A stretch of DNA of 64,000 bases, taken from the NCBI RefSeq assembly GCF_003060825.1, contig NZ_CP028922.1, positions 4,371,001 to 4,435,000 on the forward strand. Reading direction: 5' to 3'. The notes beneath the pieces were generated by a model. That model was not told where the DNA came from and did not search any database. It saw nothing but the letters and a program-made list of their open reading frames with translations. The translations under genes were made by a program, and so were the position numbers. This DNA comes from Paenibacillus sp. CAA11. GTDB lineage: Bacteria; Bacillota; Bacilli; Paenibacillales; Paenibacillaceae. Shown here in pieces: positions 1 to 64,000 of the stretch. Position 1 is the first letter of the stretch; every line of letters begins with the position of its first letter.

Positions 1-1148
1 CTGGAGAACGGGATTTGGCGAGTGCCCATCTCTTCATTCTCACTGTTATTCTCTGCTTCCAGCATTTCGACCTGTCCTTCCGGATAGTTCGTAATGACAA
101 CCTTAAGCGGATCCAGCACTGCCATCGTCCGCGGCGCCTTCATCTTCAGATCCTCTCGAATGAAGTGCTCCAGCATCTTCAGGTCTACGATGCCCTGCGC
201 TTTGGAGATCCCGGCCTCGAAGACGAAGTTCTTGATCGCTTCAGGCGTATATCCGCGGCGGCGAAGCCCGGAAATCGTCGGCATACGCGGATCATCCCAG
301 CCGTCCACAATACCTTGATCCACCAGCATCTTCAGCTTCCGTTTGCTAGTTACCGTCTGTGCCAGATTCAGGCGTCCAAACTCGTACTGATGCGGAGTGC
401 TCTCCATCTCAGTCTCTGCAATAACCCAATCATAGAAAGGGCGTTGATCTTCAAACTCGATTGTACACAGAGAGTGAGTTACCCCCTCGATCGCATCCTC
501 CAGCGGATGAGCGAAGGTGTACATCGGGTAGATGCACCACGCATCTCCGGTGTTATGATGTGTAGCATGGGCGATCCGGTAGATGATCGGGTCCCGCAGA
601 TTGATGTTCGGAGAAGCCATATCAATCTTGGCCCGCAGCACCTTCTCGCCATCCTTGAATTCGCCGGCTCTCATCCGTTTGAACAGATCCTCGTTCTCTT
701 CGGCTGAGCGGTCCCGGTAAGGGCTATTCTGACCAGGCTCGGTCAGCGTGCCGCGTGTCTCACGGATCTCGTCGGCGCTTTGATCGTCCACATAAGCCTT
801 GCCCTTGCGAATCAAGAGCAGGGCACGCTTATACATCTCCTCAAAATAGTCGGAGGCAAAATGAAGCTCTTCCCACTCAAAGCCGAGCCATTTCACATCC
901 TCCTTGATGGAGTTCACATACTCAACATCTTCCTTCAGCGGGTTAGTGTCGTCAAAACGAAGGTTCGTGCGGCCGCCGAATTCATCGGCAATCGTAAAGT
1001 TGATCCAGATCGCCTTGGCATGTCCGATATGTAGGTAGCCGTTGGGCTCCGGCGGAAACCGGGTAATCACCTTGCCTACCTTGCCGCTCTTCAAATCTTC
1101 CGTAATAATGTTCTTAATAAAATTGGGAGGCGTGCTTGCATGCGTCAC
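1..1148 (-). CDS. glnS: glutaminyl-tRNA synthetase, N-terminal part (cut by window edge)
   Basis: Class I aminoacyl-tRNA synthetase charging tRNA-Gln with glutamine in the cytoplasm. Reverse-strand translation gives about 382 residues beginning [13 protein letters not shown]-binding signatures are visible: [16 protein letters not shown] near residue 28 (HIGH motif) and, toward the visible end, VTSKRKL, a KMSKS-like loop. The start is GTG at 1148, preceded by a weak GAAAGG; there is no in-frame ATG nearby. The gene continues beyond base 1, so the anticodon-binding C-terminus and any YqeY-like fusion cannot be judged. The 245 bases upstream hold no T-box specifier or antiterminator that I recognise. 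Family assignment is secure. Confidence 0.95.
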
Positions 1149-1338
1149 AGTCAATCAACCTTTCTATGGGTTCCTTTATCTATTTGAAAATGAAGCCTAC
1201 TCGTGAACTGAGCCTGAAGGCAGGACAGCCTGTGCTTCTCAGGGATTTTACTTCTTATAAATATAACGATAACCGCAAAATAGTTCAATGCCTAGAGCCT
1301 CACAGGGAGGATATTTATTCCTGCTGCACAGGCAAAGA

Positions 1339-1369
1339 GCGGTGCCTTCAGCTTCCTGAAATGCACCGC
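1339..1369 (-). terminator. intrinsic terminator after the SDR gene
   Basis: Hairpin with GCGGTGC/GCACCGC arms and an inner TTCAG/CTGAA stem, 25 bases past the stop of the SDR gene. The following T-run on the minus strand is short (TCTTT), so strength is uncertain. Confidence 0.55.
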
Positions 1370-1393
1370 TTAATGATGATTTTCCCCAGAGAA

Positions 1394-2179
1394 TCAGATC
1401 GCTTCAATGAGACCCCCGTCAACGACAAGTGTCGTACCTGTAATATAGGTGTTGGCGCCGGATAGGAGGAATAGAGCAGCACGTGCGAACTCTTCAGGTG
1501 TGCCGTAACGTCCAAGCGGAATTTTGCTCTGCTCCTGCTCCGAAATGCTCTCCACGGACTGCCCCGATTTCTCAGCCCGGCTCTGATTCAACTCCGCAAT
1601 CCGGTCTGTCTCAATCTTCCCTGGCGCAATCGTGTTGACAAGAATGCTGTAAGGCGCCAGTTCCCGCGACAGCGTCTTCGTGAGCCCTACAATCCCCATC
1701 CGGAAGGTGTTTGAGAGAATAAGCCCTGGAATCGGCTGCTTCACGGAAATGCTGGCAAGGTTCACAATCCTTCCGCCAAGCCCCTTCATATAAGGAAGTA
1801 CCGCCCGGGTTAATCTTACGTAGCTGAGCAGGTTCAGCTCGAAGGCCTTCTGCCAGGCCTCATCATCCAGCTCCTCGAAGGAAGCGGACGGCGGACCGCC
1901 GGCATTGTTCACCAGAATGTCAATCTTCCCGAAGGTTTCCCCCGTATGCTTCACCAAAGCATCAATCTCTTCCTTGCTCGTAATATCCGCCGGATAATAA
2001 TGAATGGTGCCGGCTCCCAGCTGCTGAAGCTCTGCCTGTACTTCTTGGAGCTTATCCCCGCTGCGGCTTGACAGCATCACATCTGCCCCTTCGGCTGCCA
2101 GCTGGCCGGCAATGGCTTTGCCCAAGCCGCGGCTTGAGGCAATAACCAGCGCTTTTTTTCCTTGCAATCCCATATCCAT
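1394..2179 (-). CDS. SDR-family oxidoreductase with altered catalytic motif
   Basis: 261-residue short-chain dehydrogenase/reductase. The Rossmann cofactor motif is near residue 14 (SSRGLGKAIA, in place of TGxxxGIG), NNAGG lies near residue 91, and the C-terminus has the FabG-like ending ITGTTLVVDGG. The usual YxxxK pair is absent: aligned on the following VGLTK, the Tyr position reads Ser and the Lys position reads Arg (SNTFRMGIVGLTK). This matches a known subgroup of FabG-like SDRs lacking the canonical tetrad; the substrate is unknown. The ATG at 2179 follows AAAGGA. It lies alone between glnS and the GNAT group on the same strand. Confidence 0.85.
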   Translation of the reverse strand: MDMGLQGKKALVIASSRGLGKAIAGQLAAEGADVMLSSRSGDKLQEVQAELQQLGAGTIHYYPADITSKEEIDALVKHTGETFGKIDILVNNAGGPPSASFEELDDEAWQKAFELNLLSYVRLTRAVLPYMKGLGGRIVNLASISVKQPIPGLILSNTFRMGIVGLTKTLSRELAPYSILVNTIAPGKIETDRIAELNQSRAEKSGQSVESISEQEQSKIPLGRYGTPEEFARAALFLLSGANTYITGTTLVVDGGLIEAI

Positions 2180-2262
2180 GCTCTATCCATTCCTTTCTTC
2201 ATCCTTGTAGTCGAGAGGACAACCATGAAGAACACCTTCACAAGGCACTGTCTGTCTCAAGC

Positions 2263-2640
2263 TTACTCAGGCGGAAGCCTCCTCTCCAGAAGAACCCAGG
2301 ATGCCGCCCGCCGCAGCAGAGGGATCAGCAGAATAGCAGAAATCACCCATCGCAGAGGCCCAAAGCTGGTCAGCATTGCCAACACTACCGCAGCTACCCC
2401 GGCCAGAGCAGCCTTCGTGGTATAAATCGGGCCATTCAGCGGCTCGCTGCCCAGCGATACAGCCTTGAACTCCTTGGCTGCCTCCGCATAGCAGCGGACA
2501 TGCATGGGCTCCATAGAGGAGAGCGTAAAGGTACGCCCCGCTACAGCCAGCTCATCCCTGGCTTCAATCGGCAGATCACAGTGCGCACAGCGGATTCCCT
2601 GCATCCCCTGCTCATGTCCCGTCTCCTTCTCCTGCTTCAA
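2263..2640 (-). CDS. small zinc-ribbon membrane protein
   Basis: About 125 residues, function unknown. The N-terminal part has CAHC followed by HVRC, possibly a small metal-binding knuckle; the C-terminal half holds two hydrophobic segments (AALAGVAAVVLAML and WVISAILLIPLL) likely to span the membrane. I choose the TTG at 2640: it has GGAGGGG seven bases upstream and overlaps the GNAT stop as TTGA, a translational-coupling arrangement. A longer in-frame ATG at 2673 lies inside the GNAT gene without a ribosome site. It is co-transcribed with the acetyltransferase. Confidence 0.65.
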   Translation of the reverse strand: MKQEKETGHEQGMQGIRCAHCDLPIEARDELAVAGRTFTLSSMEPMHVRCYAEAAKEFKAVSLGSEPLNGPIYTTKAALAGVAAVVLAMLTSFGPLRWVISAILLIPLLRRAASWVLLERRLPPE

Positions 2641-3143
2641 CTTCTGTCCCCTCCTGTCTCCACAGGACACCACATGAGAATATCATCCACATAGCGCCCG
2701 CCTATATAAAACTCCTCTACCAGTCTCCCTTGCTCCACAAATCCACAGCTTTTGTAGAAGGCGATCGCCGGGCCATTCGTCTCCAGCACTCTTAAGGAGA
2801 GCTTCCGCTTCCCTTCAAGCTTGGCGAGATATTTGATCTCCTCAATCAGCCTCCGCCCGATCCCCTTATGCTGATGATCCGGATGCACAGCAATATTAAT
2901 ATCATACACATGAGCATTGCTCGGCAGTCCTGTCGGAGCACCAAATCCGACGTAACCGCATATCGCTTCTCCGATTCCGGCTACCAGCTGACTGCCTGGG
3001 GGACAGCTTTGCAGAAATTGCTCCCTGGAGCGCCAGTGGATCTTAGCCGGAGTCGTCATCTCCGTCCATACCAAAGCATCGATCTCCATGAGTGCCCCTG
3101 CATCCTTCATCGCGGATAGCCGAACCCAGATTTCGTCCTTCAT
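2637..3143 (-). CDS. GNAT-family N-acetyltransferase
   Basis: 168-residue Gcn5-related acetyltransferase. The acetyl-CoA-binding motif A is clear: INIAVHPDHQHKGIGRRLIEEI (V-x-P-x-x-x-x-x-G-I-G pattern, near residue 85), followed by LSLRVLETNGPAIAFYKSCGFVEQGR, the motif B region. The ATG at 3143 follows a strong AAGGAGGGG. It is the first gene of a two-gene unit with the zinc-ribbon protein, whose TTG start overlaps its TGA. The acceptor substrate cannot be predicted; RimI-like protein acetylation and small-molecule acetylation are both possible. Confidence 0.88.
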   Translation of the reverse strand: MKDEIWVRLSAMKDAGALMEIDALVWTEMTTPAKIHWRSREQFLQSCPPGSQLVAGIGEAICGYVGFGAPTGLPSNAHVYDINIAVHPDHQHKGIGRRLIEEIKYLAKLEGKRKLSLRVLETNGPAIAFYKSCGFVEQGRLVEEFYIGGRYVDDILMWCPVETGGDRS

Positions 3144-3188
3144 GTCCGTAAGCCCCTCCTTATTCTTTAAACCTGTTAACAGGCAGCC

Positions 3189-4418
3189 TTAACCCATATG
3201 GATTTCAGAAGGCTCCTGCTGCCATTTGCCCCGGTTCACTACCCAGTGAACGGCAAAACCAGCCACAGACAGAATGGCTATCACCACCGAGAACCAGGCC
3301 ACCGGGCTAATCCCGCCGTGATCATACAGAAGCCCCATCGCGTATGGTCCAACGACCCGCCCAGCTGCCCCCATGCCGCCTACCAGCCCCAAATAGAAGG
3401 GGGCCGTCTTCCCCGTACGATCTGAGATAAAGGCCGGAATCGCCGGATTGATCAGCATCTCGCCGAACGTAGCCAGCACCATGGCGAAGATCATGCCAGG
3501 ATAGCTCTGGAATCCTACAATACATACGTAAGCCAGCAGATAGAAGAGGCCGCTGGCCATGAGCTGAGCCTCCGGAGAGCCCGCAATCGTTCTTTTTATC
3601 CACGAAATCAGCGGCTGACCCACAAAGATCAGCACCCCATTCAGTGTCCACAGCAGGCTGTAGGTCCATTCCGGCATCCCTTGATTAATGGTGAACGGCG
3701 ACACCCCGTTGTTCCAAATGCAGTTCGCCAGCCAGAGGAAAAACGCCCCCGTACCCAAGAACAAGTAAATATGATACTGCCGCAGCAGCTCCGAGGGGCG
3801 GCGCCCATCCGCGGAATCACGCCGTTTCTGTACCTGAAGATCGCCTTGCTCCTGCTCTACCCTGCTTAAATAAATATAAAAGAAAACCGCAAATACTGCG
3901 GATGTAATCCCATTGCCTACAAAGCTCAAATCGTAGGATAACTTGGCCAGCACGCCGCTTAGCCCCGTCCCCAAGGCCACCCCGATATTGTTCGCCACAT
4001 ACACGATGTTGAACATCTCGCCGCGCCGCTCTGTAAACCGAAAGCCGATAAAGGCCTGAATCGCGGGCATGGACATGGCGTTGCTGAAGCCGACAATCAG
4101 CATTAAGAACATGAAGAAGTACCAATAGTCCGCCCCATACGGCAGTAGGAGTAGAGATATCGCATTCACTGCAAGTGAGCCCACAATCAGCCGTTTAACT
4201 CCAACCCGGTGATACAAAGCACCGCCCAAGACCTGACCTATGATGCCGCCCAGCGATTGAATCAGGATAACCAGGCCGGCCTCCGCCATGCTTCGGCCCA
4301 ATTCCTTGTATACAAACATCGTAATTAGCGGCCACATTAAAGAACCGCCTGCGGAGTTGATCAGACTAGCAACCAGAAAGACCTTAACCTCACGCGGATA
4401 AGACTCCAACCATTTCAT
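3189..4418 (-). CDS. MFS transporter (putative drug/metabolite exporter)
   Basis: About 409 residues with roughly twelve hydrophobic helices, a major facilitator. The loop after helix 2 carries GALYHRVGVKRLIVGS, the MFS motif A region (G-x3-D/H-R-x-G-x-R). Helix 1 begins FLVASLINSAGGSLMWPLITMFV, typical of Bacillales MFS exporters of the YttB/YwoG type. I prefer the ATG at 4418, with GGGAG 12 bases upstream; an ATG at 4442 adds eight residues but lacks a ribosome site. It stands alone downstream of a strong terminator. The substrate is unknown. Confidence 0.88.
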   Translation of the reverse strand: MKWLESYPREVKVFLVASLINSAGGSLMWPLITMFVYKELGRSMAEAGLVILIQSLGGIIGQVLGGALYHRVGVKRLIVGSLAVNAISLLLLPYGADYWYFFMFLMLIVGFSNAMSMPAIQAFIGFRFTERRGEMFNIVYVANNIGVALGTGLSGVLAKLSYDLSFVGNGITSAVFAVFFYIYLSRVEQEQGDLQVQKRRDSADGRRPSELLRQYHIYLFLGTGAFFLWLANCIWNNGVSPFTINQGMPEWTYSLLWTLNGVLIFVGQPLISWIKRTIAGSPEAQLMASGLFYLLAYVCIVGFQSYPGMIFAMVLATFGEMLINPAIPAFISDRTGKTAPFYLGLVGGMGAAGRVVGPYAMGLLYDHGGISPVAWFSVVIAILSVAGFAVHWVVNRGKWQQEPSEIHMG

Positions 4419-4471
4419 ATGCAGGTCATGCTCCCATCTCATAAGCTAATAATCTAAGCAGCAGGGCGAAG

Positions 4472-4508
4472 CAAAAAAGGGAAGCCCGGATCGAAGCGGG
4501 CCTCCCCT
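4472..4508 (-). terminator. strong intrinsic terminator for the molybdopterin oxidoreductase gene
   Basis: On the minus strand, a GC-rich hairpin with GGGAGGCCCG/CGGGCTTCCC arms is followed directly by TTTTTT. It lies about 75 bases past the TGA/TAA of the oxidoreductase gene and upstream of the MFS gene, so the MFS gene needs its own promoter. Confidence 0.9.
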
Positions 4509-4583
4509 TGCAGAATCACAACAAATTGTTCAACTAAACCCAGAGACCAGTATCTCTAAAAAAGATCCCTCCGGCAAGCACAC

Positions 4584-6650
4584 TTATTGACGCTTCACCT
4601 CAACAACAGTCGAGAAAAAGGTGGCTCCTCCGCCCATATCGGCCAGCCGATCTGCGGTCAGCCTGTTGGCGCGCTGACGCCCGCCTTCGCCTTCCCACCA
4701 TAATCCTTGGCTGACCACCACACCTGGCAAGGCCTTGTCCGTAACCTGCGCTTTGACTTCATAGCGACCTCTGTCGTTAAACACCGTGACAGGATCGCTG
4801 TCAGCTATTCCTCGCTGGACGGCATCCTCCGGATGGATTTGCAGCAGCGGCTCCTTCTCTACTCGTGTCAGCTTCTCCACATTGGAGAAGGTAGAGTTCA
4901 GGAAGCTGTGATTCGGCGGAGAGATGAACATGAGCGGATACTTAGCCAGAGGCCCGGGGCGCCGCTCTCCATCATATCCTTCCTTAAGCGGCACATAAGT
5001 AGGCAGCGCTGGAAGCCCGGCAGCAGCCATTCGCTCCGACAGCAGCTCAATCTTCCCGGATGGCGTGTTTAACCGACGCAAATATTGACGCTGCGGCTCC
5101 ATATTCAGCTTAACGAACCGCTGCGCCTTCAGCGCTTCAAGCGACACGCCGTCCAGATAAGGATTGGCTTCATAATCCAGTGCCTGGCGGATCATATCTT
5201 CCTCTGTATCCTGGAAGGCATCCTCTTCGAATCCGAGCGCTTGTGCAAGCAGCTTGAACATCTCCACATTGCTCTTGCTCTCCCCCTGCGGAGGAATGAC
5301 CGGCTCCTGAAGCTGGACGTAGTGATGCCAGTAGGAACTGTACAGGTCAGTATTCTCAAAGGAAGAGGTCGCCGGCAGCACGATATCCGCATATTTAGCC
5401 GTATCCGTTAAAAATAGATCATGTACGACCGTAAACAGGTCTTCCCGCATCAGCCCCTGCTCTACCTTGGTCGTGTCCGGGGCCACCACCGCCGGATTAG
5501 AGCAGTACACGAACAGGGAGCGGATCTTGGGCTCAAGCTCCAGCAAGGCCTCTCCCAGCTGATTCATGCTGACTAGACGAGCTCCGGGATTGGACCTAAG
5601 CTCCGGGCGCTCTAATGCATCCGCATTCATGTTGCCATAAGGCCCGTTCGTCTTGAATGCGCCTCCGCCTTCCACCAGCCATTGTCCGGTTAAGGCCGGC
5701 AGGCAGACAATGGTACGCACGGTCATTCCGCCGTTATCATGATGCTGCAGCCCGTTGCCGATATGAATATACGCCGGCGAAGTCGTGGCGTATAGCTCCG
5801 CCAGCTTGACAATGTCCTCTGCAGGGACGCCCGTAATTGCGGAGACGCGCTCTGGCGGATAAGCTTTGACATGCTCGCGCAGTTCTTCCGCTCCGACGGT
5901 ATACTCCGCTAGGAAGGCTTCATCCGTCCAGCCGCGGCTGAACAGGACGTTCATCATCCCCAGCGCCAGCGCACTGTCCGTGCCTGGGTGTAGCGGGATG
6001 AACCAGTCTGCCCGCTGCGCCGTCCGGTTGCGGTGCACGTCAATGACGACCAGCTTGGCGCCGTCTTTGCGGGCCTGCTCTATCATGGTCAGCATATGCA
6101 TATTTGTGCTGACAATATTGCCGCCCCACACGATGAACAGCTTCGCCTTGATTGCCGATTCCGGACTTGTCCCGCCGCCGAATCCCATCGTATACTTCCA
6201 GCCCGTATTGCCTGCAGCATTGCAAATGCCCTGTCCGAGACGGGAAGATCCCAGCCGGTTGAAGAACCGGCGATCCATACCGTCCACGCTAAGGATTCCC
6301 ATATTTCCATAGAAGCTATATGGCAGAATGGACTCAGACCCATGCTCGTCTATGATCTGTCTGTACCGGCCCGCAATTTCATCAATCGCTTCCTCCCAGC
6401 TGATCCGCTCAAAGCGGCCCTCTCCCTTGGCGCCTACGCGCTTCATGGGGTAGAGAAGCCGCTCCGGATGATAGACCCGCTCTGTCATATTCCGAACCTT
6501 ATTGCAAATGGCTCCCCGCGTGATCGGATGCTCTGGATTACCTGTGACCTTGACGATCCGCCCTTGCTCCTTATGCAGCAGCAAGCCGCAGGTATCCGGA
6601 CAATCCAGCGGACATACCGCAGGGAATACCCCATTAAGCTCATCCTTCAT
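4584..6650 (-). CDS. molybdopterin-dependent oxidoreductase (YyaE/FdhF-like)
   Basis: About 688 residues, bis-MGD molybdoenzyme of the DMSO-reductase superfamily. The N-terminus carries a [4Fe-4S] site, CPLDCPDTC then C about 27 residues later (AICNKVR). Central signatures are VWGGNIVSTNMH and VVIDVHRNRTAQRADW; the C-terminal molydopterin-binding domain has NHSFLNSTFSN and GLWWEG. At the position of the Sec/Cys metal ligand of formate dehydrogenases the motif reads ICNAAGNTG, apparently Gly. No Tat signal is seen, so it is probably cytoplasmic. I choose the ATG at 6650, seven bases after AGGGGG; an ATG at 6656 would sit almost on that site. No accessory subunit is adjacent and the electron partner is unknown. 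Confidence 0.87.
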   Translation of the reverse strand: MKDELNGVFPAVCPLDCPDTCGLLLHKEQGRIVKVTGNPEHPITRGAICNKVRNMTERVYHPERLLYPMKRVGAKGEGRFERISWEEAIDEIAGRYRQIIDEHGSESILPYSFYGNMGILSVDGMDRRFFNRLGSSRLGQGICNAAGNTGWKYTMGFGGGTSPESAIKAKLFIVWGGNIVSTNMHMLTMIEQARKDGAKLVVIDVHRNRTAQRADWFIPLHPGTDSALALGMMNVLFSRGWTDEAFLAEYTVGAEELREHVKAYPPERVSAITGVPAEDIVKLAELYATTSPAYIHIGNGLQHHDNGGMTVRTIVCLPALTGQWLVEGGGAFKTNGPYGNMNADALERPELRSNPGARLVSMNQLGEALLELEPKIRSLFVYCSNPAVVAPDTTKVEQGLMREDLFTVVHDLFLTDTAKYADIVLPATSSFENTDLYSSYWHHYVQLQEPVIPPQGESKSNVEMFKLLAQALGFEEDAFQDTEEDMIRQALDYEANPYLDGVSLEALKAQRFVKLNMEPQRQYLRRLNTPSGKIELLSERMAAAGLPALPTYVPLKEGYDGERRPGPLAKYPLMFISPPNHSFLNSTFSNVEKLTRVEKEPLLQIHPEDAVQRGIADSDPVTVFNDRGRYEVKAQVTDKALPGVVVSQGLWWEGEGGRQRANRLTADRLADMGGGATFFSTVVEVKRQ

Positions 6651-6828
6651 CTCCATTCCCCCTAAGCAACACTTTGTTGTTATTGTAGGGAATCAGTGGG
6701 AAGAAGTCTAGAATTACTTCAAATTTGTCTCACCCGAATGATTCAATCCTGAGCTGTCAGGGTAATGGCTGTTGAATGCGTTTTTGCCTTTGCAAAAATG
6801 TCATAATCATGGACTACTCCCAAACGTG

Positions 6829-6879
6829 ATCCGCCATGAACTTAGGTTAATTCCCCCTGACCTTTGTTTCATGGCGGAT
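6829..6879. repeat. long inverted repeat in intergenic region
   Basis: The 341-base gap upstream of the molybdopterin oxidoreductase holds no gene. Within it lies a perfect 12-bp inverted repeat, ATCCGCCATGAA at 6829-6840 and its complement at 6868-6879. The 27-base loop has a small AGGT/ACCT stem. Neither strand has a following T-run, so it is more likely an RNA or cruciform element than a classic terminator. A second short palindrome, TTTTTGCctttGCAAAAA, is at 6781-6797. Confidence 0.6.
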
Positions 6880-6902
6880 TCATTTTCATTTGGATAAATG
6901 TA

Positions 6903-6945
6903 CGAAAACAAGCCCCTGCACCGATGCAAACCGGCGAGAGGCTTG
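6903..6945 (-). terminator. intrinsic terminator after the formate/nitrite transporter gene
   Basis: Reading the minus strand, a long stem with CAAGCC/GGCTTG at its base and an inner CGCCG/CGGTG stem is followed by TTTTCG. It lies about 45 bases beyond the transporter stop codon. Confidence 0.75.
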
Positions 6946-6991
6946 AATTGAAAATAGCTTATACGCGAAAGCGGGTCACTGCAATTAAGGC

Positions 6992-7819
6992 CTATGCGTG
7001 CTTGCGAAATGACTCCTGAGCAGCCACAGGCTCGCGAACAGACTCCGTCTTGGAGGGACGCAAGTAAGCGGCCCAGTAAGCGGCGGCGACGAAGAGGGCC
7101 CCGCCCGTCAGGTTGCCGAGCCACACCGGGATGAAATTCATGAAGTATTCCCCCCAAGAGAAATGACCTTCAAAGATGGCGGCCGGGATGAGGAACATGT
7201 TAGCCACAACGTGCTGGAAGCCGATCGCTACAAATGCCATCGTTGGGAACCAAATACCTAGAATCTTACCGCTCATATTATCCGCTCCATAGGACAGCCA
7301 TACGGCTAGCGCCACAAGCCAGTTACAGCCAATCCCGGAGATGAAGGCTTGAAGGAAGCTGTCATCCAGCTTATGCCCAGCCATCTCTACCAATTTGTCC
7401 AGATAAGGACCGCTGGAGGTCAAGCCGACTATGTGGCCGAAAAAGAACGCAACGAAAATCGCACCCACAAAGTTTGCGATCGTAATCAAAATGATATTCT
7501 TAATCACTTCACCCGTCGTGATTCGTTTGGCCATGCGCGCCAGCGGAACCGCCATCATGTTCCCGGTCAGCAGCTCGCCGCCTGCCAGCAGGACCAGCAC
7601 CAGACCTACAGGGAAAAGAGCTGCACCTACGAATGTAGCAAAGCTTCCCCATTCTTTAGGGGCGCTGGCAATGACCCGAATATCGAGCAGAAACCCAAGC
7701 GCGATAAATGCCCCCGCCAGAAAACCCAAAATGAGCACCGCCACCAAAGGGTTATGCGCCTTCTTAACCCCGTTCTCCACCGTCGTTTCCGCGATTTGCT
7801 GAGGTTTATAGTAAGCCAT
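6992..7819 (-). CDS. formate/nitrite transporter family (FNT) channel
   Basis: 275 residues with six predicted membrane helices and a hydrophilic tail: a FocA/NirC-type pentameric channel for formate, nitrite or related monovalent anions. FNT signatures include GGELLTGNMMAVPLA near residue 82 and SGIGCNWLVALAVWLSYGADNMSGKI near residue 160; FQHVVANMFLIP follows. The ATG at 7819 follows AAAGGAGACG. Two dyad operators and a TACAAT -10 upstream (see 7869-7940) predict oxygen- or redox-responsive expression. B. subtilis YwcJ is a family relative. Formate versus nitrite cannot be decided from the sequence. Confidence 0.92.
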   Translation of the reverse strand: MAYYKPQQIAETTVENGVKKAHNPLVAVLILGFLAGAFIALGFLLDIRVIASAPKEWGSFATFVGAALFPVGLVLVLLAGGELLTGNMMAVPLARMAKRITTGEVIKNIILITIANFVGAIFVAFFFGHIVGLTSSGPYLDKLVEMAGHKLDDSFLQAFISGIGCNWLVALAVWLSYGADNMSGKILGIWFPTMAFVAIGFQHVVANMFLIPAAIFEGHFSWGEYFMNFIPVWLGNLTGGALFVAAAYWAAYLRPSKTESVREPVAAQESFRKHA

Positions 7820-7868
7820 AATCTAACGTCTCCTTTGCTTTCTTTCGTTCACTGCTTCTTCGTCTATC

Positions 7869-7940
7869 ATTGTACCTGCAAGAATAGCTTCTAAATGTGA
7901 AAAAAATCACTACCCTGCATTTATAGTGAAACATTTCACA
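7869..7940 (-). promoter_or_regulatory. Fnr/Rex-type control region of the FNT gene
   Basis: Two 16-bp dyads match TGTGA-N6-TCACA: TGTGAAAAAAATCACT at 7896-7911 (9 of 10 fixed bases) and AGTGAAACATTTCACA at 7925-7940 (9 of 10). A -10-like TACAAT on the minus strand lies at 7874-7869. If transcription starts near 7862, the proximal dyad is centred at about -41.5, the classic activator position for Fnr/CRP proteins. The distal dyad also fits the Rex consensus TTGTGAA-N4-TTCACAA. Confidence 0.7.
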
Positions 7941-7975
7941 TTACAAAGCAGGCAGGGGACTAAACCCTACCTTTA

Positions 7976-8623
7976 TCATACATGCCCTCGTCCGCCATGA
8001 AGATACGGTCCGGCACACCAGATGGCTGCCGCCAGCAAGCAGCCGCTTGCCAAGTAGCCGCCCAGCACATCGCTTGGATAATGTACTCCCAGATAAATCC
8101 GGCTGATCCCGATGCCAAGAATAAGCAGAAGCGCGGCGGCGATCAGCAGAATCCGCCCAAGCAGGGCAGGGATATGTCTCCAGAGCAGATAAGCCAGAGC
8201 GCCGTACAGCGTGAAGGCGGCCATGGAATGGCCGCTCGGGAAGCTGTAGCCTGTCGCTTCAGCAATGCGGTGAATCGTTGGCCGCGCTCGTTGGAAGACT
8301 GCTTTAAGCAGCCCATTCAGCAGCGCAGAGCCAACGCACACCCCCACGAGAAAGATCAGTTCCCGGCGGTGACCCAGCACGCCATATAAGAACAGCATAA
8401 CCAGCAGCGTCACTCCTACTACCGGCAGGCCCGTTCCAATCCAGCTAAGCCCCTTCATCCATTGAGTCAAGCCAGAGCTCTCCATCCCTTGCACCCAGCT
8501 GATGATCGTACTGTCAAAGTTATGTATCTTATTGTCCCGAATAGATAGCGCTATAAGGCCAAAAAAGACGGCACACAGTAAACTGATCAAGAACCCGCGG
8601 GATAATCCTCTTTTTAAACTCAC
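7976..8623 (-). CDS. PAP2-family membrane phosphatase
   Basis: About 215 residues with six hydrophobic segments. All three PAP2 phosphatase motifs are present: KAVFQRARP (KxxxxxxRP) near residue 108, PSGH near 130, and SRIYLGVHYPSDVLGG (SRxxxxxHxxxD) near 175. Such enzymes dephosphorylate undecaprenyl pyrophosphate (BcrC, YodM) or phosphatidate and face the outer side of the membrane. Two starts are possible: TTG at 8632, only two bases after AGGAGG, and GTG at 8623, eleven bases after it; I favour the GTG. It is a single gene with the FNT promoter region just past its 3' end. Confidence 0.88.
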   Translation of the reverse strand: MSLKRGLSRGFLISLLCAVFFGLIALSIRDNKIHNFDSTIISWVQGMESSGLTQWMKGLSWIGTGLPVVGVTLLVMLFLYGVLGHRRELIFLVGVCVGSALLNGLLKAVFQRARPTIHRIAEATGYSFPSGHSMAAFTLYGALAYLLWRHIPALLGRILLIAAALLLILGIGISRIYLGVHYPSDVLGGYLASGCLLAAAIWCAGPYLHGGRGHV

Positions 8624-8750
8624 GTTAACCAAGTCCTCCTATATTACGACAAATCCCTTCTTACTTTAGCCTATAATTTACACTTCATGCAAATAGCCGG
8701 GAATTTCGTATATACACGCTCTCTAATCCTGAATTCATCATTCTATACGT

Positions 8751-8784
8751 AAAAAGGCCAGCCAGATTACTCTGGCTGACCTTG
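8751..8784 (-). terminator. intrinsic terminator after the NADH oxidase gene
   Basis: On the minus strand the hairpin has AAGGTCAGCCAGA/TCTGGCTGGCCTT arms, a short GTAA loop, and then TTTTT. It lies 24 bases past the NADH oxidase stop codon. Confidence 0.9.
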
Positions 8785-8807
8785 AGCTTCAATCAGCTTA
8801 ATACAAG

Positions 8808-10166
8808 TTAGTGAACCGTCTCCAGCGAAGGCACAGAAGGTAATGCTTCAAGCCCGGCTGTATTCAGGAAATTCCACGGCTTGTTGTAGTGTGGCTGGAA
8901 GAAGAAATCGATAAAGGCAAGCTGCTCCATCTTCATATTATTCTGGATACATACCGAAATCGTATTGATGGATTGAGTGAGCTCTGCCTTGGACATGAGC
9001 TGTGCACCTAAGATACGGCGCGACTCTTTCTCAAAAACCACCTTCAGCGTTACCGGCTCAAAGGTAGGCATAAATTCAGGACGATAATTCTCCGTAATGA
9101 TAACCGAATCTGCGTCAATTCCCGCCTCTTTCGCGGATACCTCGGTGAGTCCGGTTGCGGCAATGTTATCCTCGTAGATTTTAATCCCTGATGTGCCCTG
9201 TGTACCCATATAGGATACCGTCGGTGCAATCAGATTGCGGGCCACCAGCGTGCCCATGCGAACCGCATTGGTAGCCAGGGGAATATAGGCGTGCTTCTGG
9301 GTTGGATTGTAGAAGACCGAACAGCTGTCCCCTGCCGCATATACGTCCTGTTTGCTTGTGCGCATGTATTCGTCCACTACGATCGCACCATTCTCCAGCA
9401 TCTCAACCTGGCCTTTGAGCAGGTCCGTATTTGGACGGAACCCGATGCAGAGAATAACCAGATCAGCTTCATACTCTCCATGGGTAGTTACGACCTTGCG
9501 AACCTTGCCTTCGGATCCCTCAAACTTGGTTACCTTCTGTGAAAGTGCCAGCTTAATTCCGTGCTCTTTGAGTGAAGCTTCCGTCTTATCGGTAAATTCC
9601 GGATCAAGATATTTGCTTAAGATGCGCTCTTCGGCATCAATTAGGGTCACCTGCTTGCCGTTAAGCTGAAACGCCTCTACCAGTTCCACTCCAATGTATC
9701 CGGCGCCTACAACCACGATGTGGTTCGCTTGTTTAGCCCGCTCAATAATGGTATTAGAGTGATTGTAATTCTTCGAGAGCAGGATGTTTTCCAGCTCAAT
9801 GCCTTCGAATTTTGGCACAATCGGCCAAGAACCTGTGGTCACAATCAGCTTGTCAAAAGTGTCTTCGAACTGTTCTCCTGTCTCCAGGTTACGTGCGGTA
9901 AGCCGTTTGGAGTCGGTATCGACAGCTATAACTTCATGACGCATCTTCGTAGTTACGCCAAGCTGATCAAGCTGCTCGGGGGAGGAATAGAACAGGCCGT
10001 GAGGATCCTTCACCATGCCCCCGACATAAAGCGCAATACCACAAGATAAGAAAGAGATGTTATCGTTACGTTCATACACCGTAATTTCCGCTTCAGGATA
10101 AAGCTTCGCCGTATTGACAATTGCTGCCGTTCCTGCGTGAGTACAACCGATAACTGCTACCTTCAT
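8808..10166 (-). CDS. nox: NADH oxidase (water-forming) / CoA-disulfide reductase family
   Basis: About 452 residues, a cytoplasmic FAD flavoprotein. The N-terminal FAD motif is VAVIGCTHAGTAA; the redox-active cysteine sits in NISFLSCGIALYVGG (Cys near residue 43, equivalent to Cys42 of streptococcal Nox). The NADH motif VVVGAGYIGVE is near residue 155 and the second FAD motif VYAAGD near 275. The C-terminal FIDFFFQPHYNKPWN resembles the FFxPHFNKPYN signature of H2O-forming NADH oxidases, which reduce O2 to water and regenerate NAD+. The start is the ATG at 10166, well spaced after AAGGAGG. CoA-disulfide reductase is the alternative. Confidence 0.88.
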   Translation of the reverse strand: MKVAVIGCTHAGTAAIVNTAKLYPEAEITVYERNDNISFLSCGIALYVGGMVKDPHGLFYSSPEQLDQLGVTTKMRHEVIAVDTDSKRLTARNLETGEQFEDTFDKLIVTTGSWPIVPKFEGIELENILLSKNYNHSNTIIERAKQANHIVVVGAGYIGVELVEAFQLNGKQVTLIDAEERILSKYLDPEFTDKTEASLKEHGIKLALSQKVTKFEGSEGKVRKVVTTHGEYEADLVILCIGFRPNTDLLKGQVEMLENGAIVVDEYMRTSKQDVYAAGDSCSVFYNPTQKHAYIPLATNAVRMGTLVARNLIAPTVSYMGTQGTSGIKIYEDNIAATGLTEVSAKEAGIDADSVIITENYRPEFMPTFEPVTLKVVFEKESRRILGAQLMSKAELTQSINTISVCIQNNMKMEQLAFIDFFFQPHYNKPWNFLNTAGLEALPSVPSLETVH

Positions 10167-10234
10167 GATGAGTTCCTCCTTAAGGAAATGAATAATATAA
10201 TTTAAAAACCTGTGATTAAAGGTCTTAACATCTT

Positions 10235-10284
10235 TGTGAAATGAATCACCTTGTGACATTTATTATAGTGTGATGTTTTTCACA
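10235..10284 (-). promoter_or_regulatory. paired Fnr/Rex-type operators upstream of nox
   Basis: Two dyads lie upstream of nox: TGTGAAATGAATCACC at 10235-10250 and a perfect TGTGATGTTTTTCACA at 10269-10284, centred 34 bases apart. They fit TGTGA-N6-TCACA; the shared core also fits Rex, the NADH-sensing repressor known to control nox genes. Promoter hexamers are unclear. The remaining bases to 10494 are AT-rich, include isolated TTCACA half-sites, and hold no gene. Confidence 0.65.
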
Positions 10285-10494
10285 ATTCAAGTACCTTTTT
10301 TCACATTCTTAAAATGTTCACATTTTCTTCGTTTTCCCTTTCGGATTAGGAAACATTTATCACAGCAATGCTGTTTTTGGTTTGCAATTATCGATTGCTA
10401 TCAGTTTTCCCTGGCGAATTAAGCATTATGCCGTCCGGATTTATAAAAAGTCAGTATGGGGTAAAGATAAATAAGTGAAGAATGGAGGGATCTC

Positions 10495-11133
10495 ATGGAT
10501 ACCGTATTTGTTGCAGGTGCCCACGGCAAAACAGGAAGATGGATCGTTGAAGAACTCAGCCAGGACGGTTATAACGTGCATGCCCTGGTGCGCTCCGAGG
10601 AACAGGCGAATACTCTGAGCAAGCTGGGAGCAGCCCCTTACATAGGCGACCTGTCGGGAACGTTCTCTGAAGGCATGAAGGGAGCTGCAGCGGTGATCTG
10701 CGCCGTGGGAGCCGGAGCCTCAGGCGATCCGGAAGAAGTTGACCATACAGGCACCATTCGTCTCATCGAACAATCTGGACTGCTCAGGATTCCCCGCTTC
10801 ATCTTAATCAGCTCTATCGGAACACTGAATCCGGACGGCATGCCTGCCGCTCTGAAGCCTTATCTCCTTGCCAAACGCAGAGCCGAGAAGGCACTGGAGG
10901 AAAGCCTGCTCAACCACACGATTATCCGGCCCGGAGAGCTCACAGATGACCCTCCTAAGGGCCTTGTCTTGCTGGATGCTGCCGATGACAAGGCGGTCAG
11001 CCGCAGAATATCCCGGCAAGATGTAGCCAGAGCCGCTGTGCTTGCACTCAAGCACCCGCAGACAGAGAAGACCTCCTTTGATCTCATCGAGGGCCATATC
11101 CCGCTTGAAGAGGCCCTCCTCACTTTAGGCTGA
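10495..11133 (+). CDS. NAD(P)-binding atypical SDR (NmrA/YwnB-like)
   Basis: 212-residue extended/atypical SDR. The nucleotide-binding loop VFVAGAHGKTGRWIVEEL at residues 4-21 has the GxxGxxG pattern; RFILISSIGTLNP near residue 100 and YLLAKRRAEKALEES near 122 give the YxxxK pair. HTIIRPGELTD is typical of the NAD(P)H-binding family related to B. subtilis YwnB and YhfK. The ATG at 10495 follows GGAGGGATCTC. It is a single plus-strand gene ending at a bidirectional terminator. The substrate is unknown; redox sensing or flavin reduction are possibilities. Confidence 0.87.
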   Translation: MDTVFVAGAHGKTGRWIVEELSQDGYNVHALVRSEEQANTLSKLGAAPYIGDLSGTFSEGMKGAAAVICAVGAGASGDPEEVDHTGTIRLIEQSGLLRIPRFILISSIGTLNPDGMPAALKPYLLAKRRAEKALEESLLNHTIIRPGELTDDPPKGLVLLDAADDKAVSRRISRQDVARAAVLALKHPQTEKTSFDLIEGHIPLEEALLTLG

Positions 11134-11188
11134 GGCGCAGTATGTTCTCTGAATCGCTTCGCCGGTTAGACAGCTGCAAATAAAAAAC

Positions 11189-11229
11189 AAGCGGCTCCCG
11201 AATTCTCCGGGAAGCCGCTTTGTTTCTTT
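11189..11229. terminator. bidirectional intrinsic terminator
   Basis: Hairpin AAGCGGCTcCCGG/CCGGgAAGCCGCTT (arms 11189-11220). It is followed by TGTTTCTTT on the plus strand and by GTTTTTTATTT on the minus strand, so it can serve both the SDR gene and the converging yjdF gene. Confidence 0.85.
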
Positions 11230-11280
11230 GAAGAACGGCAGTCCTCCTTATGGGTCAAGGCTGCTAGACACAAGGGTGCT

Positions 11281-11697
11281 TCAGTGTCCGCGATGCTTGG
11301 CCTTGGCCTTCTGCCTGGCAAGCATAAACTTGCGCGCTTTCTGTTCCTCGCGCTGCTCCCGGTTAGCCGCTCGCTTCTCCAGCTTGCGCTCTTCCATCTG
11401 CAGCTTGATCGCCTGCTCCGCGTATGTTCCCGCGCCGCGAGAACGGCTCTCTTCTGCAGCGAGGCGCTGCAGCCGCTTCGGATTGATGCGCCGCTCCGGC
11501 ATCGAGCTCTTGGCCGCCACTTCCACGGTCATGCGCTCTGCCAGCGCAGACAGTTGGCCGGAGAGCACAAATTCCAGCACCTCCGGGTCTGACGGCTCTG
11601 AACCGAACACATACCTAGCCGCCCGCACCTTTCCTGCTTCCCTGGTCTCGGCAATGCCGACCCAATGCGGATTCTCATAATACACCGTTAACTTCAT
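11281..11697 (-). CDS. yjdF: YjdF family protein (DUF2992)
   Basis: 138 residues of unknown biochemical function. The N-terminus, MKLTVYYENPHWVGI followed by ARYVFGSEPSDPEVLEFVL, is the hallmark of the YjdF family; the C-terminal half is highly basic and helical (RKFMLARQKAKAKHRGH). In Bacillales this gene typically follows the yjdF RNA motif, a riboswitch reported to bind azaaromatic compounds, and a structured leader is present here. The ATG at 11697 lies seven bases after GAGGGGG. A detoxification role has been suggested for the family but is unproven. Confidence 0.9.
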   Translation of the reverse strand: MKLTVYYENPHWVGIAETREAGKVRAARYVFGSEPSDPEVLEFVLSGQLSALAERMTVEVAAKSSMPERRINPKRLQRLAAEESRSRGAGTYAEQAIKLQMEERKLEKRAANREQREEQKARKFMLARQKAKAKHRGH

Positions 11698-11702
11698 TAG
11701 TT

Positions 11703-11870
11703 AACCCCCTCAATAAAATTACGGAAACGTTCGGACATCCCGAGGGGGGAAGGCTACTGATACCTAATTCTAACGGCGCCACGCTGTTTACCATGCCGTC
11801 ACAAGCTAGAGGTATGCCCGGACTACCAACCGGACTGTGTTTTTAACGCTCCGTATTTATGATAAAAAAG
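11703..11870 (-). ncRNA. putative yjdF riboswitch / structured leader
   Basis: The 359-base gap upstream of yjdF contains a GC-rich leader on the minus strand, unlike its AT-rich flank. It has several local stems, including a GGTTGG-containing hairpin near 11815-11830 and a GCGTGGCGCC segment near 11775. A CCCCCTC (minus strand, 11748-11742) is complementary to the GAGGGGG ribosome site at 11711-11705, so translation could be gated by pairing. The gene association supports the yjdF motif (RF01764); I could not run a covariance model. Boundaries are approximate. Confidence 0.6.
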
Positions 11871-11983
11871 TAACCCGCATTCGTCCACCCTTTCGTCCGT
11901 GCAAATTTGCCTATAGCCAAAAATGCCATGCCCTTAATAGAAGGACATGGCTAATCATAAGAGGCAGTAATATAAATTCACAA

Positions 11984-12016
11984 CAAAAAAAGGCTAGAAT
12001 TCCATTCTCCTAACCT
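11984..12016 (-). terminator. intrinsic terminator after the FhuF-like gene
   Basis: On the minus strand AGGTTAG...CTAGCCT forms the base of a hairpin followed by TTTTTTT. It lies about 40 bases past the stop of the FhuF-like gene. The bases between here and the yjdF leader hold nothing I recognise. Confidence 0.8.
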
Positions 12017-12056
12017 TCTGAAAGATAAAGTTCTAACCTTGCCTCAGCAGCATAGA

Positions 12057-12851
12057 TTACGCATTCAAAGATTGCGAGATCTCGGCATTCATTTTTGCCC
12101 GCTGTTCTTTGGTCAGCTTCGGACATGATTGACAATACCCGTACCCAGCATCAGTTCGGTACGCCAGGCAGCAAGTCGGCTTCATGACCGTCTTCTCCCC
12201 CGGGTGATACGGATCGTCAATGTAGACCCGCTTAAAGGCGAAGGGATTTTGCTTCAAACCAAACACCGATGGCGCTAATCCCTCTACAGTATATCTATAG
12301 CCTTCTTCAATCCGGCTTCGAGCCGATTCATCCTCCAGCATATCTGCTCCATGCTTTAAATAATACTCTATTCCAAGCGGCATCTGATACCACAGCTGTC
12401 CCAAGGTAACTCCCGCTTCCGCAGCAATCACCTCGAACATGGGTCTAAGGGTCTCCCCATAGAACCGGGTAAACATCAACTCTCTAACCGTCTCATGTGT
12501 TCCCGGCGGCCAAGGATGCCCGGCTGCATCCTCCAGCACGAACATCAGTTGATTATAGCCATTCGCTTCCGCTAAATGGAGTGTAAAGTTGCCTAGGGAG
12601 AAGTCCAGCATCTCTGAAGTTGTGGCCACCATAATCTGCATCGCTGCACAGACTCCCCGCCAATAAGCAGCGAAATAGGTAGCAGCAACCTGATGGTCCT
12701 TTCCTTGGATATGCTGACGATATGCCTCCAAAAAGTCCCTAGCGGTCTCCGGTTCTATAAGTGCAGTGGCCTTAACATTATACTTGGAACGGTCCGGAGC
12801 CTGGAGCATGACATTATAGTTTTGTCTCAGCCAATCATAATCAATGTTCAA
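12057..12851 (-). CDS. FhuF-like siderophore-iron reductase
   Basis: About 264 residues. The C-terminus carries the FhuF-type [2Fe-2S] ligand pattern CC-x10-C-x2-C (TCCLAYRTDAGYGYCQSC), with the rest of the protein being the weakly conserved FhuF/IucA-C-like domain. Members reduce ferric siderophores in the cytoplasm so that iron is released. The start is TTG at 12851, eight bases after GGAGG. It lies just downstream of the Fur-controlled ATPase gene on the same strand, with a 58-base gap, so it is probably in the same iron-starvation operon. Confidence 0.82.
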   Translation of the reverse strand: MNIDYDWLRQNYNVMLQAPDRSKYNVKATALIEPETARDFLEAYRQHIQGKDHQVAATYFAAYWRGVCAAMQIMVATTSEMLDFSLGNFTLHLAEANGYNQLMFVLEDAAGHPWPPGTHETVRELMFTRFYGETLRPMFEVIAAEAGVTLGQLWYQMPLGIEYYLKHGADMLEDESARSRIEEGYRYTVEGLAPSVFGLKQNPFAFKRVYIDDPYHPGEKTVMKPTCCLAYRTDAGYGYCQSCPKLTKEQRAKMNAEISQSLNA

Positions 12852-12909
12852 GCCAGACCCCTCCCTTCCATATCAGATTCTACATCTACACTACTTGTTA
12901 AAGAATTGA

Positions 12910-13770
12910 TTAACGGAAAGCCGCAGCTACCTTGGCCGCAGGCACCACATTCTGCTCTTTGGATCTCGCGCGGTCCACGGCAGGGCGGTTAGCCAGGTCA
13001 TAAGGAATACACAGCGGCACGCCAGTGCGAGGATCGATGACGATGTCAGCCTCAATACCGAACACTTCGCGCAGCACTTCAGGCGTCATTACCTCAGCTG
13101 GGGCTCCTGCAGCCACAGCTTTACCGGTCTTAATCGCAATCATGTGCTGGGCATATCTTGAAGCATGGTTAAGATCATGCACTACCATAACAATGGTCCG
13201 GCCCTCTTCCCGGTTGAGACGTTCGAGCAAATACAGAACCTCGAGCTGGTGAGCCATATCGAGGAAGGTCGTCGGTTCATCCAGGAAGAGAATATCCGTC
13301 TCCTGAGCGAGAGCCATAGCAATCCAAGCACGCTGCCGCTGTCCCCCAGACAGCTGGTCAAGCGGACGGGCCGTGAACTCAGACATCCCTGTCACATCAA
13401 TCGCCCATTCGATAATGCGGCGGTCTTCCGCATTCATGCTGCCAAATCCCTTCTGGTAAGGAAAACGACCATAGGATACCAGCTCATATACCGTCAGCCC
13501 TTCGGGTGCCGTTGGATTCTGAGGTAGTATGGCCATCTGTTTGGCTACTTCCCGTGTGGACTGCTTATGAATCGACTTGCCATTCAGCAGCACGCTTCCG
13601 CTCTTCGGCTGCATAATGCGGGCCATTGTTTTCAGAATGGTCGATTTTCCAGAGCCATTCGCACCCACAAGAGCCGTAATCTTGCCTTCAGGAATCTGAA
13701 TGTTCAAATCCTCAACGATCAGCCGATCTTCATAAGCAATATTTAAATGGGAGGTTTGCAGGGTAACCAT
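12910..13770 (-). CDS. iron-siderophore ABC transporter ATP-binding protein (FecE/FhuC type)
   Basis: About 286 residues. The ABC ATPase core is complete: Walker [10 protein letters not shown] near residue 37, Q-loop LPQNP, signature [17 protein letters not shown] near 140, Walker [13 protein letters not shown] near 160, and the switch His in VVHDLNHA. The signature and the T-F-L-D D-loop are typical of FecE/FhuC siderophore importers. The start is the ATG at 13770 with AAAGGAAG upstream; an ATG 13 codons earlier lacks a ribosome site. No permease or binding protein is adjacent. Two Fur boxes upstream predict iron repression. Confidence 0.92.
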
Positions 13771-13821
13771 GTTATGACTTCCTTTCCAGAAGGGATATTT
13801 ATCAAACATCAGCTTAGTGGC

Positions 13822-13879
13822 TGATAATCATTATCAATTGTCTACTTATAAGATACTGATAATCATTATCATTTGTCAA
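13822..13879 (-). promoter_or_regulatory. Fur-controlled promoter of the siderophore ATPase gene
   Basis: Two copies of TGATAATCATTATCA, a perfect Fur-box core, lie at 13822-13836 and 13857-13871. On the minus strand a TTGACA -35 (13879-13874) and a TATCTT -10 (13855-13850) are 18 bases apart. One Fur box fills the spacer exactly, so holo-Fur binding would exclude RNA polymerase. Confidence 0.9.
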
Positions 13880-13911
13880 CTGTTTTCTTATTTCTTTGAT
13901 ATTTGATATGC

Positions 13912-13971
13912 GAATCCATTTCATAATAATTTCAGTGGATTAAATCGTTTAATCCTTTATGAAATGGATTC
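13912..13971. repeat. nested 60-bp palindrome
   Basis: A perfect 14-bp inverted repeat (GAATCCATTTCATA at 13912-13925, complement at 13958-13971) encloses a second perfect one (GGATTAAA at 13937-13944, complement at 13948-13955, loop TCG). The region lies between the divergent Fur-regulated gene and hscC, is AT-rich, and has no T-run in phase with a terminator. Confidence 0.75.
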
Positions 13972-14085
13972 ACTCCCTTCTAAAATAAGGATAGAATTGT
14001 CACACGACCCTATGATAATATATGGAAATTGCCGATAAATACGTTGGGTTCTATTTAATTTACATACTGAAATGAGGTTATCCCT

Positions 14086-15786
14086 GTGACAATGATTGGC
14101 ATTGATCTCGGAACTACGAACAGTCTGGCCGCCTATTGGACTGAAGATGGCCCCATCATCATCCCTAATGTCCTTGGAGAAGCATTAACTCCTTCTGTTG
14201 TCAGTGTAGATGATAATGGCGAAATTCTTGTAGGACAGGTAGCCAAAGAGCGGCTAATCACCCACCCACAGGTGACGGCGGCTACTTTCAAGCGCTATAT
14301 GGGAACCGAGAAGGTGTACCGGCTCGGACGCTACTCCTTCTCTCCCGAAGAGCTCTCCTCCTTCATTATCCGCTCGCTGAAATCAGAGGTGGAAGCCTTC
14401 CTCGGCGAAGAGGTCAAAGAAGCTGTGATCAGTGTTCCGGCTTACTTCAACGACATTCAGCGCAAAGCGACCAAGCGCGCCGCAGAGCTCGCCGGGCTCA
14501 AGGTTGAACGACTGATCAGCGAGCCTACGGCCGCTGCCATCGCCTATGGTCTGCACACCCAGGAGAGCGATACGACATTCCTGGTATTCGACCTTGGCGG
14601 CGGTACCTTCGATGTATCCATCCTGGAATTCTTCGAAGGTGTCATGGAAGTTAAGTCCATCGCCGGAGACAACTACCTCGGCGGTGAAGACTTTAGCCAG
14701 CTGCTCGTATCCTACTTCATTGAGACGAAGGGAATCGATTATCAAGCGCTGGACTTCAAGCAGCGCTCTGCTCTGTTCAAACAGGCCGAAGTGTGCAAGC
14801 GTGCCATTGGTGTTGGAACCAAAGGCGAGATGACCTTCACACTTGGCGATGTGACGCATACGCTCAACCTGGACCGGGCGGAATTCGAGAAGATTGCCGG
14901 CCAGCTGATTCTGCGGCTGCGTCATCCGATCGAGCGGGCCCTGCGGGACGCCTCCCTCTCCCCAAGCGACCTCGATGCGGTCATTCTGATCGGAGGAGCC
15001 ACCCGGATGCCTGTTGTCCGCTCTGTGGTCAGCAAAATTTTCGGACAAATGCCGTATACCCAGATTAATCCGGACGAAGCCGTAGCCTTAGGAGCTGCGA
15101 TTCAAGTGGCGCTGAAGGAGCGCAATGAAGCCCTGAAAGAGGTAGTGCTTACCGATGTGTGCCCATACACACTGGGGATTGAGACCACGAAGGTGCTGGG
15201 GCGCGACCATTACGATTCCGGCCATTTCTCGCCGATTATCGAGCGCAATTCACCGATACCCATCAGCCGGGTGGAAAGCTATAGCACGATCCATGATCAG
15301 CAGGAGCAGATTCGTGTACATATCTACCAAGGGGAAAGCCGCAAGGTTGAGCACAATATTAAGCTCGGTGAGATGCTGATCCCGGTATCGCCTGCTCCGG
15401 CGGGAGAACAGTCTATTGATGTCCGGTTCACTTACGATATTAATGGCATTCTGGAGGTTGAAGTCACCACGGTCAGCACCGGCGTCAAACAGAAGGTGGT
15501 CATTGAGAAGAATCCGGGCAAGTTCACTCCCGAGGAGATTGAAGAACGGCTAAGAAAGCTCAAGGACATTAAGATTCATCCCCGTGAACGGACAGAGAAC
15601 CGGCTGCTGCTGGCCAAAGGGGAGCGACTGTACGAAGAGGCGCTTGGCAAGCAGCGAGAGGAGATTGCTTTTCTACTTGAGCAATTCGAGCGCGTCTTAG
15701 CCTCACAGAATGAGCAGGAGGTCAAGAAGGCCGCCGCCGTGCTGCGGAAGCAGCTGGAGCACCTGGAGAGGTGGCGTGATTATTAA
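14086..15786 (+). CDS. hscC: HscC-type Hsp70 chaperone
   Basis: 566 residues, a short Hsp70. ATPase-domain signatures are MIGIDLGTTNSLAA (phosphate 1), EPTAAAIAYG near residue 147, VFDLGGGTFDVSILE near 170 and VILIGGATRMPVV near 303; the substrate-binding domain follows (SPIPISRVESYSTIHDQQ) and the lid is brief. Length and sequence suit E. coli HscC (556 residues) rather than DnaK (about 610-640). The start is GTG at 14086 with GAGG nine bases upstream; an ATG two codons later is possible. Its TAA overlaps the next ATG (TAATG), so it is coupled to a J-domain gene. Confidence 0.92.
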   Translation: MTMIGIDLGTTNSLAAYWTEDGPIIIPNVLGEALTPSVVSVDDNGEILVGQVAKERLITHPQVTAATFKRYMGTEKVYRLGRYSFSPEELSSFIIRSLKSEVEAFLGEEVKEAVISVPAYFNDIQRKATKRAAELAGLKVERLISEPTAAAIAYGLHTQESDTTFLVFDLGGGTFDVSILEFFEGVMEVKSIAGDNYLGGEDFSQLLVSYFIETKGIDYQALDFKQRSALFKQAEVCKRAIGVGTKGEMTFTLGDVTHTLNLDRAEFEKIAGQLILRLRHPIERALRDASLSPSDLDAVILIGGATRMPVVRSVVSKIFGQMPYTQINPDEAVALGAAIQVALKERNEALKEVVLTDVCPYTLGIETTKVLGRDHYDSGHFSPIIERNSPIPISRVESYSTIHDQQEQIRVHIYQGESRKVEHNIKLGEMLIPVSPAPAGEQSIDVRFTYDINGILEVEVTTVSTGVKQKVVIEKNPGKFTPEEIEERLRKLKDIKIHPRERTENRLLLAKGERLYEEALGKQREEIAFLLEQFERVLASQNEQEVKKAAAVLRKQLEHLERWRDY

Positions 15787-17864
15787 TGAGCATATGGGCT
15801 ACTCTCGGCATAGAACCTACTAATGATTCCCGCGAAATTAAGCGTGCTTATGCCCGGAAGCTGAAGCTGTTTCATCCCGAAAGTGACCCAGCAGGCTATC
15901 AGCGGCTGAGAGAAGCTTACGATGAAGCACTGCAGCTGGCGAAGCGGCAAGCAGCCATTCCTGATTGGGATGACGATGACGATAATGATTATGAAGAAGA
16001 GTGGCCTGATGCTATTGAAGAGCAGGAGCTTGAGGAACAGGAGCTTGGAGAGAATCAGGCCATCCCCCGCTCGCTGTTCATGAACGACAAAATACCGGAG
16101 GATGAAGAATCAGGAGACAGTACCTTGCGTCCATTCTCTCGCAATCTCTTCATTGAGGAGGAACCGCTGGAAGATGAAGAAGTAGGGGATACAATCATTC
16201 CCCCCCTCTCCCGCCCTCTCTTCTGGAATGATTCGAGGCCGGACCCTGAGTCAGAGCCGCATCCAGAAGAGTATAAGCTGAATCGCCGGAATCCCAATGA
16301 TGCCGAAGAGTTCCTTTCACGCTTCGAAGCGCTGTATCACCATTTTCAGGAACGAATTAACAAAGAGGCTTGGCTGAATCTGCTCAACGATAATATTCTA
16401 TGGGATCTGGAGCAGCAAGAACGCTTGTCGGAGCAGATGCTGGATTATCTAGACGAGCACCCTCATCTTCCCCCATCCATCTGGCAGCTGCTTGACAGCA
16501 CCTTCCATTGGAGTACGCAGGCCAAGCAGCACCCTGAACAGTTCGGGGAACTGTATCCGGATGTCTATTCCCGGTTGAACGGGCAGCGGTTCGAAACCGA
16601 TCAAGGCTATGTAGCACTAGGACTCGCAGGAGACATCGACCATGAGGAGTTTCTGTCTTACCGGGAGGAAGCCTGGCAGGCTTTGCTTCGCCTGAATTAC
16701 GAAGAGGCTGGAGAGCACCTCAAGGCATGCGCCCGAATCTTCTCTAATGAGCCAGACCTGATTCGGCTGCAGATTCATTACCATCGGCAGGTTGGTGAGC
16801 ATGAGCTGGCTATTCAGCTGTGCGGACTCAGTATTGAGCTCTATCCTGAGGTTAGGGACCCTTATCTTGTGCGAGCCTCCCTGCTTATTCAGGCAAGGCG
16901 TGCGCCTGAAGCTAAGGGGGACATTGAATACCTGCTGGAGTGGGAACCGGATCAGACAGATGTTCTGCACTGGGCTGGACAGTACCATATGCTTCAGGGC
17001 AGCTTCGATGAAGCACGTTCCATTTACCAGCGGCTTTTGGATCGTGACCCACGAGACACGCACGCTTTTGTAGCGTTATCCCATCTGGACGCTGACCGGC
17101 TTAAACAGGTTAAGAATGCAGAGGAACGGACGCGAATCCGGCAGCATCTGAACAAGCGCCCCTTGGCTGAGCGGATAAGAGACTTCTTCATCAGTCTGCT
17201 TGCCGCCAAATGGAAGGGGATCATTGTATTGGTTCTGCTGCACCTCTTCTTCTTCAACGCATTCACTGAACAAACTGGCTATAGCGTAGCAGGCTATATT
17301 CGGGAGCAGTTTAAAGAACCTGAAGTCCAACTCATTCATGATGCAGGTGAACTGGCAATCCTCGATTCCGAGCATAACTTCGTTCAACTAACACTGACAG
17401 ATGCGCAATACATCGACCTTTATCAGGTAATTGACGAGGATGGAGTCACTGATTACTTGCCTCTGGCAGAAGCCCAGAAACGCGGATTATTCACCGGTAA
17501 GCCCGGATATATATGCATAGGCAGGGTCGCCGACTCATATGTCGTTGCCAGCTTAAGCTATGAGCAGGCCAAGGAGGTTAATAAACGGGGGACGATAACA
17601 GTGACTGGAAATGCCCATCCACTCAGTGCCAGTCAATTGGACACCAAACTGTCGGAATGGATGAAGGAGAGACCCATTCAATCCAAGTGGATTTCAGCTT
17701 ATCCGCTGGCAAGCACCTATATTGATGCACAGGAAGATCCTAACCAACAATCCCTGCCAAAGGCGAACGGAATGGTCTGGATTTATGCTATTGCCGCCGT
17801 CATCTACTATATTCTGATCCTCCGGACCGCCCGAAGATTCTGGAGAGTCATGCGGTACAATTGA
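15786..17864 (+). CDS. J-domain/TPR membrane protein, HscC partner
   Basis: 692 residues. The N-terminus is a divergent J domain: IWATLGIEPTNDSREIKRAYARKL then HPESDP in place of the HPD tripeptide. Residues about 60-160 are very acidic. Residues about 300-450 contain TPR-like repeats (LIRLQIHYHRQVGEHELAIQL; GSFDEARSIYQRLLDRDP). A membrane helix is near 478-496 (GIIVLVLLHLFFFNAF) and another at the C-terminus. It overlaps hscC by one base, so is probably its dedicated co-chaperone, as DjlB/DjlC are for E. coli HscC. The HPE variant is consistent with a restricted partner. Confidence 0.8.
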   Translation: MSIWATLGIEPTNDSREIKRAYARKLKLFHPESDPAGYQRLREAYDEALQLAKRQAAIPDWDDDDDNDYEEEWPDAIEEQELEEQELGENQAIPRSLFMNDKIPEDEESGDSTLRPFSRNLFIEEEPLEDEEVGDTIIPPLSRPLFWNDSRPDPESEPHPEEYKLNRRNPNDAEEFLSRFEALYHHFQERINKEAWLNLLNDNILWDLEQQERLSEQMLDYLDEHPHLPPSIWQLLDSTFHWSTQAKQHPEQFGELYPDVYSRLNGQRFETDQGYVALGLAGDIDHEEFLSYREEAWQALLRLNYEEAGEHLKACARIFSNEPDLIRLQIHYHRQVGEHELAIQLCGLSIELYPEVRDPYLVRASLLIQARRAPEAKGDIEYLLEWEPDQTDVLHWAGQYHMLQGSFDEARSIYQRLLDRDPRDTHAFVALSHLDADRLKQVKNAEERTRIRQHLNKRPLAERIRDFFISLLAAKWKGIIVLVLLHLFFFNAFTEQTGYSVAGYIREQFKEPEVQLIHDAGELAILDSEHNFVQLTLTDAQYIDLYQVIDEDGVTDYLPLAEAQKRGLFTGKPGYICIGRVADSYVVASLSYEQAKEVNKRGTITVTGNAHPLSASQLDTKLSEWMKERPIQSKWISAYPLASTYIDAQEDPNQQSLPKANGMVWIYAIAAVIYYILILRTARRFWRVMRYN

Positions 17865-17883
17865 GAATAGGAGGTTAACTAAG

Positions 17884-18516
17884 GTGATTATACCCCAGCG
17901 TACTTTGCAGTATTGGGAGCATGCGCTGATTTCCATTGGCACGACCGGGAATCATGCTTACTTCTTTCAGCAAAATCCCGATCTGGCGTTTAGGAACGAG
18001 AAAGAGATTAAAGAGGAAATGATGCCTGCTTGGGATATCACCGACTCCGAATCTCTCAAGCATCATATCCAGTGGCTGCTCACGGAAGGACACCGTAAGG
18101 AATTCGAGTTAACCGCTGCACGGCTGGCTTGCCTTCCACAGGAAGCGCGGAACGATTATGTCCGAAATTTTTCCGAAAGTGAACAGGAGCTGGCCAGACT
18201 CTATGTAGTCCACAAATATTTCAGACGGCTTCCTCCGACGACCATTGCTGCCCACGATTTTCTATACGCCACCTACTACAGCTCGGCAGGCTGCAGAATC
18301 CGGTATTTAACGGAGTCTGAGAAATGGGGCTTCATCTCGCTGGCCGTGAGTGCAATCAAGAAACATTACAGAGGTTGGGATGAACTGATCAGCGCCTTCC
18401 ATGTTGGTGTTATGTATGTTGCCGGACAACAGATCGTTGAGCCGCATCTAAAGGTGCAGGGAAAGCTGCTGACCTCCCGAAAAAGCCCTTTATACAAGAT
18501 AAATTTCTGGTCTTAA
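17884..18516 (+). CDS. DUF1266-like protein
   Basis: 210 residues, function unknown. The C-terminal half (YDFLYATYYSSAGCRIRYLTESEKWGFI region, then HVGVMYVAGQ) resembles the DUF1266 family, whose E. coli members YbeR and YbeU sit in the hscC-djlB-djlC locus. No membrane segment or catalytic motif is seen. The start is GTG at 17884, after AGGAGG, 19 bases beyond the J-protein stop, so it is the third gene of the operon. The DUF1266 assignment rests on resemblance plus context and is moderately sure. Confidence 0.68.
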   Translation: MIIPQRTLQYWEHALISIGTTGNHAYFFQQNPDLAFRNEKEIKEEMMPAWDITDSESLKHHIQWLLTEGHRKEFELTAARLACLPQEARNDYVRNFSESEQELARLYVVHKYFRRLPPTTIAAHDFLYATYYSSAGCRIRYLTESEKWGFISLAVSAIKKHYRGWDELISAFHVGVMYVAGQQIVEPHLKVQGKLLTSRKSPLYKINFWS

Positions 18517-18528
18517 TTATCTATACAA

Positions 18529-18558
18529 GTAAGAGCGTCCAAGTGTGGACGCTCTTAC
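18529..18558. terminator. convergent-gene hairpin, likely bidirectional terminator
   Basis: Perfect 13-bp stem GTAAGAGCGTCCA with loop AGTG, placed 12 bases after the chaperone operon and before the converging DUF3243 gene. Neither side has a good T-run, so efficiency is uncertain. Confidence 0.6.
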
Positions 18559-18606
18559 TCATTCCAGCTGAAAAGCCAGCCCTAGGCTGCTCGCGGCTGC
18601 CGTATA

Positions 18607-18951
18607 TTATTTAGAAGCTTGGGCCAGGCGAACCAGCATATGCGCCAGCGCATGCTGCTGCTCTTTGTCGCCAACCTTCCAAAGCTCCTGCAGAAGCTTC
18701 TCTTCCGAGTTCCGCGGCTCTTCCTTGGCGGCGAGATAACCGGCCACCTTCTCCGCAGCTTTGGCCATGACTTCCTCGTTCAAGCCAATATTTTTCGCCA
18801 TCTCAATCTTGTTGCCTAAATAACTCTTAAATGCATCAAAGCTCTCCAGAATGCTGTCCTTTTTGCCATCGTCTATCCGATTCAGTGCGTCATCGACTCT
18901 GTTCAGCGCTACTTCGCCCTCCTTATTCACAACATGATTATGCTCTGCCAT
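18607..18951 (-). CDS. DUF3243 family protein
   Basis: About 114 residues, function unknown. The C-terminal 85 residues match the DUF3243 (B. subtilis YmfJ) pattern: ILESFDAFKSYLGNKI, then EEKLLQELWKVGDKEQQHALAHMLVRL. About 30 polar N-terminal residues precede that domain, more than in YmfJ. The ATG at 18951 follows AGAGGAGG; an upstream in-frame ATG at 18981 has no ribosome site. It is a cytoplasmic single-gene unit converging on the chaperone operon. Confidence 0.82.
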   Translation of the reverse strand: MAEHNHVVNKEGEVALNRVDDALNRIDDGKKDSILESFDAFKSYLGNKIEMAKNIGLNEEVMAKAAEKVAGYLAAKEEPRNSEEKLLQELWKVGDKEQQHALAHMLVRLAQASK

Positions 18952-19096
18952 TTCTAACGCCTCCTCTGAATTGTGATGCACTTTATTTAGGACCTCTTTT
19001 AGGTACAGTAGTACTTACCCCGCCCAGTTGTAATGCAAACTCTCCCCTGAAAAACAAAGCTTCCCGCCCGCTATGTAAAAGAAAGCGTCCAAAGGC

Positions 19097-19149
19097 AAGA
19101 AAAGCAGGCTTAACCCTTGCCGCAACACGGCGGGGGTTAAGCCTGCTTT
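19097..19149 (-). terminator. strong intrinsic terminator after the M15 peptidase gene
   Basis: Very long stem (AAAGCAGGCTTAACCC... with its complement, arms about 19101-19149, loop AACAC) followed on the minus strand by TTTTCTT. It lies 23 bases past the peptidase stop. Confidence 0.85.
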
Positions 19150-19171
19150 AGGTAAGCACTACACTACCGGA

Positions 19172-20092
19172 TCATTTGGCGACCGGTACAGCATTATAGT
19201 ATTCTTCAAGGGTGATACCCCGTTTGGCAATGTCGGCGGCAATCTCCTTGCCAACATAGCGAAGGTGCCAAGGCTCATACTTATAGCCGGTAATGGCGTC
19301 CTTCCCCTCCGGATAGCGAATGATAAATCCATACTCGCTGACATGATCAGCAAGCCATTTTGCCTCCTTCGTCTCTCCGAAGCAGTCCTCTGCGGCACAT
19401 CTGCCGTCACTTGCCGATACGTCGATAGCTAGTCCCGTTTCGTGCTCACTGTGCCCGGGAACTGCGCTATAAGTCTTGGCCTTCTCCTCGCCATCCTTCT
19501 TCACGTATCGGTTAAACAGCGTCGTCTGCGTCTTATGTGACCGATAAGCGGAAACCCCTGCCAGATAAATGCCGTCTTTCTTAGCTCCAGCAAACATCTC
19601 CTCCAGCGCCGTCGCTGCTTCCTTACGCATCATCCGCTTCTCAATCTTGTCCTTGAAGGTGAACGGTACGTCAGGATAAACCAAATCCTGCGGCGTATAA
19701 TCCTCGGGCAGCGCAAACTCCTTGTTTACAAGTACCGCCATGCTCTTTGGATTTGCTGCAGCCGCCTGGTCCGGCTCTGCCGCCGAGTCCTGGTGATCTC
19801 CTGTCTCGGTGACAGGCTCGGATACACGATTTTCGCTATTCGAAGTTGCATCCTCTCCGTCCTTGCCCGTATCCGCTGCAGGCGATTTCGCATCTCCTGA
19901 CGCGTCGCCTTCGGCCGGAGCCGTCACAGGGTCCGTAATCCCTTCCTGAGTCTGACCATCACTACTATTCCCATTCGTGCTGGTATTGCCGTTGCCCTTG
20001 CCACAGGCCGCAAGCAGAGCTGCAGCCAGCAGCAGCACAACTAGAACGGCCACATAGGAACGGCTTCCCTTAGGCTTCTTACTTCTAATCAT
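19172..20092 (-). CDS. M15-family D,D-/L,D-carboxypeptidase lipoprotein (VanY/LdcB-like)
   Basis: About 306 residues. The N-terminus is a lipoprotein signal (VAVLVVLLLAAALLAAC) with lipobox LAAC, followed by a 100-residue Ser/Asp/Glu-rich linker. The C-terminal VanY domain has SAYRSHKTQ, then PGHSEHETGLAIDVS (zinc ligands His and Asp in SxHxxGxAxD) and EPWHLRYVG (catalytic Glu and third zinc ligand His). It should trim peptidoglycan stem peptides on the outer membrane face. I choose the ATG at 20092, nine bases after GGGAGG; the ATG at 20101 would abut the ribosome site. Confidence 0.92.
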   Translation of the reverse strand: MIRSKKPKGSRSYVAVLVVLLLAAALLAACGKGNGNTSTNGNSSDGQTQEGITDPVTAPAEGDASGDAKSPAADTGKDGEDATSNSENRVSEPVTETGDHQDSAAEPDQAAAANPKSMAVLVNKEFALPEDYTPQDLVYPDVPFTFKDKIEKRMMRKEAATALEEMFAGAKKDGIYLAGVSAYRSHKTQTTLFNRYVKKDGEEKAKTYSAVPGHSEHETGLAIDVSASDGRCAAEDCFGETKEAKWLADHVSEYGFIIRYPEGKDAITGYKYEPWHLRYVGKEIAADIAKRGITLEEYYNAVPVAK

Positions 20093-20203
20093 TGCTGACA
20101 TCCTCCCTCTCTCACTCTCCGGGTGCCCGTTGTCTCTCTATACCTTAATTCGACTGCATCCAATCCAATCTATGCAGAATGAGCCACTATGCGGCCTTCC
20201 AGC

Positions 20204-21640
20204 TTAACGCCCCCGGCGGCCTCCGCCTCCTCGAGACCCGCTTCTGCCGCTGCCTCCACTGCCTCCGCTGCTCCCTCGGCTCTCACCGCGACGGCCCCGG
20301 CCGCCTTGACCCTCGCTGCCTTTGCCTCGATTACCGCGGCCGCCTTGCTGCTTGGAGCCGTCTTGACGGCCTTCTCCCCGGCGGCCTCCTGCATTGCGGC
20401 CCTCGCCGCGGCGGCCTCCGCTGCGCCCGCCTGCGGCAGTGTTCGGCTGCTTGGCACGCCCTTCACCCTGACCCTGCTTACGCCCGCTTCCTTCCGGCTG
20501 GCCTTCACGCTTCACCAAGCCGGAGGCTTCATAGCGCTGTCTTTCAATACGCTGAGAAATACCGCGCTCAATGTCCCGCAGCTCCGGCAGGTCTCTCGGC
20601 GCCACAAAGGTTACAGCGAGCCCTTTGCCCCCAGCCCGGCCCGTCCGGCCGATCCGATGCACATAGCTCTCCGCATCATGAGGAATATCGTAGTTGTAGA
20701 CATGTGTCACGCCCTCTACGTCGATCCCCCGCGCCGCTACATCCGTGGCTACCAGCAGCTGAAGCTTGGCGTCGCGGAAAGCGCGCATCACCTGCTCACG
20801 CTTGGACTGCGACAGATCGCCGTGCAGCTCGTCTGAGGCATACCCTGCCTCCTGCAGAGCCTCATTCAGCGTCTTCGCCCGGCGCTTGGTGCGGCAGAAG
20901 ATGACGGCCAGATAAGGACGATCGCGTTCAATCATCATCTGGAGTGCATCCTGCTTGGAGCGGTCGGTGCACTCAATGACAAGCTGGCGGATGTTGTCCA
21001 GCGGAATATCCGAGCCTGAAGAAATTCGAATGTCCTTAGGCGTCTTCATGTAGTTCCGGGCCAGACGCCGGATGCCGTCCGGCATGGTGGCAGAGAACAG
21101 CATCGTCTGCCTGCGCTTTGGCGTAGCATTGATCAGCTGCTCGACTTCATTGAGAAAGCCCATATGCAGCATCTGATCGGCCTCGTCAAGCACAAGCATC
21201 GTTACGCCGCCCAGCTGGAGCGAGCCGCGGCGCAGATGATCGAGCAGGCGCCCCGGCGTGCCGATCACGAGATGGCTCCCGCCTTCAAGCTTGCGCAGCT
21301 GGCGTTCCACGTCCTGACCGCCGTAAGCGGCCAGCAGATTTACCCCAGGCCGCCCGGCAGCCAGCTTGCGCGCCTCGGCCGTCACCTGAATCGCAAGCTC
21401 ACGCGTCGGTGTAATAATCAGTGCCTGCGGCTGCGGCTTAGCTGGATTAATTCGTTCGAATATCGGTAAAAGGAAGGCAAGTGTCTTGCCAGTCCCCGTC
21501 TGGGCCTGGGCAATGACGTCTCCGCCCGCTAGCAGCTCAGGAAGCGCCGCTTCCTGCACAGGCGTAGGTTTAACAATCCCCTGACTTCTAAGAATATCAT
21601 TCAAAGCTGGCAATATGCCGAATTGCTGAAATGTCGTCAA
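20204..21640 (-). CDS. DEAD-box RNA helicase with RGG-rich tail
   Basis: About 478 residues. All helicase motifs are present: Q motif KPTPVQ, AQTGTGKT, PTRELAIQ, DEAD, SAT, then HGDLSQSKRE, TDVAARGID and HRIGRTGR. The last 95 residues are a low-complexity Gly/Arg tail (GGRRGEGR, RGRRGESRG, GSRGGGGRRGR) expected to bind RNA without sequence specificity. It resembles CshA/CshB RNA-decay and ribosome-assembly helicases. TTG at 21640 is the best start (GAGGTGA six bases upstream, giving MTTFQ as in CshA); a GTG three codons earlier overlaps that ribosome site. It is monocistronic. Confidence 0.92.
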   Translation of the reverse strand: MTTFQQFGILPALNDILRSQGIVKPTPVQEAALPELLAGGDVIAQAQTGTGKTLAFLLPIFERINPAKPQPQALIITPTRELAIQVTAEARKLAAGRPGVNLLAAYGGQDVERQLRKLEGGSHLVIGTPGRLLDHLRRGSLQLGGVTMLVLDEADQMLHMGFLNEVEQLINATPKRRQTMLFSATMPDGIRRLARNYMKTPKDIRISSGSDIPLDNIRQLVIECTDRSKQDALQMMIERDRPYLAVIFCRTKRRAKTLNEALQEAGYASDELHGDLSQSKREQVMRAFRDAKLQLLVATDVAARGIDVEGVTHVYNYDIPHDAESYVHRIGRTGRAGGKGLAVTFVAPRDLPELRDIERGISQRIERQRYEASGLVKREGQPEGSGRKQGQGEGRAKQPNTAAGGRSGGRRGEGRNAGGRRGEGRQDGSKQQGGRGNRGKGSEGQGGRGRRGESRGSSGGSGGSGRSGSRGGGGRRGR

Positions 21641-21711
21641 TCCGTTCACCTCATTATTTATTGGGCCTGCTTACGACCCGCAGACTTATTGTAACAAGGA
21701 TCGACACAAAT

Positions 21712-21748
21712 CAAAAGTCCGGGCGGCATAAACAAATGCCGCCCGGAC
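21712..21748 (-). terminator. strong intrinsic terminator after the UbiB-like gene
   Basis: Perfect stem GTCCGGGCGGCAT with its complement (21717-21748), loop AAACAA, followed on the minus strand by TTTTG. It is 12 bases past the UbiB-like stop. Confidence 0.9.
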
Positions 21749-21760
21749 GAATATCAAACG

Positions 21761-23434
21761 CTAGAACCGCCCTGATTTGAAGATGGAGTACAGCAGCCAG
21801 ATGAACATCAATGCAGCTATAATAAATCCAATCTCTATGGCTGGAATATCCCACAATACGGTAGGCTGACGGGACAAGGAGGAGCCGATGATCAAGCCGA
21901 CCATAATAATACTGAAGGCAAGCAGCACAATGCTGAATGATAGACGATTGCTGATCTGATCCAGCTTGCGCAGAAATTTGTCCGCCTCGGGAAGGTCCAT
22001 CTCAACCCTGACCTTCCCTTTACCGAGTAGAGCCGATAACCGCCGAGCCTGTCGCGGCAGCTCTGTGAGCGTATCGGCAACTTCAGCAGCACCCTCTGCC
22101 AGCTTGCCTCGAAGTCGGCTGGGACTGTATTTCTCCTTAAGCAGCCTTCGGCCAAAGGGCTCGGCCAAATCCAGAATACGGAGCGACGGCTCCAAATTCA
22201 GGGCCACACCTTCCATCGTAAGCAGAGCCTTGCCCAGTATGACCAGATCGGCTGGAAGAACAATCCGATGACGCTGGGCGGTAGCAAGCAGATCATTCAG
22301 GGCTTCCCCCAAACGAATCTCCGAGAAAGGAATGTCATAATACTGCTCTCTCATTCGGTCCAGCTCTCTGTACAGCCCGTCCTGGTCTGTCGAATCGTCC
22401 AGCAGTCCCATGCGAACGATCGCCCGCACCATACCGCTGGTATTGCGGCGCATCAGCGCAATGATAAGAGAGCTCAGCTGGTCCTTCATGTCAGAGCTGA
22501 GCCGCCCAACCATCCCAAAATCTATGAAAGCCAGGCTTCCATCCTCCCGAATCATCAGATTCCCGGGATGCGGGTCCGCATGGAAGAAGCCGCCGATGAA
22601 GATCTGATGCAGCATTGCGTTCACCAGATGTTCCGCAATCTGCCTTAGGTTCCGCCCCTGCAAAGCAAGTTCCGCGGTTCGGTTTAGATGCGTGCCCTCC
22701 ACAAACTCCATGGTCAGCACTTTGGAGGTAGTATAATGCCAATATATTGCGGGAATATGTACGACCGGGTCCTCTTTGAACTGCAGCCCGATCTTCTCTG
22801 TGTTCCTGCCTTCCCTGCTGTAATCCAGCTCTGCCTTCATGGATTCGGAGAATTCATGAACCATCTGGGGAACTTGATATGGGTCCACCCAGCGCAAATG
22901 GCGGCGGGCCAGCTCGGTCAGATCATGCAGGATCTGCAGATCTCGTTCAACCATCGGCACAATGCCCGGACGCTGAACCTTGATCGCGACCTCCTCGCCG
23001 CTTAACAGTGTGGCCCGATGAACCTGTCCGATAGATGCAGCAGCGATCGGCTTCGTATCAAATCGGGCCAGCAGCTCTTTAACGGGAGCGCCCAGCTCAT
23101 GCTCCAGAATCTCCTCTACCTCCTCTGCCGAGAAGGGAGGAACCTGATCCTGAAGCTTAACCAGCTCATGGATAAATTCTGGCGGCAGCAGATCCGATCT
23201 TGTGCTGGCCAGCTGACCCAGCTTCACAAAGGTTGGGCCCAGCTCCTCCAGCACCAGCCTAAGCCGCTCCGCAACTGTCCGGCTCTCCCTAGGCTCTTGG
23301 TGCAGGATCCATTTTCGCGGCAGTGAGAGGGCACGAATAAGGCCTAATTCCTCGACCATATAGCCAAAGCCATGGCGCATAAGCGCCATGGCGATCTCGC
23401 GATACCGGCCCGCGTGCCGGATTAGAATACCCAT
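21761..23434 (-). CDS. UbiB/ABC1 atypical kinase family membrane protein
   Basis: 557 residues. Hallmarks of the UbiB/ADCK family are present: KxGQ motif KLGQLASTRSDLLP near residue 71, Ala-rich loop AAASIGQVHRA near 130, VAIKVQRPG, HADPHPGN near 288 and FIDFGMVG near 303. Two C-terminal membrane helices (LSFSIVLLAFSIIMVGLIIG and FIIAALMFIWLLYSIF) anchor it. Family members support isoprenoid-quinone or lipid homeostasis by an ATPase activity. It follows the coiled-coil phasin-like gene by three bases and is probably coupled to it. The exact substrate in Firmicutes is unknown. Confidence 0.9.
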   Translation of the reverse strand: MGILIRHAGRYREIAMALMRHGFGYMVEELGLIRALSLPRKWILHQEPRESRTVAERLRLVLEELGPTFVKLGQLASTRSDLLPPEFIHELVKLQDQVPPFSAEEVEEILEHELGAPVKELLARFDTKPIAAASIGQVHRATLLSGEEVAIKVQRPGIVPMVERDLQILHDLTELARRHLRWVDPYQVPQMVHEFSESMKAELDYSREGRNTEKIGLQFKEDPVVHIPAIYWHYTTSKVLTMEFVEGTHLNRTAELALQGRNLRQIAEHLVNAMLHQIFIGGFFHADPHPGNLMIREDGSLAFIDFGMVGRLSSDMKDQLSSLIIALMRRNTSGMVRAIVRMGLLDDSTDQDGLYRELDRMREQYYDIPFSEIRLGEALNDLLATAQRHRIVLPADLVILGKALLTMEGVALNLEPSLRILDLAEPFGRRLLKEKYSPSRLRGKLAEGAAEVADTLTELPRQARRLSALLGKGKVRVEMDLPEADKFLRKLDQISNRLSFSIVLLAFSIIMVGLIIGSSLSRQPTVLWDIPAIEIGFIIAALMFIWLLYSIFKSGRF

Positions 23435-23437
23435 CGC

Positions 23438-23752
23438 TTAAGACTTGCTTCGCTCAAGCTCGGCAACCTTAAGCTCAAGCTCCGCCACCCGCTTGTGCAG
23501 CGACTCCAGCTCCTGACTGCTTGCGCTCCCCAAATCCTGAAGGGCACGCTTTACCTGCTCGGAGACAAGCTCTTTCAGGCGGATCTGTTCCTCTTCTCCG
23601 CGTTCAACCAGTCGGTTTATGAGCTCCTTGGACTCCGCGGGAGCAAGCTCTCCGCGCTTGACGAGATCATCGACGATCTTCTCCACTTTCTCTTTACTGA
23701 CAATCGTCAGGCCTAAGCCCAAAGAGACGGCTTTCTTCAACAAATCACTCAT
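23438..23752 (-). CDS. phasin-like coiled-coil protein
   Basis: About 104 residues, almost entirely charged helix with heptad-like spacing (KEKVEKIVDDLVKRGEL; ELESLHKRVAELELKVAEL). It resembles the short PhaF/phasin-family proteins often found next to UbiB genes in Firmicutes. The N-terminal LLKKAVSLGLGLTIV is amphipathic and may contact membrane. I choose the ATG at 23752 (GAAGGA eight bases upstream); the ATG at 23761 abuts the ribosome site. It is the first gene of a two-gene operon with the UbiB kinase, and a polymer-granule role is not implied here. Confidence 0.72.
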   Translation of the reverse strand: MSDLLKKAVSLGLGLTIVSKEKVEKIVDDLVKRGELAPAESKELINRLVERGEEEQIRLKELVSEQVKRALQDLGSASSQELESLHKRVAELELKVAELERSKS

Positions 23753-23778
23753 CACAAACATCCTTCCTTCGGTTTATT

Positions 23779-23872
23779 GATATAGATTGAACCAAAGCTT
23801 TACATGAACTTTCGATATATAACGGCCTAATACGGCGCCCTATAACATTCAATTCTTTAGTTCATTCTATAG
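23779..23872 (-). repeat. MITE-like element, copy A (reverse orientation)
   Basis: 94-bp copy of a repeat also found at 35673-35767 and 59556-59648. Terminal arms GATATAGATTGAACCAAAG and CTTTAGTTCATTCTATAG are imperfect inverted repeats; the core includes GGCCTAATACGG. It occupies the intergenic space upstream of the phasin-like gene and carries no ORF. Confidence 0.8.
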
Positions 23873-23916
23873 AGAAGCGCAAAATAACAAAGCAGTCATA
23901 CAGCCTTAGCAAAAGT

Positions 23917-24558
23917 CTACCCCGGATAATGGCCGGCCCATTTGGCAGCCTGCAGCACAAGCTTGCGGTACTCCGGATGCTTAAAGGAGCCTTCATCATG
24001 GCCCGGCATCAAATACACAATCCGGCCAAGGCCGTAAGCATGCGCCCATGCTGCAGGATGCAGCTCCCCTTCTTCCTCGTATTCCATCAGGATCGTCTTC
24101 TCCGTGAAGGGATCAAATTCAAAGCGGTAAGGCTCCTCATCGATCTCAAACGGCTCTATCCCTTGCAGAATATCATGCTCCGGAGCGGATACTCTTAAAG
24201 ACAGCTGCCGTCGGCTCGGATGTCCTGTAAACTTCGCACCCATCAATTGGGCCACCTCATAGCGGTCCTGAATCCCAATGCCCTGATGCAGCACCAACAG
24301 CCCCCCTCCCTGGCTTACAAAAGACAGTAAACCAGAGGTCTCTCTAAGGGACAGCTTATCGCTCCAGTTCTCAATATATGAAATGCACAGATCGTAGCCT
24401 GTAATATTCCCCGGCTCCAGCATCTGCTGATTCTCTGTACACTGCACACTAAAATGGTCCTGCAGGGTATGTGTAATTTCCCTGTCAACTCCCTGCAAGG
24501 GATGAAATTTAGGATGTGTATAATTACCGACCAGCAGTGCCTTCTTACGTATCATCAT
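23917..24558 (-). CDS. ThuA-domain protein
   Basis: 213 residues, class I glutamine-amidotransferase-like fold of the ThuA family. Features are the N-terminal strand KALLVGNYTHPKFHPLQG, YDLCISYIENW, the glycine-rich elbow FVSQGGGLLVLHQG and the C-terminal YGLGRIVYLMPGHDEGSFKHPEYRKLV. ThuA proteins are linked to sugar (trehalose) oxidation and modification, but many have unknown roles; no sugar genes flank this one. The ATG at 24558 follows AGGAGGAG. It is on the same strand as the hemD-like gene upstream. Confidence 0.85.
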   Translation of the reverse strand: MMIRKKALLVGNYTHPKFHPLQGVDREITHTLQDHFSVQCTENQQMLEPGNITGYDLCISYIENWSDKLSLRETSGLLSFVSQGGGLLVLHQGIGIQDRYEVAQLMGAKFTGHPSRRQLSLRVSAPEHDILQGIEPFEIDEEPYRFEFDPFTEKTILMEYEEEGELHPAAWAHAYGLGRIVYLMPGHDEGSFKHPEYRKLVLQAAKWAGHYPG

Positions 24559-24630
24559 CTGTACTCCTCCTATTCCTTAGGTCAGCTGTGAGAGTCTTAC
24601 CCTATCAGCACACCTTATCTCATGGCCCTT

Positions 24631-25447
24631 TTAGTCTCGCTGTGAGGCGTAATAACGAGCTAATTCCACCAACATACTGCCCATGCGCTCCTCAGCAGGA
24701 GCAATGACTCGCTGCAGACCGGCTTCCCGCAGCCCCTGTGCCGTCACTTTGCCGACAGCCACAGCCAGAACAGGCCCGCTAAGGGCGTCTACGAGTTCCT
24801 GCTTCCGGCCGCTCAACTCTGCATATTCAAGCAGGAAACGTACCTGCGAACTGCTGGTAAAAGTCACGGCATCAAGGTGGCCCAAGAGCATATCGCTGAG
24901 CAATCGCTCAATATCCTCCTCTGGAGGAGCAACATGGCGATAAGGCAGCAGCTCCTTATAACGCGCCCCCTGCTCGGTAAGCCACCCTGTAAGCCTTGGC
25001 GCAGGTTCCCCATGCAGCTGAATGATCATATGGCAGTCTTTTAAATCATATCCCGCAAAGGCACGAATCAGACCTTCCGTACTGCCATCATCGTCTCGGA
25101 CAAGCGGCTTAAGTCCACAGTCCTTAAGGGCATTTACCGTCTTGTATCCCCTTGCTGCAATGCGGGTATGCCGGATCGAGTGCTCCAAAGTAGGGAGCCT
25201 GTTCATCTCCTCCGCCTTCTGAAACAGCGCGCTTTAGCCCCATCCCAGTCGTAAACACAGCCCAATCCGGAGATTGGGCCAGCCAATCCTCAATTCCATC
25301 CCGCAGCGCATCATCATCGACCATTACCGTGCCTTGAGCGGGGCGAAGAAGGGGAATCCCTCCCATATTCTCAACGAGCTTCGCAAGCTCCTGCCAGCGC
25401 CGCGTACCCGTTAAGGCCACTCTTTTGCCTTCCAGCCGTCTAGCCAC
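24631..25447 (-). pseudogene. hemD: uroporphyrinogen-III synthase-like gene with a frameshift
   Basis: Two overlapping frames together make one HemD-domain protein of about 271 residues. The first (from GTG 25447, with AGGAGG seven bases upstream) gives RVALTGTRRWQEL and DWAVFTTGMGLKRAV; the second continues KAEEMNRLPTLEHS, TRIAARGYKTVNALKDCGL and ends with LDAVTFTSSSQVRFLL and AVAVGKVTAQGLREAG. The switch is +1 near 25222-25224, a run of three T on the coding strand, so one extra T would explain it. Either a real mutation or a sequencing error. No other hem gene is nearby, suggesting a stand-alone paralogue. Confidence 0.85.
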
Positions 25448-25632
25448 CCTCAGACCTCCTTTCGCTCGTTCGTTTTCTATTTAGCTTATACGAGCTGGAG
25501 TGAGTTGTAAATCATCCCCCGGTCCATACTTGGGGCGAATTCGGAGCTATCTTTCGTCTATTTCTATATCAGGTATAATGTTCCAGCATAGGAAAACCTA
25601 TGTAGAATTTTTCTTTACAGACCCAGATACAA

Positions 25633-25666
25633 CAAAAAAACCGCCTTCCGGGTGGAACGACGGTTA
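25633..25666 (-). terminator. intrinsic terminator after the OmpR-type regulator gene
   Basis: On the minus strand AACCGTCGTTCC... pairs with GGAAGGCGGTT, followed by TTTTTTT. It lies about 25 bases past the regulator stop. Confidence 0.88.
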
Positions 25667-25690
25667 TAGCTAATGAGCCATTCTATGATA

Positions 25691-26485
25691 TTAGTCGGCA
25701 AGCCGGTATCCCACACCACGAACGGTCGCGATATATACGGGGTCTGACGCCCGATCCCCCAGCTTCTTGCGAAGGCTCTTCACATGTACATCCACCACAT
25801 TGCTGCCTCCCATAAAGGTGGTTCCCCACACCTCTTCCAGCAGACTCTCTCTAGAGAGAACGGCGCCTTCACTATCCAGCAGCTTCACCAGCAAGTCATA
25901 CTCTGTCTTCGTAAGCTCAATCTTCACACCACTGCGAAATACAGACATCTTCTTCTTGTCGATCCACAGATCCTTGTAGATCGCAGGGGAGGTTCCCGCC
26001 TCTAAGCGGGAAGAGGCTGCCCGATTACCGGCCCCGCTGCGAATAATGCGCTGGGCATGGTATACAATCTCCTGCGGCCGCGCCGGCCAGACGAGCAGCT
26101 CCTGCTGAATCTGAGCTGTATCAATGAGGCCGAAGAGGCTTTCCTTGACCAGCAGCAGGGAAGGAATGCCTCCGGTCTCCTGGTGCTGAAGGGAATGAAG
26201 CATGGCCGCCCCTTCTTCCTCCCGGTAGGAGGTTAGATCGAAGATGAGCAGATCAGCGGATAGGGCATTGCGAAGTCCCTGTTCCAAATGGTGGAACACC
26301 AGAACATCGAAGCATCCATCCGACAGGTCCCGCACGACTTCGTGAATCCCTCTGGGGAACGGGCTTATAATGATCACCCGTTGGGTCACCGGGCATGCGA
26401 CCATTTCAATTGATTCCTGCACAGGAAACTGCAAGTTCATCCTCATATTCATCCGATCTTGTAGCCTTACTTCTTCTGTCGACAT
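25691..26485 (-). CDS. OmpR/PhoB-type winged-helix regulator with divergent receiver
   Basis: About 264 residues. The C-terminal 100 residues are a clear OmpR-type winged helix (IELTKTEYDLLVKLLDSEGAVLSRESLLEEVWG, then VVDVHVKSLRKKLGD and IATVRGVGYRL). The N-terminal half has a receiver-like ADLLIFDLTS but lacks the conserved acidic cluster near its start and the usual lysine site, so it is probably a pseudo-receiver not driven by phosphorylation. The ATG at 26485 (GAGGGG about ten bases upstream) is better than GTG at 26494. It overlaps the PerR-like gene by 19 bases, so is co-transcribed with it. No sensor kinase is adjacent. Confidence 0.85.
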   Translation of the reverse strand: MSTEEVRLQDRMNMRMNLQFPVQESIEMVACPVTQRVIIISPFPRGIHEVVRDLSDGCFDVLVFHHLEQGLRNALSADLLIFDLTSYREEEGAAMLHSLQHQETGGIPSLLLVKESLFGLIDTAQIQQELLVWPARPQEIVYHAQRIIRSGAGNRAASSRLEAGTSPAIYKDLWIDKKKMSVFRSGVKIELTKTEYDLLVKLLDSEGAVLSRESLLEEVWGTTFMGGSNVVDVHVKSLRKKLGDRASDPVYIATVRGVGYRLAD

Positions 26486-26856
26486 TGCGGACACACCCCT
26501 CCAAATACGACATGGGCATGATGTACATCATAGCCGGTTTCCTTCGCTACAGCTTCACTCCAATCTGCTGGAACGATAGTCATAACCTCATCTACCCGGC
26601 CGCATACCTCGCATAAGATATGCTGGTGGTCATCCATCTTAGCATCATAACGACTGGCTGATTCCCCAAGCTTCAGCTCCCGGATCATTTCCTTCTCCGT
26701 CAAATAACGCAGTGAATTATATACGGTGCCATAGGCAAAATTATATCCCTGTTCTACCAAACGGTTCATCACTTCCGCAGCCGTTGGGTGATCATCAGCA
26801 TTTCGAACAATGTCGTATACGGCTTTGCGTTGAGTTGTTAAATTTAATCCCTTCAC
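26467..26856 (-). CDS. perR: Fur-family repressor, PerR-like
   Basis: 129 residues. The N-terminal winged helix (LTTQRKAVYDIVRNADDHPTAAEVMNRL, then GTVYNSLRYLTEKEMI) precedes a metal-binding domain. CEVC and CPQC supply the structural Zn site; SRYDAKMDDHQH includes an Asp at the PerR-characteristic position (PerR Asp85 equivalent, by eye). PerR represses oxidative-stress genes and is inactivated by peroxide oxidation of Fe-bound His. The start is GTG at 26856 after AAAGGATGAG. A PerR-box-like site upstream suggests autoregulation. A Fur or Zur relative cannot be excluded. Confidence 0.82.
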   Translation of the reverse strand: MKGLNLTTQRKAVYDIVRNADDHPTAAEVMNRLVEQGYNFAYGTVYNSLRYLTEKEMIRELKLGESASRYDAKMDDHQHILCEVCGRVDEVMTIVPADWSEAVAKETGYDVHHAHVVFGGVCPQCRQKK

Positions 26857-26880
26857 GTATACTCATCCTTTAATTTGATT

Positions 26881-26895
26881 TTAGAATAAGTATAA
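26881..26895 (-). promoter_or_regulatory. PerR-box-like operator
   Basis: TTAGAATAAGTATAA matches the PerR consensus TTATAATNATTATAA at 12 of 14 defined bases. It lies about 25 bases upstream of the GTG start of the PerR-like gene, where repression of its own transcription would be expected. Confidence 0.65.
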
Positions 26896-27025
26896 ATCTA
26901 TTTCGTTACCGCGTCAATTCCTGTTTATTCCTTCCCTGATAAAGAATGAACCTCTATGCCATCATTCATACTAGCGAACATAGAGAACGCGTGCTTGAAT
27001 GAACATCCATTAAAAAACAAGGAGC

Positions 27026-27271
27026 GTGAACCCTGCTGTGTTTAAAAAGTATGTGCTGACCGTCGTCGTCTTCATCTCCGCCTGCGGGTTAGCCTGGCTG
27101 ATGGACATCATCACCGGTGTCAAGGACATCCCTTTTCTCAGTATTATTAGTTATTTATTCAGTTTTCCAGACTGGATTGTATTATTTATACTTTTTGCAG
27201 GGCTTATTGTACCGGATGTGCTTAGAGCCATCGCGAAGCATAGATCACAGTCCGGGTCACGCTCTTCCTGA
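27026..27271 (+). CDS. small two-helix membrane protein
   Basis: About 81 residues, not recognised. Two hydrophobic segments (YVLTVVVFISACGLAWLM and WIVLFILFAGLIVPDVL) are separated by a short loop, and the C-terminus is basic and serine-rich. Start uncertain: GTG at 27026 lies one base after AAGGAG, and a second GTG at 27038 lies 13 bases after it. Its 3' end overlaps the converging gerAB-type gene by 15 bases. Whether it is expressed is unproven. Confidence 0.5.
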   Translation: MNPAVFKKYVLTVVVFISACGLAWLMDIITGVKDIPFLSIISYLFSFPDWIVLFILFAGLIVPDVLRAIAKHRSQSGSRSS

Positions 27272-28354
27272 GTGCGTCCTTTTGTAAACCCATGCGCCAA
27301 TAGCCAGCACGATCGGAAGGACCACAAAGAATAAGGGGGAGACCCTGTAAATGTATTTCCCTCCCTCCTCCAAATGCTGTGTAATCCCTTTTGCCACCAT
27401 AATTGAGAGCAGAAGCACCGCCAGCGCCATCGGGTAAACGAGCTTACGATAGGCGATCCCGAATACATCGGAGATCCCCAGTACGGCTGTATAGAAATAT
27501 ACGGCCACCTTAAAGAAATCACCGATGATCAGCACCATAACTACCAGAACATCCGCACGCTGAATAAAGTCCGAAATCGACCCTTTGCCAATCGTGGTAA
27601 GCAGCGGAAAAAAAGAGCGGTCCACGATATCGTCCCCCATCACAGCTATATTCATGAACATCGTGTAGCTCAGGATCAAGCCGCTGAAAATGATGCCGCC
27701 GTACCCAGCCTTAATTCCTTTGGACGGAGAACGCAAGTAAGGCAGCAGCATGGCAAAACATACGATTTCTCCAAAGGGAAAGCCGTAGTTCTGCCGCACC
27801 ACAGCCATCAGGACAGGCTTGATGCCTTTTTCAAGGAGAGGCAGCACCCGGTTAATCTCAATGACATCAGAGAACAGGAGCAAAGCTGTACTGAACATAC
27901 CGATCAGCAAAATGACATTCATAAAAACGAAAGCCGTTCGTGCCAGCACTTCAATCCCTTTATGCAGCGTATAGGCGATGGCCAGAATCATTAGTGTATT
28001 CACAATAAAAATCGGGGTGCTGGGCAGCGAAGATATCGTGATCAGAGCTCCCCCATCGCGCAGGTCTCTTGCCGCATTATATACGAAGAATACACAATAC
28101 AGCAGGGCCATCAGAGTACCGATCACTTTGCCGAACATTTTGCGCGAGTAGGTGGTCGGCAGCACATCGGGAAATACCTTGAAGAGGTACGCATACACCG
28201 CGAACATCATGACCCCGCCGAGCATACCAAGGAGGATCGATAGCCAGGCATCCTTCCCTGCCTGGATACCGAGGTTTACCACCAGTGCTGTTCCCAGCAG
28301 AAATTGAACCATCAGCGCGAAAAACTGCAGCGAACTGATTCTGATCTTCTCCAT
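27257..28354 (-). CDS. spore germinant receptor subunit B (GerAB family)
   Basis: About 365 residues with ten hydrophobic segments, of the GerAB/YndE endospore germination permease family (APC superfamily fold). The N-terminus MEKIRISSLQFFALMVQFLLG and the motif NYGFPFGEIVCFAMLLPYL are typical. It is thought to bind the germinant in the spore inner membrane, in complex with A and C subunits. The start is the ATG at 28354 after AAAGGAAGGG; upstream in-frame codons lack a ribosome site. It is the third gene of an A-C-B ordered operon. Confidence 0.9.
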   Translation of the reverse strand: MEKIRISSLQFFALMVQFLLGTALVVNLGIQAGKDAWLSILLGMLGGVMMFAVYAYLFKVFPDVLPTTYSRKMFGKVIGTLMALLYCVFFVYNAARDLRDGGALITISSLPSTPIFIVNTLMILAIAYTLHKGIEVLARTAFVFMNVILLIGMFSTALLLFSDVIEINRVLPLLEKGIKPVLMAVVRQNYGFPFGEIVCFAMLLPYLRSPSKGIKAGYGGIIFSGLILSYTMFMNIAVMGDDIVDRSFFPLLTTIGKGSISDFIQRADVLVVMVLIIGDFFKVAVYFYTAVLGISDVFGIAYRKLVYPMALAVLLLSIMVAKGITQHLEEGGKYIYRVSPLFFVVLPIVLAIGAWVYKRTHSGRA

Positions 28355-28386
28355 GACTACCCTTCCTTTCCGGGGGCAGGTGGACC

Positions 28387-29613
28387 TTAAGCTCCACCTC
28401 CTTGTTCCATTCGCCACTGAATGGATCTGTCCCTCATCCCCAAATTTTTGATTAATGCCTTAACCTCATATTCCACCCGAATTGTCGGGAACACATCCTC
28501 CCAGTGATCCTTCACCTTCTTCCAAGCGCTGGGATGGGCCCGGTTAAATGTCTCTCCAAAGCCAAAAGCATCGCTTCGGCTGAGCTGGGCGACCTGTACA
28601 GCCCTCTTCATAAAGCCTTCGACTTGTTTGGACAACATGCGTTCAAGCGGGGGCAACGATTTAGAGGTTCGCAGGTCGATACGACAGTCAGCTTCGTTCA
28701 CCACGGCCTGCAGTCGAACCTGCACCTTAAAGTGCGGATGCTCCGGATCGCTGTTCATCATCTTGATCTTCGTCTTGGATTTCTCCACAGACAAGCTAAG
28801 CTTTCCATATTCTCCTTCACAGGAGCCAACGACAACTGTCCTACTCATTTTGTCCGCAAGCCAGACAGCGCCTTTACTCTCATCCCGGTCCAGCCAGTTC
28901 ACCAGCTTGTCCTCTTTGAATAAAGCCAAGTTGGTCAGCTCTACAAAGGCCTCAGGTCTGCTGGTTTCGGTATTGGACTTGAGCGGGGCCTCCTCAATCT
29001 TCCCGGTCACTTTCACACCATTGATCAGCGGCCCCCCTCCTTTCCGCTGCAGAGCGCGGATCAGGTCATCGATTTCGATTCTATAATTCGTCCCATACAG
29101 TAATGAGGTTGTGTCCGACTTCTCAAACAAATCGTTAGCAGGGATCTTGCCGACAGCAGTCAGCAGACCCATCACCTCTTCTGCCCGCTGTTCATGGGCG
29201 ATAAACACCCTCGAGTTCATCCGAATTTCCGGATCCCGGTCCAGGTAGTCCATCAAATCCCTAATTCCTTTTCTCGCAAGCTCCTCAGAGATGACAATGG
29301 TCCGGATATGAGCAAGGGACGGAATACGCGGCACCTTCCGGGAAACTTCCCGGATAGCTTCATCCAGATTCTCGCCTTTTCCTGTAAACAGCACGACAGG
29401 TGCGCTCCCCCGGCTGTATTTGCCCGAGATTTCACTCGGAATAATAACTTGCAGGGAGGCCAGGACCCGCCGATCATCCTGCGGATCAAGGTCAATGCCC
29501 AGCCCCGCTATGATCGATCTGCGGTTCAGCTCTATACTGTCCCAGCATCCGGTCAATATCACCCCGCCAACCATAAAGATTACAATTAGCGTCATGAATC
29601 GAATTTTTGTCAT
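28387..29613 (-). CDS. spore germinant receptor subunit C lipoprotein (GerAC family)
   Basis: 408 residues. Signal peptide with lipobox LTGC (Cys near residue 23) followed by the diagnostic WDSIELNRRSIIAGLGID. The body has the Ger(x)C three-domain pattern, ending FGFGETFNRAHPSAWKKVKDHWEDVFPTIRVEYEV. The mature lipoprotein sits on the outer face of the spore inner membrane and is needed for germinant response. It begins one base after the gerAA stop codon region and ends 33 bases before gerAB, so the three are one transcript. Confidence 0.93.
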   Translation of the reverse strand: MTKIRFMTLIVIFMVGGVILTGCWDSIELNRRSIIAGLGIDLDPQDDRRVLASLQVIIPSEISGKYSRGSAPVVLFTGKGENLDEAIREVSRKVPRIPSLAHIRTIVISEELARKGIRDLMDYLDRDPEIRMNSRVFIAHEQRAEEVMGLLTAVGKIPANDLFEKSDTTSLLYGTNYRIEIDDLIRALQRKGGGPLINGVKVTGKIEEAPLKSNTETSRPEAFVELTNLALFKEDKLVNWLDRDESKGAVWLADKMSRTVVVGSCEGEYGKLSLSVEKSKTKIKMMNSDPEHPHFKVQVRLQAVVNEADCRIDLRTSKSLPPLERMLSKQVEGFMKRAVQVAQLSRSDAFGFGETFNRAHPSAWKKVKDHWEDVFPTIRVEYEVKALIKNLGMRDRSIQWRMEQGGGA

Positions 29614-29616
29614 GCC

Positions 29617-31227
29617 CTAACTTCCTTTTTTAGGAGACGGATCCGAAGAATCGCTCTTCTTAATCTCCTTATTGTTCAAATCACGCTCATCCCCACTGAT
29701 GACTTGAGTGCGCTTATTCATGAACGGCATGGGAAAGCGCAGCAGTGTGTCCTTATTATCCCGAAGCATAAACGGAGTTAGCGGAGCAAGATAAGGCACT
29801 CCGAAGGAGCGGAGGCTAGCCATGTGCGCAACCAAGACAATCATCCCGAGCGTGATGCCGTATAGCCCGAACATTGCCGCAAGCACCATAAAGGAAAAGC
29901 GAATCAGGCGTCCGGCAATGGCCAGATTGTAGGCTGGAATCGCAAAGCTTGCGATCCCTGTTAACGCCACCACGATGACCATCACCGGCGTAATAATGCC
30001 GGCTTCTACGACCGCCTGTCCCAGGATGAGTGCGCCGACAATGGATACGGTCTGTCCCACAGCCCTTGGCATACGGACGCCCGCCTCCCGTAGGATTTCA
30101 AAGGCAACCTCCATCAGGACAGCCTCCACAAATGCGGGGAAGGGCACCCCTTCTCGCTGGGCCACCAGGCTGATCAGCAGCTGGGTCGGCAGCATTTGAT
30201 AATGAAAGGTGGTCAACGCAATATAAATGGAAGGGCCAAGCAGGAGCACCAGAAAGCTAAGGTATCTTACAAACCTCATCAATATGCTGATATCAAACCG
30301 CTGGCTGTAATCCTCTGCTGATTGAAAGAACTGGGCCAGCACGGTCGGAAGGATGAGCACAAATGGAGTGCCCTCCACAAGGAGAACAACCCGGCCTTCC
30401 ATCAGATTGCTCGCCGCCACATCGGGGCGTTCTGTATTAAAGATCGTAGGAAAAGGCGTAAAGACTTTGTCCTCAATAAACTCCTCGATATAGGCGGACT
30501 CTAAGACCCCGTTGGTTTTAATCGAGTGAAGACGCTCCTTAACCTCCGCAATCAGATCTTTATCTGCTACACCTTCCATATACATTAGGCCAATCTGCGT
30601 ATGGGACAGTTCACCGATCCGAAGGGTCTCCAGGTGCAGCTTGGACGATTTGATCCGTCTGCGGATCAAAGAGATGTTCGTCGAGATGGATTCAATAAAG
30701 CAGTCCTTCGGCCCGCGCACTACCAGCTGCGAGGTGGGCTCGGATACGGACCTCCATGCTCCGCCCTGTGTGATACAGATAACGGCCTGCGTACTTCCCT
30801 CGACCAGAATAGCGGTATTCCCTGAGAGGATGGACAAAATGATCTCTTGCCATTTGTCCTCTGCAAAAGCGCCGCCTGTCTGAACGACTTGGTGAATGAT
30901 CATGTCAACCCAGCTTCCGCCCTGCTCGGGATTCACGGGATTGCTTGCAAGCTTCAGCAGAGCGCCCGCGACATTCTCATTCACCTGCTGATTATCCACT
31001 AACCCATCGAGATAAATGATTGCTACTTCCTTATTCCCTTGCTTGCCGATATTCAGGCGGCGAATAATGATGTCCGGGCTGTCACCGGACTCGCTGCGAA
31101 TGCGATCCAGCATTTGCTGCAAATCTCCGGATGGAGGCGCAGGAGCTGCCGGCTGTTCGGTCTGCTGCCCTCTACTCCGCCTGCCCAGCCTCCTGCCTCC
31201 GCGAATCGGGGTCCGGTTACGGCTCAT
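29617..31227 (-). CDS. spore germinant receptor subunit A (GerAA family)
   Basis: 536 residues. A large N-terminal cytosolic region (VEGSTQAVICITQG, VRGPKDCFIESISTNISLIRRR) is followed by about five membrane helices and a charged C-terminal tail (KKSDSSDPSPKKGS). The block LPTQLLISLVAQREGVPFPAFVEAVLMEV is characteristic of GerAA/SpoVAF proteins, which form the ion-conducting core of the germinant receptor. The N-terminus is Arg/Pro-rich. The ATG at 31227 follows AGGAAGGGGG. It heads the operon; a possible forespore promoter is noted at 31261-31293. Confidence 0.93.
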   Translation of the reverse strand: MSRNRTPIRGGRRLGRRSRGQQTEQPAAPAPPSGDLQQMLDRIRSESGDSPDIIIRRLNIGKQGNKEVAIIYLDGLVDNQQVNENVAGALLKLASNPVNPEQGGSWVDMIIHQVVQTGGAFAEDKWQEIILSILSGNTAILVEGSTQAVICITQGGAWRSVSEPTSQLVVRGPKDCFIESISTNISLIRRRIKSSKLHLETLRIGELSHTQIGLMYMEGVADKDLIAEVKERLHSIKTNGVLESAYIEEFIEDKVFTPFPTIFNTERPDVAASNLMEGRVVLLVEGTPFVLILPTVLAQFFQSAEDYSQRFDISILMRFVRYLSFLVLLLGPSIYIALTTFHYQMLPTQLLISLVAQREGVPFPAFVEAVLMEVAFEILREAGVRMPRAVGQTVSIVGALILGQAVVEAGIITPVMVIVVALTGIASFAIPAYNLAIAGRLIRFSFMVLAAMFGLYGITLGMIVLVAHMASLRSFGVPYLAPLTPFMLRDNKDTLLRFPMPFMNKRTQVISGDERDLNNKEIKKSDSSDPSPKKGS

Positions 31228-31260
31228 AGTCCAATGCCCCCTTCCTGCTTAAAATCATGC

Positions 31261-31293
31261 TTCCATTATTTGCAGAACCCTATATGTTTTATG
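31261..31293 (-). promoter_or_regulatory. possible forespore sigma-G promoter for the ger operon
   Basis: On the minus strand GCATA and CAAATAAT are separated by about 17 bases, resembling SigF/SigG elements (GHATR and CAnnnTA) with one mismatch. It lies about 40 bases upstream of the GerAA start. Weak consensus, so tentative. Confidence 0.35.
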
Positions 31294-31409
31294 CGCAGAC
31301 TTATAGGTCACTTGGATTTCATAGTTTTAGTTTCTATTCATTTCAAAGTGGTAATAATTGAACAGTAGAACCGGTACGAACCATTACTACTTTGCAGGAG
31401 GTAACATAA

Positions 31410-32975
31410 ATGACCGAAAGCCGTATTCCTGACACTAGTGAGCTGCCGCAGTTTCCAGAATCCTTATGGCGAGAAACAACGAAGCTTCCTGAGTTCCCCA
31501 GCCTGAGCGGCCATATAGAAGCCGACGTGGCCGTTATTGGGGCCGGTATTACCGGTATCACGACCGCTTACCTATTGATTAAGGAAGGGCTAAAGGTTGT
31601 GCTGGTGGATGCAGGCCGTATTCTGAACGGAACAACCGGGCATACCACCGCCAAAATCACCGCCCAGCACGGCATGATCTATGACGAGCTCATTCAACAT
31701 TTTGGCGAGAAGAACGCACGCCTCTATTATGATGCTAATACCGAAGCGCTCAGCTTTATCCGCCAGACTGTGAAGGAGCATCAGATCGACTGCGGTTTTA
31801 AAGAAGAAGATGCCTACCTGTATGCAGACACAGAAGAAGATCTGAAGCAGCTTCAGAAGGAGTGGACGGCCTATGAGAAGCTTGGGCTTCCTGGAGATTG
31901 GCTGAACTCTATCGCTCTTCCCATCATCGTGCAGGGCGCAATCCGCTTGCGGGAACAGGCTCAATTCCATCCGCTGCATTATTTGCAGTCCCTGCTCGAG
32001 TATTTCACCAAGCATGGAGGCACGGTCTATGAGAACACGACGTTCGGCGAGCAAGTGGAGGAGGAAAGCGGCCGCCTGGTGCTCAAGACCGAGCAGGGGA
32101 AGCACACCATCAAATGCAGCTATGCCGTATCAGCCTCGCATTATCCGTTCTACGATGGTGGAGCCATGTATTTCGCACGCCTCCATGCAGATCGTTCCTA
32201 CATTGTAGCCATCGAACCGGAAACCACCTATGCCGGAGGCATGTACATCAATTGCGGCCAGCCTACCCGCTCGATCCGCTCAGCTCAGTGGGAGGGCAAA
32301 GAGCTGCTGCTCATCGGCGGAGAAGGCCATAAGACGGGCAAGAGTGAATGCACCATCAAGCATTATGAGGCGTTGGAGCAATTCGGAGCTTCGGTCTTTG
32401 GCGCCAAACAGATTCCGTTCCGGTGGTCTGCTCAGGATCTGGTTACCATCGACAAAGTCCCTTATATCGGACAGGTAACCAAGGACAAGCCTAACGTACT
32501 GATCGCCACCGGCTTTGCCAAATGGGGCATGACTTCGGGAACCCTATCCGCTCTAATGCTAAGGGACCGCATTATGAAGCGGGACAACCGCTATGCAGAG
32601 CTGTTCACCCCTCAGCGCTTCAAGGCTGATCCAGGCGTTAAGAACCTTGTGGTCCAGAATGCCCAAGTCGCCAAAGACCTGGTTGCGGGCAAGATCGAAA
32701 TGGTTCATACCAAGCTGGATGAGGTCCGTCCGGACGAAGGAGCGGTAGTCCGCCATAACGGAAAAAGAGCCGGAGCCTACAAGGACAAGACCGGAAAAGT
32801 CCATCTGGTAGATACAACCTGCACCCATATGGGCTGTGAGCTTGAATGGAATGCAGGAGAACGATCCTGGGACTGCCCTTGCCATGGTTCACGCTTCAGC
32901 TATACAGGAGAAGTTATGGAAGGGCCTGCAACAAAACCTCTAAAGACGCTGAACCCCGAAGCGGAAGCCAAATGA
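31410..32975 (+). CDS. FAD-dependent oxidoreductase with C-terminal Rieske domain (YhfW-like)
   Basis: 521 residues. The N-terminal DAO-type FAD domain starts DVAVIGAGITGITTAYLL near residue 39, followed by TTGHTTAKITAQHG; the C-terminus has a Rieske [2Fe-2S] site with CTHMGC at 471-476 and CPCHGS at 489-494. The architecture matches B. subtilis YhfW. It probably oxidises an amino acid or related amine, passing electrons from FAD to the iron-sulfur centre; the substrate is unknown. The ATG at 31410 follows AGGAGGTAAC. It is monocistronic with its own terminator, divergent from the ger operon. Confidence 0.9.
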   Translation: MTESRIPDTSELPQFPESLWRETTKLPEFPSLSGHIEADVAVIGAGITGITTAYLLIKEGLKVVLVDAGRILNGTTGHTTAKITAQHGMIYDELIQHFGEKNARLYYDANTEALSFIRQTVKEHQIDCGFKEEDAYLYADTEEDLKQLQKEWTAYEKLGLPGDWLNSIALPIIVQGAIRLREQAQFHPLHYLQSLLEYFTKHGGTVYENTTFGEQVEEESGRLVLKTEQGKHTIKCSYAVSASHYPFYDGGAMYFARLHADRSYIVAIEPETTYAGGMYINCGQPTRSIRSAQWEGKELLLIGGEGHKTGKSECTIKHYEALEQFGASVFGAKQIPFRWSAQDLVTIDKVPYIGQVTKDKPNVLIATGFAKWGMTSGTLSALMLRDRIMKRDNRYAELFTPQRFKADPGVKNLVVQNAQVAKDLVAGKIEMVHTKLDEVRPDEGAVVRHNGKRAGAYKDKTGKVHLVDTTCTHMGCELEWNAGERSWDCPCHGSRFSYTGEVMEGPATKPLKTLNPEAEAK

Positions 32976-32992
32976 AATAAAAGGACACAACC

Positions 32993-33029
32993 AGACCGGT
33001 TTGCCTTGAGGGCAAATCGGTCTTTTTTT
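32993..33029 (+). terminator. intrinsic terminator after the Rieske oxidoreductase gene
   Basis: AGACCGGTTTGCC pairs with GGGCAAATCGGTCT across a TTGA loop and is followed by TTTTTTT. Confidence 0.93.
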
Positions 33030-33103
33030 GGGGCATGGGAGGAAAAAGCTGGGCAACACTACCTTGCATTGTTCAATAGTGCATGTTATTATGTGTTCAA
33101 CAA

Positions 33104-33141
33104 TACTGATTAATATTCAGTACCGTATTAACCAATATAAT
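33104..33141 (+). promoter_or_regulatory. padR promoter with palindromic operator
   Basis: TACTGA-N7-TCAGTA (33104-33122) is a perfect dyad just upstream of a consensus -10, TATAAT at 33136-33141. The dyad would cover the -35 region, as expected for PadR autorepression. The -35 itself is poor. Confidence 0.6.
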
Positions 33142-33159
33142 AAAAAAGAGGGATGACCC

Positions 33160-33486
33160 TTGGATATCAGCATCCAATTCAAGAAGGGCGCGCTGGAGCT
33201 CTGCGTGCTGGTGCTAATTTATCAGCAGGACCGCTACGGCTACGAGCTGGCCCAATCGGTATCCGAGCACATTGAAATAGCGGAAGGCGCCCTCTATCCA
33301 CTGCTGCGTCGGCTAGTGAACGAGGGCTATTGCACCACCTATCTTCAAGAATCGACAGGCGGACCGCCACGCAAGTATTACCGAATCACCCCCAGCGGGA
33401 AGAGTCATATGAAGCTGCTGGTCATAGAGTGGAGAAAGTTCACGGACGGCGTGTCCAGATTAATTGAGAGAGGGACCGATTTATGA
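33160..33486 (+). CDS. PadR-family transcriptional regulator
   Basis: 108 residues, a PadR winged-helix repressor: KKGALELCVLVLIYQQDRYGYELAQSVSEHI, then EGALYPLLRRLVNEGYCTTYLQES and GGPPRKYYRITPSGKSHM, all canonical. The start is TTG at 33160 after GAGGGATGA. Its stop overlaps the start of the HAAS protein (ATGA), and a third gene overlaps in turn, so it is the first gene of a tight three-gene operon that it most likely represses. The ligand or stress sensed is unknown. Confidence 0.92.
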   Translation: MDISIQFKKGALELCVLVLIYQQDRYGYELAQSVSEHIEIAEGALYPLLRRLVNEGYCTTYLQESTGGPPRKYYRITPSGKSHMKLLVIEWRKFTDGVSRLIERGTDL

Positions 33487-34091
33487 CAAAGAACGAATTT
33501 CTGGCCATTTTGGAATCCCATTTGGCAGTTCTGCCGCCTGAGGAGCTGGCTGAACTGATGGAAGATTATGAAGCCCATTTCGCTTTTGCCTTAGCCAGCG
33601 GTAAATCGGAAGAAGAAGTCGTAACCGAGCTGGGCAACCCCGCGGAGCTGGCCAAGGAAGCGCTTGGGGACAGATACGTGGCTCCAAATCCAGTGTACTG
33701 GTATTACAACGGCGAACCGGAGCAAGCACCCGGCAGCGCAGAGACTGCTGGGGCCCCCCGCAAGCGCGGAGTCTGGGCTTCCACCGGCATCTATATCAGC
33801 CTGTTTTTTATCCATATCATTTCCGTTCCACTGCTGTTTGCCTTCTGGACGTTAGGAGCATCTATTGTAATCGGAGGCGCAGCTGGAATTATGAGCCCGG
33901 TGCTCGTTGGCTTGGATTATGTGTTGAGCGATTCATTCACTATGGCAAAGTTATATGCTTCCGTATCCATGATTGGGATTGGCATTCTGCTCATTATTGC
34001 TTCCAAGCACCTCCTCAGAGCAATGACCGTCACAACCATTAATTACTGGAGATGGACATTCCGTCTCGCGAAAGGAAATCAGGCAAAATGA
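33483..34091 (+). CDS. HAAS-domain (DUF1700) membrane protein
   Basis: 202 residues. The N-terminal 75 residues are a HAAS domain: NEFLAILESHLAVLPPEELAELMEDYEAHF and EEEVVTELGNPAELAKEAL, a helical region found with PadR regulators. Three or so membrane helices follow (YISLFFIHIISVPLLFAFW; ASIVIGGAAGIM; VSMIGIGILLII). Such proteins are thought to act as membrane sensors or effectors in PadR systems controlling envelope stress. It overlaps both neighbours by ATGA, giving strict stoichiometric coupling. Confidence 0.85.
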   Translation: MTKNEFLAILESHLAVLPPEELAELMEDYEAHFAFALASGKSEEEVVTELGNPAELAKEALGDRYVAPNPVYWYYNGEPEQAPGSAETAGAPRKRGVWASTGIYISLFFIHIISVPLLFAFWTLGASIVIGGAAGIMSPVLVGLDYVLSDSFTMAKLYASVSMIGIGILLIIASKHLLRAMTVTTINYWRWTFRLAKGNQAK

Positions 34092-35035
34092 TAAAAAAGT
34101 GGACTTTTGTCGCGTTATTGCTAATTGTTCTGGGCGGAGCCGGGATGGCGGTGGAGGGCTTCAAATTCGGGGATGACTATCCCGCCTATACGCAGCGATG
34201 GGAATTCGATAACCAGGAACTCAAGAATCTGCTGATTGATTCCGATTATAGCCTGGACGTAGAGTTCGCTCCTGGGACTTCCAATACGAATGTGGTAGAA
34301 ATTTCGGGAAACATGGATCAGAAGAGCATTGATCGTTTGAAGTCTATTCAGCTGCAAGATCACACTTTGAATCTGGAATTGAAGGAGAGAATGAGCCGAC
34401 TCTTTAACATCTCTTTTCAGAATCAAACCCAGCATATGAAGGTGTCCTTATCCGATCCGGCCGCGCTGGAGCAATTCAAGGCCGTGCTGAATTCCAGCAA
34501 CGGCACCTTTAGCGCAGTGGAAGCGAGACAGGGGGAAATCTCAGCAGACTCCGGCAATATCAAGCTGACGAATTCCAGGGTGGATGACCTGAAGCTGTCT
34601 ACCCACTCGGGCTCTATAAGGGGCAGCCAGCACACCGGGAGCAGCCTGCATGTTGCGACGGTGTCAGGTAATATTTCATTCGAAGACTACAGTAGCGATA
34701 CGATCATTGAAGGCCGTTCCGGCAATATTCGAGCCGAGCAAATGCAAGGAACAATGACGGTATCGAATAAGTCTGGCGATGTCACCGTTGAAGAATGGAA
34801 GGGTGACGGAACCTTCAAGCTATCCTCAGGGAACCTGCGAATTGAAGACCAGCGTTCTAACAACCTGGATATTACCGTGGGATCAGGCGATGCCAAGATC
34901 TCTGAGGACCCTGAATTTCGAGGCTTCTATGACTTGAAGGCAAAGTCTGGCGATGTGTCTGCCCCTGAAGCCCCGCAGCAGACCAAGGATGTCATCAAGA
35001 TCCGCACAAGCTCAGGTGATATCAAGATTGATTAA
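34088..35035 (+). CDS. DUF4097 beta-repeat protein
   Basis: About 315 residues. A single N-terminal membrane segment (WTFVALLLIVLGGAGMAVEGF) precedes an extracytoplasmic domain rich in repeated SGxx/SGDxxx strands (ISGNMDQ, DSGNIKL, HSGSIRG, VSGNISF, RSGNIRA, KSGDVTV, GSGDAKI, SSGDIKID), the DUF4097 right-handed repeat pattern. The start is the ATG at 34088, overlapping the HAAS stop; an in-frame codon further upstream lies inside that gene. The trio resembles PadR-controlled envelope modules. Function unknown. Confidence 0.85.
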   Translation: MIKKWTFVALLLIVLGGAGMAVEGFKFGDDYPAYTQRWEFDNQELKNLLIDSDYSLDVEFAPGTSNTNVVEISGNMDQKSIDRLKSIQLQDHTLNLELKERMSRLFNISFQNQTQHMKVSLSDPAALEQFKAVLNSSNGTFSAVEARQGEISADSGNIKLTNSRVDDLKLSTHSGSIRGSQHTGSSLHVATVSGNISFEDYSSDTIIEGRSGNIRAEQMQGTMTVSNKSGDVTVEEWKGDGTFKLSSGNLRIEDQRSNNLDITVGSGDAKISEDPEFRGFYDLKAKSGDVSAPEAPQQTKDVIKIRTSSGDIKID

Positions 35036-35045
35036 GGAATCACAG

Positions 35046-35075
35046 AAAAGGGACTTGGATCATCCAAGTCCCTTT
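35046..35075. terminator. bidirectional terminator hairpin
   Basis: Perfect palindrome AAAGGGACTTGGAT-C-ATCCAAGTCCCTTT between the PadR operon and the converging HELGH gene. T-runs are weak on the plus side. Confidence 0.7.
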
Positions 35076-35105
35076 AGTATATATTTGGTGACAACATCCG
35101 TAACT

Positions 35106-35558
35106 TTAAGCAATTTCCTCAGCGATGGACTCGCGATAGGCCCTCAGGGAGAAATAGATCATCGTCTCTACCATGCCCGGATCAACCTCAGGTATAAGAG
35201 CACGCGCGTAGTCCCAGGCATTCTCTTCAATACGCAAGGCAATTCTCTTGCGCTCCTGTTCCTGCTCGCTGGCATATAAACGGTCGCTCAATTCCACTAG
35301 CAGCGGGTCCTCTGCATGGCCCAGTTCATGAGCGAACACAATTCTAAGTACGTCCTCTTCAAGCTCCTGTGAGCCGAAAATATCTGCAGCCTGCTTCCGG
35401 ATCTCGCTCAGATACATCGTGATTGAATGAGAGTCCAAGCTGTATTTACCGCCAACGTTACGCCCTCCGGGAAACCGGGACCTCATTGTGACAGAGACCG
35501 TACTTCCGGAGCGTTCCACGAGTTCATCCAGTATATGCTTCGCTGTTCTTCTATTCAA
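35106..35558 (-). CDS. predicted HELGH metallopeptidase-like protein
   Basis: 150 residues, family not recognised. IVFAHELGHAEDP near residue 75 is an HExxH zinc-binding motif, and EENAWDYARAL about 35 residues later could give a third ligand, as in gluzincins of the ImmA/IrrE type; no DNA-binding domain is fused. There is no signal peptide, so it is cytoplasmic. The start is TTG at 35558, eight bases after AGGGG. It has no operon partner. Whether it is a protease or an inactive relative is unknown. Confidence 0.68.
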   Translation of the reverse strand: MNRRTAKHILDELVERSGSTVSVTMRSRFPGGRNVGGKYSLDSHSITMYLSEIRKQAADIFGSQELEEDVLRIVFAHELGHAEDPLLVELSDRLYASEQEQERKRIALRIEENAWDYARALIPEVDPGMVETMIYFSLRAYRESIAEEIA

Positions 35559-35672
35559 CTAAAGATCCCCTTATTTCTAATATAATTACCGCCTTGCCGC
35601 AAGTCCCGCCCCGATGGACAAACCGCGCGGTAGCGCCAATCATTCGTCCCCGAAGCTTATAAGCGGCACAGC

Positions 35673-35767
35673 TATATAGAATGAACTAAAGAAATGAATG
35701 TTATAGGGCCTGTATTAGGCCGTTATATATAGAAGGATCATTGTAAAACTTTAGTTCAATCTATATA
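35673..35767 (+). repeat. MITE-like element, copy B
   Basis: 95-bp element with 19-bp terminal inverted repeats, TATATAGAATGAACTAAAG at the left and its complement with one mismatch at the right. The core holds GTATTAGGCCGTTATATA. The rest of the 423-base gap between the HELGH gene and the MmpL terminator is AT-rich and shows no gene. Copies A and C are at 23779-23872 and 59556-59648. Confidence 0.85.
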
Positions 35768-35910
35768 AAAACTAATTATACTGGAAATCGGAGGACATTC
35801 AACCAACCAAAACTATTTATTACCCCATTTCTCACGCGTTAAAACAGTCATTGACTGCATAGGTATCGAGCCTATGAGCCGATATCCTAGTCTTAACTAC
35901 TAGCAGCTAT

Positions 35911-35967
35911 AAAAAAAAGAGGCCGCCCTCCGAGCATCAAGATGATGCAAGTGAGGACCGCCTCTTG
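35911..35967 (-). terminator. intrinsic terminator after the MmpL gene
   Basis: Long hairpin with AAGAGGCGG/GGCCTCTT base and an inner GCATCATC/GATGATGC-type stem, followed on the minus strand by TTTTTTTT. Confidence 0.88.
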
Positions 35968-35981
35968 TTGGGTATACCGGC

Positions 35982-38210
35982 TCATCCGTGGTTAGATGGA
36001 GCCGCTGTCTCTGACTCCTGCTTCATCTCCGCTTTGCCCGGCCAGAAGGCCCACCGGCCAAGCAGTACCGTAATGGCCGGAACGAGGAACGGCCTTACGA
36101 GGAAGGTATCGAGCAGCACACCCAGCGCTGTGATGATGCCGAACTGCACCAGCACTTGAATCGGCAGGCTGGCCAGAACGGCAAAGGTGCCGGCCAGTAT
36201 AATGCCTGCAGAGGTAATGACAGCGCCTGTCTCGCTGACTCCTTCCTTGACCGCCTCCTTGAGCGGCATGTGCTTTCTTTTCTCCCAAATGCTTGAAATC
36301 ATAAAGATATTATAGTCCTCACCCAGCGCAACCAGGAAGACGAACGCATAAAGCGGAATAGCCCCCTGAATGGCATCTGCTCCGAGCCCGTAGTGGATAA
36401 TGAGCCAGCCTAAACCAAGCGCTGAGAAGTAAGAAAGGATGACCGTCGCAATTAAATAGACCGTGGCTACTACGGAGCGCAGATACACCAGCAGCAGCAA
36501 TGTAATCAGTCCAATTACAACGGGGATAATTACAGAGGTATCACGATCCCCCGTTACCTTAGTATCGTACTGTGTCGCAGTCTGACCGCTGATCCACACG
36601 GCATCCTCCGGTGAAGCCACTCCCGCATCCTGCAAAGCTGCCTCTGCAGTCTTACGCAGGTCCGGAATATGGTCGATCGCTTCTATGGAATATGGGTTCA
36701 TGCTGAACTCAATATCATAGGCTAGAATCTCAGGGTTCTCCTTGCCCTGCTGAGGTTCCGCCACTTTGTCCACATAATCCAAATCAGCCAGACGCTGCTT
36801 CAGATCCGTGTTCTTCCCTCTCGTATTCACCATCAGCTTTGCCGGAGCCAGCTCCCCGGGAGAGAACTGCTTCCCAATCAGATCATAGCCCTCTCTTGAC
36901 TCCATATCCTTAGGGAAAGAAGAGAGAATGTCATACGTATATTTAATCTGCGGCGAAAAAGAGGCCAGCCCGCCCAAGAGGACAATGGCAGCGATACAAA
37001 CTACAAGGGGACGCCGTACCACCAGGCTGCCGATTCGCTTCTTGGCCTCCTTGCGCTTGGGTGTAGACCGTCCTTTGTCACGGGCCCGCTGCTCTTCCAT
37101 CTCCGGTGTCCGCGGGATGAACGGCCAGAAGGACGCTCTGCCGATAATAGACAACAGCGCGGGAACGAGGGTCAGGCTCGCTATGCCCATAATCAGAATC
37201 GATACGCCAAATGGCACGGCGAACCGGTGATAGGAACCGTACTCTGCCAGCAGCAGGCTGAACAGGGACAACACAACGGTAAATCCGCTCATAGCGATAG
37301 CCCCCGACGAGCTGGTGAGTGCGCGCAGCAGCGCATGACCCTTGCTCTCCTCCTCATGCAGCAGCTGTCTGAAGCGCGAGATCAGGAAGAGACAATAATC
37401 CGTCCCCGCCCCGAACAGCAGAACTGTCATGATCGAGATGGATTGGGAGTCTGCAATAATCCACCCTTCATGGGCCATGATCCCCAGAATGGGACTTACT
37501 ACAAGGTATGCAAATCCTACCGCTACAATCGGAATCAAGGCCAGAATTGGCGAGCGGTAGATCAGCAGCAGAATGACCAATACCAGCACGACAGTGGAGA
37601 GCAGCAGTGAGAAGTCTGCATTCTTGAATAATCCCGTGGCATCTATAGAGATACCTACAGGTCCGGTAACACGGGCCGTCAGTTCTCCGCCATCGGCGTC
37701 CTTAATGCTGAAGGGATCGGCTCCTAACGTGGATTTAACCAGCTGCTTGAACTGTTCAAGACTGGTCTTCAGCTGATCGGTTTCAGCTGAAGAATTGAAG
37801 AGAATCGTAGATACAATCGTGCTTCCATCTTCGGACAGCTGGGCCTTTAAGGCCGGAAGAGGAATTTGGTCCAGCGGGACCACAAATTTCTGCTCGGGCA
37901 GAGGCTTCTCGCCAATGGCTCCTGCGAGCTGCTGAACCTGCTTCAGATCCTCATCCGTCAGCCCGCCGGAGCGATGCCAGACCACAAGAGCCGGCGTGCC
38001 CTGCCCGCCAGGGAACTCCTCAGCCGCGACAGCTCCGGCCTGAACGGATGGTTTATCCTCCTTCAGATTCGGTGAGTTGTTGATCTCCTCCTGGTTCACG
38101 CCAGGCCAAATCACATTCAGCAATACAGCGAGGACAACCCATACCGCCAGCGTGATCCATTTGCCCTTCGCACCGGTTAACCAGGCCGACTTGCTCTGCT
38201 TTGAACTCAT
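35982..38210 (-). CDS. MmpL/YdfJ-family RND-type exporter
   Basis: 742 residues, about eleven to twelve membrane helices arranged as one helix, an extracytoplasmic domain of about 150 residues, five to six helices, and a repeat of this pattern. SISIMTVLLFGAGTDYCLFLISRFRQ and YAFVFLVALGEDYNIFMISSIWEKRK are the paired MmpL motifs with the proton-relay Asp and Tyr. Relatives such as B. subtilis YdfJ and mycobacterial MmpL export lipids or hydrophobic compounds using proton motive force. The ATG at 38210 follows GAGGAGGAG. Monocistronic; its substrate is unknown. Confidence 0.92.
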   Translation of the reverse strand: MSSKQSKSAWLTGAKGKWITLAVWVVLAVLLNVIWPGVNQEEINNSPNLKEDKPSVQAGAVAAEEFPGGQGTPALVVWHRSGGLTDEDLKQVQQLAGAIGEKPLPEQKFVVPLDQIPLPALKAQLSEDGSTIVSTILFNSSAETDQLKTSLEQFKQLVKSTLGADPFSIKDADGGELTARVTGPVGISIDATGLFKNADFSLLLSTVVLVLVILLLIYRSPILALIPIVAVGFAYLVVSPILGIMAHEGWIIADSQSISIMTVLLFGAGTDYCLFLISRFRQLLHEEESKGHALLRALTSSSGAIAMSGFTVVLSLFSLLLAEYGSYHRFAVPFGVSILIMGIASLTLVPALLSIIGRASFWPFIPRTPEMEEQRARDKGRSTPKRKEAKKRIGSLVVRRPLVVCIAAIVLLGGLASFSPQIKYTYDILSSFPKDMESREGYDLIGKQFSPGELAPAKLMVNTRGKNTDLKQRLADLDYVDKVAEPQQGKENPEILAYDIEFSMNPYSIEAIDHIPDLRKTAEAALQDAGVASPEDAVWISGQTATQYDTKVTGDRDTSVIIPVVIGLITLLLLVYLRSVVATVYLIATVILSYFSALGLGWLIIHYGLGADAIQGAIPLYAFVFLVALGEDYNIFMISSIWEKRKHMPLKEAVKEGVSETGAVITSAGIILAGTFAVLASLPIQVLVQFGIITALGVLLDTFLVRPFLVPAITVLLGRWAFWPGKAEMKQESETAAPSNHG

Positions 38211-38387
38211 CCATGCTCCTCCTCATTGAATTGAAATCTATCTTTGAAATTTATCCCGCCTTCATTTAGATCACCCTATTTTGGACAAAATGAACCGCGG
38301 GTCATTTTTATCACTGATTATTATATAGACCTGTGCCTAGGCATGCAAGCATGCTCTTCAAAGAGATAACTCTAAAGGCCGGAAGGC

Positions 38388-38430
38388 AAAAAAAGAACCG
38401 GCCCAGAGACGTTCTCTGCAACCGGCTTTA
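38388..38430 (-). terminator. intrinsic terminator after the ABC exporter operon
   Basis: On the minus strand AAGCCGGTTGCAGAG... pairs with CTCTGGGCCGGTT, followed by CTTTTTTT. The gap from here to the MmpL start contains a TGCCTAGGCA palindrome at 38335-38344 and no gene. Confidence 0.88.
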
Positions 38431-38478
38431 GCTTCTTTCTCCAAAATTCTGCTATAGCTTATAACTTATATCTTGATC

Positions 38479-40353
38479 TTAACCAGCGTCCTCCTGGCCT
38501 TCCTCGGAGAATTGGCTGTTGTAAAGGTCAGCGTAGAATCCGCCCTGTGCCATCAGCTCATCATGGCTGCCCTTCTCAATCACGGTTCCCTGATTCATCA
38601 CAAGGATCAAATCAGCCCCCTTAATCGTAGACAGTCGGTGGGCAATGACGAAGCTGGTCCGGCCCTTCATAAGCTCATTCATCGCTTCCTGAATATGAAC
38701 TTCTGTCCGGGTATCCACACTACTGGTTGCCTCATCAAGAATGAGGATGGCCGGATCGGCCAGGATAGCACGCGCAATGGTCAACAGCTGCTTCTGCCCT
38801 TGGGAGATATTCGATGCTTCTTCGTTAAGCACCGTATCATAGCCCTGCGGCAGTGTGCGGATGAAGTGATCGGCATGTGCCGTCTTGGCAGCCCGCACAA
38901 TCTCGGTCTCAGAAGCGCCCTCCCGGCCGTAGCCGATGTTATCGCGGATCGTTCCGTTGAACAGCCACGTATCCTGCAGCACCATGCCGAAGAGGCTGTG
39001 CAAGTCACCGCGCTTCATCTCGGTGATATTCGTTCCGTCGATTGTAATCCGGCCGCCGCTGAGCTCATAGAAGCGCATCAGCAGATTTATGAGCGTGGTC
39101 TTCCCTGCCCCCGTAGGCCCGACAATAGCAACCGTCTGTCCCTGCTTCACATCGATATTCATATCCTCAATCAGGATATGGTTCTCGTCATAGCCAAACT
39201 TCACATGCTCGAAGGTAACATCGCCACGCGGCTGCTCCAGCTTCTTCGGCTGTGCTGTCTCTGGCACTTCCTCTTCCTCGTCCAGCACCTCGAAGACGCG
39301 TTCAGCTGAGGCAACAGTCGATTGAATCACGTTCGCGATGTTCGCGGTTTGCGTGATCGGCTGTGTAAATTGTCTCATATACTGGATGAACGCCTGTACG
39401 TCACCAATCGTGATGCGTCCGTTCGTGACGAAGATACCGCCTACTACGGAGACGAGGACATAGCCGATATTTCCGATAAAGTTCATAATCGGCATAATGA
39501 CACCCGATAAGAACTGTGCCTTCCAGCCGGCATCATACAATTTCTCGTTCACTTGATTGAACTTATCAAGAGATTTGCTCTCCCGGCCGAACACTTTGAT
39601 AATCTTATGACCGGTGTACATCTCTTCCACATGTCCATTAAGCTCTCCCAGTTCTTTCTGCTGCAGTGCGAACTGCTTCTGGGAGCGCTTTGCTACCATG
39701 GTGATGGCCAGCACACTAACCGGCAGGGTGACAATGGCAATCAGCGTCATCCATGGGCTGATCGTCAGCATCATAATGATAACTCCGATAATGGTCACGA
39801 TGGAGGTGATCAGCTGCGTCAAGCTCTGCTGCAGCGTAGTGCTGATATTGTCCACATCATTCGTCACCCGGCTGAGAATCTCCCCATGCGTCCGGGAATC
39901 AAAATACTTCAGCGGCAGTCGGCTCAGCTTCCCGTTCACATCTTTGCGGAGCTGGTACACGGTAGTCTGAGCAACCCCTGCCATTAAATACTGCTGGGCG
40001 TAGGCAAACACAGCACTTACGACATAGAGAATAATCAGCTGTACGGCAATCTGCCAAATATATTCAAAATCAATATGCGCTCCTGGCACGTGGTTTATTT
40101 TGGCCATTACGCCTTCAAACAGCTTGGTTGTCGCACGGCCGAGCACTTTCGGGCTATAAATATTAAAAATAGTACTTAAAATAGCAGTAATAAAAACAAT
40201 CAACAGCTTAAAACGGTGCGGCTTCAAATATTGCATGAGCCGCTTCAGTGTTCCCTTAAAGTCCTTGGCCTTCTGAACCGGCATTCCCATGCCCGGGCCC
40301 ATGCCGCCATGACCTCTTCCTCCCTGGCGTCCGCCTTTACTGGATTCACTCAT
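38479..40353 (-). CDS. ABC exporter, TMD-NBD half-transporter (YfiC/YknV-like)
   Basis: 624 residues. Six membrane helices (residues about 45-330) precede an ABC ATPase: Walker A VGPTGAGKTT, signature NISQGQKQLLTIARA, Walker B AILILDEATSSVD and the switch His in IAHRLSTI. The signature SQGQK differs from the SGGQK of its partner, typical of heterodimeric exporters with one degenerate site. The N-terminus is unusually Gly/Met-rich (GGRGHGGMGPGMGMP). The start overlaps the partner stop (ATGA). It probably exports drugs or lipids, under control of the MarR gene upstream. Confidence 0.93.
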   Translation of the reverse strand: MSESSKGGRQGGRGHGGMGPGMGMPVQKAKDFKGTLKRLMQYLKPHRFKLLIVFITAILSTIFNIYSPKVLGRATTKLFEGVMAKINHVPGAHIDFEYIWQIAVQLIILYVVSAVFAYAQQYLMAGVAQTTVYQLRKDVNGKLSRLPLKYFDSRTHGEILSRVTNDVDNISTTLQQSLTQLITSIVTIIGVIIMMLTISPWMTLIAIVTLPVSVLAITMVAKRSQKQFALQQKELGELNGHVEEMYTGHKIIKVFGRESKSLDKFNQVNEKLYDAGWKAQFLSGVIMPIMNFIGNIGYVLVSVVGGIFVTNGRITIGDVQAFIQYMRQFTQPITQTANIANVIQSTVASAERVFEVLDEEEEVPETAQPKKLEQPRGDVTFEHVKFGYDENHILIEDMNIDVKQGQTVAIVGPTGAGKTTLINLLMRFYELSGGRITIDGTNITEMKRGDLHSLFGMVLQDTWLFNGTIRDNIGYGREGASETEIVRAAKTAHADHFIRTLPQGYDTVLNEEASNISQGQKQLLTIARAILADPAILILDEATSSVDTRTEVHIQEAMNELMKGRTSFVIAHRLSTIKGADLILVMNQGTVIEKGSHDELMAQGGFYADLYNSQFSEEGQEDAG

Positions 40354-42077
40354 GCGATCTCCTCCTCCGACAGCTGCGAGCTCACAATTTCCCTATAAAC
40401 ATCGCAGGTCTCCATCAGCTCGCTGTGGGTGCCGATACCGGCAACTTCGCTTTCATTCATGACGATAATCCGGTCCGCATCCATGACGGTACTTACCCGC
40501 TGGGCCACAATGAGAAGAGTCGCTTCCTTCGTCTCTTCCCTGAGCGCTGCCCGCAGCTTGGCATCGGTCTTGAAGTCTAGCGCTGAGAAGCTGTCATCAA
40601 AAATGTAGATTTCCGGTCTGCGAACCAATGCTCTTGCTATCGACAAGCGCTGCTTCTGTCCACCCGATACGTTGGAGCCGCCTTGCGAAATTAAGGAGTC
40701 ATAGCCGTTGCTCATCTTGGAAATAAAATCATCCGCTTGAGCAATCACCGCGGCATGTCGAACCTCCTCATCACTGGCTTCTTCAAGACCATAGCGGATA
40801 TTCTCTGCAACCGTCCCTGTGAAGAGGACAGCCTTCTGGGGTACAAATCCAATTTTCTTCCGCAGCTCCGCCTGGGAAAGCTCCCTAATATCGGTACCGT
40901 TGATGCGAATAGCACCGCTCTCTACGTCATAGAATCTTGGAATCAGGTTCACCAGAGTCGATTTACCCGCTCCGGTGCCGCCGATGATGGCTGTTATTTC
41001 GCCCGGCTGTGCCCGGAATGATATGTCCTTAATGGCCGGCTGCTCTGCTCCAGGATAACTGAAGGTCACATGCTCGAATTCCAGATAACCATGGCGCTCG
41101 TCCGCTAAGCGGTCTGCATCCGGATCATTAATAACAGGTACCATATCGAGCACTTCATTAATCCGGTCTGCCGATGCTGACGCCCGGGGAATCATGATGA
41201 AGATCATGGTCACCATAAGCAGCGAGAACATGATTTGCATGGCATATTGGATAAAAGCCATCAGATCTCCGACCTGCATTTGATTGTTGTCGATCCGTAA
41301 GCCGCCGAACCAAACAATGGCCAGCGAGGTAAAGTTCATAAGAATCATCATTGCCGGCATCATGACAGCGAAGAGCTTGTTCACTCGAATCGACGTATCC
41401 GTCAAATCTTTATTCGCTTCATCAAAGCGCTTGTTCTCATGCTCTATGCGGTTAAAGGAGCGAACGACCCTGATCCCGGTCAAGCCCTCACGCAGAATAA
41501 GGTTTAATTTGTCTACCTTCTTCTGAATGGATTTAAACAACGGGAGCCCTTTACTTGCCAGAGCAACAATAATCCCTGCCATAACAGGGATGATGACAAC
41601 AAATATCAGGCTAAGCCCCTTATCCTTGGACATGGCCATGATAATTCCGCCCACAGCCATCATAGGGGCCATCACCATAATGCGAAGCATCATGACCAGC
41701 ACCTGCTGGAGCTGGGTAATATCATTCGTTGTCCGAGTGATGAGCGAAGCCGTTCCAATCTTGTCGAACTCCTCCAGTGAGAAATTCGTTACATGTTTGA
41801 ACACCTTGCTCCGCAGCAGCTTTCCGAAGCCGGACGCCGCTTTTGAAGAGAAATAGCTGGCCAGAATAGAGGCGACCATGCTGCCTACAGCTACCAAGAG
41901 CATGAACATCCCAATTTTCCATATATAATTCGTGTCGCCCTTGACAACCCCGTCATTGACAATGTCGGACATCAGCGTCGGCATATACAGCTCTGCCAGC
42001 GCCTGAACGAACACAAGCACGAGGGTGATCAAGACCGGGATTCGATACGGCTTCAGCAGCCGGAATAACTTCAGCAT
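40350..42077 (-). CDS. ABC exporter, TMD-NBD half-transporter (YfiB/YknU-like)
   Basis: 575 residues, partner of the downstream half-transporter. Six membrane helices precede the ATPase with Walker A IGGTGAGKST, signature NVSGGQKQRLSIARAL and FDDSFSALD as the Walker B/D-loop; the catalytic Glu position reads Asp (DDS) and the switch residue reads Gln in VAQRVST, marking the degenerate nucleotide site. TIMDAD-like VMDADRIIVM follows. It overlaps the next gene by ATGA and begins 21 bases after marR, so the three genes form one operon. Confidence 0.93.
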   Translation of the reverse strand: MLKLFRLLKPYRIPVLITLVLVFVQALAELYMPTLMSDIVNDGVVKGDTNYIWKIGMFMLLVAVGSMVASILASYFSSKAASGFGKLLRSKVFKHVTNFSLEEFDKIGTASLITRTTNDITQLQQVLVMMLRIMVMAPMMAVGGIIMAMSKDKGLSLIFVVIIPVMAGIIVALASKGLPLFKSIQKKVDKLNLILREGLTGIRVVRSFNRIEHENKRFDEANKDLTDTSIRVNKLFAVMMPAMMILMNFTSLAIVWFGGLRIDNNQMQVGDLMAFIQYAMQIMFSLLMVTMIFIMIPRASASADRINEVLDMVPVINDPDADRLADERHGYLEFEHVTFSYPGAEQPAIKDISFRAQPGEITAIIGGTGAGKSTLVNLIPRFYDVESGAIRINGTDIRELSQAELRKKIGFVPQKAVLFTGTVAENIRYGLEEASDEEVRHAAVIAQADDFISKMSNGYDSLISQGGSNVSGGQKQRLSIARALVRRPEIYIFDDSFSALDFKTDAKLRAALREETKEATLLIVAQRVSTVMDADRIIVMNESEVAGIGTHSELMETCDVYREIVSSQLSEEEIA

Positions 42078-42098
42078 CGCTTAAATCATCTCCACTCT

Positions 42099-42566
42099 TC
42101 ATCTTTGTAACTTGTCTTGTCTATGCTTCTCCTCCAGATACTCATACACCTTGCCCAGCAAATCAGCCAACTGTGCACTCTGCTCTTCTCCCAAATGAGC
42201 ATATAGACCGGTAAAGTTGCTGTAGAAGGCTTCTGTGGCTCGCTTCGAGAGCCTATTCCCTTCCTCAGTCAACCGGACGCGCACCACTCGCCGATCCTCA
42301 AGATCATTCCTGCGCTCTACCAGCCCTTCCGCCTCCAGAGATTTAATAAGCTGGGTTACGGTGGGAGAGGTGACCTCCAGCTTGCTGCTGATCTCAGACA
42401 CCGTCATCCCTTTGCCATTCTTCTCAGTTCCTCTCTGGATGTGGAAAAGAACCCGCAGCTCGCTCGGCCGGTGTCCATCTATAGAAGGCTTTCGCCAGTC
42501 AGACTTCCGAAAGCGATCAAAGGCCTCAATCAGCTTTCGGGCCGTTGGGTTGCCTCCTACCTCCAA
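42099..42566 (-). CDS. MarR-family transcriptional regulator
   Basis: 155 residues, MarR winged helix: PSELRVLFHIQRG, then MTVSEISSKLEVTSPTVTQLIKSLEAEGLVERRNDLEDRRVVRVRLTEEGN, the canonical recognition helix and DxRxxxxxLT wing. The start is TTG at 42566, six bases after AGGAGGG. It is the first gene of an operon with the two ABC half-transporters and should repress that operon until an exported ligand binds. A perfect palindrome is found just upstream. Confidence 0.92.
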   Translation of the reverse strand: MEVGGNPTARKLIEAFDRFRKSDWRKPSIDGHRPSELRVLFHIQRGTEKNGKGMTVSEISSKLEVTSPTVTQLIKSLEAEGLVERRNDLEDRRVVRVRLTEEGNRLSKRATEAFYSNFTGLYAHLGEEQSAQLADLLGKVYEYLEEKHRQDKLQR

Positions 42567-42585
42567 AACGATCCCTCCTAATTAT

Positions 42586-42598
42586 TTAAACAGTTTAA
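42586..42598 (-). promoter_or_regulatory. candidate MarR operator
   Basis: TTAAACAGTTTAA is a perfect 13-bp palindrome 19 bases upstream of the marR start codon, in an AT-rich promoter region. Position and symmetry suit autorepression. The plus-strand codons through 42634-42810 have no ribosome site and are not called. Confidence 0.5.
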
Positions 42599-42728
42599 TA
42601 TTTCTATATATAAATATGTTGTAAACCTAATTATATGAGCGTGGATATGCCGTGTCAAGCGCACAGAGCACACCCCCAAGAAGCCTGTTATCAGGAGCTG
42701 AATCCGGCATTTCCGCTTGGCCTCGATG

Positions 42729-42780
42729 AACCGCAAAAGGCTGCGTCCGGTTATGAGCTCATAACCAGCTGCAGCCTTTA
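42729..42780 (-). terminator. intrinsic terminator after the polysaccharide deacetylase gene
   Basis: AAAGGCTGC...GCAGCCTTTT arms with an inner GGTTATGA/TCATAACC stem, then TTTTG on the minus strand. Confidence 0.8.
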
Positions 42781-42819
42781 TATCATCGTGCTTCTCTTCC
42801 TTATCTCGTAAGCCTTAGA

Positions 42820-43638
42820 TTAAGAGGTCCCATCCTTCTCCGCAGTTCCCCTACCCGCAGCAGGAAGCTCGGTTAACGCTTTAAAGGTATACCCTTGTCT
42901 GCGGGCCTCATCGATGATCCGTCCAAGAGCCTGTGCGTTATCGCTTGATACCGAGTGAAGCAGCAGCACTGCGCCTGGATGAAGCTGAGAGACCACCTTG
43001 CGGTATGCGTAATCGGCCCCCTTCTGATCCCGTGTATCCCAATCTTTATAAGCTATCGACCAGAAGATGCTGCGATAACCAGCCTCCCCTGAAGTTTCCA
43101 GCGTTCTGTCGCTAAAAATGCCCCGGGGCGGTCGAACATACTTCATCTCTTGAATGCCCGTCAGTTCTGCCACTGCAGCGCGTACCCGTTCAAGCTCCTC
43201 CTTGATCTTGGCATCCGAGATTGTGGTCATATCGGGGTGGCTCCACGAATGATTGCCGATAATATGCCCCTCTGCCGCCATTCGCTTAACCAGTTCGGGC
43301 TGGTCCTTCACATAATGACCTGTCACAAAAAAGACTGCCGGCACCTGCTTGGCCTTGAGCACGTCCAGAATAGGCGGAGTGTATCCATTCTCGTAGCCAT
43401 TGTCAAAGGTAAGGTACAGTTCCTTTTTCGCGGTGTCTCCTAAAAAAACGGCACCATTGCGGTCTATAATCTCCTTGAAGCCTTCTTCATTAATTGATGG
43501 AAGCTGTCCATTCTCGCTGCGCTTAAAGCCGAAATGGAAGGGTCGATCCGAGGCAGACGTCTGCTTCGGCCAAGCTGCCGTTCCAAGCGGGACCAGGCCC
43601 AACAGCAGCGTGAGGATGATCAGAATCGATCGCTTCAT
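42820..43638 (-). CDS. pdaA: polysaccharide deacetylase, PdaA-like
   Basis: 272 residues with a Sec signal peptide (residues 1-22, cleavage after TAA-like site). The NodB catalytic domain has LYLTFDNGYENG (metal/catalytic Asp, with TFDN in place of TFDD as in PdaA), NHSWSHPDM (zinc ligands), RPPRGIFS and LLLHSVS. B. subtilis PdaA removes N-acetyl groups from muramic acid to make spore-cortex delta-lactam, required for germination. The ATG at 43638 follows GAAGGAGGAG. Monocistronic. A PdaC-like vegetative role is less likely because of the TFDNGYENG signature. Confidence 0.9.
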   Translation of the reverse strand: MKRSILIILTLLLGLVPLGTAAWPKQTSASDRPFHFGFKRSENGQLPSINEEGFKEIIDRNGAVFLGDTAKKELYLTFDNGYENGYTPPILDVLKAKQVPAVFFVTGHYVKDQPELVKRMAAEGHIIGNHSWSHPDMTTISDAKIKEELERVRAAVAELTGIQEMKYVRPPRGIFSDRTLETSGEAGYRSIFWSIAYKDWDTRDQKGADYAYRKVVSQLHPGAVLLLHSVSSDNAQALGRIIDEARRQGYTFKALTELPAAGRGTAEKDGTS

Positions 43639-43704
43639 ACTTCTCCTCCTTCATGAATTATGCATCCATACTACTATCTGCATATCCATTCGGAGTTATA
43701 CGCC

Positions 43705-44604
43705 TTAAATGTTGCCGTGAGCCAGCGGCAGAACCTCTCTCGCAAACCGAATCCATTCCCGCGCTGCAAAAGAAAGATAGCGATCCTCACGCCAGATCAT
43801 GCCGAGCTTCCAAGGAATGACGGGGTCGACCAAGGGAATGATGCTCACCCGCTCCGGATCGACTTCACGGCAGATTGTCTCCGGCAAGAGGGCTACCCCC
43901 AGCCCGGCGCCTACCATTTCACTGATAAGGTCCCACTGGGAGCTCTCATATATCACCCTGGGCTGAAATCCTACCTTAGCACATTCGGTAATAATCCGGT
44001 CATGCAGCATGAAGTCCTCCCGGAATAAAACAAATGATTCCTGTACCAGCTCCGCAAGGCCTACCTCCCTTTGCTTAGCCAGCCAGTGGGATGGGTGTAC
44101 CAGAAGCTTCAGCCTCTCTTCCACGAAAGGAAAACAGCCAAACCCCTCCCCAAGGGTTGGAAGCACGACTACTCCGACATCCAAAGTGCCGGCAGCAACA
44201 TCCACCTCCACCTTCTTGGCTCCGTCTTCAAACAGCTGAATGGTGATATCCGGATACCGCTGATGGAATTGGCCGATGACCTTAGGAAAAAAACTGGAAC
44301 CTACCATTGGCGGAAGACCGATGCGAATATGTCCCCGCTTCAAGTTCCGCAGATCATCAAGCTCTGCCGACAGGTTCTGAAAGGAGGTCAGAATCGTATG
44401 AGCCTGCTCCACAATGATTTTGCCGGCATCCGTCAGCTCAATCCGCTTCCCCAGCCGGTCAAAGAGCTGTACCCCAAGCTCTTCCTCCATAAGCCTGATC
44501 GTCTTGCTGATGGTCGGCTGGGTGATGAACAGCGATTCTGCCGCCTTGGTGAAGCTCTTGAGACGGGCTACTTCCACTAAATATTGCAATTGACGAATAT
44601 CCAA
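43705..44604 (-). CDS. cidR: LysR-family regulator (CidR-like)
   Basis: About 299 residues: LysR winged helix (DIRQLQYLVEVARLKSFTKAAESLFITQPTISKTIRLMEEELGVQLFDR) and an effector-binding domain (IRIGLPPMVGSSFFPKVIGQF). Divergent from the CidA/CidB genes, as in Bacillus ywbI-ywbH-ywbG, where CidR activates them in response to acetate or overflow metabolism. The TTG at 44604 (giving MDIRQLQ, GAGGTG ten bases upstream) is more likely than ATG at 44622, which lacks a ribosome site. An inverted repeat in the shared promoter region is a candidate binding site. Confidence 0.88.
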   Translation of the reverse strand: MDIRQLQYLVEVARLKSFTKAAESLFITQPTISKTIRLMEEELGVQLFDRLGKRIELTDAGKIIVEQAHTILTSFQNLSAELDDLRNLKRGHIRIGLPPMVGSSFFPKVIGQFHQRYPDITIQLFEDGAKKVEVDVAAGTLDVGVVVLPTLGEGFGCFPFVEERLKLLVHPSHWLAKQREVGLAELVQESFVLFREDFMLHDRIITECAKVGFQPRVIYESSQWDLISEMVGAGLGVALLPETICREVDPERVSIIPLVDPVIPWKLGMIWREDRYLSFAAREWIRFAREVLPLAHGNI

Positions 44605-44632
44605 TTGAATGAAGCACCTCATTCTTGATGAT

Positions 44633-44660
44633 ATGCATAGATAAAAGTAATGCTATACAT
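44633..44660. promoter_or_regulatory. candidate LysR-type operator between cidR and cidA
   Basis: ATGCATAG (44633-44640) and CTATACAT (44653-44660) form an inverted repeat with one mismatch, 12 bases apart, in the intergenic region between the divergent genes. Confidence 0.45.
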
Positions 44661-44749
44661 TCAGTATATTCATTTTACCCATGAAAAAATATGATGTAAA
44701 ATTTTCAATGTTAAGAAAAAATGTAAACGCGAAAGGAGCTTGACCCGCT

Positions 44750-45130
44750 ATGAGTAAGCTGAAAACCCTGCTGATCGGTATCGTGCAGGTGGCTGTCTTG
44801 TTCTTGCTTTCCATGGGCATGAATAAGCTTGCGGAGCTGCTCCATTTGAGAATCCCCGGAAGTATTCTGGGCATCATCCTCGTCTTTATTCTGCTTCAGA
44901 CCAAGGTAATTAAGCTGGAATGGGTGGAAATCGGCGCCAGCTGGCTGCTTGCCGAGCTGCTGCTGTTCTTTGTTCCTTCTGCCGTCGGGGTGATGAAATA
45001 TATTCCGCTGCTGGAGAATGAGGGGCTGCAAATTTTGCTGGTCGTTCTATTCAGTACGCTAACTGTGATGCTTAGCTCCGGGATGGTTGCTTCCCGTATT
45101 GCCAAACGAAAGGAGAACAAAACCTCATGA
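44750..45130 (+). CDS. cidA: CidA/LrgA holin-like protein
   Basis: 126 residues with four hydrophobic helices; LLHLRIPGSILGIILVFILLQTKVIKLEWVEIGASWLLAELLLFFVPSAVGVM is the LrgA/CidA signature. It is a membrane holin-like protein thought to modulate murein hydrolase activity, pyruvate uptake and programmed cell death. The ATG at 44750 follows AAAGGAGC. Its stop overlaps the CidB start (ATGA). Matches B. subtilis YwbH. Confidence 0.92.
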   Translation: MSKLKTLLIGIVQVAVLFLLSMGMNKLAELLHLRIPGSILGIILVFILLQTKVIKLEWVEIGASWLLAELLLFFVPSAVGVMKYIPLLENEGLQILLVVLFSTLTVMLSSGMVASRIAKRKENKTS

Positions 45131-45810
45131 TTATCGGGTTGATTTGCCTGCTATTTACACTGGCGGTCTACTGGACGTCCAAGAGGGTCTACCGGGCTAA
45201 GCCGCGGATCTATCTGTCGCCGCTGCTGGTTACTCCGCTGGTCTTGATTCTGTGCCTGCTGGCAGCAAAAATTCCGTTCGAATCCTATAACAAGGGCGGC
45301 AAACTGCTAACCGATCTGCTTCAGCCAGCGACCATTGCTTTTGCCATTCCGCTTTATAAGTATTTTAACGTACTAAAAAAGCACGCTGTCGTCATCTTTG
45401 TCAGTGTGCTGTCCGGCTCCATCGTAGCCATGATCACTTCGGCCTTCCTCGGCAAATGGATGCACATGGACACCTCTTTGGTTAACAGCCTGGTACCGCG
45501 TTCAGTAACCACGCCTATCGCCATGAATATTTCCCAAGTCATTGGCGGTGTTCCAAATATGACTGCCGTATTCGTCATTATTACAGGCCTCTTAGGAAGC
45601 CTGATAGGCCCGTCTGTGCTGAAGCTGTTCCGCATAGAGAATGAAATCGCAAGAGGCGTACTGCTGGGCACAAGTGCTCACGGGATGGGCACGTCCAAAG
45701 CGTTCGAGTTCAGTTCGCTGTCAGGAACCATCTCAAGCATCTCTATGATATTGTCCGCCTTGATCACTTTAGGAGTGGCTCCTTTATTTATCTCATTGCT
45801 TCTAGGGTGA
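45127..45810 (+). CDS. cidB: CidB/LrgB-family membrane protein
   Basis: 227 residues, about seven hydrophobic helices. PRSVTTPIAMNISQVIGGVPNMTAVFVIITG and GVLLGTSAHGMGTSKAFEFSSLSG are signature LrgB/CidB blocks. It partners CidA in membrane complexes, matching B. subtilis YwbG. Coupled to cidA by ATGA overlap and followed by a modest hairpin. Confidence 0.92.
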   Translation: MIIGLICLLFTLAVYWTSKRVYRAKPRIYLSPLLVTPLVLILCLLAAKIPFESYNKGGKLLTDLLQPATIAFAIPLYKYFNVLKKHAVVIFVSVLSGSIVAMITSAFLGKWMHMDTSLVNSLVPRSVTTPIAMNISQVIGGVPNMTAVFVIITGLLGSLIGPSVLKLFRIENEIARGVLLGTSAHGMGTSKAFEFSSLSGTISSISMILSALITLGVAPLFISLLLG

Positions 45811-45852
45811 CTTCATACCGGGTTTTCGATTTATATTCCAATAAATTCTTCC

Positions 45853-45890
45853 AAGCTTGGCTTCGCTCAATGGGCGGAGCTCTTTTTATT
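45853..45890 (+). terminator. weak terminator after cidB
   Basis: AGCTT/GAGCT with an inner GCTT/GGGC stem, followed by CTTTTTATTT. It overlaps the 3' end of the converging Spo0E-like gene. Confidence 0.5.
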
Positions 45891-46043
45891 TAACCTATAG
45901 TATTGATTTAGTAATTGATCTAATATTCTTGATTGTTCCAGAACTTTCGGATGGGAAAGCGCGCCAAACTGACGCTGAACCTGATATAGATCGTCTCTCG
46001 CTTTTTCGACACGAAGTAAAGTTACACCTTGATCGATCTGCAT
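45867..46043 (-). CDS. Spo0E-like aspartyl-phosphate phosphatase
   Basis: 58 residues. The two-helix Spo0E pattern is clear: VEKARDDLYQVQRQFG, then HPKVLEQSRILDQLLNQYYRL, with SRILD matching the SQELD signature. These proteins dephosphorylate Spo0A~P in the cytoplasm and delay sporulation. The start is the ATG at 46043; an in-frame ATG at 46064 has no ribosome site. The ribosome site GGAGG lies in the loop of a perfect hairpin (see 46041-46063). It follows the terminator of the receptor/peptide operon on the same strand. Confidence 0.82.
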   Translation of the reverse strand: MQIDQGVTLLRVEKARDDLYQVQRQFGALSHPKVLEQSRILDQLLNQYYRLNKKSSAH

Positions 46044-46063
46044 GACACAACCTCCTTGTGTCA
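46041..46063 (-). promoter_or_regulatory. hairpin presenting the ribosome site of the Spo0E-like gene
   Basis: On the minus strand TGACACAA-GGAGG-TTGTGTCA is a perfect 8-bp stem whose 5-base loop is the Shine-Dalgarno; the A of the AUG is the last base of the 3' arm, and G-U pairs could extend it. Translation could be controlled by structure, temperature or a binding factor. Confidence 0.7.
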
Positions 46064-46112
46064 CATATTAGTATAAAAAGACAAAAATTGGGGTGCCCAT
46101 ATTTTGACCCAT

Positions 46113-46149
46113 TTAAAAAAGGTATCCCCGAAATTATCGGGGATACCTT
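46113..46149 (-). terminator. strong intrinsic terminator after the receptor/peptide operon
   Basis: AAGGTATCCCCGA pairs perfectly with TCGGGGATACCTT across ATAAT; on the minus strand TTTTTT follows. It lies 45 bases past the peptide stop codon, closing the operon before the Spo0E-like gene. Confidence 0.93.
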
Positions 46150-46193
46150 GGACTTACATATAGCTGAGTTTGAAAGTTGCTAGAGGTAGAGTC

Positions 46194-46313
46194 TTAACCT
46201 TCACCATGATTGTAAACAGTAGTTATTGCTGTTGTTCCTGTAGTGACCAGCAAGGCCGGCCCAACAAGGAAGCATGTAGCAGCAAGGAGCATAATAATTT
46301 TTTTCTTCATCAT
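46194..46313 (-). CDS. secreted signalling pro-peptide (Phr/AloP-like)
   Basis: 39 codons: a basic start MMKKKIIM, a hydrophobic core LLAATCFLVGPALLV, and a polar tail TTGTTAITTVYNHGEG. This is the layout of an exported Phr-type pro-peptide whose C-terminal 5-7 residues (for example YNHGEG) would be cut out and re-imported through Opp. The ATG at 46313 overlaps the receptor stop (ATGA) and follows GGGAG; an ATG one codon later is also possible. Position, length and signal sequence all match the RRNPP rule that the peptide gene directly follows its receptor. Mature form and processing are inferred. Confidence 0.8.
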   Translation of the reverse strand: MMKKKIIMLLAATCFLVGPALLVTTGTTAITTVYNHGEG

Positions 46314-47671
46314 TCTTCTCCCCTTAAAAGTAATTTTTGATATCTATCTTGAGTATCTGGATGTGCAAAAGTTCGATGTTTTTCATATAGCTTCACACAA
46401 TCTAACATATGTTTCTCATTCCTAATTATTACAGAACTTTGCAGCGAGTTCAACAAAAATTTGAAGCCGTTATCATATCTTTCTTTTGACAAATGATAAT
46501 AAGCCAGTTCATACATTAAATGCGCTTGTCGATCCATGAATAGCTTTCGCGAATACCCACTTTTTATAGAAGTATCCATACCATACTCCGAGGGTACCTC
46601 AAGCTTCTGAAGAACCTTATCTACATTAAATTGATGTTTATTAGCTGCTCTCAAAATATATAAAAGCCCAATAGTCAATTCCTCTTTGTTCTCATTAATA
46701 TAGGCAGTGTAACTCTCTATTACTGATAAATCACCGCTCAAAAGTTTTGTTATGCATATATTAGCCTCTGACCATTCTCTGAATTTATCTTTCCAGTAGT
46801 CTATGTCTTCTCCCTTTTCCTTAACCCAATCAAGATTAGCATAAGCATGTTTGTATGAAAGCGCCTGTTCGTAATCCCCCTGCTCATCACAAACATTACC
46901 TTTCAGCAAATTACTGTAAGCGATGTAGAAAAACAATGGCCTTGCTAATTTTTTATCGGGGTCTGATAAGATAGGTTTGTTTTGATCCTTTAAATTGTAC
47001 AAAATTTGAGCTGTATAGCCCATCTTATGGGCCAATTCATTAACCTTATTCCATCGCTGTAGTGAGCGGTAAGTATTAATAAGCTCTTTGAGCGCATCCA
47101 ATTGGTCTACTAGATCCAAGCGCTCTACAAATGGCTCAAATCGGATAGCCGCTTGGTAATTCTCCTCCTGATCATCCCCAAGCCGAAGTGTAAACAACCG
47201 GTACTGACAAAGGGCCAGGCGCTCGGAATGCTGAAATTTCTCCCCCTCCGCCACTGTCTCATACAGCAGCAGAGCAGCAGCCCGGTAACCCTGGGAGAAC
47301 AGCTCCTCGGCCGTATCAAACAGCATGGGCGAGTACATCAATTTATCCATGACATGCTGAACCACGCGCTGTATCGCATCAAGCTTATGGAGCTCAGCAC
47401 AGCGAATGATTAGCGGCCCCACCCGCCTCCAATCTGGAGAACGGTCAATAATGTAATTCTCTATGTATAAATCATAATAGTAGCCGTCAGGAAGCCCCAT
47501 CCCTTTGGTGATCCGGTCAAGCTGTTGAACAGCGATCGGCCGGTGGCCAAGAATCAGGTTATTGAGTGTTCTGGGATGAATCTCCGAGGAAGCCGCAAAC
47601 TGTGCCGAGGTCATTCCCTCTTGCCTGATATACGCTTCCAGTTCTGAAATAATGGTAGGCGCATGCTTCAT
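46310..47671 (-). CDS. HTH-TPR peptide receptor, RRNPP type (AloR-like)
   Basis: About 453 residues. An N-terminal helix-turn-helix spans residues 8-65 (MTSAQFAASSEIHPRTLNNLILGHRPIAVQQLDRITKG) and the rest is a run of TPR-like helical pairs (AELFSQGYRAAALLLYETVAEGEK region; YIAYSNLLKGNVCDEQGDYEQALSYKHAYANLDW). No membrane segment. This is the domain order of RRNPP receptors (PlcR, NprR, AimR) and, by size and host, of the AloR family reported in Paenibacillus polymyxa. I choose the ATG at 47671, seven bases after GGAAGG; an ATG at 47689 is possible. It should bind DNA and change activity on binding its cognate peptide. Confidence 0.85.
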   Translation of the reverse strand: MKHAPTIISELEAYIRQEGMTSAQFAASSEIHPRTLNNLILGHRPIAVQQLDRITKGMGLPDGYYYDLYIENYIIDRSPDWRRVGPLIIRCAELHKLDAIQRVVQHVMDKLMYSPMLFDTAEELFSQGYRAAALLLYETVAEGEKFQHSERLALCQYRLFTLRLGDDQEENYQAAIRFEPFVERLDLVDQLDALKELINTYRSLQRWNKVNELAHKMGYTAQILYNLKDQNKPILSDPDKKLARPLFFYIAYSNLLKGNVCDEQGDYEQALSYKHAYANLDWVKEKGEDIDYWKDKFREWSEANICITKLLSGDLSVIESYTAYINENKEELTIGLLYILRAANKHQFNVDKVLQKLEVPSEYGMDTSIKSGYSRKLFMDRQAHLMYELAYYHLSKERYDNGFKFLLNSLQSSVIIRNEKHMLDCVKLYEKHRTFAHPDTQDRYQKLLLRGEE

Positions 47672-47725
47672 TTTATAGCCTTCCCCCATACTAATTTACC
47701 TAAAAATAGAAGTTTATACCTGTTT

Positions 47726-47754
47726 ATTATCGTTCTTTTAACAATCTGGGTCAA
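47726..47754 (-). promoter_or_regulatory. sigma-A promoter of the receptor/peptide operon
   Basis: On the minus strand TTGACC (47754-47749), a 17-base spacer and GATAAT (47731-47726) give a strong vegetative promoter about 35-55 bases before the receptor start. Confidence 0.75.
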
Positions 47755-47764
47755 TAGCTAGTAT

Positions 47765-47792
47765 GAGAAAGGGCTGCTAAGGGGCAGCCCTT
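47765..47792 (-). terminator. intrinsic terminator after the exosporium-like gene
   Basis: AAGGGCTGC pairs with GCAGCCCTT across CCCTTA, followed on the minus strand by TTTC. Overlaps the receptor promoter upstream edge. Confidence 0.75.
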
Positions 47793-47805
47793 CCTAACAT
47801 CTCCT

Positions 47806-48213
47806 CTACAAACCGTATACGGTTCCGCTCACCTGAATTGGCCCTACAACTCTTGCATTGGTTCCCGCACTAAGATTCTCTACGGAAATCGTATAATCAT
47901 GCACTCCCGTCGGGGCGTTCGTGTCGATTGCTTGGAAAGAAACCAAATAGAACCCTTCGAAGGAAGCCTCAATGCCCTGGAGACCGTAAGAGATCTCCGT
48001 TGTATCACGAAATACACGGAACAGAACGCGACTGATTCCCGAAGTTCCCTGTAATCCTACTGTGGCCTTTATCTCCACCCTATTATTACTGCGGGGAACC
48101 GTCAACCTAATTTGTGAAATTCCCTGTCCAGCCGGTGTAATAGGAACCGGAATAGACGCTCCATTGGTGACTGGAGTAGGTACATTTGTTGCATAGTCCA
48201 GCAGTTCAACCAC
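47806..48213 (-). CDS. small all-beta protein, possible exosporium/spore-surface protein
   Basis: 135 residues, no signal peptide or membrane helix. The sequence is Thr/Val/Ser-rich with alternating beta strands (GISQIRLTVPRSNNRVEIKATVG; GTSGISRVLFRVFRD; FEGFYLVSFQAID; VHDYTISVENLS; ARVVGPIQVSGTVY), suggesting a jelly-roll. It resembles small Bacillales proteins annotated as exosporium protein C. The GTG at 48213 follows AAAGGAGTG. Monocistronic. The spore-surface assignment is tentative. Confidence 0.55.
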   Translation of the reverse strand: MVELLDYATNVPTPVTNGASIPVPITPAGQGISQIRLTVPRSNNRVEIKATVGLQGTSGISRVLFRVFRDTTEISYGLQGIEASFEGFYLVSFQAIDTNAPTGVHDYTISVENLSAGTNARVVGPIQVSGTVYGL

Positions 48214-48308
48214 AATCTATCACTCCTTTCACTAAAGTTACTTCAGCTTATGAGTGCTAGAACTAGCAGTCTTGGACGAAGCTCATGCTCTTCTCATATA
48301 TTTTACAG

Positions 48309-48336
48309 TTAACCCAATATTAACGCTGCGTTGATG
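48309..48336 (+). promoter_or_regulatory. PhoP-box-like repeats upstream of the ugp-like operon
   Basis: TTAACC-N5-TTAACG (48309-48325) matches the direct-repeat PhoP consensus TT(A/T/C)ACA-N5 with 11-base period; a weaker third repeat TTGATG follows at 48331. It lies about 75-90 bases before the first permease gene. Confidence 0.6.
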
Positions 48337-48398
48337 CTGCCCGAACGAGCACCTCCTACACTGATAGGGATGACTCAGAAGGAGGCAACGAACTGAAC

Positions 48399-49352
48399 AT
48401 GAATGCACTGGAAAGAGAATTGCCCGGTTCCGCCCGTTCGGCGGAAGCAAGTATTCCCGTTAAGAAACGCTTGAATCTCTCCCGACTGAAGGAATCGGCA
48501 CTGGCTTATTTTTTTCTGGCACCCTCGTTAGCGGTATTTGCAGTCTTTCTGCTGTATCCCATGATTAAATCCATCTACCTAAGCTTCCACCTCACCGATC
48601 CTCGGGGACGGATCGCCGCTTATGTAGGCTGGGAGAATTTCATGAATCTCTTCAAATCAGATGCTTTCTGGTCAAGCCTGACGGTTACGGGAAAATTCGC
48701 TCTGCTTACGGTGCCTACAGGCATCGCACTAGGGCTCCTTATGGCAGCCTTGGCGCATTCCCGGCTCAGAGGGATGAGGATCTTCCAATTTATCTTCTCG
48801 CTCCCGCTCGCGCTGTCGGTCAGCACGGCATCCGTGATTTGGATGATGCTGTTCCACCCGACTATGGGGATGTTCAACTATTTTTTGAGTCTGGTAGGTA
48901 TAGAGCCCGTTCAGTGGCTTACAAGTTCCGGAACAGCGCTTCTGTCTATCGCGATCATGACGCTGTGGATGAACTCAGGCTTTAACTTTATCGTTCTGCT
49001 CAGCGGACTGCAGGGCATCTCTGAGGACATCTATGATAGCGCCAAAATTGATGGAGCCGGTCCCATTCGGACATTCGTGCGGCTGATTTTACCTTTGCTG
49101 TCACCTACTGTTTTCTTCCTCAGTGTGGTATCGCTAATCTCATCCCTTCAGTCGTTCGGGCAAATTCACCTGCTCACCAAGGGCGGGCCTGCCGGATCCA
49201 CGGATGTGATTGTCTATTCTATTTATAATGAAGCTTTCGTCAATTACCAATTCGGCACAGGCAGTGCCATGGCCATTGTACTGTTTCTTATTATACTGGC
49301 ACTTACTGTCTTTCAATTTACCGTCCTTGAGAAGAAGGTGCATTATCAATGA
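48399..49352 (+). CDS. ugpA: ABC transporter permease, UgpA/MalF type
   Basis: 317 residues, six membrane helices. The EAA loop DSAKIDGAGPIRTFVRLILPLLSPTVFF near residue 212 contacts the ATPase. It forms the permease pair with UgpE-like protein encoded next, overlapping by ATGA. Substrate specificity is inferred from the UgpB-like binding protein downstream: glycerol-3-phosphate or glycerophosphodiesters. The ATG at 48399 has AAGGAGG 13 bases upstream, rather far. No ATPase gene is in the operon, so a shared MsmK/UgpC-type ATPase is expected elsewhere. Confidence 0.87.
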   Translation: MNALERELPGSARSAEASIPVKKRLNLSRLKESALAYFFLAPSLAVFAVFLLYPMIKSIYLSFHLTDPRGRIAAYVGWENFMNLFKSDAFWSSLTVTGKFALLTVPTGIALGLLMAALAHSRLRGMRIFQFIFSLPLALSVSTASVIWMMLFHPTMGMFNYFLSLVGIEPVQWLTSSGTALLSIAIMTLWMNSGFNFIVLLSGLQGISEDIYDSAKIDGAGPIRTFVRLILPLLSPTVFFLSVVSLISSLQSFGQIHLLTKGGPAGSTDVIVYSIYNEAFVNYQFGTGSAMAIVLFLIILALTVFQFTVLEKKVHYQ

Positions 49353-50176
49353 TCTTGTCACGTACAGTCAAGCAGGGCTCTGTCTACTTGCTCCTATGTC
49401 TGCTCGCACTGTTCATCGCCTATCCGCTGTTCTATACGCTGTCCTCTTCCTTAATGACACCCGAGGAAGCGAGTCAGTATCCGCCTAAGATACTGCCTTC
49501 AGGCCTTTATCTGGACAGCTTCAAGACTGTTATTGAACTAATCCCGGTGGGACGCTTTATTCTGAACAGCTTCCTCGTAGCCGGTCTCATTATGCTTGGA
49601 CAGGTGATCACCGGCGCTATGGCCGCCTATGCCTTTGCCTTCATCCGCTTCCGCGCTAAGGCGCTATGGTTCGCTGTCTTCCTGTCCACCATGATGATTC
49701 CATGGGAGGTCACCATGATCCCCAATTTCCTTACGGTAAAATCCTGGGGCTGGCTCGATTCCTATCCCGGCCTGATTGTGCCGTTCATGGCTTCCGCCTT
49801 CGGCGTCTTTCTTCTTCGCCAATTCTTCCTGCAGCTTCCAATTGAGCTGCACGAGGCTGCTAGGATGGATGGCTGCGGGCATATCCGCTACTTCCTGCGC
49901 ATTGTGCTCCCGCTATCCCGTCCGGCCCTGGCTACACTGGCCGTCTACGTGTTCCTTAACAGCTGGAATATGTACTTGTGGCCGCTGCTGATTACGAACA
50001 CGGACAAGATGCGAACCGTGCAGATTGGCATCAGCATGCTGCAATTTGAGGAGTTTACCGCTTGGAACCTTGTGCTGTGCGGGGTTGTGCTTGTCCTGCT
50101 GCCTTCCCTTCTCCTGCTCGTTCTAGGACTGAAACAGCTTGTACGAGGGCTTACCGCAGGTGCCATAAAGGGCTAA
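49349..50176 (+). CDS. ugpE: ABC transporter permease, UgpE/MalG type
   Basis: 275 residues, six membrane helices; EAA loop HEAARMDGCGHIRYFLRIVLPLSRPALATLAVY near residue 170. Partner of the preceding UgpA-like permease. The TMD opening SSSLMTPEEASQYPPKILP and YAFAFIRFRAKALWF are typical of the carbohydrate/G3P importer class. It starts inside the last codon of its neighbour (ATGA) and is followed by about 100 bases before the binding-protein gene. Confidence 0.88.
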   Translation: MILSRTVKQGSVYLLLCLLALFIAYPLFYTLSSSLMTPEEASQYPPKILPSGLYLDSFKTVIELIPVGRFILNSFLVAGLIMLGQVITGAMAAYAFAFIRFRAKALWFAVFLSTMMIPWEVTMIPNFLTVKSWGWLDSYPGLIVPFMASAFGVFLLRQFFLQLPIELHEAARMDGCGHIRYFLRIVLPLSRPALATLAVYVFLNSWNMYLWPLLITNTDKMRTVQIGISMLQFEEFTAWNLVLCGVVLVLLPSLLLLVLGLKQLVRGLTAGAIKG

Positions 50177-50279
50177 AAACTAAATACGCAGTAATTCCCG
50201 CCGAGTTCGGCGGATTACAGATACAGCTTATTTTTCGATCTACCAAATGAATCCAATGATAAGGGAGAGAGCGCACAAA

Positions 50280-51656
50280 ATGAAAGTAACCAAGCTTAGA
50301 AGCCTGTTCATGATGACGGTGATTCTCATGATGGTTCTGGTATCCGCCTGCGGATCAGGGAACTCCAACTCATCCGAGGGGACAGCCGCAGCCAAAGGGA
50401 ATAATAGCAATGCGGCAGCCAGCGGAAAGACCAAGGTAGTATGGTGGCATTCCATGGGCGGTGAGCTGGGCAAAGTGGCAGATAAGCTCGTATCGGACTT
50501 TAACGCATCCCATCAGGACATTGAAGTGGAAGCTGTCTACCAAGGAACGTATGACGAGAGCATCAATAAGATGAAGGCATCTATGGATTCCTCCAGCGGC
50601 CCTTCACTCATCCAAGTCTACGAAATCGGTTCCCGGTTCATGATCGACTCCGGCGCCGTAACTCCGGTACAGAACTTCATTGACCAGGACAAATACGATC
50701 TAAGCCAGCTGGAAGAGAATATTACAAATTACTATACCTTCGACGGTAAGCTGTATTCGATGCCGTTTAATACGTCAAATCCAATTCTGTATTATAACAA
50801 GGACCAGTTCAAAGCCGCAGGTCTGGACCCTGAGAAGCCGCCTGTGACCTATTCTGAAGTTAAAGCTGCCGCTGAGAAGCTGGCACAGAGCGGGCACCCG
50901 GCTTCCTTCGCAATCTACGGCTGGTTCATGGAGCAGTTCTTCGCGAACCAAGGTGCAGAATATCTGAACAATGGCAACGGCCGAACCGAGCCGGCAACCG
51001 AATCCCTGGTAAATGGTGATGCCGGTGTGAAAACTCTGGAATGGTGGAAGGATCTTATGGACAGCAAGGCCATGATCAATCTTGGCCGGAAAACGGATGA
51101 CACCAAGAAGGCCTTCGCTTCCGGTCAAATTTCCATGACGCTGGATTCCACTGCTTCCCTCCGCGGTATTGTAGATGCTGTGGGCGGCAAATTTGAAGTC
51201 GGAACTGCCTTCCTGCCGAAGCCGGACGGAGCAGCAGACGGCGGTGTAGTTGTCGGCGGCGCAAGCTTGTGGATCCTCAATAACAAGCCGGAAGCTGAAC
51301 AGAAAGCGGCCTGGGAGTTCATCAAGTATTTGGCCGAGCCGTCGACCCAGGCACAGTGGCACGTAAGTACCGGCTACTTCCCGATCACCAAGAAGGCCTA
51401 TGACGAGCAAATTGTAAAGGACAACCTGGAGAAATATCCTCAGTTCAAAACAGCGGTCGATCAGCTTCACAGCACCAAGGCCAGCCAAGCGACCCAAGGC
51501 GCTGTGATGGGTGTATTCCCGGAAGCGCGTCAGACTGTTGAGGGAGCTATCGAGGCCGTGCTTGGCGGCTCGAAGGCGCCGAAGGATGCCCTTGATGAGG
51601 CAGCCAAGGATATTACAGGCAAGCTATCCAACTATAATAAGACTGTAAAGAAATAA
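50280..51656 (+). CDS. ugpB: extracellular solute-binding lipoprotein, UgpB-like
   Basis: About 458 residues. Lipoprotein signal with lipobox VSAC (Cys near residue 23). VWWHSMGGELGKVADKLVSDFN and SLIQVYEIGSRFMI, then PFNTSNPILYYNKDQFKAAGLDPEKPP, closely parallel E. coli UgpB (WHSMEGELG; LQVYEVG; PFNSSTPVLYYNKDAF). It should capture sn-glycerol-3-phosphate or its diesters outside the membrane. The start is the ATG at 50280 after AGGGAGAGAG; an in-frame codon at 50247 lacks a ribosome site. Ends at a clear terminator. Sugar binding is the alternative. Confidence 0.88.
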   Translation: MKVTKLRSLFMMTVILMMVLVSACGSGNSNSSEGTAAAKGNNSNAAASGKTKVVWWHSMGGELGKVADKLVSDFNASHQDIEVEAVYQGTYDESINKMKASMDSSSGPSLIQVYEIGSRFMIDSGAVTPVQNFIDQDKYDLSQLEENITNYYTFDGKLYSMPFNTSNPILYYNKDQFKAAGLDPEKPPVTYSEVKAAAEKLAQSGHPASFAIYGWFMEQFFANQGAEYLNNGNGRTEPATESLVNGDAGVKTLEWWKDLMDSKAMINLGRKTDDTKKAFASGQISMTLDSTASLRGIVDAVGGKFEVGTAFLPKPDGAADGGVVVGGASLWILNNKPEAEQKAAWEFIKYLAEPSTQAQWHVSTGYFPITKKAYDEQIVKDNLEKYPQFKTAVDQLHSTKASQATQGAVMGVFPEARQTVEGAIEAVLGGSKAPKDALDEAAKDITGKLSNYNKTVKK

Positions 51657-51686
51657 CATTGCCGCCTTTCGATCTTAGCCAAATAT

Positions 51687-51732
51687 GCCGGTTCCCCCCA
51701 TTACTGGAGAGAACCGGCTTTAATTTTCTTTC
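51687..51732 (+). terminator. intrinsic terminator after the ugp-like operon
   Basis: GCCGGTTC (51687-51694) pairs with GAACCGGC (51711-51718), followed by TTTAATTTTCTTT. Confidence 0.85.
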
Positions 51733-51896
51733 ATGTTCTTTCTCTTTTCTTAACAATTGTTTAAATAGACTACAATTGGCAACATATTTGCCCGAAAATC
51801 CGTTATCTAGTATATTGAAATTTAGTAGAATAGACTTCATGCGGCCTGAACTACGGCCAATCTAGTGAAGCTAATTTAAAGAGGTGTATACAGGAC

Positions 51897-53291
51897 GTGC
51901 TTTTCAACTCGTATGAATTTATTTTCGTTTTCATGCCGGTTACGGTGATTGTGTACTTTATCCTTAATCGGTTTCGGCTCATCTTTGCCAGCAAACTGTG
52001 GCTCGCGCTGAGCTCCCTGTTCTTCTATTGTTGGTGGGATATTCACTACCTGCCTCTGCTGCTCGGTTCCATTGCGTTTAACTATATTATGGGCCGGACG
52101 ATTGGACATGTATCTCAAGATCAAGTGAAGAAGCGAAAGCTGCTGCTGACCCTTGCTATTGTTGGGGATGTGGCTCTGCTTGGCTATTACAAGTACGCAG
52201 ACTTCTTCATCTCCAATGCAAACACGCTGCTGAATCAGAATTTCCAACTGCTGAGTATTGTTCTTCCGCTGGGAATCAGCTTCTTCACCTTTACCCAGAT
52301 TGCGTATCTGGTGGATGCTTATCGCGGAACTGCTAAGGAGTACAATATTGTCAGTTACGTCCTATTCGTCACCTTCTACCCGCACTTGATCGCGGGCCCA
52401 ATCCTGCACCACAAGGAAATGATGCCTCAGTTCGATCGGCTTCGCAACAAGCGTGCCAATTCGAGGAATATTGCTAAAGGCCTGTTTATTTTCTGTATCG
52501 GTCTATTCAAGAAAGTGGTCATTGCGGATACCTTCTCACCGATAGCAGCCAAAGGCTTCGACACCATGACCCAACTGAACTTTATCGAAGGCTGGACAAC
52601 ATCCTTAGCGTATACAATCCAGCTGTACTTTGACTTTAGCGGCTATTGCGACATGGCGATCGGGATCGCCTTGCTGTTCAATATCAAGCTGCCGATCAAC
52701 TTTAATTCACCTTATAAAGCGGTCAGTATTCAAGACTTCTGGCGGCGCTGGCATATGACGCTAAGCCGATTCCTGCGTGATTATATTTACATTCCGCTAG
52801 GCGGCAGCCGCAAAGGTCCAACTCGGACCCACATCAACTCTATGGCGACAATGCTGATCGGGGGCTTCTGGCACGGAGCAGGCTGGACCTTCATCTTCTG
52901 GGGCTTCCTGCATGGGTTCGCACAGTTCATTCATCGGATCTGGCAGAAGACGGGAATTAAGATGCCTAAATGGTTCGCTTGGCTGATTACCTTCCTGTTC
53001 GTGAACTTAGCTTGGGTATTCTTCCGCGCGAAGACCTGGGACGATGCCATCAAGGTGCTTAAGGGCATGATCGGCCTGAACGGTCTGGGACTCTCCGGAT
53101 TGTCCGGATATCTGCACAATCTGATGCTGATCGCGGTGTTCTTCCTGGTAGCTGTTCTGTTCAGGAACTCCAATGAAATGCTGGAACGCTTCAAGCCGGG
53201 CTGGAAAAGCGCCGCTTTTGCCGCATTCATCTTCGTATATGCTGTCGTGTATTTCAACAAGGTCAGTGAGTTCTTGTATTTTAGCTTTTAA
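51897..53291 (+). CDS. MBOAT-family O-acyltransferase (AlgI/DltB-like)
   Basis: 464 residues, about ten to twelve membrane helices. MBOAT features: FYCWWDIHYLPLL, YHLIAGPILHH-like FYPHLIAGPILHHKEMMPQF, FWRRWHMTLSRFLRDYIYIPLGGSRKG and GGFWHGAGWTFIFWGFLHG with the conserved catalytic His pair. These proteins move acetyl groups across the membrane to O-acetylate secreted polysaccharide (alginate) or alanylate teichoic acid. The next gene, an SGNH-type protein, is the usual partner. Start GTG at 51897 after GAGGTG. Target polymer unknown. Confidence 0.9.
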   Translation: MLFNSYEFIFVFMPVTVIVYFILNRFRLIFASKLWLALSSLFFYCWWDIHYLPLLLGSIAFNYIMGRTIGHVSQDQVKKRKLLLTLAIVGDVALLGYYKYADFFISNANTLLNQNFQLLSIVLPLGISFFTFTQIAYLVDAYRGTAKEYNIVSYVLFVTFYPHLIAGPILHHKEMMPQFDRLRNKRANSRNIAKGLFIFCIGLFKKVVIADTFSPIAAKGFDTMTQLNFIEGWTTSLAYTIQLYFDFSGYCDMAIGIALLFNIKLPINFNSPYKAVSIQDFWRRWHMTLSRFLRDYIYIPLGGSRKGPTRTHINSMATMLIGGFWHGAGWTFIFWGFLHGFAQFIHRIWQKTGIKMPKWFAWLITFLFVNLAWVFFRAKTWDDAIKVLKGMIGLNGLGLSGLSGYLHNLMLIAVFFLVAVLFRNSNEMLERFKPGWKSAAFAAFIFVYAVVYFNKVSEFLYFSF

Positions 53292-53327
53292 ATTTCCGGG
53301 TACGCCGATTAAAAGGAGTTTTCCGTT

Positions 53328-54761
53328 TTGAAGTACAATAAACGTAAATACAAAAAATTCATATGGCAGCTGCTCGCGATGATCTTCGTGTTCGCACTGC
53401 TTGTCGGCTCTTTCGTCTTTATCGTCGATCCGCTTCAGTTCTACCGCAAGGCAACCTTCTATACGCCGCAGTATTCCTGGCAGGAGCGCTATCAAGCCCC
53501 GGGCTTTGCGAAGAACTGGAAGTACGACACTATTATCGTCGGCACATCCATGACCGAGAACTTCCTGCCGTCAGAGGTAGGCGAGAAGTTGGGCGGCACG
53601 GTTGTGAAGCTATCGATGGAAGGATCGCTCGCTTGGCAGCATAACAAGATTGCCAAAGTAGCCTTCCGTACCGGACAGGTGAAGAAAGTGCTCTGGGGAC
53701 TGGATTACTTCTCGCTCCGCAGCACTGGGGACAATCCCGATCTGGATGATTTCCCTGACTATATGTATGACACGAATCCGTTCAATGATTACAAGTACAT
53801 CTTTAATGAATCCAATATCGAAACAGCCTTCCGGGTGTTAAGAACATCCAAGGAACGGGCCAAGTATAAATCTTCTCCCGAACGGCTGAATAACTGGGAT
53901 AAGAATGTGACCTACGGCAAAGACAAGGTGCTTAAATCATGGGTTGCCGGGAAGTCCAAAGAAGGAGCCTTCGGCTCCAATGAGGACCCGCTGGAGTCCG
54001 TGAAGAAGGTGTTCAACGAGCAGATTCTCAGCCTGGTCAAAGCCCATCCTGAGACTGAATTCTATTTCTACTACCCGCCTTACTCCGTCCTGCGACAGCA
54101 GCTGTGGTATGTGACGAACCCGGCGCGGTATGAGAACCAGCTGGAGATGAAGCGCTATATGTATGAGCAATTCAGCGCCTATCCCAACGTGAAGGTCTTC
54201 GAATTCCAGACAGACAGCAGCATTACCTATGACCTTGATCAATACAAGGATCTCTCTCATCACTCCGGCCATATCAATTCGGTAATTATTGATGAGATTT
54301 CCAAAGGTACGCACCAAGTCACCAAGGATAATGTAGAGACTACAATTAACCTGCTTAGAAAGCAGGCTGAGAACGTTGTCGTGAACTCAGACACAGGAGC
54401 GATTTATTCCCTGGATCTGACCGTGAACGGCAAAGGGACCAGCTTCGGTACCATTCCGACGACCACAGGTGACACCATCATGGCTCCGCTCAAACGATAC
54501 GCAACCATGCTTGGCATCTCCTTCGACTACGATACGACCTCTAAAAAGGTGACCATGGTCAAAGGCAAAAAAACAGCCGTCTTCACCGTAGGCTCTGACG
54601 TAGCTGATGTGAATGGCCAGAGCGTGAAGCTCGATGCTCCGATCGCCAACAAAGAAGGAGCCATGGCCGGTCCGCTGGTGTCCGTGACAGAGCTCTTCGG
54701 CGGAACGGTGACCATTACAGATGAAGACCAATATATGAAAAAAGTTGACGTGAAGCTGTAA
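53328..54761 (+). CDS. SGNH-like acetylation partner fused to a copper-amine-oxidase-N-like domain
   Basis: 477 residues. A signal/anchor (LLAMIFVFALLVGSFVFIV) precedes an AlgX/AlgJ-type domain with DTIIVGTSMTENFLPSEVG (SGNH block I-like Ser) and DLSHHSGHINSVI (Asp/His block). Residues about 365-477 form a second domain, PTTTGDTIMAPLKRYATMLGISF and KKVTMVKGKKTAVFTVGSDVADVNGQSVKLDAP, matching the short Cu-amine-oxidase N-terminal stalk repeat common in Paenibacillus surface proteins. Coupled to the MBOAT gene 36 bases upstream; start TTG at 53328 after AAAAGGAG. Probably acts outside the membrane to place acetyl groups on a cell-surface glycan. Confidence 0.82.
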   Translation: MKYNKRKYKKFIWQLLAMIFVFALLVGSFVFIVDPLQFYRKATFYTPQYSWQERYQAPGFAKNWKYDTIIVGTSMTENFLPSEVGEKLGGTVVKLSMEGSLAWQHNKIAKVAFRTGQVKKVLWGLDYFSLRSTGDNPDLDDFPDYMYDTNPFNDYKYIFNESNIETAFRVLRTSKERAKYKSSPERLNNWDKNVTYGKDKVLKSWVAGKSKEGAFGSNEDPLESVKKVFNEQILSLVKAHPETEFYFYYPPYSVLRQQLWYVTNPARYENQLEMKRYMYEQFSAYPNVKVFEFQTDSSITYDLDQYKDLSHHSGHINSVIIDEISKGTHQVTKDNVETTINLLRKQAENVVVNSDTGAIYSLDLTVNGKGTSFGTIPTTTGDTIMAPLKRYATMLGISFDYDTTSKKVTMVKGKKTAVFTVGSDVADVNGQSVKLDAPIANKEGAMAGPLVSVTELFGGTVTITDEDQYMKKVDVKL

Positions 54762-54780
54762 GCCGCTTCATTGTCCATCA

Positions 54781-54824
54781 AGAAGGGCTGTCCGGAAAGA
54801 TTCACTTCCGGACAGCCCTTCTTA
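54781..54824. terminator. bidirectional intrinsic terminator
   Basis: Near-perfect hairpin AAGAAGGGCTGTCCGGAA with its complement across AGATTCAC, between the converging SGNH-type gene and the 54835 gene; TTCTT flanks both sides. Confidence 0.85.
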
Positions 54825-54834
54825 TGTGCGTCTG

Positions 54835-55344
54835 CTATTCATGGCTCTTGGAACTCTTGCTGACTTCTTCATCGCCTGACTTAATACGGGGATTGGCCGC
54901 GGCCCCCATCTCCTCCGAGGACATTTCCGGCTCATGAGGGTCAGCCAGCCGTCGCAGCGCCTCCCGGTAGGATTCATCCGGCGCTGAGTGCTGGTCGCCT
55001 AAGTGCTGCTGCCGGTAGGACTGCTCCTTCGGCTGGGCCGCCAGGCTTCGCAGCGCCTGCCGATACTCCTCGTCTCCCCCAGTTGACCGGAGCCTTGACG
55101 GAGGCTCTGCCGCAGGCTCAGAAGGCGGCGGGACTTCGACCTTTGCGGACCCAGACCGGGAGAGACCTTGTCCTGGCGTAAGAGCATTGCTATGAACTTC
55201 CCTGCGTGCTTCCTCATCCTGTGGGCCCGGAGACAGCTTTGTACGCTGCCGTGCTGACCGGGAGGATTTACGGGCGCCTCTCAGGTTATAAAAGATCAGG
55301 AACAAGATCCCTACAACAACAATAATAAACAATGAGTAGACCAT
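54835..55344 (-). CDS. hypothetical membrane-anchored protein with internal repeat
   Basis: About 169 residues, not recognised. One N-terminal membrane helix (VYSLFIIVVVGILFLIFYNL) precedes a polar, disordered-looking tail. A short repeat, DEEYRQALRSLA and DESYREALRRLA, occurs twice about 35 residues apart. The ATG at 55344 follows AGGAGG; an upstream in-frame codon lacks a ribosome site. It begins 10 bases after the flavodoxin-like gene, so the two are probably co-transcribed. Confidence 0.65.
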   Translation of the reverse strand: MVYSLFIIVVVGILFLIFYNLRGARKSSRSARQRTKLSPGPQDEEARREVHSNALTPGQGLSRSGSAKVEVPPPSEPAAEPPSRLRSTGGDEEYRQALRSLAAQPKEQSYRQQHLGDQHSAPDESYREALRRLADPHEPEMSSEEMGAAANPRIKSGDEEVSKSSKSHE

Positions 55345-55354
55345 ATGCCGCCTC

Positions 55355-55903
55355 CTATTTCCTACTGTCACCGGCCATTTTCCCAGTCACTTCGGCTACC
55401 CGCTCTCCCAGCGCTCTTCCGAGAGAAAGGTCTCGTTCAGAGGGCAAATTAGGCGGATCAAGCGGAGATAGCTCTACAGGACAGGTTACGCCAACCCCGT
55501 AATACGACCCATAGAGCGCATTCTCCCGAATATTGCCCGGCAGACCGACAATAATCATGCCTTGATGCAACATAGGCACGATCAAATTCATCAACGTAGT
55601 CTCCAGTCCTCCGTGAACGGTTGCCGTTGTACAGAAGACAGCTCCAATTTTACCGATCAGCTTGCCCTGAGCCCACAGCCCACCCAGCTTATCAATCCAG
55701 GTCTTCAGCCCTCCGCTGATGCTGCCGAAATGGCCAGGACACCCCCATATAATCGCATCCATCTGTACCAAGTCCTCTACTCGTGCTTCCCGGACATGAT
55801 GCAGCAGTACCTCTGCCCCGGGAACCTTAGCTCCTTCGGCAACCGATCTGGCAAGAGCTTCGGTGTGGCCGTTTTCACTGTCATAAACGACAAGTATCTT
55901 CAT
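55355..55903 (-). CDS. flavodoxin-family NAD(P)H:quinone oxidoreductase (WrbA-like)
   Basis: 182 residues, flavodoxin fold. FMN phosphate loop [12 protein letters not shown] at residues 7-18 and the ring-contact segment [27 protein letters not shown] near 51 are WrbA-like, followed by [17 protein letters not shown]. It likely performs two-electron reduction of quinones using FMN. The ATG at 55903 follows GAAAGGAGGAG. Its downstream neighbour is the small membrane protein at 54835. Confidence 0.88.
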
Positions 55904-56052
55904 CTTTCTCCTCCTTTCATAAATCTCTGTATTTAGTTATGCTCCAATTCCACCTGAGATATTTAATGACTTTCCTTGTGCATACGCTGGATAATTTCGG
56001 GCAAAACTCCCCATAGATCAAAACCTGATAATAAAGGAGGCTCCCTATACAC

Positions 56053-56688
56053 ATGAGCGCAAGGGCCATATTGGTAAATATCCTGGTGATCGTCGTCATA
56101 CTGGTTGGTGCCGGTGCAGGAATCTATTATTATAACCAGTCAAAGAGTTACGTCCGGACAGACAACGCCCAAATAACAGGTCAAGCTATCAACCTCGTAG
56201 CGCCGGCTGCCGGGCAGCTAACCCGATGGGATGGCGATACAGGGAAGGAGTTTGCTGCGGGCGGAAGAGTAGGTTCAATTACGGGCGGAGGCACTACCGT
56301 AGATATCAAGATGCCTACTGCTGGAACAATTGTTCAATCTTCTGCAGTGAAGAACGGCCTGGTGGCTGCCGGAACAGTGCTGGGCCGCGCCTATGATTTC
56401 AATAATCTTTGGGTTACCGCTAACATTGAAGAGACCGCAATTAACAATATTGAGGTAGGACAAACCGTCGATGTATATGTTGACGCTTATCCGAACACGA
56501 CGCTGACCGGGAAGGTGGATTCAATCGGTCTGGCTACCGCCGGAACCTTCTCCCTGCTGCCAACCTCAAACAGCAATGCGAATTACACCAAAGTCACTCA
56601 GGTCATTCCTGTAGTAATCACTCTCGAGGGCTACAAAGGACTTGGAATTATCCCTGGAATGAATGCTTCCATCCGCGTCCACATTTAG
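56053..56688 (+). CDS. HlyD/EmrA-type membrane-fusion protein (short)
   Basis: 211 residues. One N-terminal helix (ILVNILVIVVILVGAGAGIYYY) is followed by the barrel-sandwich motif YVRTDNAQITGQAINLVAPAAGQLTRW and VTANIEETAINNIEVGQTVDVYVDAYP. It lacks the coiled-coil hairpin of Gram-negative EmrA, as usual in Gram-positives. It pairs with the MFS exporter that follows 9 bases later. The ATG at 56053 has AAGGAGG 12 bases upstream. Confidence 0.87.
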   Translation: MSARAILVNILVIVVILVGAGAGIYYYNQSKSYVRTDNAQITGQAINLVAPAAGQLTRWDGDTGKEFAAGGRVGSITGGGTTVDIKMPTAGTIVQSSAVKNGLVAAGTVLGRAYDFNNLWVTANIEETAINNIEVGQTVDVYVDAYPNTTLTGKVDSIGLATAGTFSLLPTSNSNANYTKVTQVIPVVITLEGYKGLGIIPGMNASIRVHI

Positions 56689-56697
56689 GAGGTCTTC

Positions 56698-58239
56698 ATG
56701 GAAAATATCTCGCTGGGCCGCACACTTACGGTGCTATTGCTGGGGGCTTTTGTATCTATTTTGAATCAAACTCTGCTAAATGTGGCCATCCCCCATCTGA
56801 TGAATGATTTCAATGTTTCTGCGACCACCGTTCAATGGCTGTCCACCGCCTATATGCTGGTGAACGGCGTCTTAATTCCGATTACTGCCTTTCTGATCGA
56901 AAAGTTCGGAACTCGCAGCTTATTCATCTCGGCCATGGGGCTGTTCGGAATTGGATCGGTGATCTGTACGATCAGCCCTTCCTTCACCATCATGCTGCTG
57001 GGGCGTATTGTTCAAGCGAGCGGGGCCGGAATTATCATGCCGGTAGTGATGAATGTGTTCTTGACAGTCTTTCCGCCAGAACGAAGAGGAGCTGCCATGG
57101 GCACCATGGGCATTGCAATGATGTTTGCACCAGCGATTGGCCCCACACTGTCGGGGTGGATTGTCGAGCACTATACCTGGCGGATCCTGTTCATTATGGT
57201 CATTCCACTAGCTGTACTGGACATTCTCTTCGCCCTGCTGTGGCTGCGGAACATTTCCAAGCTAACCTCACCGAAGTTCGACTTGCCCGGCACTATTCTG
57301 TCCACGATTGGCTTTGGTGCGCTTCTATATGGATTCAGCTCTGCCGGAGACAAAGGGTGGACAAGCGCAACCGTCGTCATTTCCCTCGTGGCTGGAGTGC
57401 TATTCATCCTGTTCTTTGTCCTTAGAGAGCTGGGGATGGCCCAGCCTATGCTGGAATTTAGGGTATTTACCTACGATATCTTCACCATCTCGACCTTTGT
57501 CGGTGCCACTGTAAATATGGTCATGTTCGGAGGAATGCTGCTGCTGCCGATTTATCTGCAGAATATCCGCGGCTTCACCCCGCTGGAGTCAGGGCTGCTG
57601 CTCCTGCCGGGAGCGCTGCTGATGGGCGTCATGTCACCGATCTCCGGCAGCATCTTCGACCGGATCGGCGCTCGCCCGCTGGCCATCGTAGGCCTGCTCA
57701 TTACAGCTATAACGACCTTTGAGTTCGGGAAGCTGACCTCGGACACTACCTATAACCATATTCTGCTCCTATACACCGTCCGGAGCTTCGGGATGTCTCT
57801 GCTGATGATGTCCGTGCAGACAGAGGGGCTTAACCAGTTGCCGCGGCACCTAGGCAGTCATGGTACGGCCATGTCCAATACCGTTCGCCAGATTGCCGGT
57901 TCTATCGGAACAGCCCTCTTGGTGACCATTATGACAACCCGTTCCACGACCCATTTAGCCAATTACAGCAATACGATAACCTACGCAAATGAGAGTGCAG
58001 TTCAGGGAATTGGAGCACTGGGCCAAACCATTTCAACCATGAGCAGCTTACCGGCAGAAACAGCCCAGGGTGTGGCACTGCAAACGGTATACGGCCTTGC
58101 TGTCAAGGAATCCACCATTTCCGGCATCAATGATGCCTTTATTGTGGCAACCTGGATTGCGATCATTGGCCTGATTCTATCCCTATTCTTGCGGAGAAGC
58201 ATTAAGCGGGCGCCGAAGCCAAGCCGGCAGGAGAGCTGA
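56698..58239 (+). CDS. MFS multidrug exporter, DHA2 family (EmrB/QacA-like)
   Basis: 513 residues, 14 helices. Motif-A-like region between helices 2 and 3 (AFLIEKFGTRSLFIS), motif C GMGIAMMFAPAIGPTLSGWIVEHYTWRILF near residue 140, and HLGSHGTAMSNTVRQIAGSIGTALL near 380 are DHA2 signatures. It extrudes hydrophobic or cationic drugs by proton antiport, with the EmrA-like protein upstream. Coupled to it by a 9-base gap. The Rrf2 gene downstream may regulate this operon or the following nitroreductase. Confidence 0.92.
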   Translation: MENISLGRTLTVLLLGAFVSILNQTLLNVAIPHLMNDFNVSATTVQWLSTAYMLVNGVLIPITAFLIEKFGTRSLFISAMGLFGIGSVICTISPSFTIMLLGRIVQASGAGIIMPVVMNVFLTVFPPERRGAAMGTMGIAMMFAPAIGPTLSGWIVEHYTWRILFIMVIPLAVLDILFALLWLRNISKLTSPKFDLPGTILSTIGFGALLYGFSSAGDKGWTSATVVISLVAGVLFILFFVLRELGMAQPMLEFRVFTYDIFTISTFVGATVNMVMFGGMLLLPIYLQNIRGFTPLESGLLLLPGALLMGVMSPISGSIFDRIGARPLAIVGLLITAITTFEFGKLTSDTTYNHILLLYTVRSFGMSLLMMSVQTEGLNQLPRHLGSHGTAMSNTVRQIAGSIGTALLVTIMTTRSTTHLANYSNTITYANESAVQGIGALGQTISTMSSLPAETAQGVALQTVYGLAVKESTISGINDAFIVATWIAIIGLILSLFLRRSIKRAPKPSRQES

Positions 58240-58253
58240 TATCTCCTGCTGGT

Positions 58254-58280
58254 TTAACTGTGCTTGAATTAACCACAGTT
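58254..58280. promoter_or_regulatory. Rrf2-type operator candidate 1
   Basis: AACTGTG (58256-58262) and CACAGTT (58274-58280) form a perfect 7-bp dyad upstream of the Rrf2 gene; the TTAACTGTGCTT word (58254-58265) recurs at 58783 upstream of the nitroreductase. Confidence 0.55.
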
Positions 58281-58337
58281 GAGTTGTATACTGATGAAGA
58301 AATAATTATCACCGTAGAAATGAGGGCCACATTCGTG

Positions 58338-58766
58338 ATGGAATCTGAACATAATCTCTGTGGTGCTCCCAATTTCAAGTGGTTTGGCCTGGCTTTACAG
58401 GCTCTCGTCATTCTATCCAGTCGGCCGGAGCCCTATCCAAGCGGACAGCTCGCTCAGTGCCTTCAGTCCGAAGCCACCCTGCTGCGCCGTATTCTGTCAC
58501 AGTTGGCCTGCCGCGGTATCGTAGAGACGCGGGAAGGACGGGATGGCGGGTACCAGCTCCTTAGGGATGCCGGAACTCTGACCTTGGCTGAGGTATACAA
58601 TGCCTTAGAAGCCAAAGATCCCTGCTGGACCGGAATGTTGGAAAGCACGGGAGACCATCCGTTCGGCCAACAGATGAGACTTGCCTTGGAACCCGTGATC
58701 TCCGAGCTGAACGAACGCACGCTGAACCTGTTACAGCAGTACACCATTAAGGATTTGATGCCATAG
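58338..58766 (+). CDS. Rrf2-family transcriptional regulator
   Basis: About 142 residues. Winged helix typical of Rrf2: FGLALQALVILSSRPEPYPSGQLAQCLQSEATLLRRILSQLACRGIVETREGRDGGYQL, then LTLAEVYNALE. Several Cys residues are present, but the IscR/NsrR three-Cys cluster is not obvious, so it is probably not iron-sulfur based (YwgB/YwnA-like). I choose the ATG at 58338, after GAGGG with an 11-base gap; earlier in-frame ATGs lack ribosome sites. It sits between the EmrAB-type operon and a nitroreductase and shares an operator word with the latter. Confidence 0.82.
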   Translation: MESEHNLCGAPNFKWFGLALQALVILSSRPEPYPSGQLAQCLQSEATLLRRILSQLACRGIVETREGRDGGYQLLRDAGTLTLAEVYNALEAKDPCWTGMLESTGDHPFGQQMRLALEPVISELNERTLNLLQQYTIKDLMP

Positions 58767-58782
58767 GCGTCAAATTCCGAGC

Positions 58783-58808
58783 TTAACTGTGCTTTATTTT
58801 GCACAATT
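58783..58808 (+). promoter_or_regulatory. Rrf2-type operator candidate 2
   Basis: TTAACTGTGCTT recurs here, and AACTGTGC pairs with GCACAATT (58801-58808, one mismatch), upstream of the nitroreductase start. Same word and dyad as upstream of the Rrf2 gene. Confidence 0.55.
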
Positions 58809-58838
58809 ATAAATTAAATTTAGGAAGGAAGATGAACC

Positions 58839-59483
58839 ATGAGCAATGAGTTAACTTTAACGTCCGATTTCGTAAAAGTTCTGAAGGAGCGCCGTTCTGT
58901 CCGCCACTATGATCCCCATGTGAAAATTTCCCGGGACGAATTGAAAGAGATGCTTGAGCTGGCGTTGACCGCCCCTTCCTCTTCCAACCTGCAACCATGG
59001 CGCTTTCTGATCATTGATGATCAGGAGCTTCAGGAGAAGCTGCTGCCCATTGCCAACAATCAGCAGCAGGTTCGCGATGCCTCTGCCGTCATAGCAGTGC
59101 TTGGTGACCTCAAATCCTATGAACAAGCTGAAAAGATTTATAACCGTACTGCTGAGGCTGGCTTTATGTCCGAAGAAATCAAGAACGCTATGATTCAGAA
59201 CTCTGTCAGAATGTACGGTGGTTTAGCCCCTGAACGGCTTCATCGCATCAACCAGTTCGATGCCGGCCTGGTCTCGATGCAGCTGATGCTGGTAGCCCGT
59301 GCGAAAGGATATGACACGGTGCCTATGGGTGGATACAATGTTGAGAAGTTCAAGGAAGCTTTCAGTGTACCTGAGACTCTGGAGCCTGCGCTGCTGATTG
59401 CAATTGGCAAAGCCGCTCAGCCAGGCCACCCTTCCTCAAGGCTGACCGTAGATGAGGTCACTTATTGGAATGAATTTCATTAA
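58839..59483 (+). CDS. nitroreductase-family flavoenzyme
   Basis: 214 residues. FMN-binding RRSVRHYDPHVKI at residues 18-30, then LALTAPSSSNLQPWRFLII, the nitroreductase motif, and GGYNVEKFKEAFSVPETLEPALLIAIGKAA near the C-terminus. These NAD(P)H-dependent FMN enzymes reduce nitroaromatics, quinones or related compounds. The ATG at 58839 follows AGGAAGG. The upstream Rrf2-type operator suggests induction by reactive electrophiles. It ends at a good terminator. Confidence 0.9.
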   Translation: MSNELTLTSDFVKVLKERRSVRHYDPHVKISRDELKEMLELALTAPSSSNLQPWRFLIIDDQELQEKLLPIANNQQQVRDASAVIAVLGDLKSYEQAEKIYNRTAEAGFMSEEIKNAMIQNSVRMYGGLAPERLHRINQFDAGLVSMQLMLVARAKGYDTVPMGGYNVEKFKEAFSVPETLEPALLIAIGKAAQPGHPSSRLTVDEVTYWNEFH

Positions 59484-59500
59484 ATTGCTCAGATACAGAC

Positions 59501-59532
59501 AAAAGCGCAGCCTGCACGCTGCGCTTTTGTTA
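59501..59532 (+). terminator. intrinsic terminator after the nitroreductase gene
   Basis: AAAAGCGCAGC pairs with GCTGCGCTTTT across CTGCAC, followed by GTTATG; the stem ends themselves supply TTTT. Confidence 0.85.
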
Positions 59533-59555
59533 TGATCTCAACAAACTTTACACGT

Positions 59556-59648
59556 TATATAGAATGAACTAAAGAAATGAACGTTATAGGACCGTATTAG
59601 GCCGTGATAACAGAAAATTCAATGTAAAACTTTAGTTCAATCTATATA
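59556..59648 (+). repeat. MITE-like element, copy C
   Basis: 93-bp copy with TATATAGAATGAACTAAAG at the left and CTTTAGTTCAATCTATATA at the right, in the same orientation as copy B. It lies between the nitroreductase terminator and the TM2 genes and holds no ORF. Confidence 0.85.
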
Positions 59649-59736
59649 ATACAAAATTCACCAAAACCTCCGTTGCTGTTTTTCCAAATAATCAGTATAC
59701 TTGGAGCAATAATGTTTTAGGAGGATCATCCAATTT

Positions 59737-60099
59737 ATGAGTATGGAATATAACATTTCCAGGAAGAGCCAGCTGGATGCCAGAGAGCTGCTCCTCTTAG
59801 ACTCAGAGGTTAAGAATTACGGCAAGAACATGTTCGTGGCTTATATCCTCTGGTATTTCCTTGGCCTGTTTGGGGGACATCGCTTCTATACCGGGCGCAC
59901 AGGAAGCGCTATCTTTCAGTTGATCCTGACGATCACCGTCATTGGCCTGGCCGTTAACTGGATCTGGTGGATCGTAGATGCTTTTCTTGTCCATAAATGG
60001 GTTAAAGAATACAACTACCAAATCGAGAACCGGATTCTTGACCAAATTCTGTACGACCGCGGTTACAATCCGTATTCAACTAATTATGGCTATTCTTAA
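59737..60099 (+). CDS. TM2-domain membrane protein 1
   Basis: 120 residues with two helices. The TM2 signature is clear: YILWYFLGLFGGHRFYTGRTGSAIFQLILTITVIGLAVNWIWWIVDAFLV, with GGHRFY and WxxxD. Function unknown; TM2 proteins are small membrane proteins found across bacteria and animals. The N-terminus is a charged helix (LLLLDSEVKNYGKN). The ATG at 59737 has AGGAGG 12 bases upstream. The next TM2 gene starts before its stop. Confidence 0.85.
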   Translation: MSMEYNISRKSQLDARELLLLDSEVKNYGKNMFVAYILWYFLGLFGGHRFYTGRTGSAIFQLILTITVIGLAVNWIWWIVDAFLVHKWVKEYNYQIENRILDQILYDRGYNPYSTNYGYS

Positions 60100-60508
60100 G
60101 CGTGATTTATCAACCAATGAGCTGCTGATCTTAAACTCCGAACTTAGACATGCAGAGAAGTCGCAGGCCTTGGCCTATCTTATGCTGGTAGGCGGACATC
60201 TCGGCGTTCATCGCTTCTATTTGCGGAGAATTGGTACAGCGATTGCCCAATTGGTATTGTTCTTTACGGTAATCTTCTCCTACATCTTTATGTTGATATC
60301 TATTGGCTTGGGGGCTGAAGCCCTGTTCTTTATATTTATCGTTCTGCTGATTGGCAGCGCCGCCACCTTAACGATCTGGGTTATCGTCGATCTGTTCCTC
60401 ATTCCCGGAATGGTCAAAGACTGGAATACCCGCGTAGAACAGCAGATTATGGAGCAAATTATTCGCCAGCGAAGCTACATGTCTCAAGGTTTGGATCATC
60501 CCCTGTAA
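60086..60508 (+). CDS. TM2-domain membrane protein 2
   Basis: About 140 residues, paralogue of the preceding gene: NELLILNSELRHAEKSQALAYLMLVGGHLGVHRFYLRRIGTAIAQLVLFF, then IWVIVDLFLIPGMVKDW. It has an insertion between helices. The ATG at 60086 overlaps the previous gene by 14 bases and has no clear ribosome site, so translation is probably coupled. An in-frame ATG further upstream lies deep in the neighbour and is rejected. Confidence 0.83.
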   Translation: MAILKRDLSTNELLILNSELRHAEKSQALAYLMLVGGHLGVHRFYLRRIGTAIAQLVLFFTVIFSYIFMLISIGLGAEALFFIFIVLLIGSAATLTIWVIVDLFLIPGMVKDWNTRVEQQIMEQIIRQRSYMSQGLDHPL

Positions 60509-60530
60509 ATGCATAAATCATCAAGAACAA

Positions 60531-60570
60531 ACATAAGCCCCCTCCATCCAACCTGGAGAGGGGCTTATGT
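60531..60570. terminator. terminator-like hairpin after the TM2 genes
   Basis: ACATAAGCCCC...GGGGCTTATGT with inner CTCC/GGAG pairs, one mismatch. T-run absent on the plus strand, so strength is doubtful. Confidence 0.55.
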
Positions 60571-60618
60571 GTCACCCTCGGCCAAGACTTATTCATATTT
60601 ATATAAGGAGGATTTATC

Positions 60619-61215
60619 ATGCAAAAGATTGACCTACGCAATTATCCCCCCGAAGGTTTTCATTGGCTTCATGAACCTGCAAGCTGCAAGGCCGGTGAGC
60701 ACCTGCTCATTCGCACCCTGCCTGATACGGATCTCTGGCAGCGGACCCACTACGGTTTTAAGCGGGACAACGGTCACTGTCTGCTGACATCGATTCAAGG
60801 TGATTTCGCTATGGAGGCGGACCTGGAATACGAGCCCAATCAACTCTATGATCAGTGCGGAATCATAATTCGCGTGAACGAAGAGAACTGGATCAAGGCC
60901 TCTGTGGAATATGAGAATGAGGATTACAGCCGTCTGGGGTCCGTTGTCACCAACCTGGGGTATTCCGACTGGGCTACGACAGACATCTCATCCGCTTCCC
61001 GCAAGATGAGCTACAGGATCAGCCGCCGAGGCCATGATTTTCTAATTGAGCAAAGCTATGAAGGTACCGTATGGCATCAAATGCGTATCGCCCATCTTCA
61101 CCACGCGCAAGATTCCTTGCTTGCCGGCATTTATGCGGCCAGTCCGCAAGGCAGCGGCTTTGAATGCCGGGTGACCCGGGTCGCCTTCGGCAAGAATACT
61201 TGGCTGCCGGAATAG
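60619..61215 (+). CDS. DUF1349 family protein
   Basis: 198 residues, concanavalin-like beta-sandwich by family resemblance (YpqE/ DUF1349 type). Signatures: WQRTHYGFKRDNGHCL, ANQLYDQCGIIIRVNEENWIKASVEYENEDYSRLGSVVTNLGYSDW. No signal peptide is evident, so probably cytoplasmic; role unknown. The ATG at 60619 follows AAGGAGG. Monocistronic or with the small gene at 61273. Confidence 0.8.
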   Translation: MQKIDLRNYPPEGFHWLHEPASCKAGEHLLIRTLPDTDLWQRTHYGFKRDNGHCLLTSIQGDFAMEADLEYEPNQLYDQCGIIIRVNEENWIKASVEYENEDYSRLGSVVTNLGYSDWATTDISSASRKMSYRISRRGHDFLIEQSYEGTVWHQMRIAHLHHAQDSLLAGIYAASPQGSGFECRVTRVAFGKNTWLPE

Positions 61216-61272
61216 AATGGGCCCCTCCAGGGTACATAATAGATATACAGACCTTAAAGAGGCGGTGCATGC

Positions 61273-61428
61273 ATGAAAATTCTGATCACACAGCAGGAAG
61301 CGGTAGATAAAGGCATCTGGCCGCAAATTATGCAGTGGTTCGGCCGGGATGAGGAAGACGAAGTTTGGCCGGGAGAGGAATTTATTTTGACAGAAACACA
61401 GGCAAAGCAGGCCGGATTAATCCGGTAA
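61273..61428 (+). CDS. small hypothetical protein (51 residues)
   Basis: 51-codon ORF with a good ribosome site (GAGGCGG, seven bases upstream). Sequence starts MKILITQQEAVDKGIW and ends TQAKQAGLIR, with an acidic middle (RDEEDEVWPGEEF). It has no membrane segment or recognised domain. The clean ribosome site and amino-acid composition make a real small protein likely; Paenibacillus carries similar short proteins. A start one base-frame off at 61269 is not open. Confidence 0.6.
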   Translation: MKILITQQEAVDKGIWPQIMQWFGRDEEDEVWPGEEFILTETQAKQAGLIR

Positions 61429-61510
61429 CAGCATTATCCAGCGGCAGGGGCGCCCTAAATGGACAGCTCCTGTCGTTTCTGTTTTAATCGGAGAATCATA
61501 CAACTTTTAA

Positions 61511-61539
61511 TTGACAACGATACTGATAATCATTATCAT
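61511..61539 (+). promoter_or_regulatory. Fur-controlled promoter of the siderophore-binding protein gene
   Basis: TTGACA (61511-61516) and TATCAT (61534-61539) are 17 bases apart; TGATAATCATTATCA (61524-61538) is a perfect Fur-box core overlapping the -10. Same 15-bp core as upstream of the ATPase gene at 13.8 kb. Confidence 0.9.
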
Positions 61540-61582
61540 CAAATTCAGATCAAATAATATTACATTGTACGGGGGAGTATCC

Positions 61583-62593
61583 ATGTTTCATTCTACTAGA
61601 GGAAAATTCAGCAAAGCCGGTTATGTGCTGGTCAGCCTGCTGCTGGCTGCGCTGGTTCTGGCCGCTTGCGGCAATCAAAGCAACAACACAAATTCGGCCG
61701 CAGAGCCGAAACAGGAGACTGCCTCCAAAAATAGCACGACAGGGGACCAAGCTTCTGACCGGGTTGTTAAGGACGCGATGGGTCATGAAGTTAAGATCCC
61801 GGCCAATCCACAGCGCATCCTGGCTTCTTACCTTGAAGATCCGCTCGTGACACTCGGTGTAACGCCTGTAGCCCAGTGGTCCGTTGCTGATGGCAAGAGC
61901 ATTCAAGATTACCTGCAGAACAAGCTGCAAGGGGTCCCTACCATTGGGTATGATCTTCCGCCAGAACAGGTAGCCAGCTTTAAGCCTGATCTAATCCTGG
62001 TCGGTTCCGAATCTTCCGTTCAAAAAGGACTCTACGAGCAATATAACGCTATTGCTCCTACGTATGTCCTCGGCGATGCCGTGAACAAAGACTGGCGCGA
62101 GACGCTTAAGAAGATCGGTGAACTGCTGGGCAAGAGCGATGCAGCTGAGCAGGCCCTGAACACCTATGATCAGAAAGCTACAGAAACCAAAGAAAGGCTG
62201 GCTTCCTCGGTAGGCAAGCAGTCTGCTGCAATTATGTGGCTGACGCAAAAGCAATTCTATATCGTAGGTCCTAAAGTATCCAGCGGTGCAGTGGTTTACG
62301 GCGATCTGGGCATGACCGTGCCTAAGCTGGTATCGGAGCTTCCAGACGGTGCTGCAAGCTGGAATTCCATCTCTTTGGAGAAGCTGTCAGAGCTTGATGC
62401 CGACCATATCTTCCTGATCAATAGTGATAAAGGACAGGATGCTTCCACGCTGAACAATCCGATCTGGAAAGGCCTCAAGGCTGTAAAAGAAGGCCATGTC
62501 TATGAAATGGACACAAAGAGCAGCTGGCTTTACAGCGGCGCGCTAGCCGGTGAGCAGATGATGGATGATGTAACCAAGGCACTGGTGAAATAA
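61583..62593 (+). CDS. iron-siderophore ABC transporter substrate-binding lipoprotein
   Basis: About 336 residues. Lipobox LAAC in LLLAALVLAACGNQ (Cys near residue 29) followed by a Ser/Asn-rich linker, then the FecB/FhuD fold: VVKDAMGHEVKIPANPQRILASYLEDPLVTLGVTP and FKPDLILVGSE. It binds a ferric siderophore outside the membrane and delivers it to a permease not encoded here. The ATG at 61583 follows GGGGGAG. The Fur-box promoter predicts iron repression. The orphan ATPase at 12.9-13.8 kb is a plausible but unproven partner. Confidence 0.9.
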   Translation: MFHSTRGKFSKAGYVLVSLLLAALVLAACGNQSNNTNSAAEPKQETASKNSTTGDQASDRVVKDAMGHEVKIPANPQRILASYLEDPLVTLGVTPVAQWSVADGKSIQDYLQNKLQGVPTIGYDLPPEQVASFKPDLILVGSESSVQKGLYEQYNAIAPTYVLGDAVNKDWRETLKKIGELLGKSDAAEQALNTYDQKATETKERLASSVGKQSAAIMWLTQKQFYIVGPKVSSGAVVYGDLGMTVPKLVSELPDGAASWNSISLEKLSELDADHIFLINSDKGQDASTLNNPIWKGLKAVKEGHVYEMDTKSSWLYSGALAGEQMMDDVTKALVK

Positions 62594-62610
62594 ATAGGTT
62601 CTATCTACGA

Positions 62611-62650
62611 GAACAGCCTCAATAACCCTTAAGTTATTGAGGCTGTTCTA
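62611..62650 (+). terminator. strong intrinsic terminator after the binding-protein gene
   Basis: GAACAGCCTCAATAAC pairs perfectly with GTTATTGAGGCTGTTC across CCTTAA, followed by TAATATTA. Confidence 0.88.
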
Positions 62651-63018
62651 ATATTATCTAATAATGATTATGAAGCCGTGCGAGGCGCAAGAGGAACCTA
62701 ATTATCATCAATAAGTCTATGAAACCTGGAGCAAGCTCGGATAATTAAAGCCTGAATTTCTATCATATGGTATATTGACTATTTATATTTAACAAGATAA
62801 TATGATTGGTGTATAAGGAATATTATGTTATTTATACCAGCCCTTCATTCTTTAACCTGCTGTCCGCAATAACCACCTCTGCCTAAGCTTACCTCTAAAA
62901 CTTCTAAGATTAACTCTCTTTTTTCATGACAAACCATTATCTATTTTACTGATACCTAATCCCATTCTACCACACTCGGTACATATTGCTCTCTATAAAT
63001 TGTATACGCTTCCATAGC
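62651..63018 (+). other. AT-rich intergenic region
   Basis: About 370 bases of AT-rich sequence between the binding-protein terminator and the xyloglucanase leader. I see no gene, no clear terminator and no recognised riboswitch. Possibly a long promoter region for the GH74 gene. Confidence 0.6.
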
Positions 63019-63038
63019 TATAGTCTAATTATAGTCTA
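63019..63038 (+). promoter_or_regulatory. direct repeat upstream of the GH74 gene
   Basis: TATAGTCTA occurs at 63019-63027 and again at 63030-63038, an 11-base period typical of regulator sites read on one helix face. About 165 bases upstream of the GH74 start. Confidence 0.4.
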
Positions 63039-63060
63039 CTATTTCTATTAAAGGAGGTGA

Positions 63061-63102
63061 ATGCCTGCAATCTCATACCGCCCACTTCTGCAAGAAGGAT
63101 AG
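63061..63102 (+). CDS. possible 13-codon leader peptide
   Basis: ATG at 63061 follows AAAGGAGGTGA, an 11-base perfect complement of the 16S 3' end. It opens MPAISYRPLLQEG and stops at TAG 63100. The start is only three bases after GGAGG, close spacing. It could be a leader peptide for the GH74 gene or a decoy site; no regulatory codon run is obvious. Confidence 0.35.
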   Translation: MPAISYRPLLQEG

Positions 63103-63200
63103 CCAAGCTATGAGCTCCATGATCTCTCCTAACGGTACTTGCCGCAAGACTGTATGACCTGTTTACCCATGCAAAATAATTTGTAGGGAGGTTTGATGAA
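63103..63200 (+). other. long untranslated leader of the GH74 gene
   Basis: The segment from the leader peptide to the GH74 start has GC-rich words such as CTAACGGTACTTGCCG and several short complementary stretches, unlike the AT-rich region upstream, suggesting structured RNA. I could not match it to a riboswitch class I know. Confidence 0.35.
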
Positions 63201-64000
63201 GTGAGTAAAAAACGTTTTGGCAAAATGATGGGACTTGTGCTTGCCGCTGCAATGATCGGGACATCCTTTGTAGGCATGCCGACCGGCGCAAAGGCTGCAC
63301 CAAGCGAGGCTTATACGTGGAGGAATGTGGTAACAGGAGGCGGTGGGGGCTTTGTTCCCGGAATTATTTTTAACACGTCCGAGAAGGACTTAGTCTATGC
63401 GAGAACGGATATCGGCGGTGCCTACCGCTGGAACCCTTCGAATAACAGCTGGATTCCGCTTACGGATTCCGTGGGCTTTGTGGACTGGAACAAGAATGGT
63501 GTGGATGCGCTGGCTACAGATGCCATAGACCCTAATCGGGTCTACATGGCTACCGGAACGTATACCAATGATTGGGACCCGGACAACGGTCAGATCATGC
63601 GCTCCACAGATCGAGGCAATACATGGGAGGTTACCAAGCTCCCCTTTAAGGTGGGGGGCAATATGCCCGGACGTTCTCTCGGCGAGCGGCTGATGATCGA
63701 TCCTAACAAGAACAGCATTCTATACTTCGGAGCCCGCAGCGGCAACGGGCTATGGCGAAGCACGGACTACGGCGTAACCTGGAATAAGGTAACGAGTTTC
63801 CCCAACCCGGGAACCTATGTCGAGGACCCCTCTTACCCTTATACCAGCGATATTGTCGGACTAGCCTGGATCACCTTCGATCCCAGCACCGGCTCGCCGG
63901 GGCAGGCTACCCAGACCATTTACGTCGGCGTTGCGGACAAAAAGGAAAGCGTTTACCGGAGCACGGACGGTGGTGCGACCTGGTCCGCTGTACCTGGGCA
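63201..64000 (+). CDS. GH74 xyloglucanase / endo-xyloglucan hydrolase (cut by window edge)
   Basis: About 266 residues visible. Sec signal peptide MGLVLAAAMIGTSFVGMPTGAKA (residues about 9-31). The mature start YTWRNVVTGGGGGFVPGIIFNTSEKDLVYARTDIGGAYRWNP is the GH74 hallmark, with the catalytic Asp in TDIGG. WLRSTD/WRSTDYGVTW and YRSTDGGATW are the beta-propeller repeats. GH74 enzymes cut beta-1,4-glucan backbone of xyloglucan outside the cell. The GTG at 63201 follows GGGAGG nine bases upstream. C-terminus, second propeller and any carbohydrate-binding modules are beyond the edge. Confidence 0.93.
   Translation, partial: MSKKRFGKMMGLVLAAAMIGTSFVGMPTGAKAAPSEAYTWRNVVTGGGGGFVPGIIFNTSEKDLVYARTDIGGAYRWNPSNNSWIPLTDSVGFVDWNKNGVDALATDAIDPNRVYMATGTYTNDWDPDNGQIMRSTDRGNTWEVTKLPFKVGGNMPGRSLGERLMIDPNKNSILYFGARSGNGLWRSTDYGVTWNKVTSFPNPGTYVEDPSYPYTSDIVGLAWITFDPSTGSPGQATQTIYVGVADKKESVYRSTDGGATWSAVPG

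Follow-up and report, generated by a model that had tools for sequence, protein, structure and literature searches.

Organisation of the locus

The window analysed here, a stretch of 64,000 nucleotides from Paenibacillus sp. CAA11 (NZ_CP028922.1), contains on its minus strand a receptor gene, aloR, followed by a short propeptide gene, aloP, and the two overlap in such a way that the TGA of aloR and the ATG of aloP share the sequence ATGA, with a GGGGAG ahead of aloP (Table 1). The start of aloR was placed at the ATG at 47671, and not at the alternative in-frame ATG located 18 bases upstream at 47689, because of the ribosome site GGGGAAGG and the aligned starts of the homologues. The promoter-like sequence that precedes aloR was the best of seven such sites, the total number of which equals the expectation from shuffled sequences; TTGACC or TCGACC is similarly placed ahead of many homologous aloR genes. 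The terminator that follows aloP folds far better than its shuffled versions. On the basis of these two elements, the original prediction described the pair as one closed operon. Both elements are present, and what had been missed is a spo0E-like gene that lies on the same strand just past the terminator.

The aloR–aloP pair is flanked by lrgAB on one side and a sugar ABC transporter on the other. No phage genes were seen adjoining it, and a search of plasmid DNA gave no close match to the locus. The lrgA–lrgB pair is convergent with the spo0E-like gene and divergent from the gene of a LysR-type regulator, and the 135-aa protein encoded upstream of aloR has neither a Pfam or NCBIfam match nor a second copy in the genome.

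Table 1. Features of the aloR–aloP locus and its surroundings, with their positions in the window
Feature	Position	Strand	Evidence
aloR, receptor of 453 aa (coordinates include the stop codon)	46310..47671	-	ORF; weak HTH_3; AlphaFold/Foldseek; AloR homologues
aloP, propeptide of 39 codons	46194..46313	-	Sequence; sister tails; 100/119 homologues
Predicted mature signal YNHGEG (last six aloP codons)	46197..46214	-	C-terminal conservation; length inferred from AloP13 SHGRGG
Promoter-like TTGACC-N17-GATAAT before aloR	47726..47754	-	Consensus scan
Intrinsic terminator after aloP	46119..46149	-	13-pair stem and T tract; RNA fold z = -4.95
spo0E-like gene, 59 aa from ATG with AAGGAGG site (65 aa from GTG at 46064)	45867..46046	-	Pfam PF09388, E = 3.6e-11
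TTTTTGNCA..TA.AAT-like block upstream of the spo0E-like gene	46058..46095	-	
135-aa protein upstream of aloR	47806..48213	-	
lrgA–lrgB	44750..45810	+	
LysR-type regulator	43705..44622	-	

The receptor and its relatives

The product of aloR comprises an N-terminal helix-turn-helix (HTH) at approximately residues 7–57 and a C-terminal region resembling a TPR helical superhelix. When the receptor was searched alone with Pfam-type profiles, HTH_3 was matched with E = 3.9e-4, below the curated cut-off, and the TPR models remained sub-threshold; among its homologues, HTH_3 was matched by 15 of 16 and TPR Pfam models by several. In an AlphaFold model computed from 43 sequences (mean pLDDT 88.9, pTM 0.83), HTH helices occupy residues 7–57 and further helices run throughout residues 66–448. 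Comparison of this model with the PDB using Foldseek returned mostly TPR superhelices, including those of RapH–Spo0F, of Rap with the competence peptide (CSF) and of PlcR with PapR and DNA. The E-values of the TPR matches were modest (1e-3 to 2e-2), as is expected for TPR folds. The modelled receptor is an HTH joined to a TPR-like superhelix, in line with the 453-residue receptor first described from the ORF, and the model excludes a protein lacking the TPR fold.

Among the RRNPP families that had been proposed for comparison, homology was found to AloR; a sequence match to the solved structures of RRNPP receptors was not, which agrees with the published account, in which AloR receptors do not strongly resemble the remaining RRNPP families (PMC7425212). 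The closest relative of the receptor, from P. jilunlii, is 62% identical to it. In P. terrae NRRL B-30644, where 40 AloR receptors have been counted (Voichek et al. 2020, PMC7425212), the best four show 49–51% identity. A receptor encoded on a plasmid of the P. polymyxa type strain ATCC 842 is 41% identical over 99% of the length, and a 43-aa signal-peptide ORF overlaps its end. The criterion proposed for AloR–AloP systems is an identity of 30% or more across 80% of AloR13, IMG 2547357582 (PMC10075063), and membership was judged here with the receptors of these two published genomes standing in for AloR13 itself. The SHGRGG-stop pattern, sought in 198 genomes of the family as a way of finding AloR13, gave 30 matches, none of them beside a receptor. 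In a tree of 114 receptors, the protein falls in a group of eight (SH-aLRT 99) nested among AloR-family receptors. All named homologues come from Paenibacillus, save one record titled Bacillus sp. FJAT-27264, and two receptor homologues occur in Brevibacillus phages, a distribution that fits a family essentially confined to Paenibacillaceae. In the Brevibacillus phage SecTim467 (L125), a spo0E-like gene lies immediately ahead of an AloR-like receptor with 28% identity, so that a comparable layout is carried by a phage.

Six places of the AloR family were counted in the genome, of which five are intact, including this aloR, and one is a remnant with stops; the five further places were absent from the original prediction. 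The remnant (G000:C1:456014-456898, L006) carries two internal stops, yet the peptide ORF behind it looks intact and ends in NHGANY. A second receptor in tandem was found at L045 and L046.

The peptide gene and its predicted signal

The aloP product is MMKKKIIMLLAATCFLVGPALLVTTGTTAITTVYNHGEG. The basic start, the hydrophobic core and the polar C-terminus initially ascribed to a 39-codon ORF overlapping the receptor stop codon were all seen on the minus strand. With 39 aa and an N-terminal hydrophobic helix, the product has the size (32–50 aa) and shape of Alo propeptides; its secretion is predicted from these sequence features, and none of the protein family libraries recognises it. Comparison of the small ORFs beside homologous receptors revealed a peptide-like ORF, defined by a length of 28–62 codons, a basic N-terminus and a hydrophobic core, near the receptor end in 100 of 119 fetched loci. 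In control windows of equal size, such ORFs were found in four of the 119 loci on the opposite strand, in two inside the receptor and in two further downstream. These counts include close copies and hence are not independent, and the contrast is nevertheless large: receptor and peptide are paired far above chance.

The tails of the peptides encoded next to the sister receptors are likewise conserved: FNHGEG in P. jilunlii, FNHGFG in P. tengchongensis, YYHGEG in P. tepidiphilus and FNHGDG in P. tritici, where a second, tandem peptide ends in YTHGEG. They share the pattern [FY]-x-H-G-x-G, into which the YNHGEG of aloP fits. Since the mature form of AloP13 is its C-terminal hexapeptide SHGRGG (PMC7425212), YNHGEG is the best guess for the signal encoded by aloP and, judging from the sequence, probably is that signal; that the signal lies within the last 5–7 residues, as first proposed, we consider quite likely. 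Other AloP-like peptides of the same genome end in QIGGF, TVGGM, SHGWGTGED, HGAGGELN and NHGANY, and these differing tails imply that the signals are distinct. Two tandem AloP peptides with differing tails behind one receptor were found at L047 and L076.

Homologues without a peptide ORF, which had been named as evidence that would speak against the pair, do occur. No recognisable ORF of this kind was found in four close relatives, those of P. phytohabitans, Paenibacillus sp. S150, P. silagei and P. piscarius (L048, L049, L050 and L058). In all four, the receptor lacks about 25 residues at its C-terminal end, a segment whose coding sequence overlaps aloP in other loci, and the P. silagei receptor also has an internal stop. 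They constitute a minority of orphans of the sort previously reported for AloR receptors, including in P. polymyxa (PMC7425212), and the majority pattern holds. Taken together, full-length AloR homology, the conserved peptide gene, the fit of the tail and the HTH–TPR model support the assignment of an RRNPP-type receptor–propeptide pair and, among the families originally named, specifically of an AloR–AloP (Alo) system, about which we have hardly any doubt.

The spo0E-like gene and the search for an operator

The spo0E-like gene beside aloP is one of three in the genome, which also contains spo0A. An ORF of this type is located within 800 bp downstream of aloR in 27 examined loci. Its linkage to aloR requires 13 changes on the receptor tree, so the spo0E neighbour has been gained or lost repeatedly, and the seven sister receptors on the tree are without a nearby spo0E gene. 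To our knowledge, Alo13 is the single Alo system tested so far. In published genomes, spo0E lies directly downstream of 6 alo systems of P. polymyxa and 12 of P. terrae, one of which has been shown to control it: AloR13 acts as an activator of spo0E, and its peptide turns the gene off, SHGRGG at 10 nM to 5 uM lowering expression from the spo0E promoter (PMC7425212). Because the layout at this locus is that of alo13–spo0E, we infer from the Alo13 data that AloR would activate the spo0E-like gene.

Comparison of the upstream regions of aloR and of the spo0E-like gene yielded no shared operator above shuffled sequences. The longest word common to both, TTGACCCA (inverted), was reached by 20 of 60 shuffles, which is not significant. 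Of the further linked loci, L101 alone gave a suggestive result with an inverted word of this type, TTGACCGCTG, which was reached by 2 of 60 shuffles. A conserved block resembling TTTTTGNCA..TA.AAT, in which TA.AAT is -10-like and has no clear -35, is present upstream of spo0E-like genes, for example here and at L127, L137 and L140; it was dropped as a candidate AloR site since spo0E genes unlinked to aloR carry it too. The TTTTTGNCA-like element may be a Spo0A box. No convincing AloR operator was found at the locus.

Proposed mechanism and alternative explanations

What can be read directly from the DNA is that the gene of an AloR-family HTH–TPR receptor is translationally coupled to a propeptide gene and that a spo0E-like gene follows downstream. 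By analogy with AloR13–AloP13, AloP would leave the cell through Sec, be processed to about six C-terminal residues, YNHGEG, and re-enter by way of the oligopeptide permease. The imported peptide would then bind the TPR groove of AloR, and the peptide-bound receptor would cease to activate the spo0E-like gene. In dense populations, a lower level of the Spo0E phosphatase would leave more Spo0A~P, and entry into sporulation would become easier. Taken as a whole, an AloR–AloP quorum-sensing system is the reading that we hold with high confidence, with YNHGEG as its predicted signal and the spo0E-like gene as its candidate output.

The alternatives concern the output and the peptide. A true Alo pair could act on its own operon or on distant genes, for example other alo loci, and the spo0E-like gene could be a neighbour by chance or answer to other factors. 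The sister receptors without this neighbour fit such an arrangement, as do the occurrence of the TTTTTGNCA block at linked and unlinked spo0E genes alike, which makes it not specific to AloR, and the published observation that AloP13 also altered the expression of other alo genes (PMC7425212). Against it stands the recurrence of spo0E downstream of alo systems, both in the loci examined here and in P. polymyxa and P. terrae, with its control shown in one case. We regard a target other than spo0E as a serious possibility that falls somewhat short of an even prospect, and regulation of the spo0E-like gene by AloR with the sign known from AloR13 as a question for which, by analogy, the balance is even. 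Because the sister receptors lack the neighbour, the link at this locus may be recent or incidental; the terminator between aloP and the spo0E-like gene, and the operator search that gave nothing above shuffled sequences, also count against the proposed output. One could go further and suppose that the private Alo channel of one Paenibacillus lineage, that of YNHGEG, acquired its spo0E-like gene independently of the sister receptors, which would amount to a rewiring of outputs within the clade; we think this rather unlikely.

As for the peptide, the small ORF might be degenerate, or its product might be secreted or membrane-bound without serving as the ligand, with the receptor sensing another peptide as an orphan or through cross-talk. 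Such a situation would be in keeping with the orphan receptors among the closest relatives and in P. polymyxa (PMC7425212) and with the other AloP-like peptides of the genome, but aloP is an intact frame preceded by a ribosome site, and its tail matches those beside the closest relatives of the receptor, which renders such a situation quite improbable. That the ORF is a chance frame next to an ordinary HTH–TPR regulator without a peptide is hardly credible: its shortness and its absence from protein libraries would allow it, and the frequency of such ORFs beside homologous receptors, set against their rarity in the control windows, together with the conserved tails, argues strongly the other way.

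Relation to known systems and implications

The system most similar to this locus is the spo0E-linked Alo13, with which it shares the receptor architecture, the receptor-then-peptide order and the spo0E-like gene directly downstream; as in AloR–AloP systems in general, the short propeptide begins with a hydrophobic helix, its C-terminus is of the HGxG kind and several paralogues are found in one genome (PMC7425212). Unlike Alo13, it has a peptide of its own, YNHGEG instead of SHGRGG, and the overlap between aloR and aloP is 4 nt, compared with about 38 nt in most homologues; identity with the compared receptors of the published Alo genomes is only 41–51%. The PlcR–PapR, NprR–NprX and Rap–Phr systems of Bacillus share the same general mechanism and the TPR superhelix, as reflected in the presence of RapH, Rap and PlcR among the structural matches, but no sequence match to their solved structures was found, and Rap has no HTH whereas the aloR product has one. 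The arbitrium system AimR–AimP of Bacillus phages likewise consists of an HTH–TPR receptor, a downstream peptide gene and an adjacent target gene; in contrast, the receptor described here has no sequence match to the solved AimR structures, and its gene neighbours are lrgAB and the sugar ABC transporter rather than phage genes.

The pair is a further member of an already published family; both its signal and its target are predictions, and since systems of this kind have been described both with RRNPP_Detector (PMC10075063) and in the 2020 study (PMC7425212), the surprise is small. It adds to the Alo family one defined predicted signal, YNHGEG, and a testable target, one of the three spo0E-like genes of the genome. 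The sister receptors without spo0E provide a natural comparison for studying changes of output in systems of this type and, should the rewiring be true, the timing of sporulation would have come to depend on a signal that has another role in the sister species.
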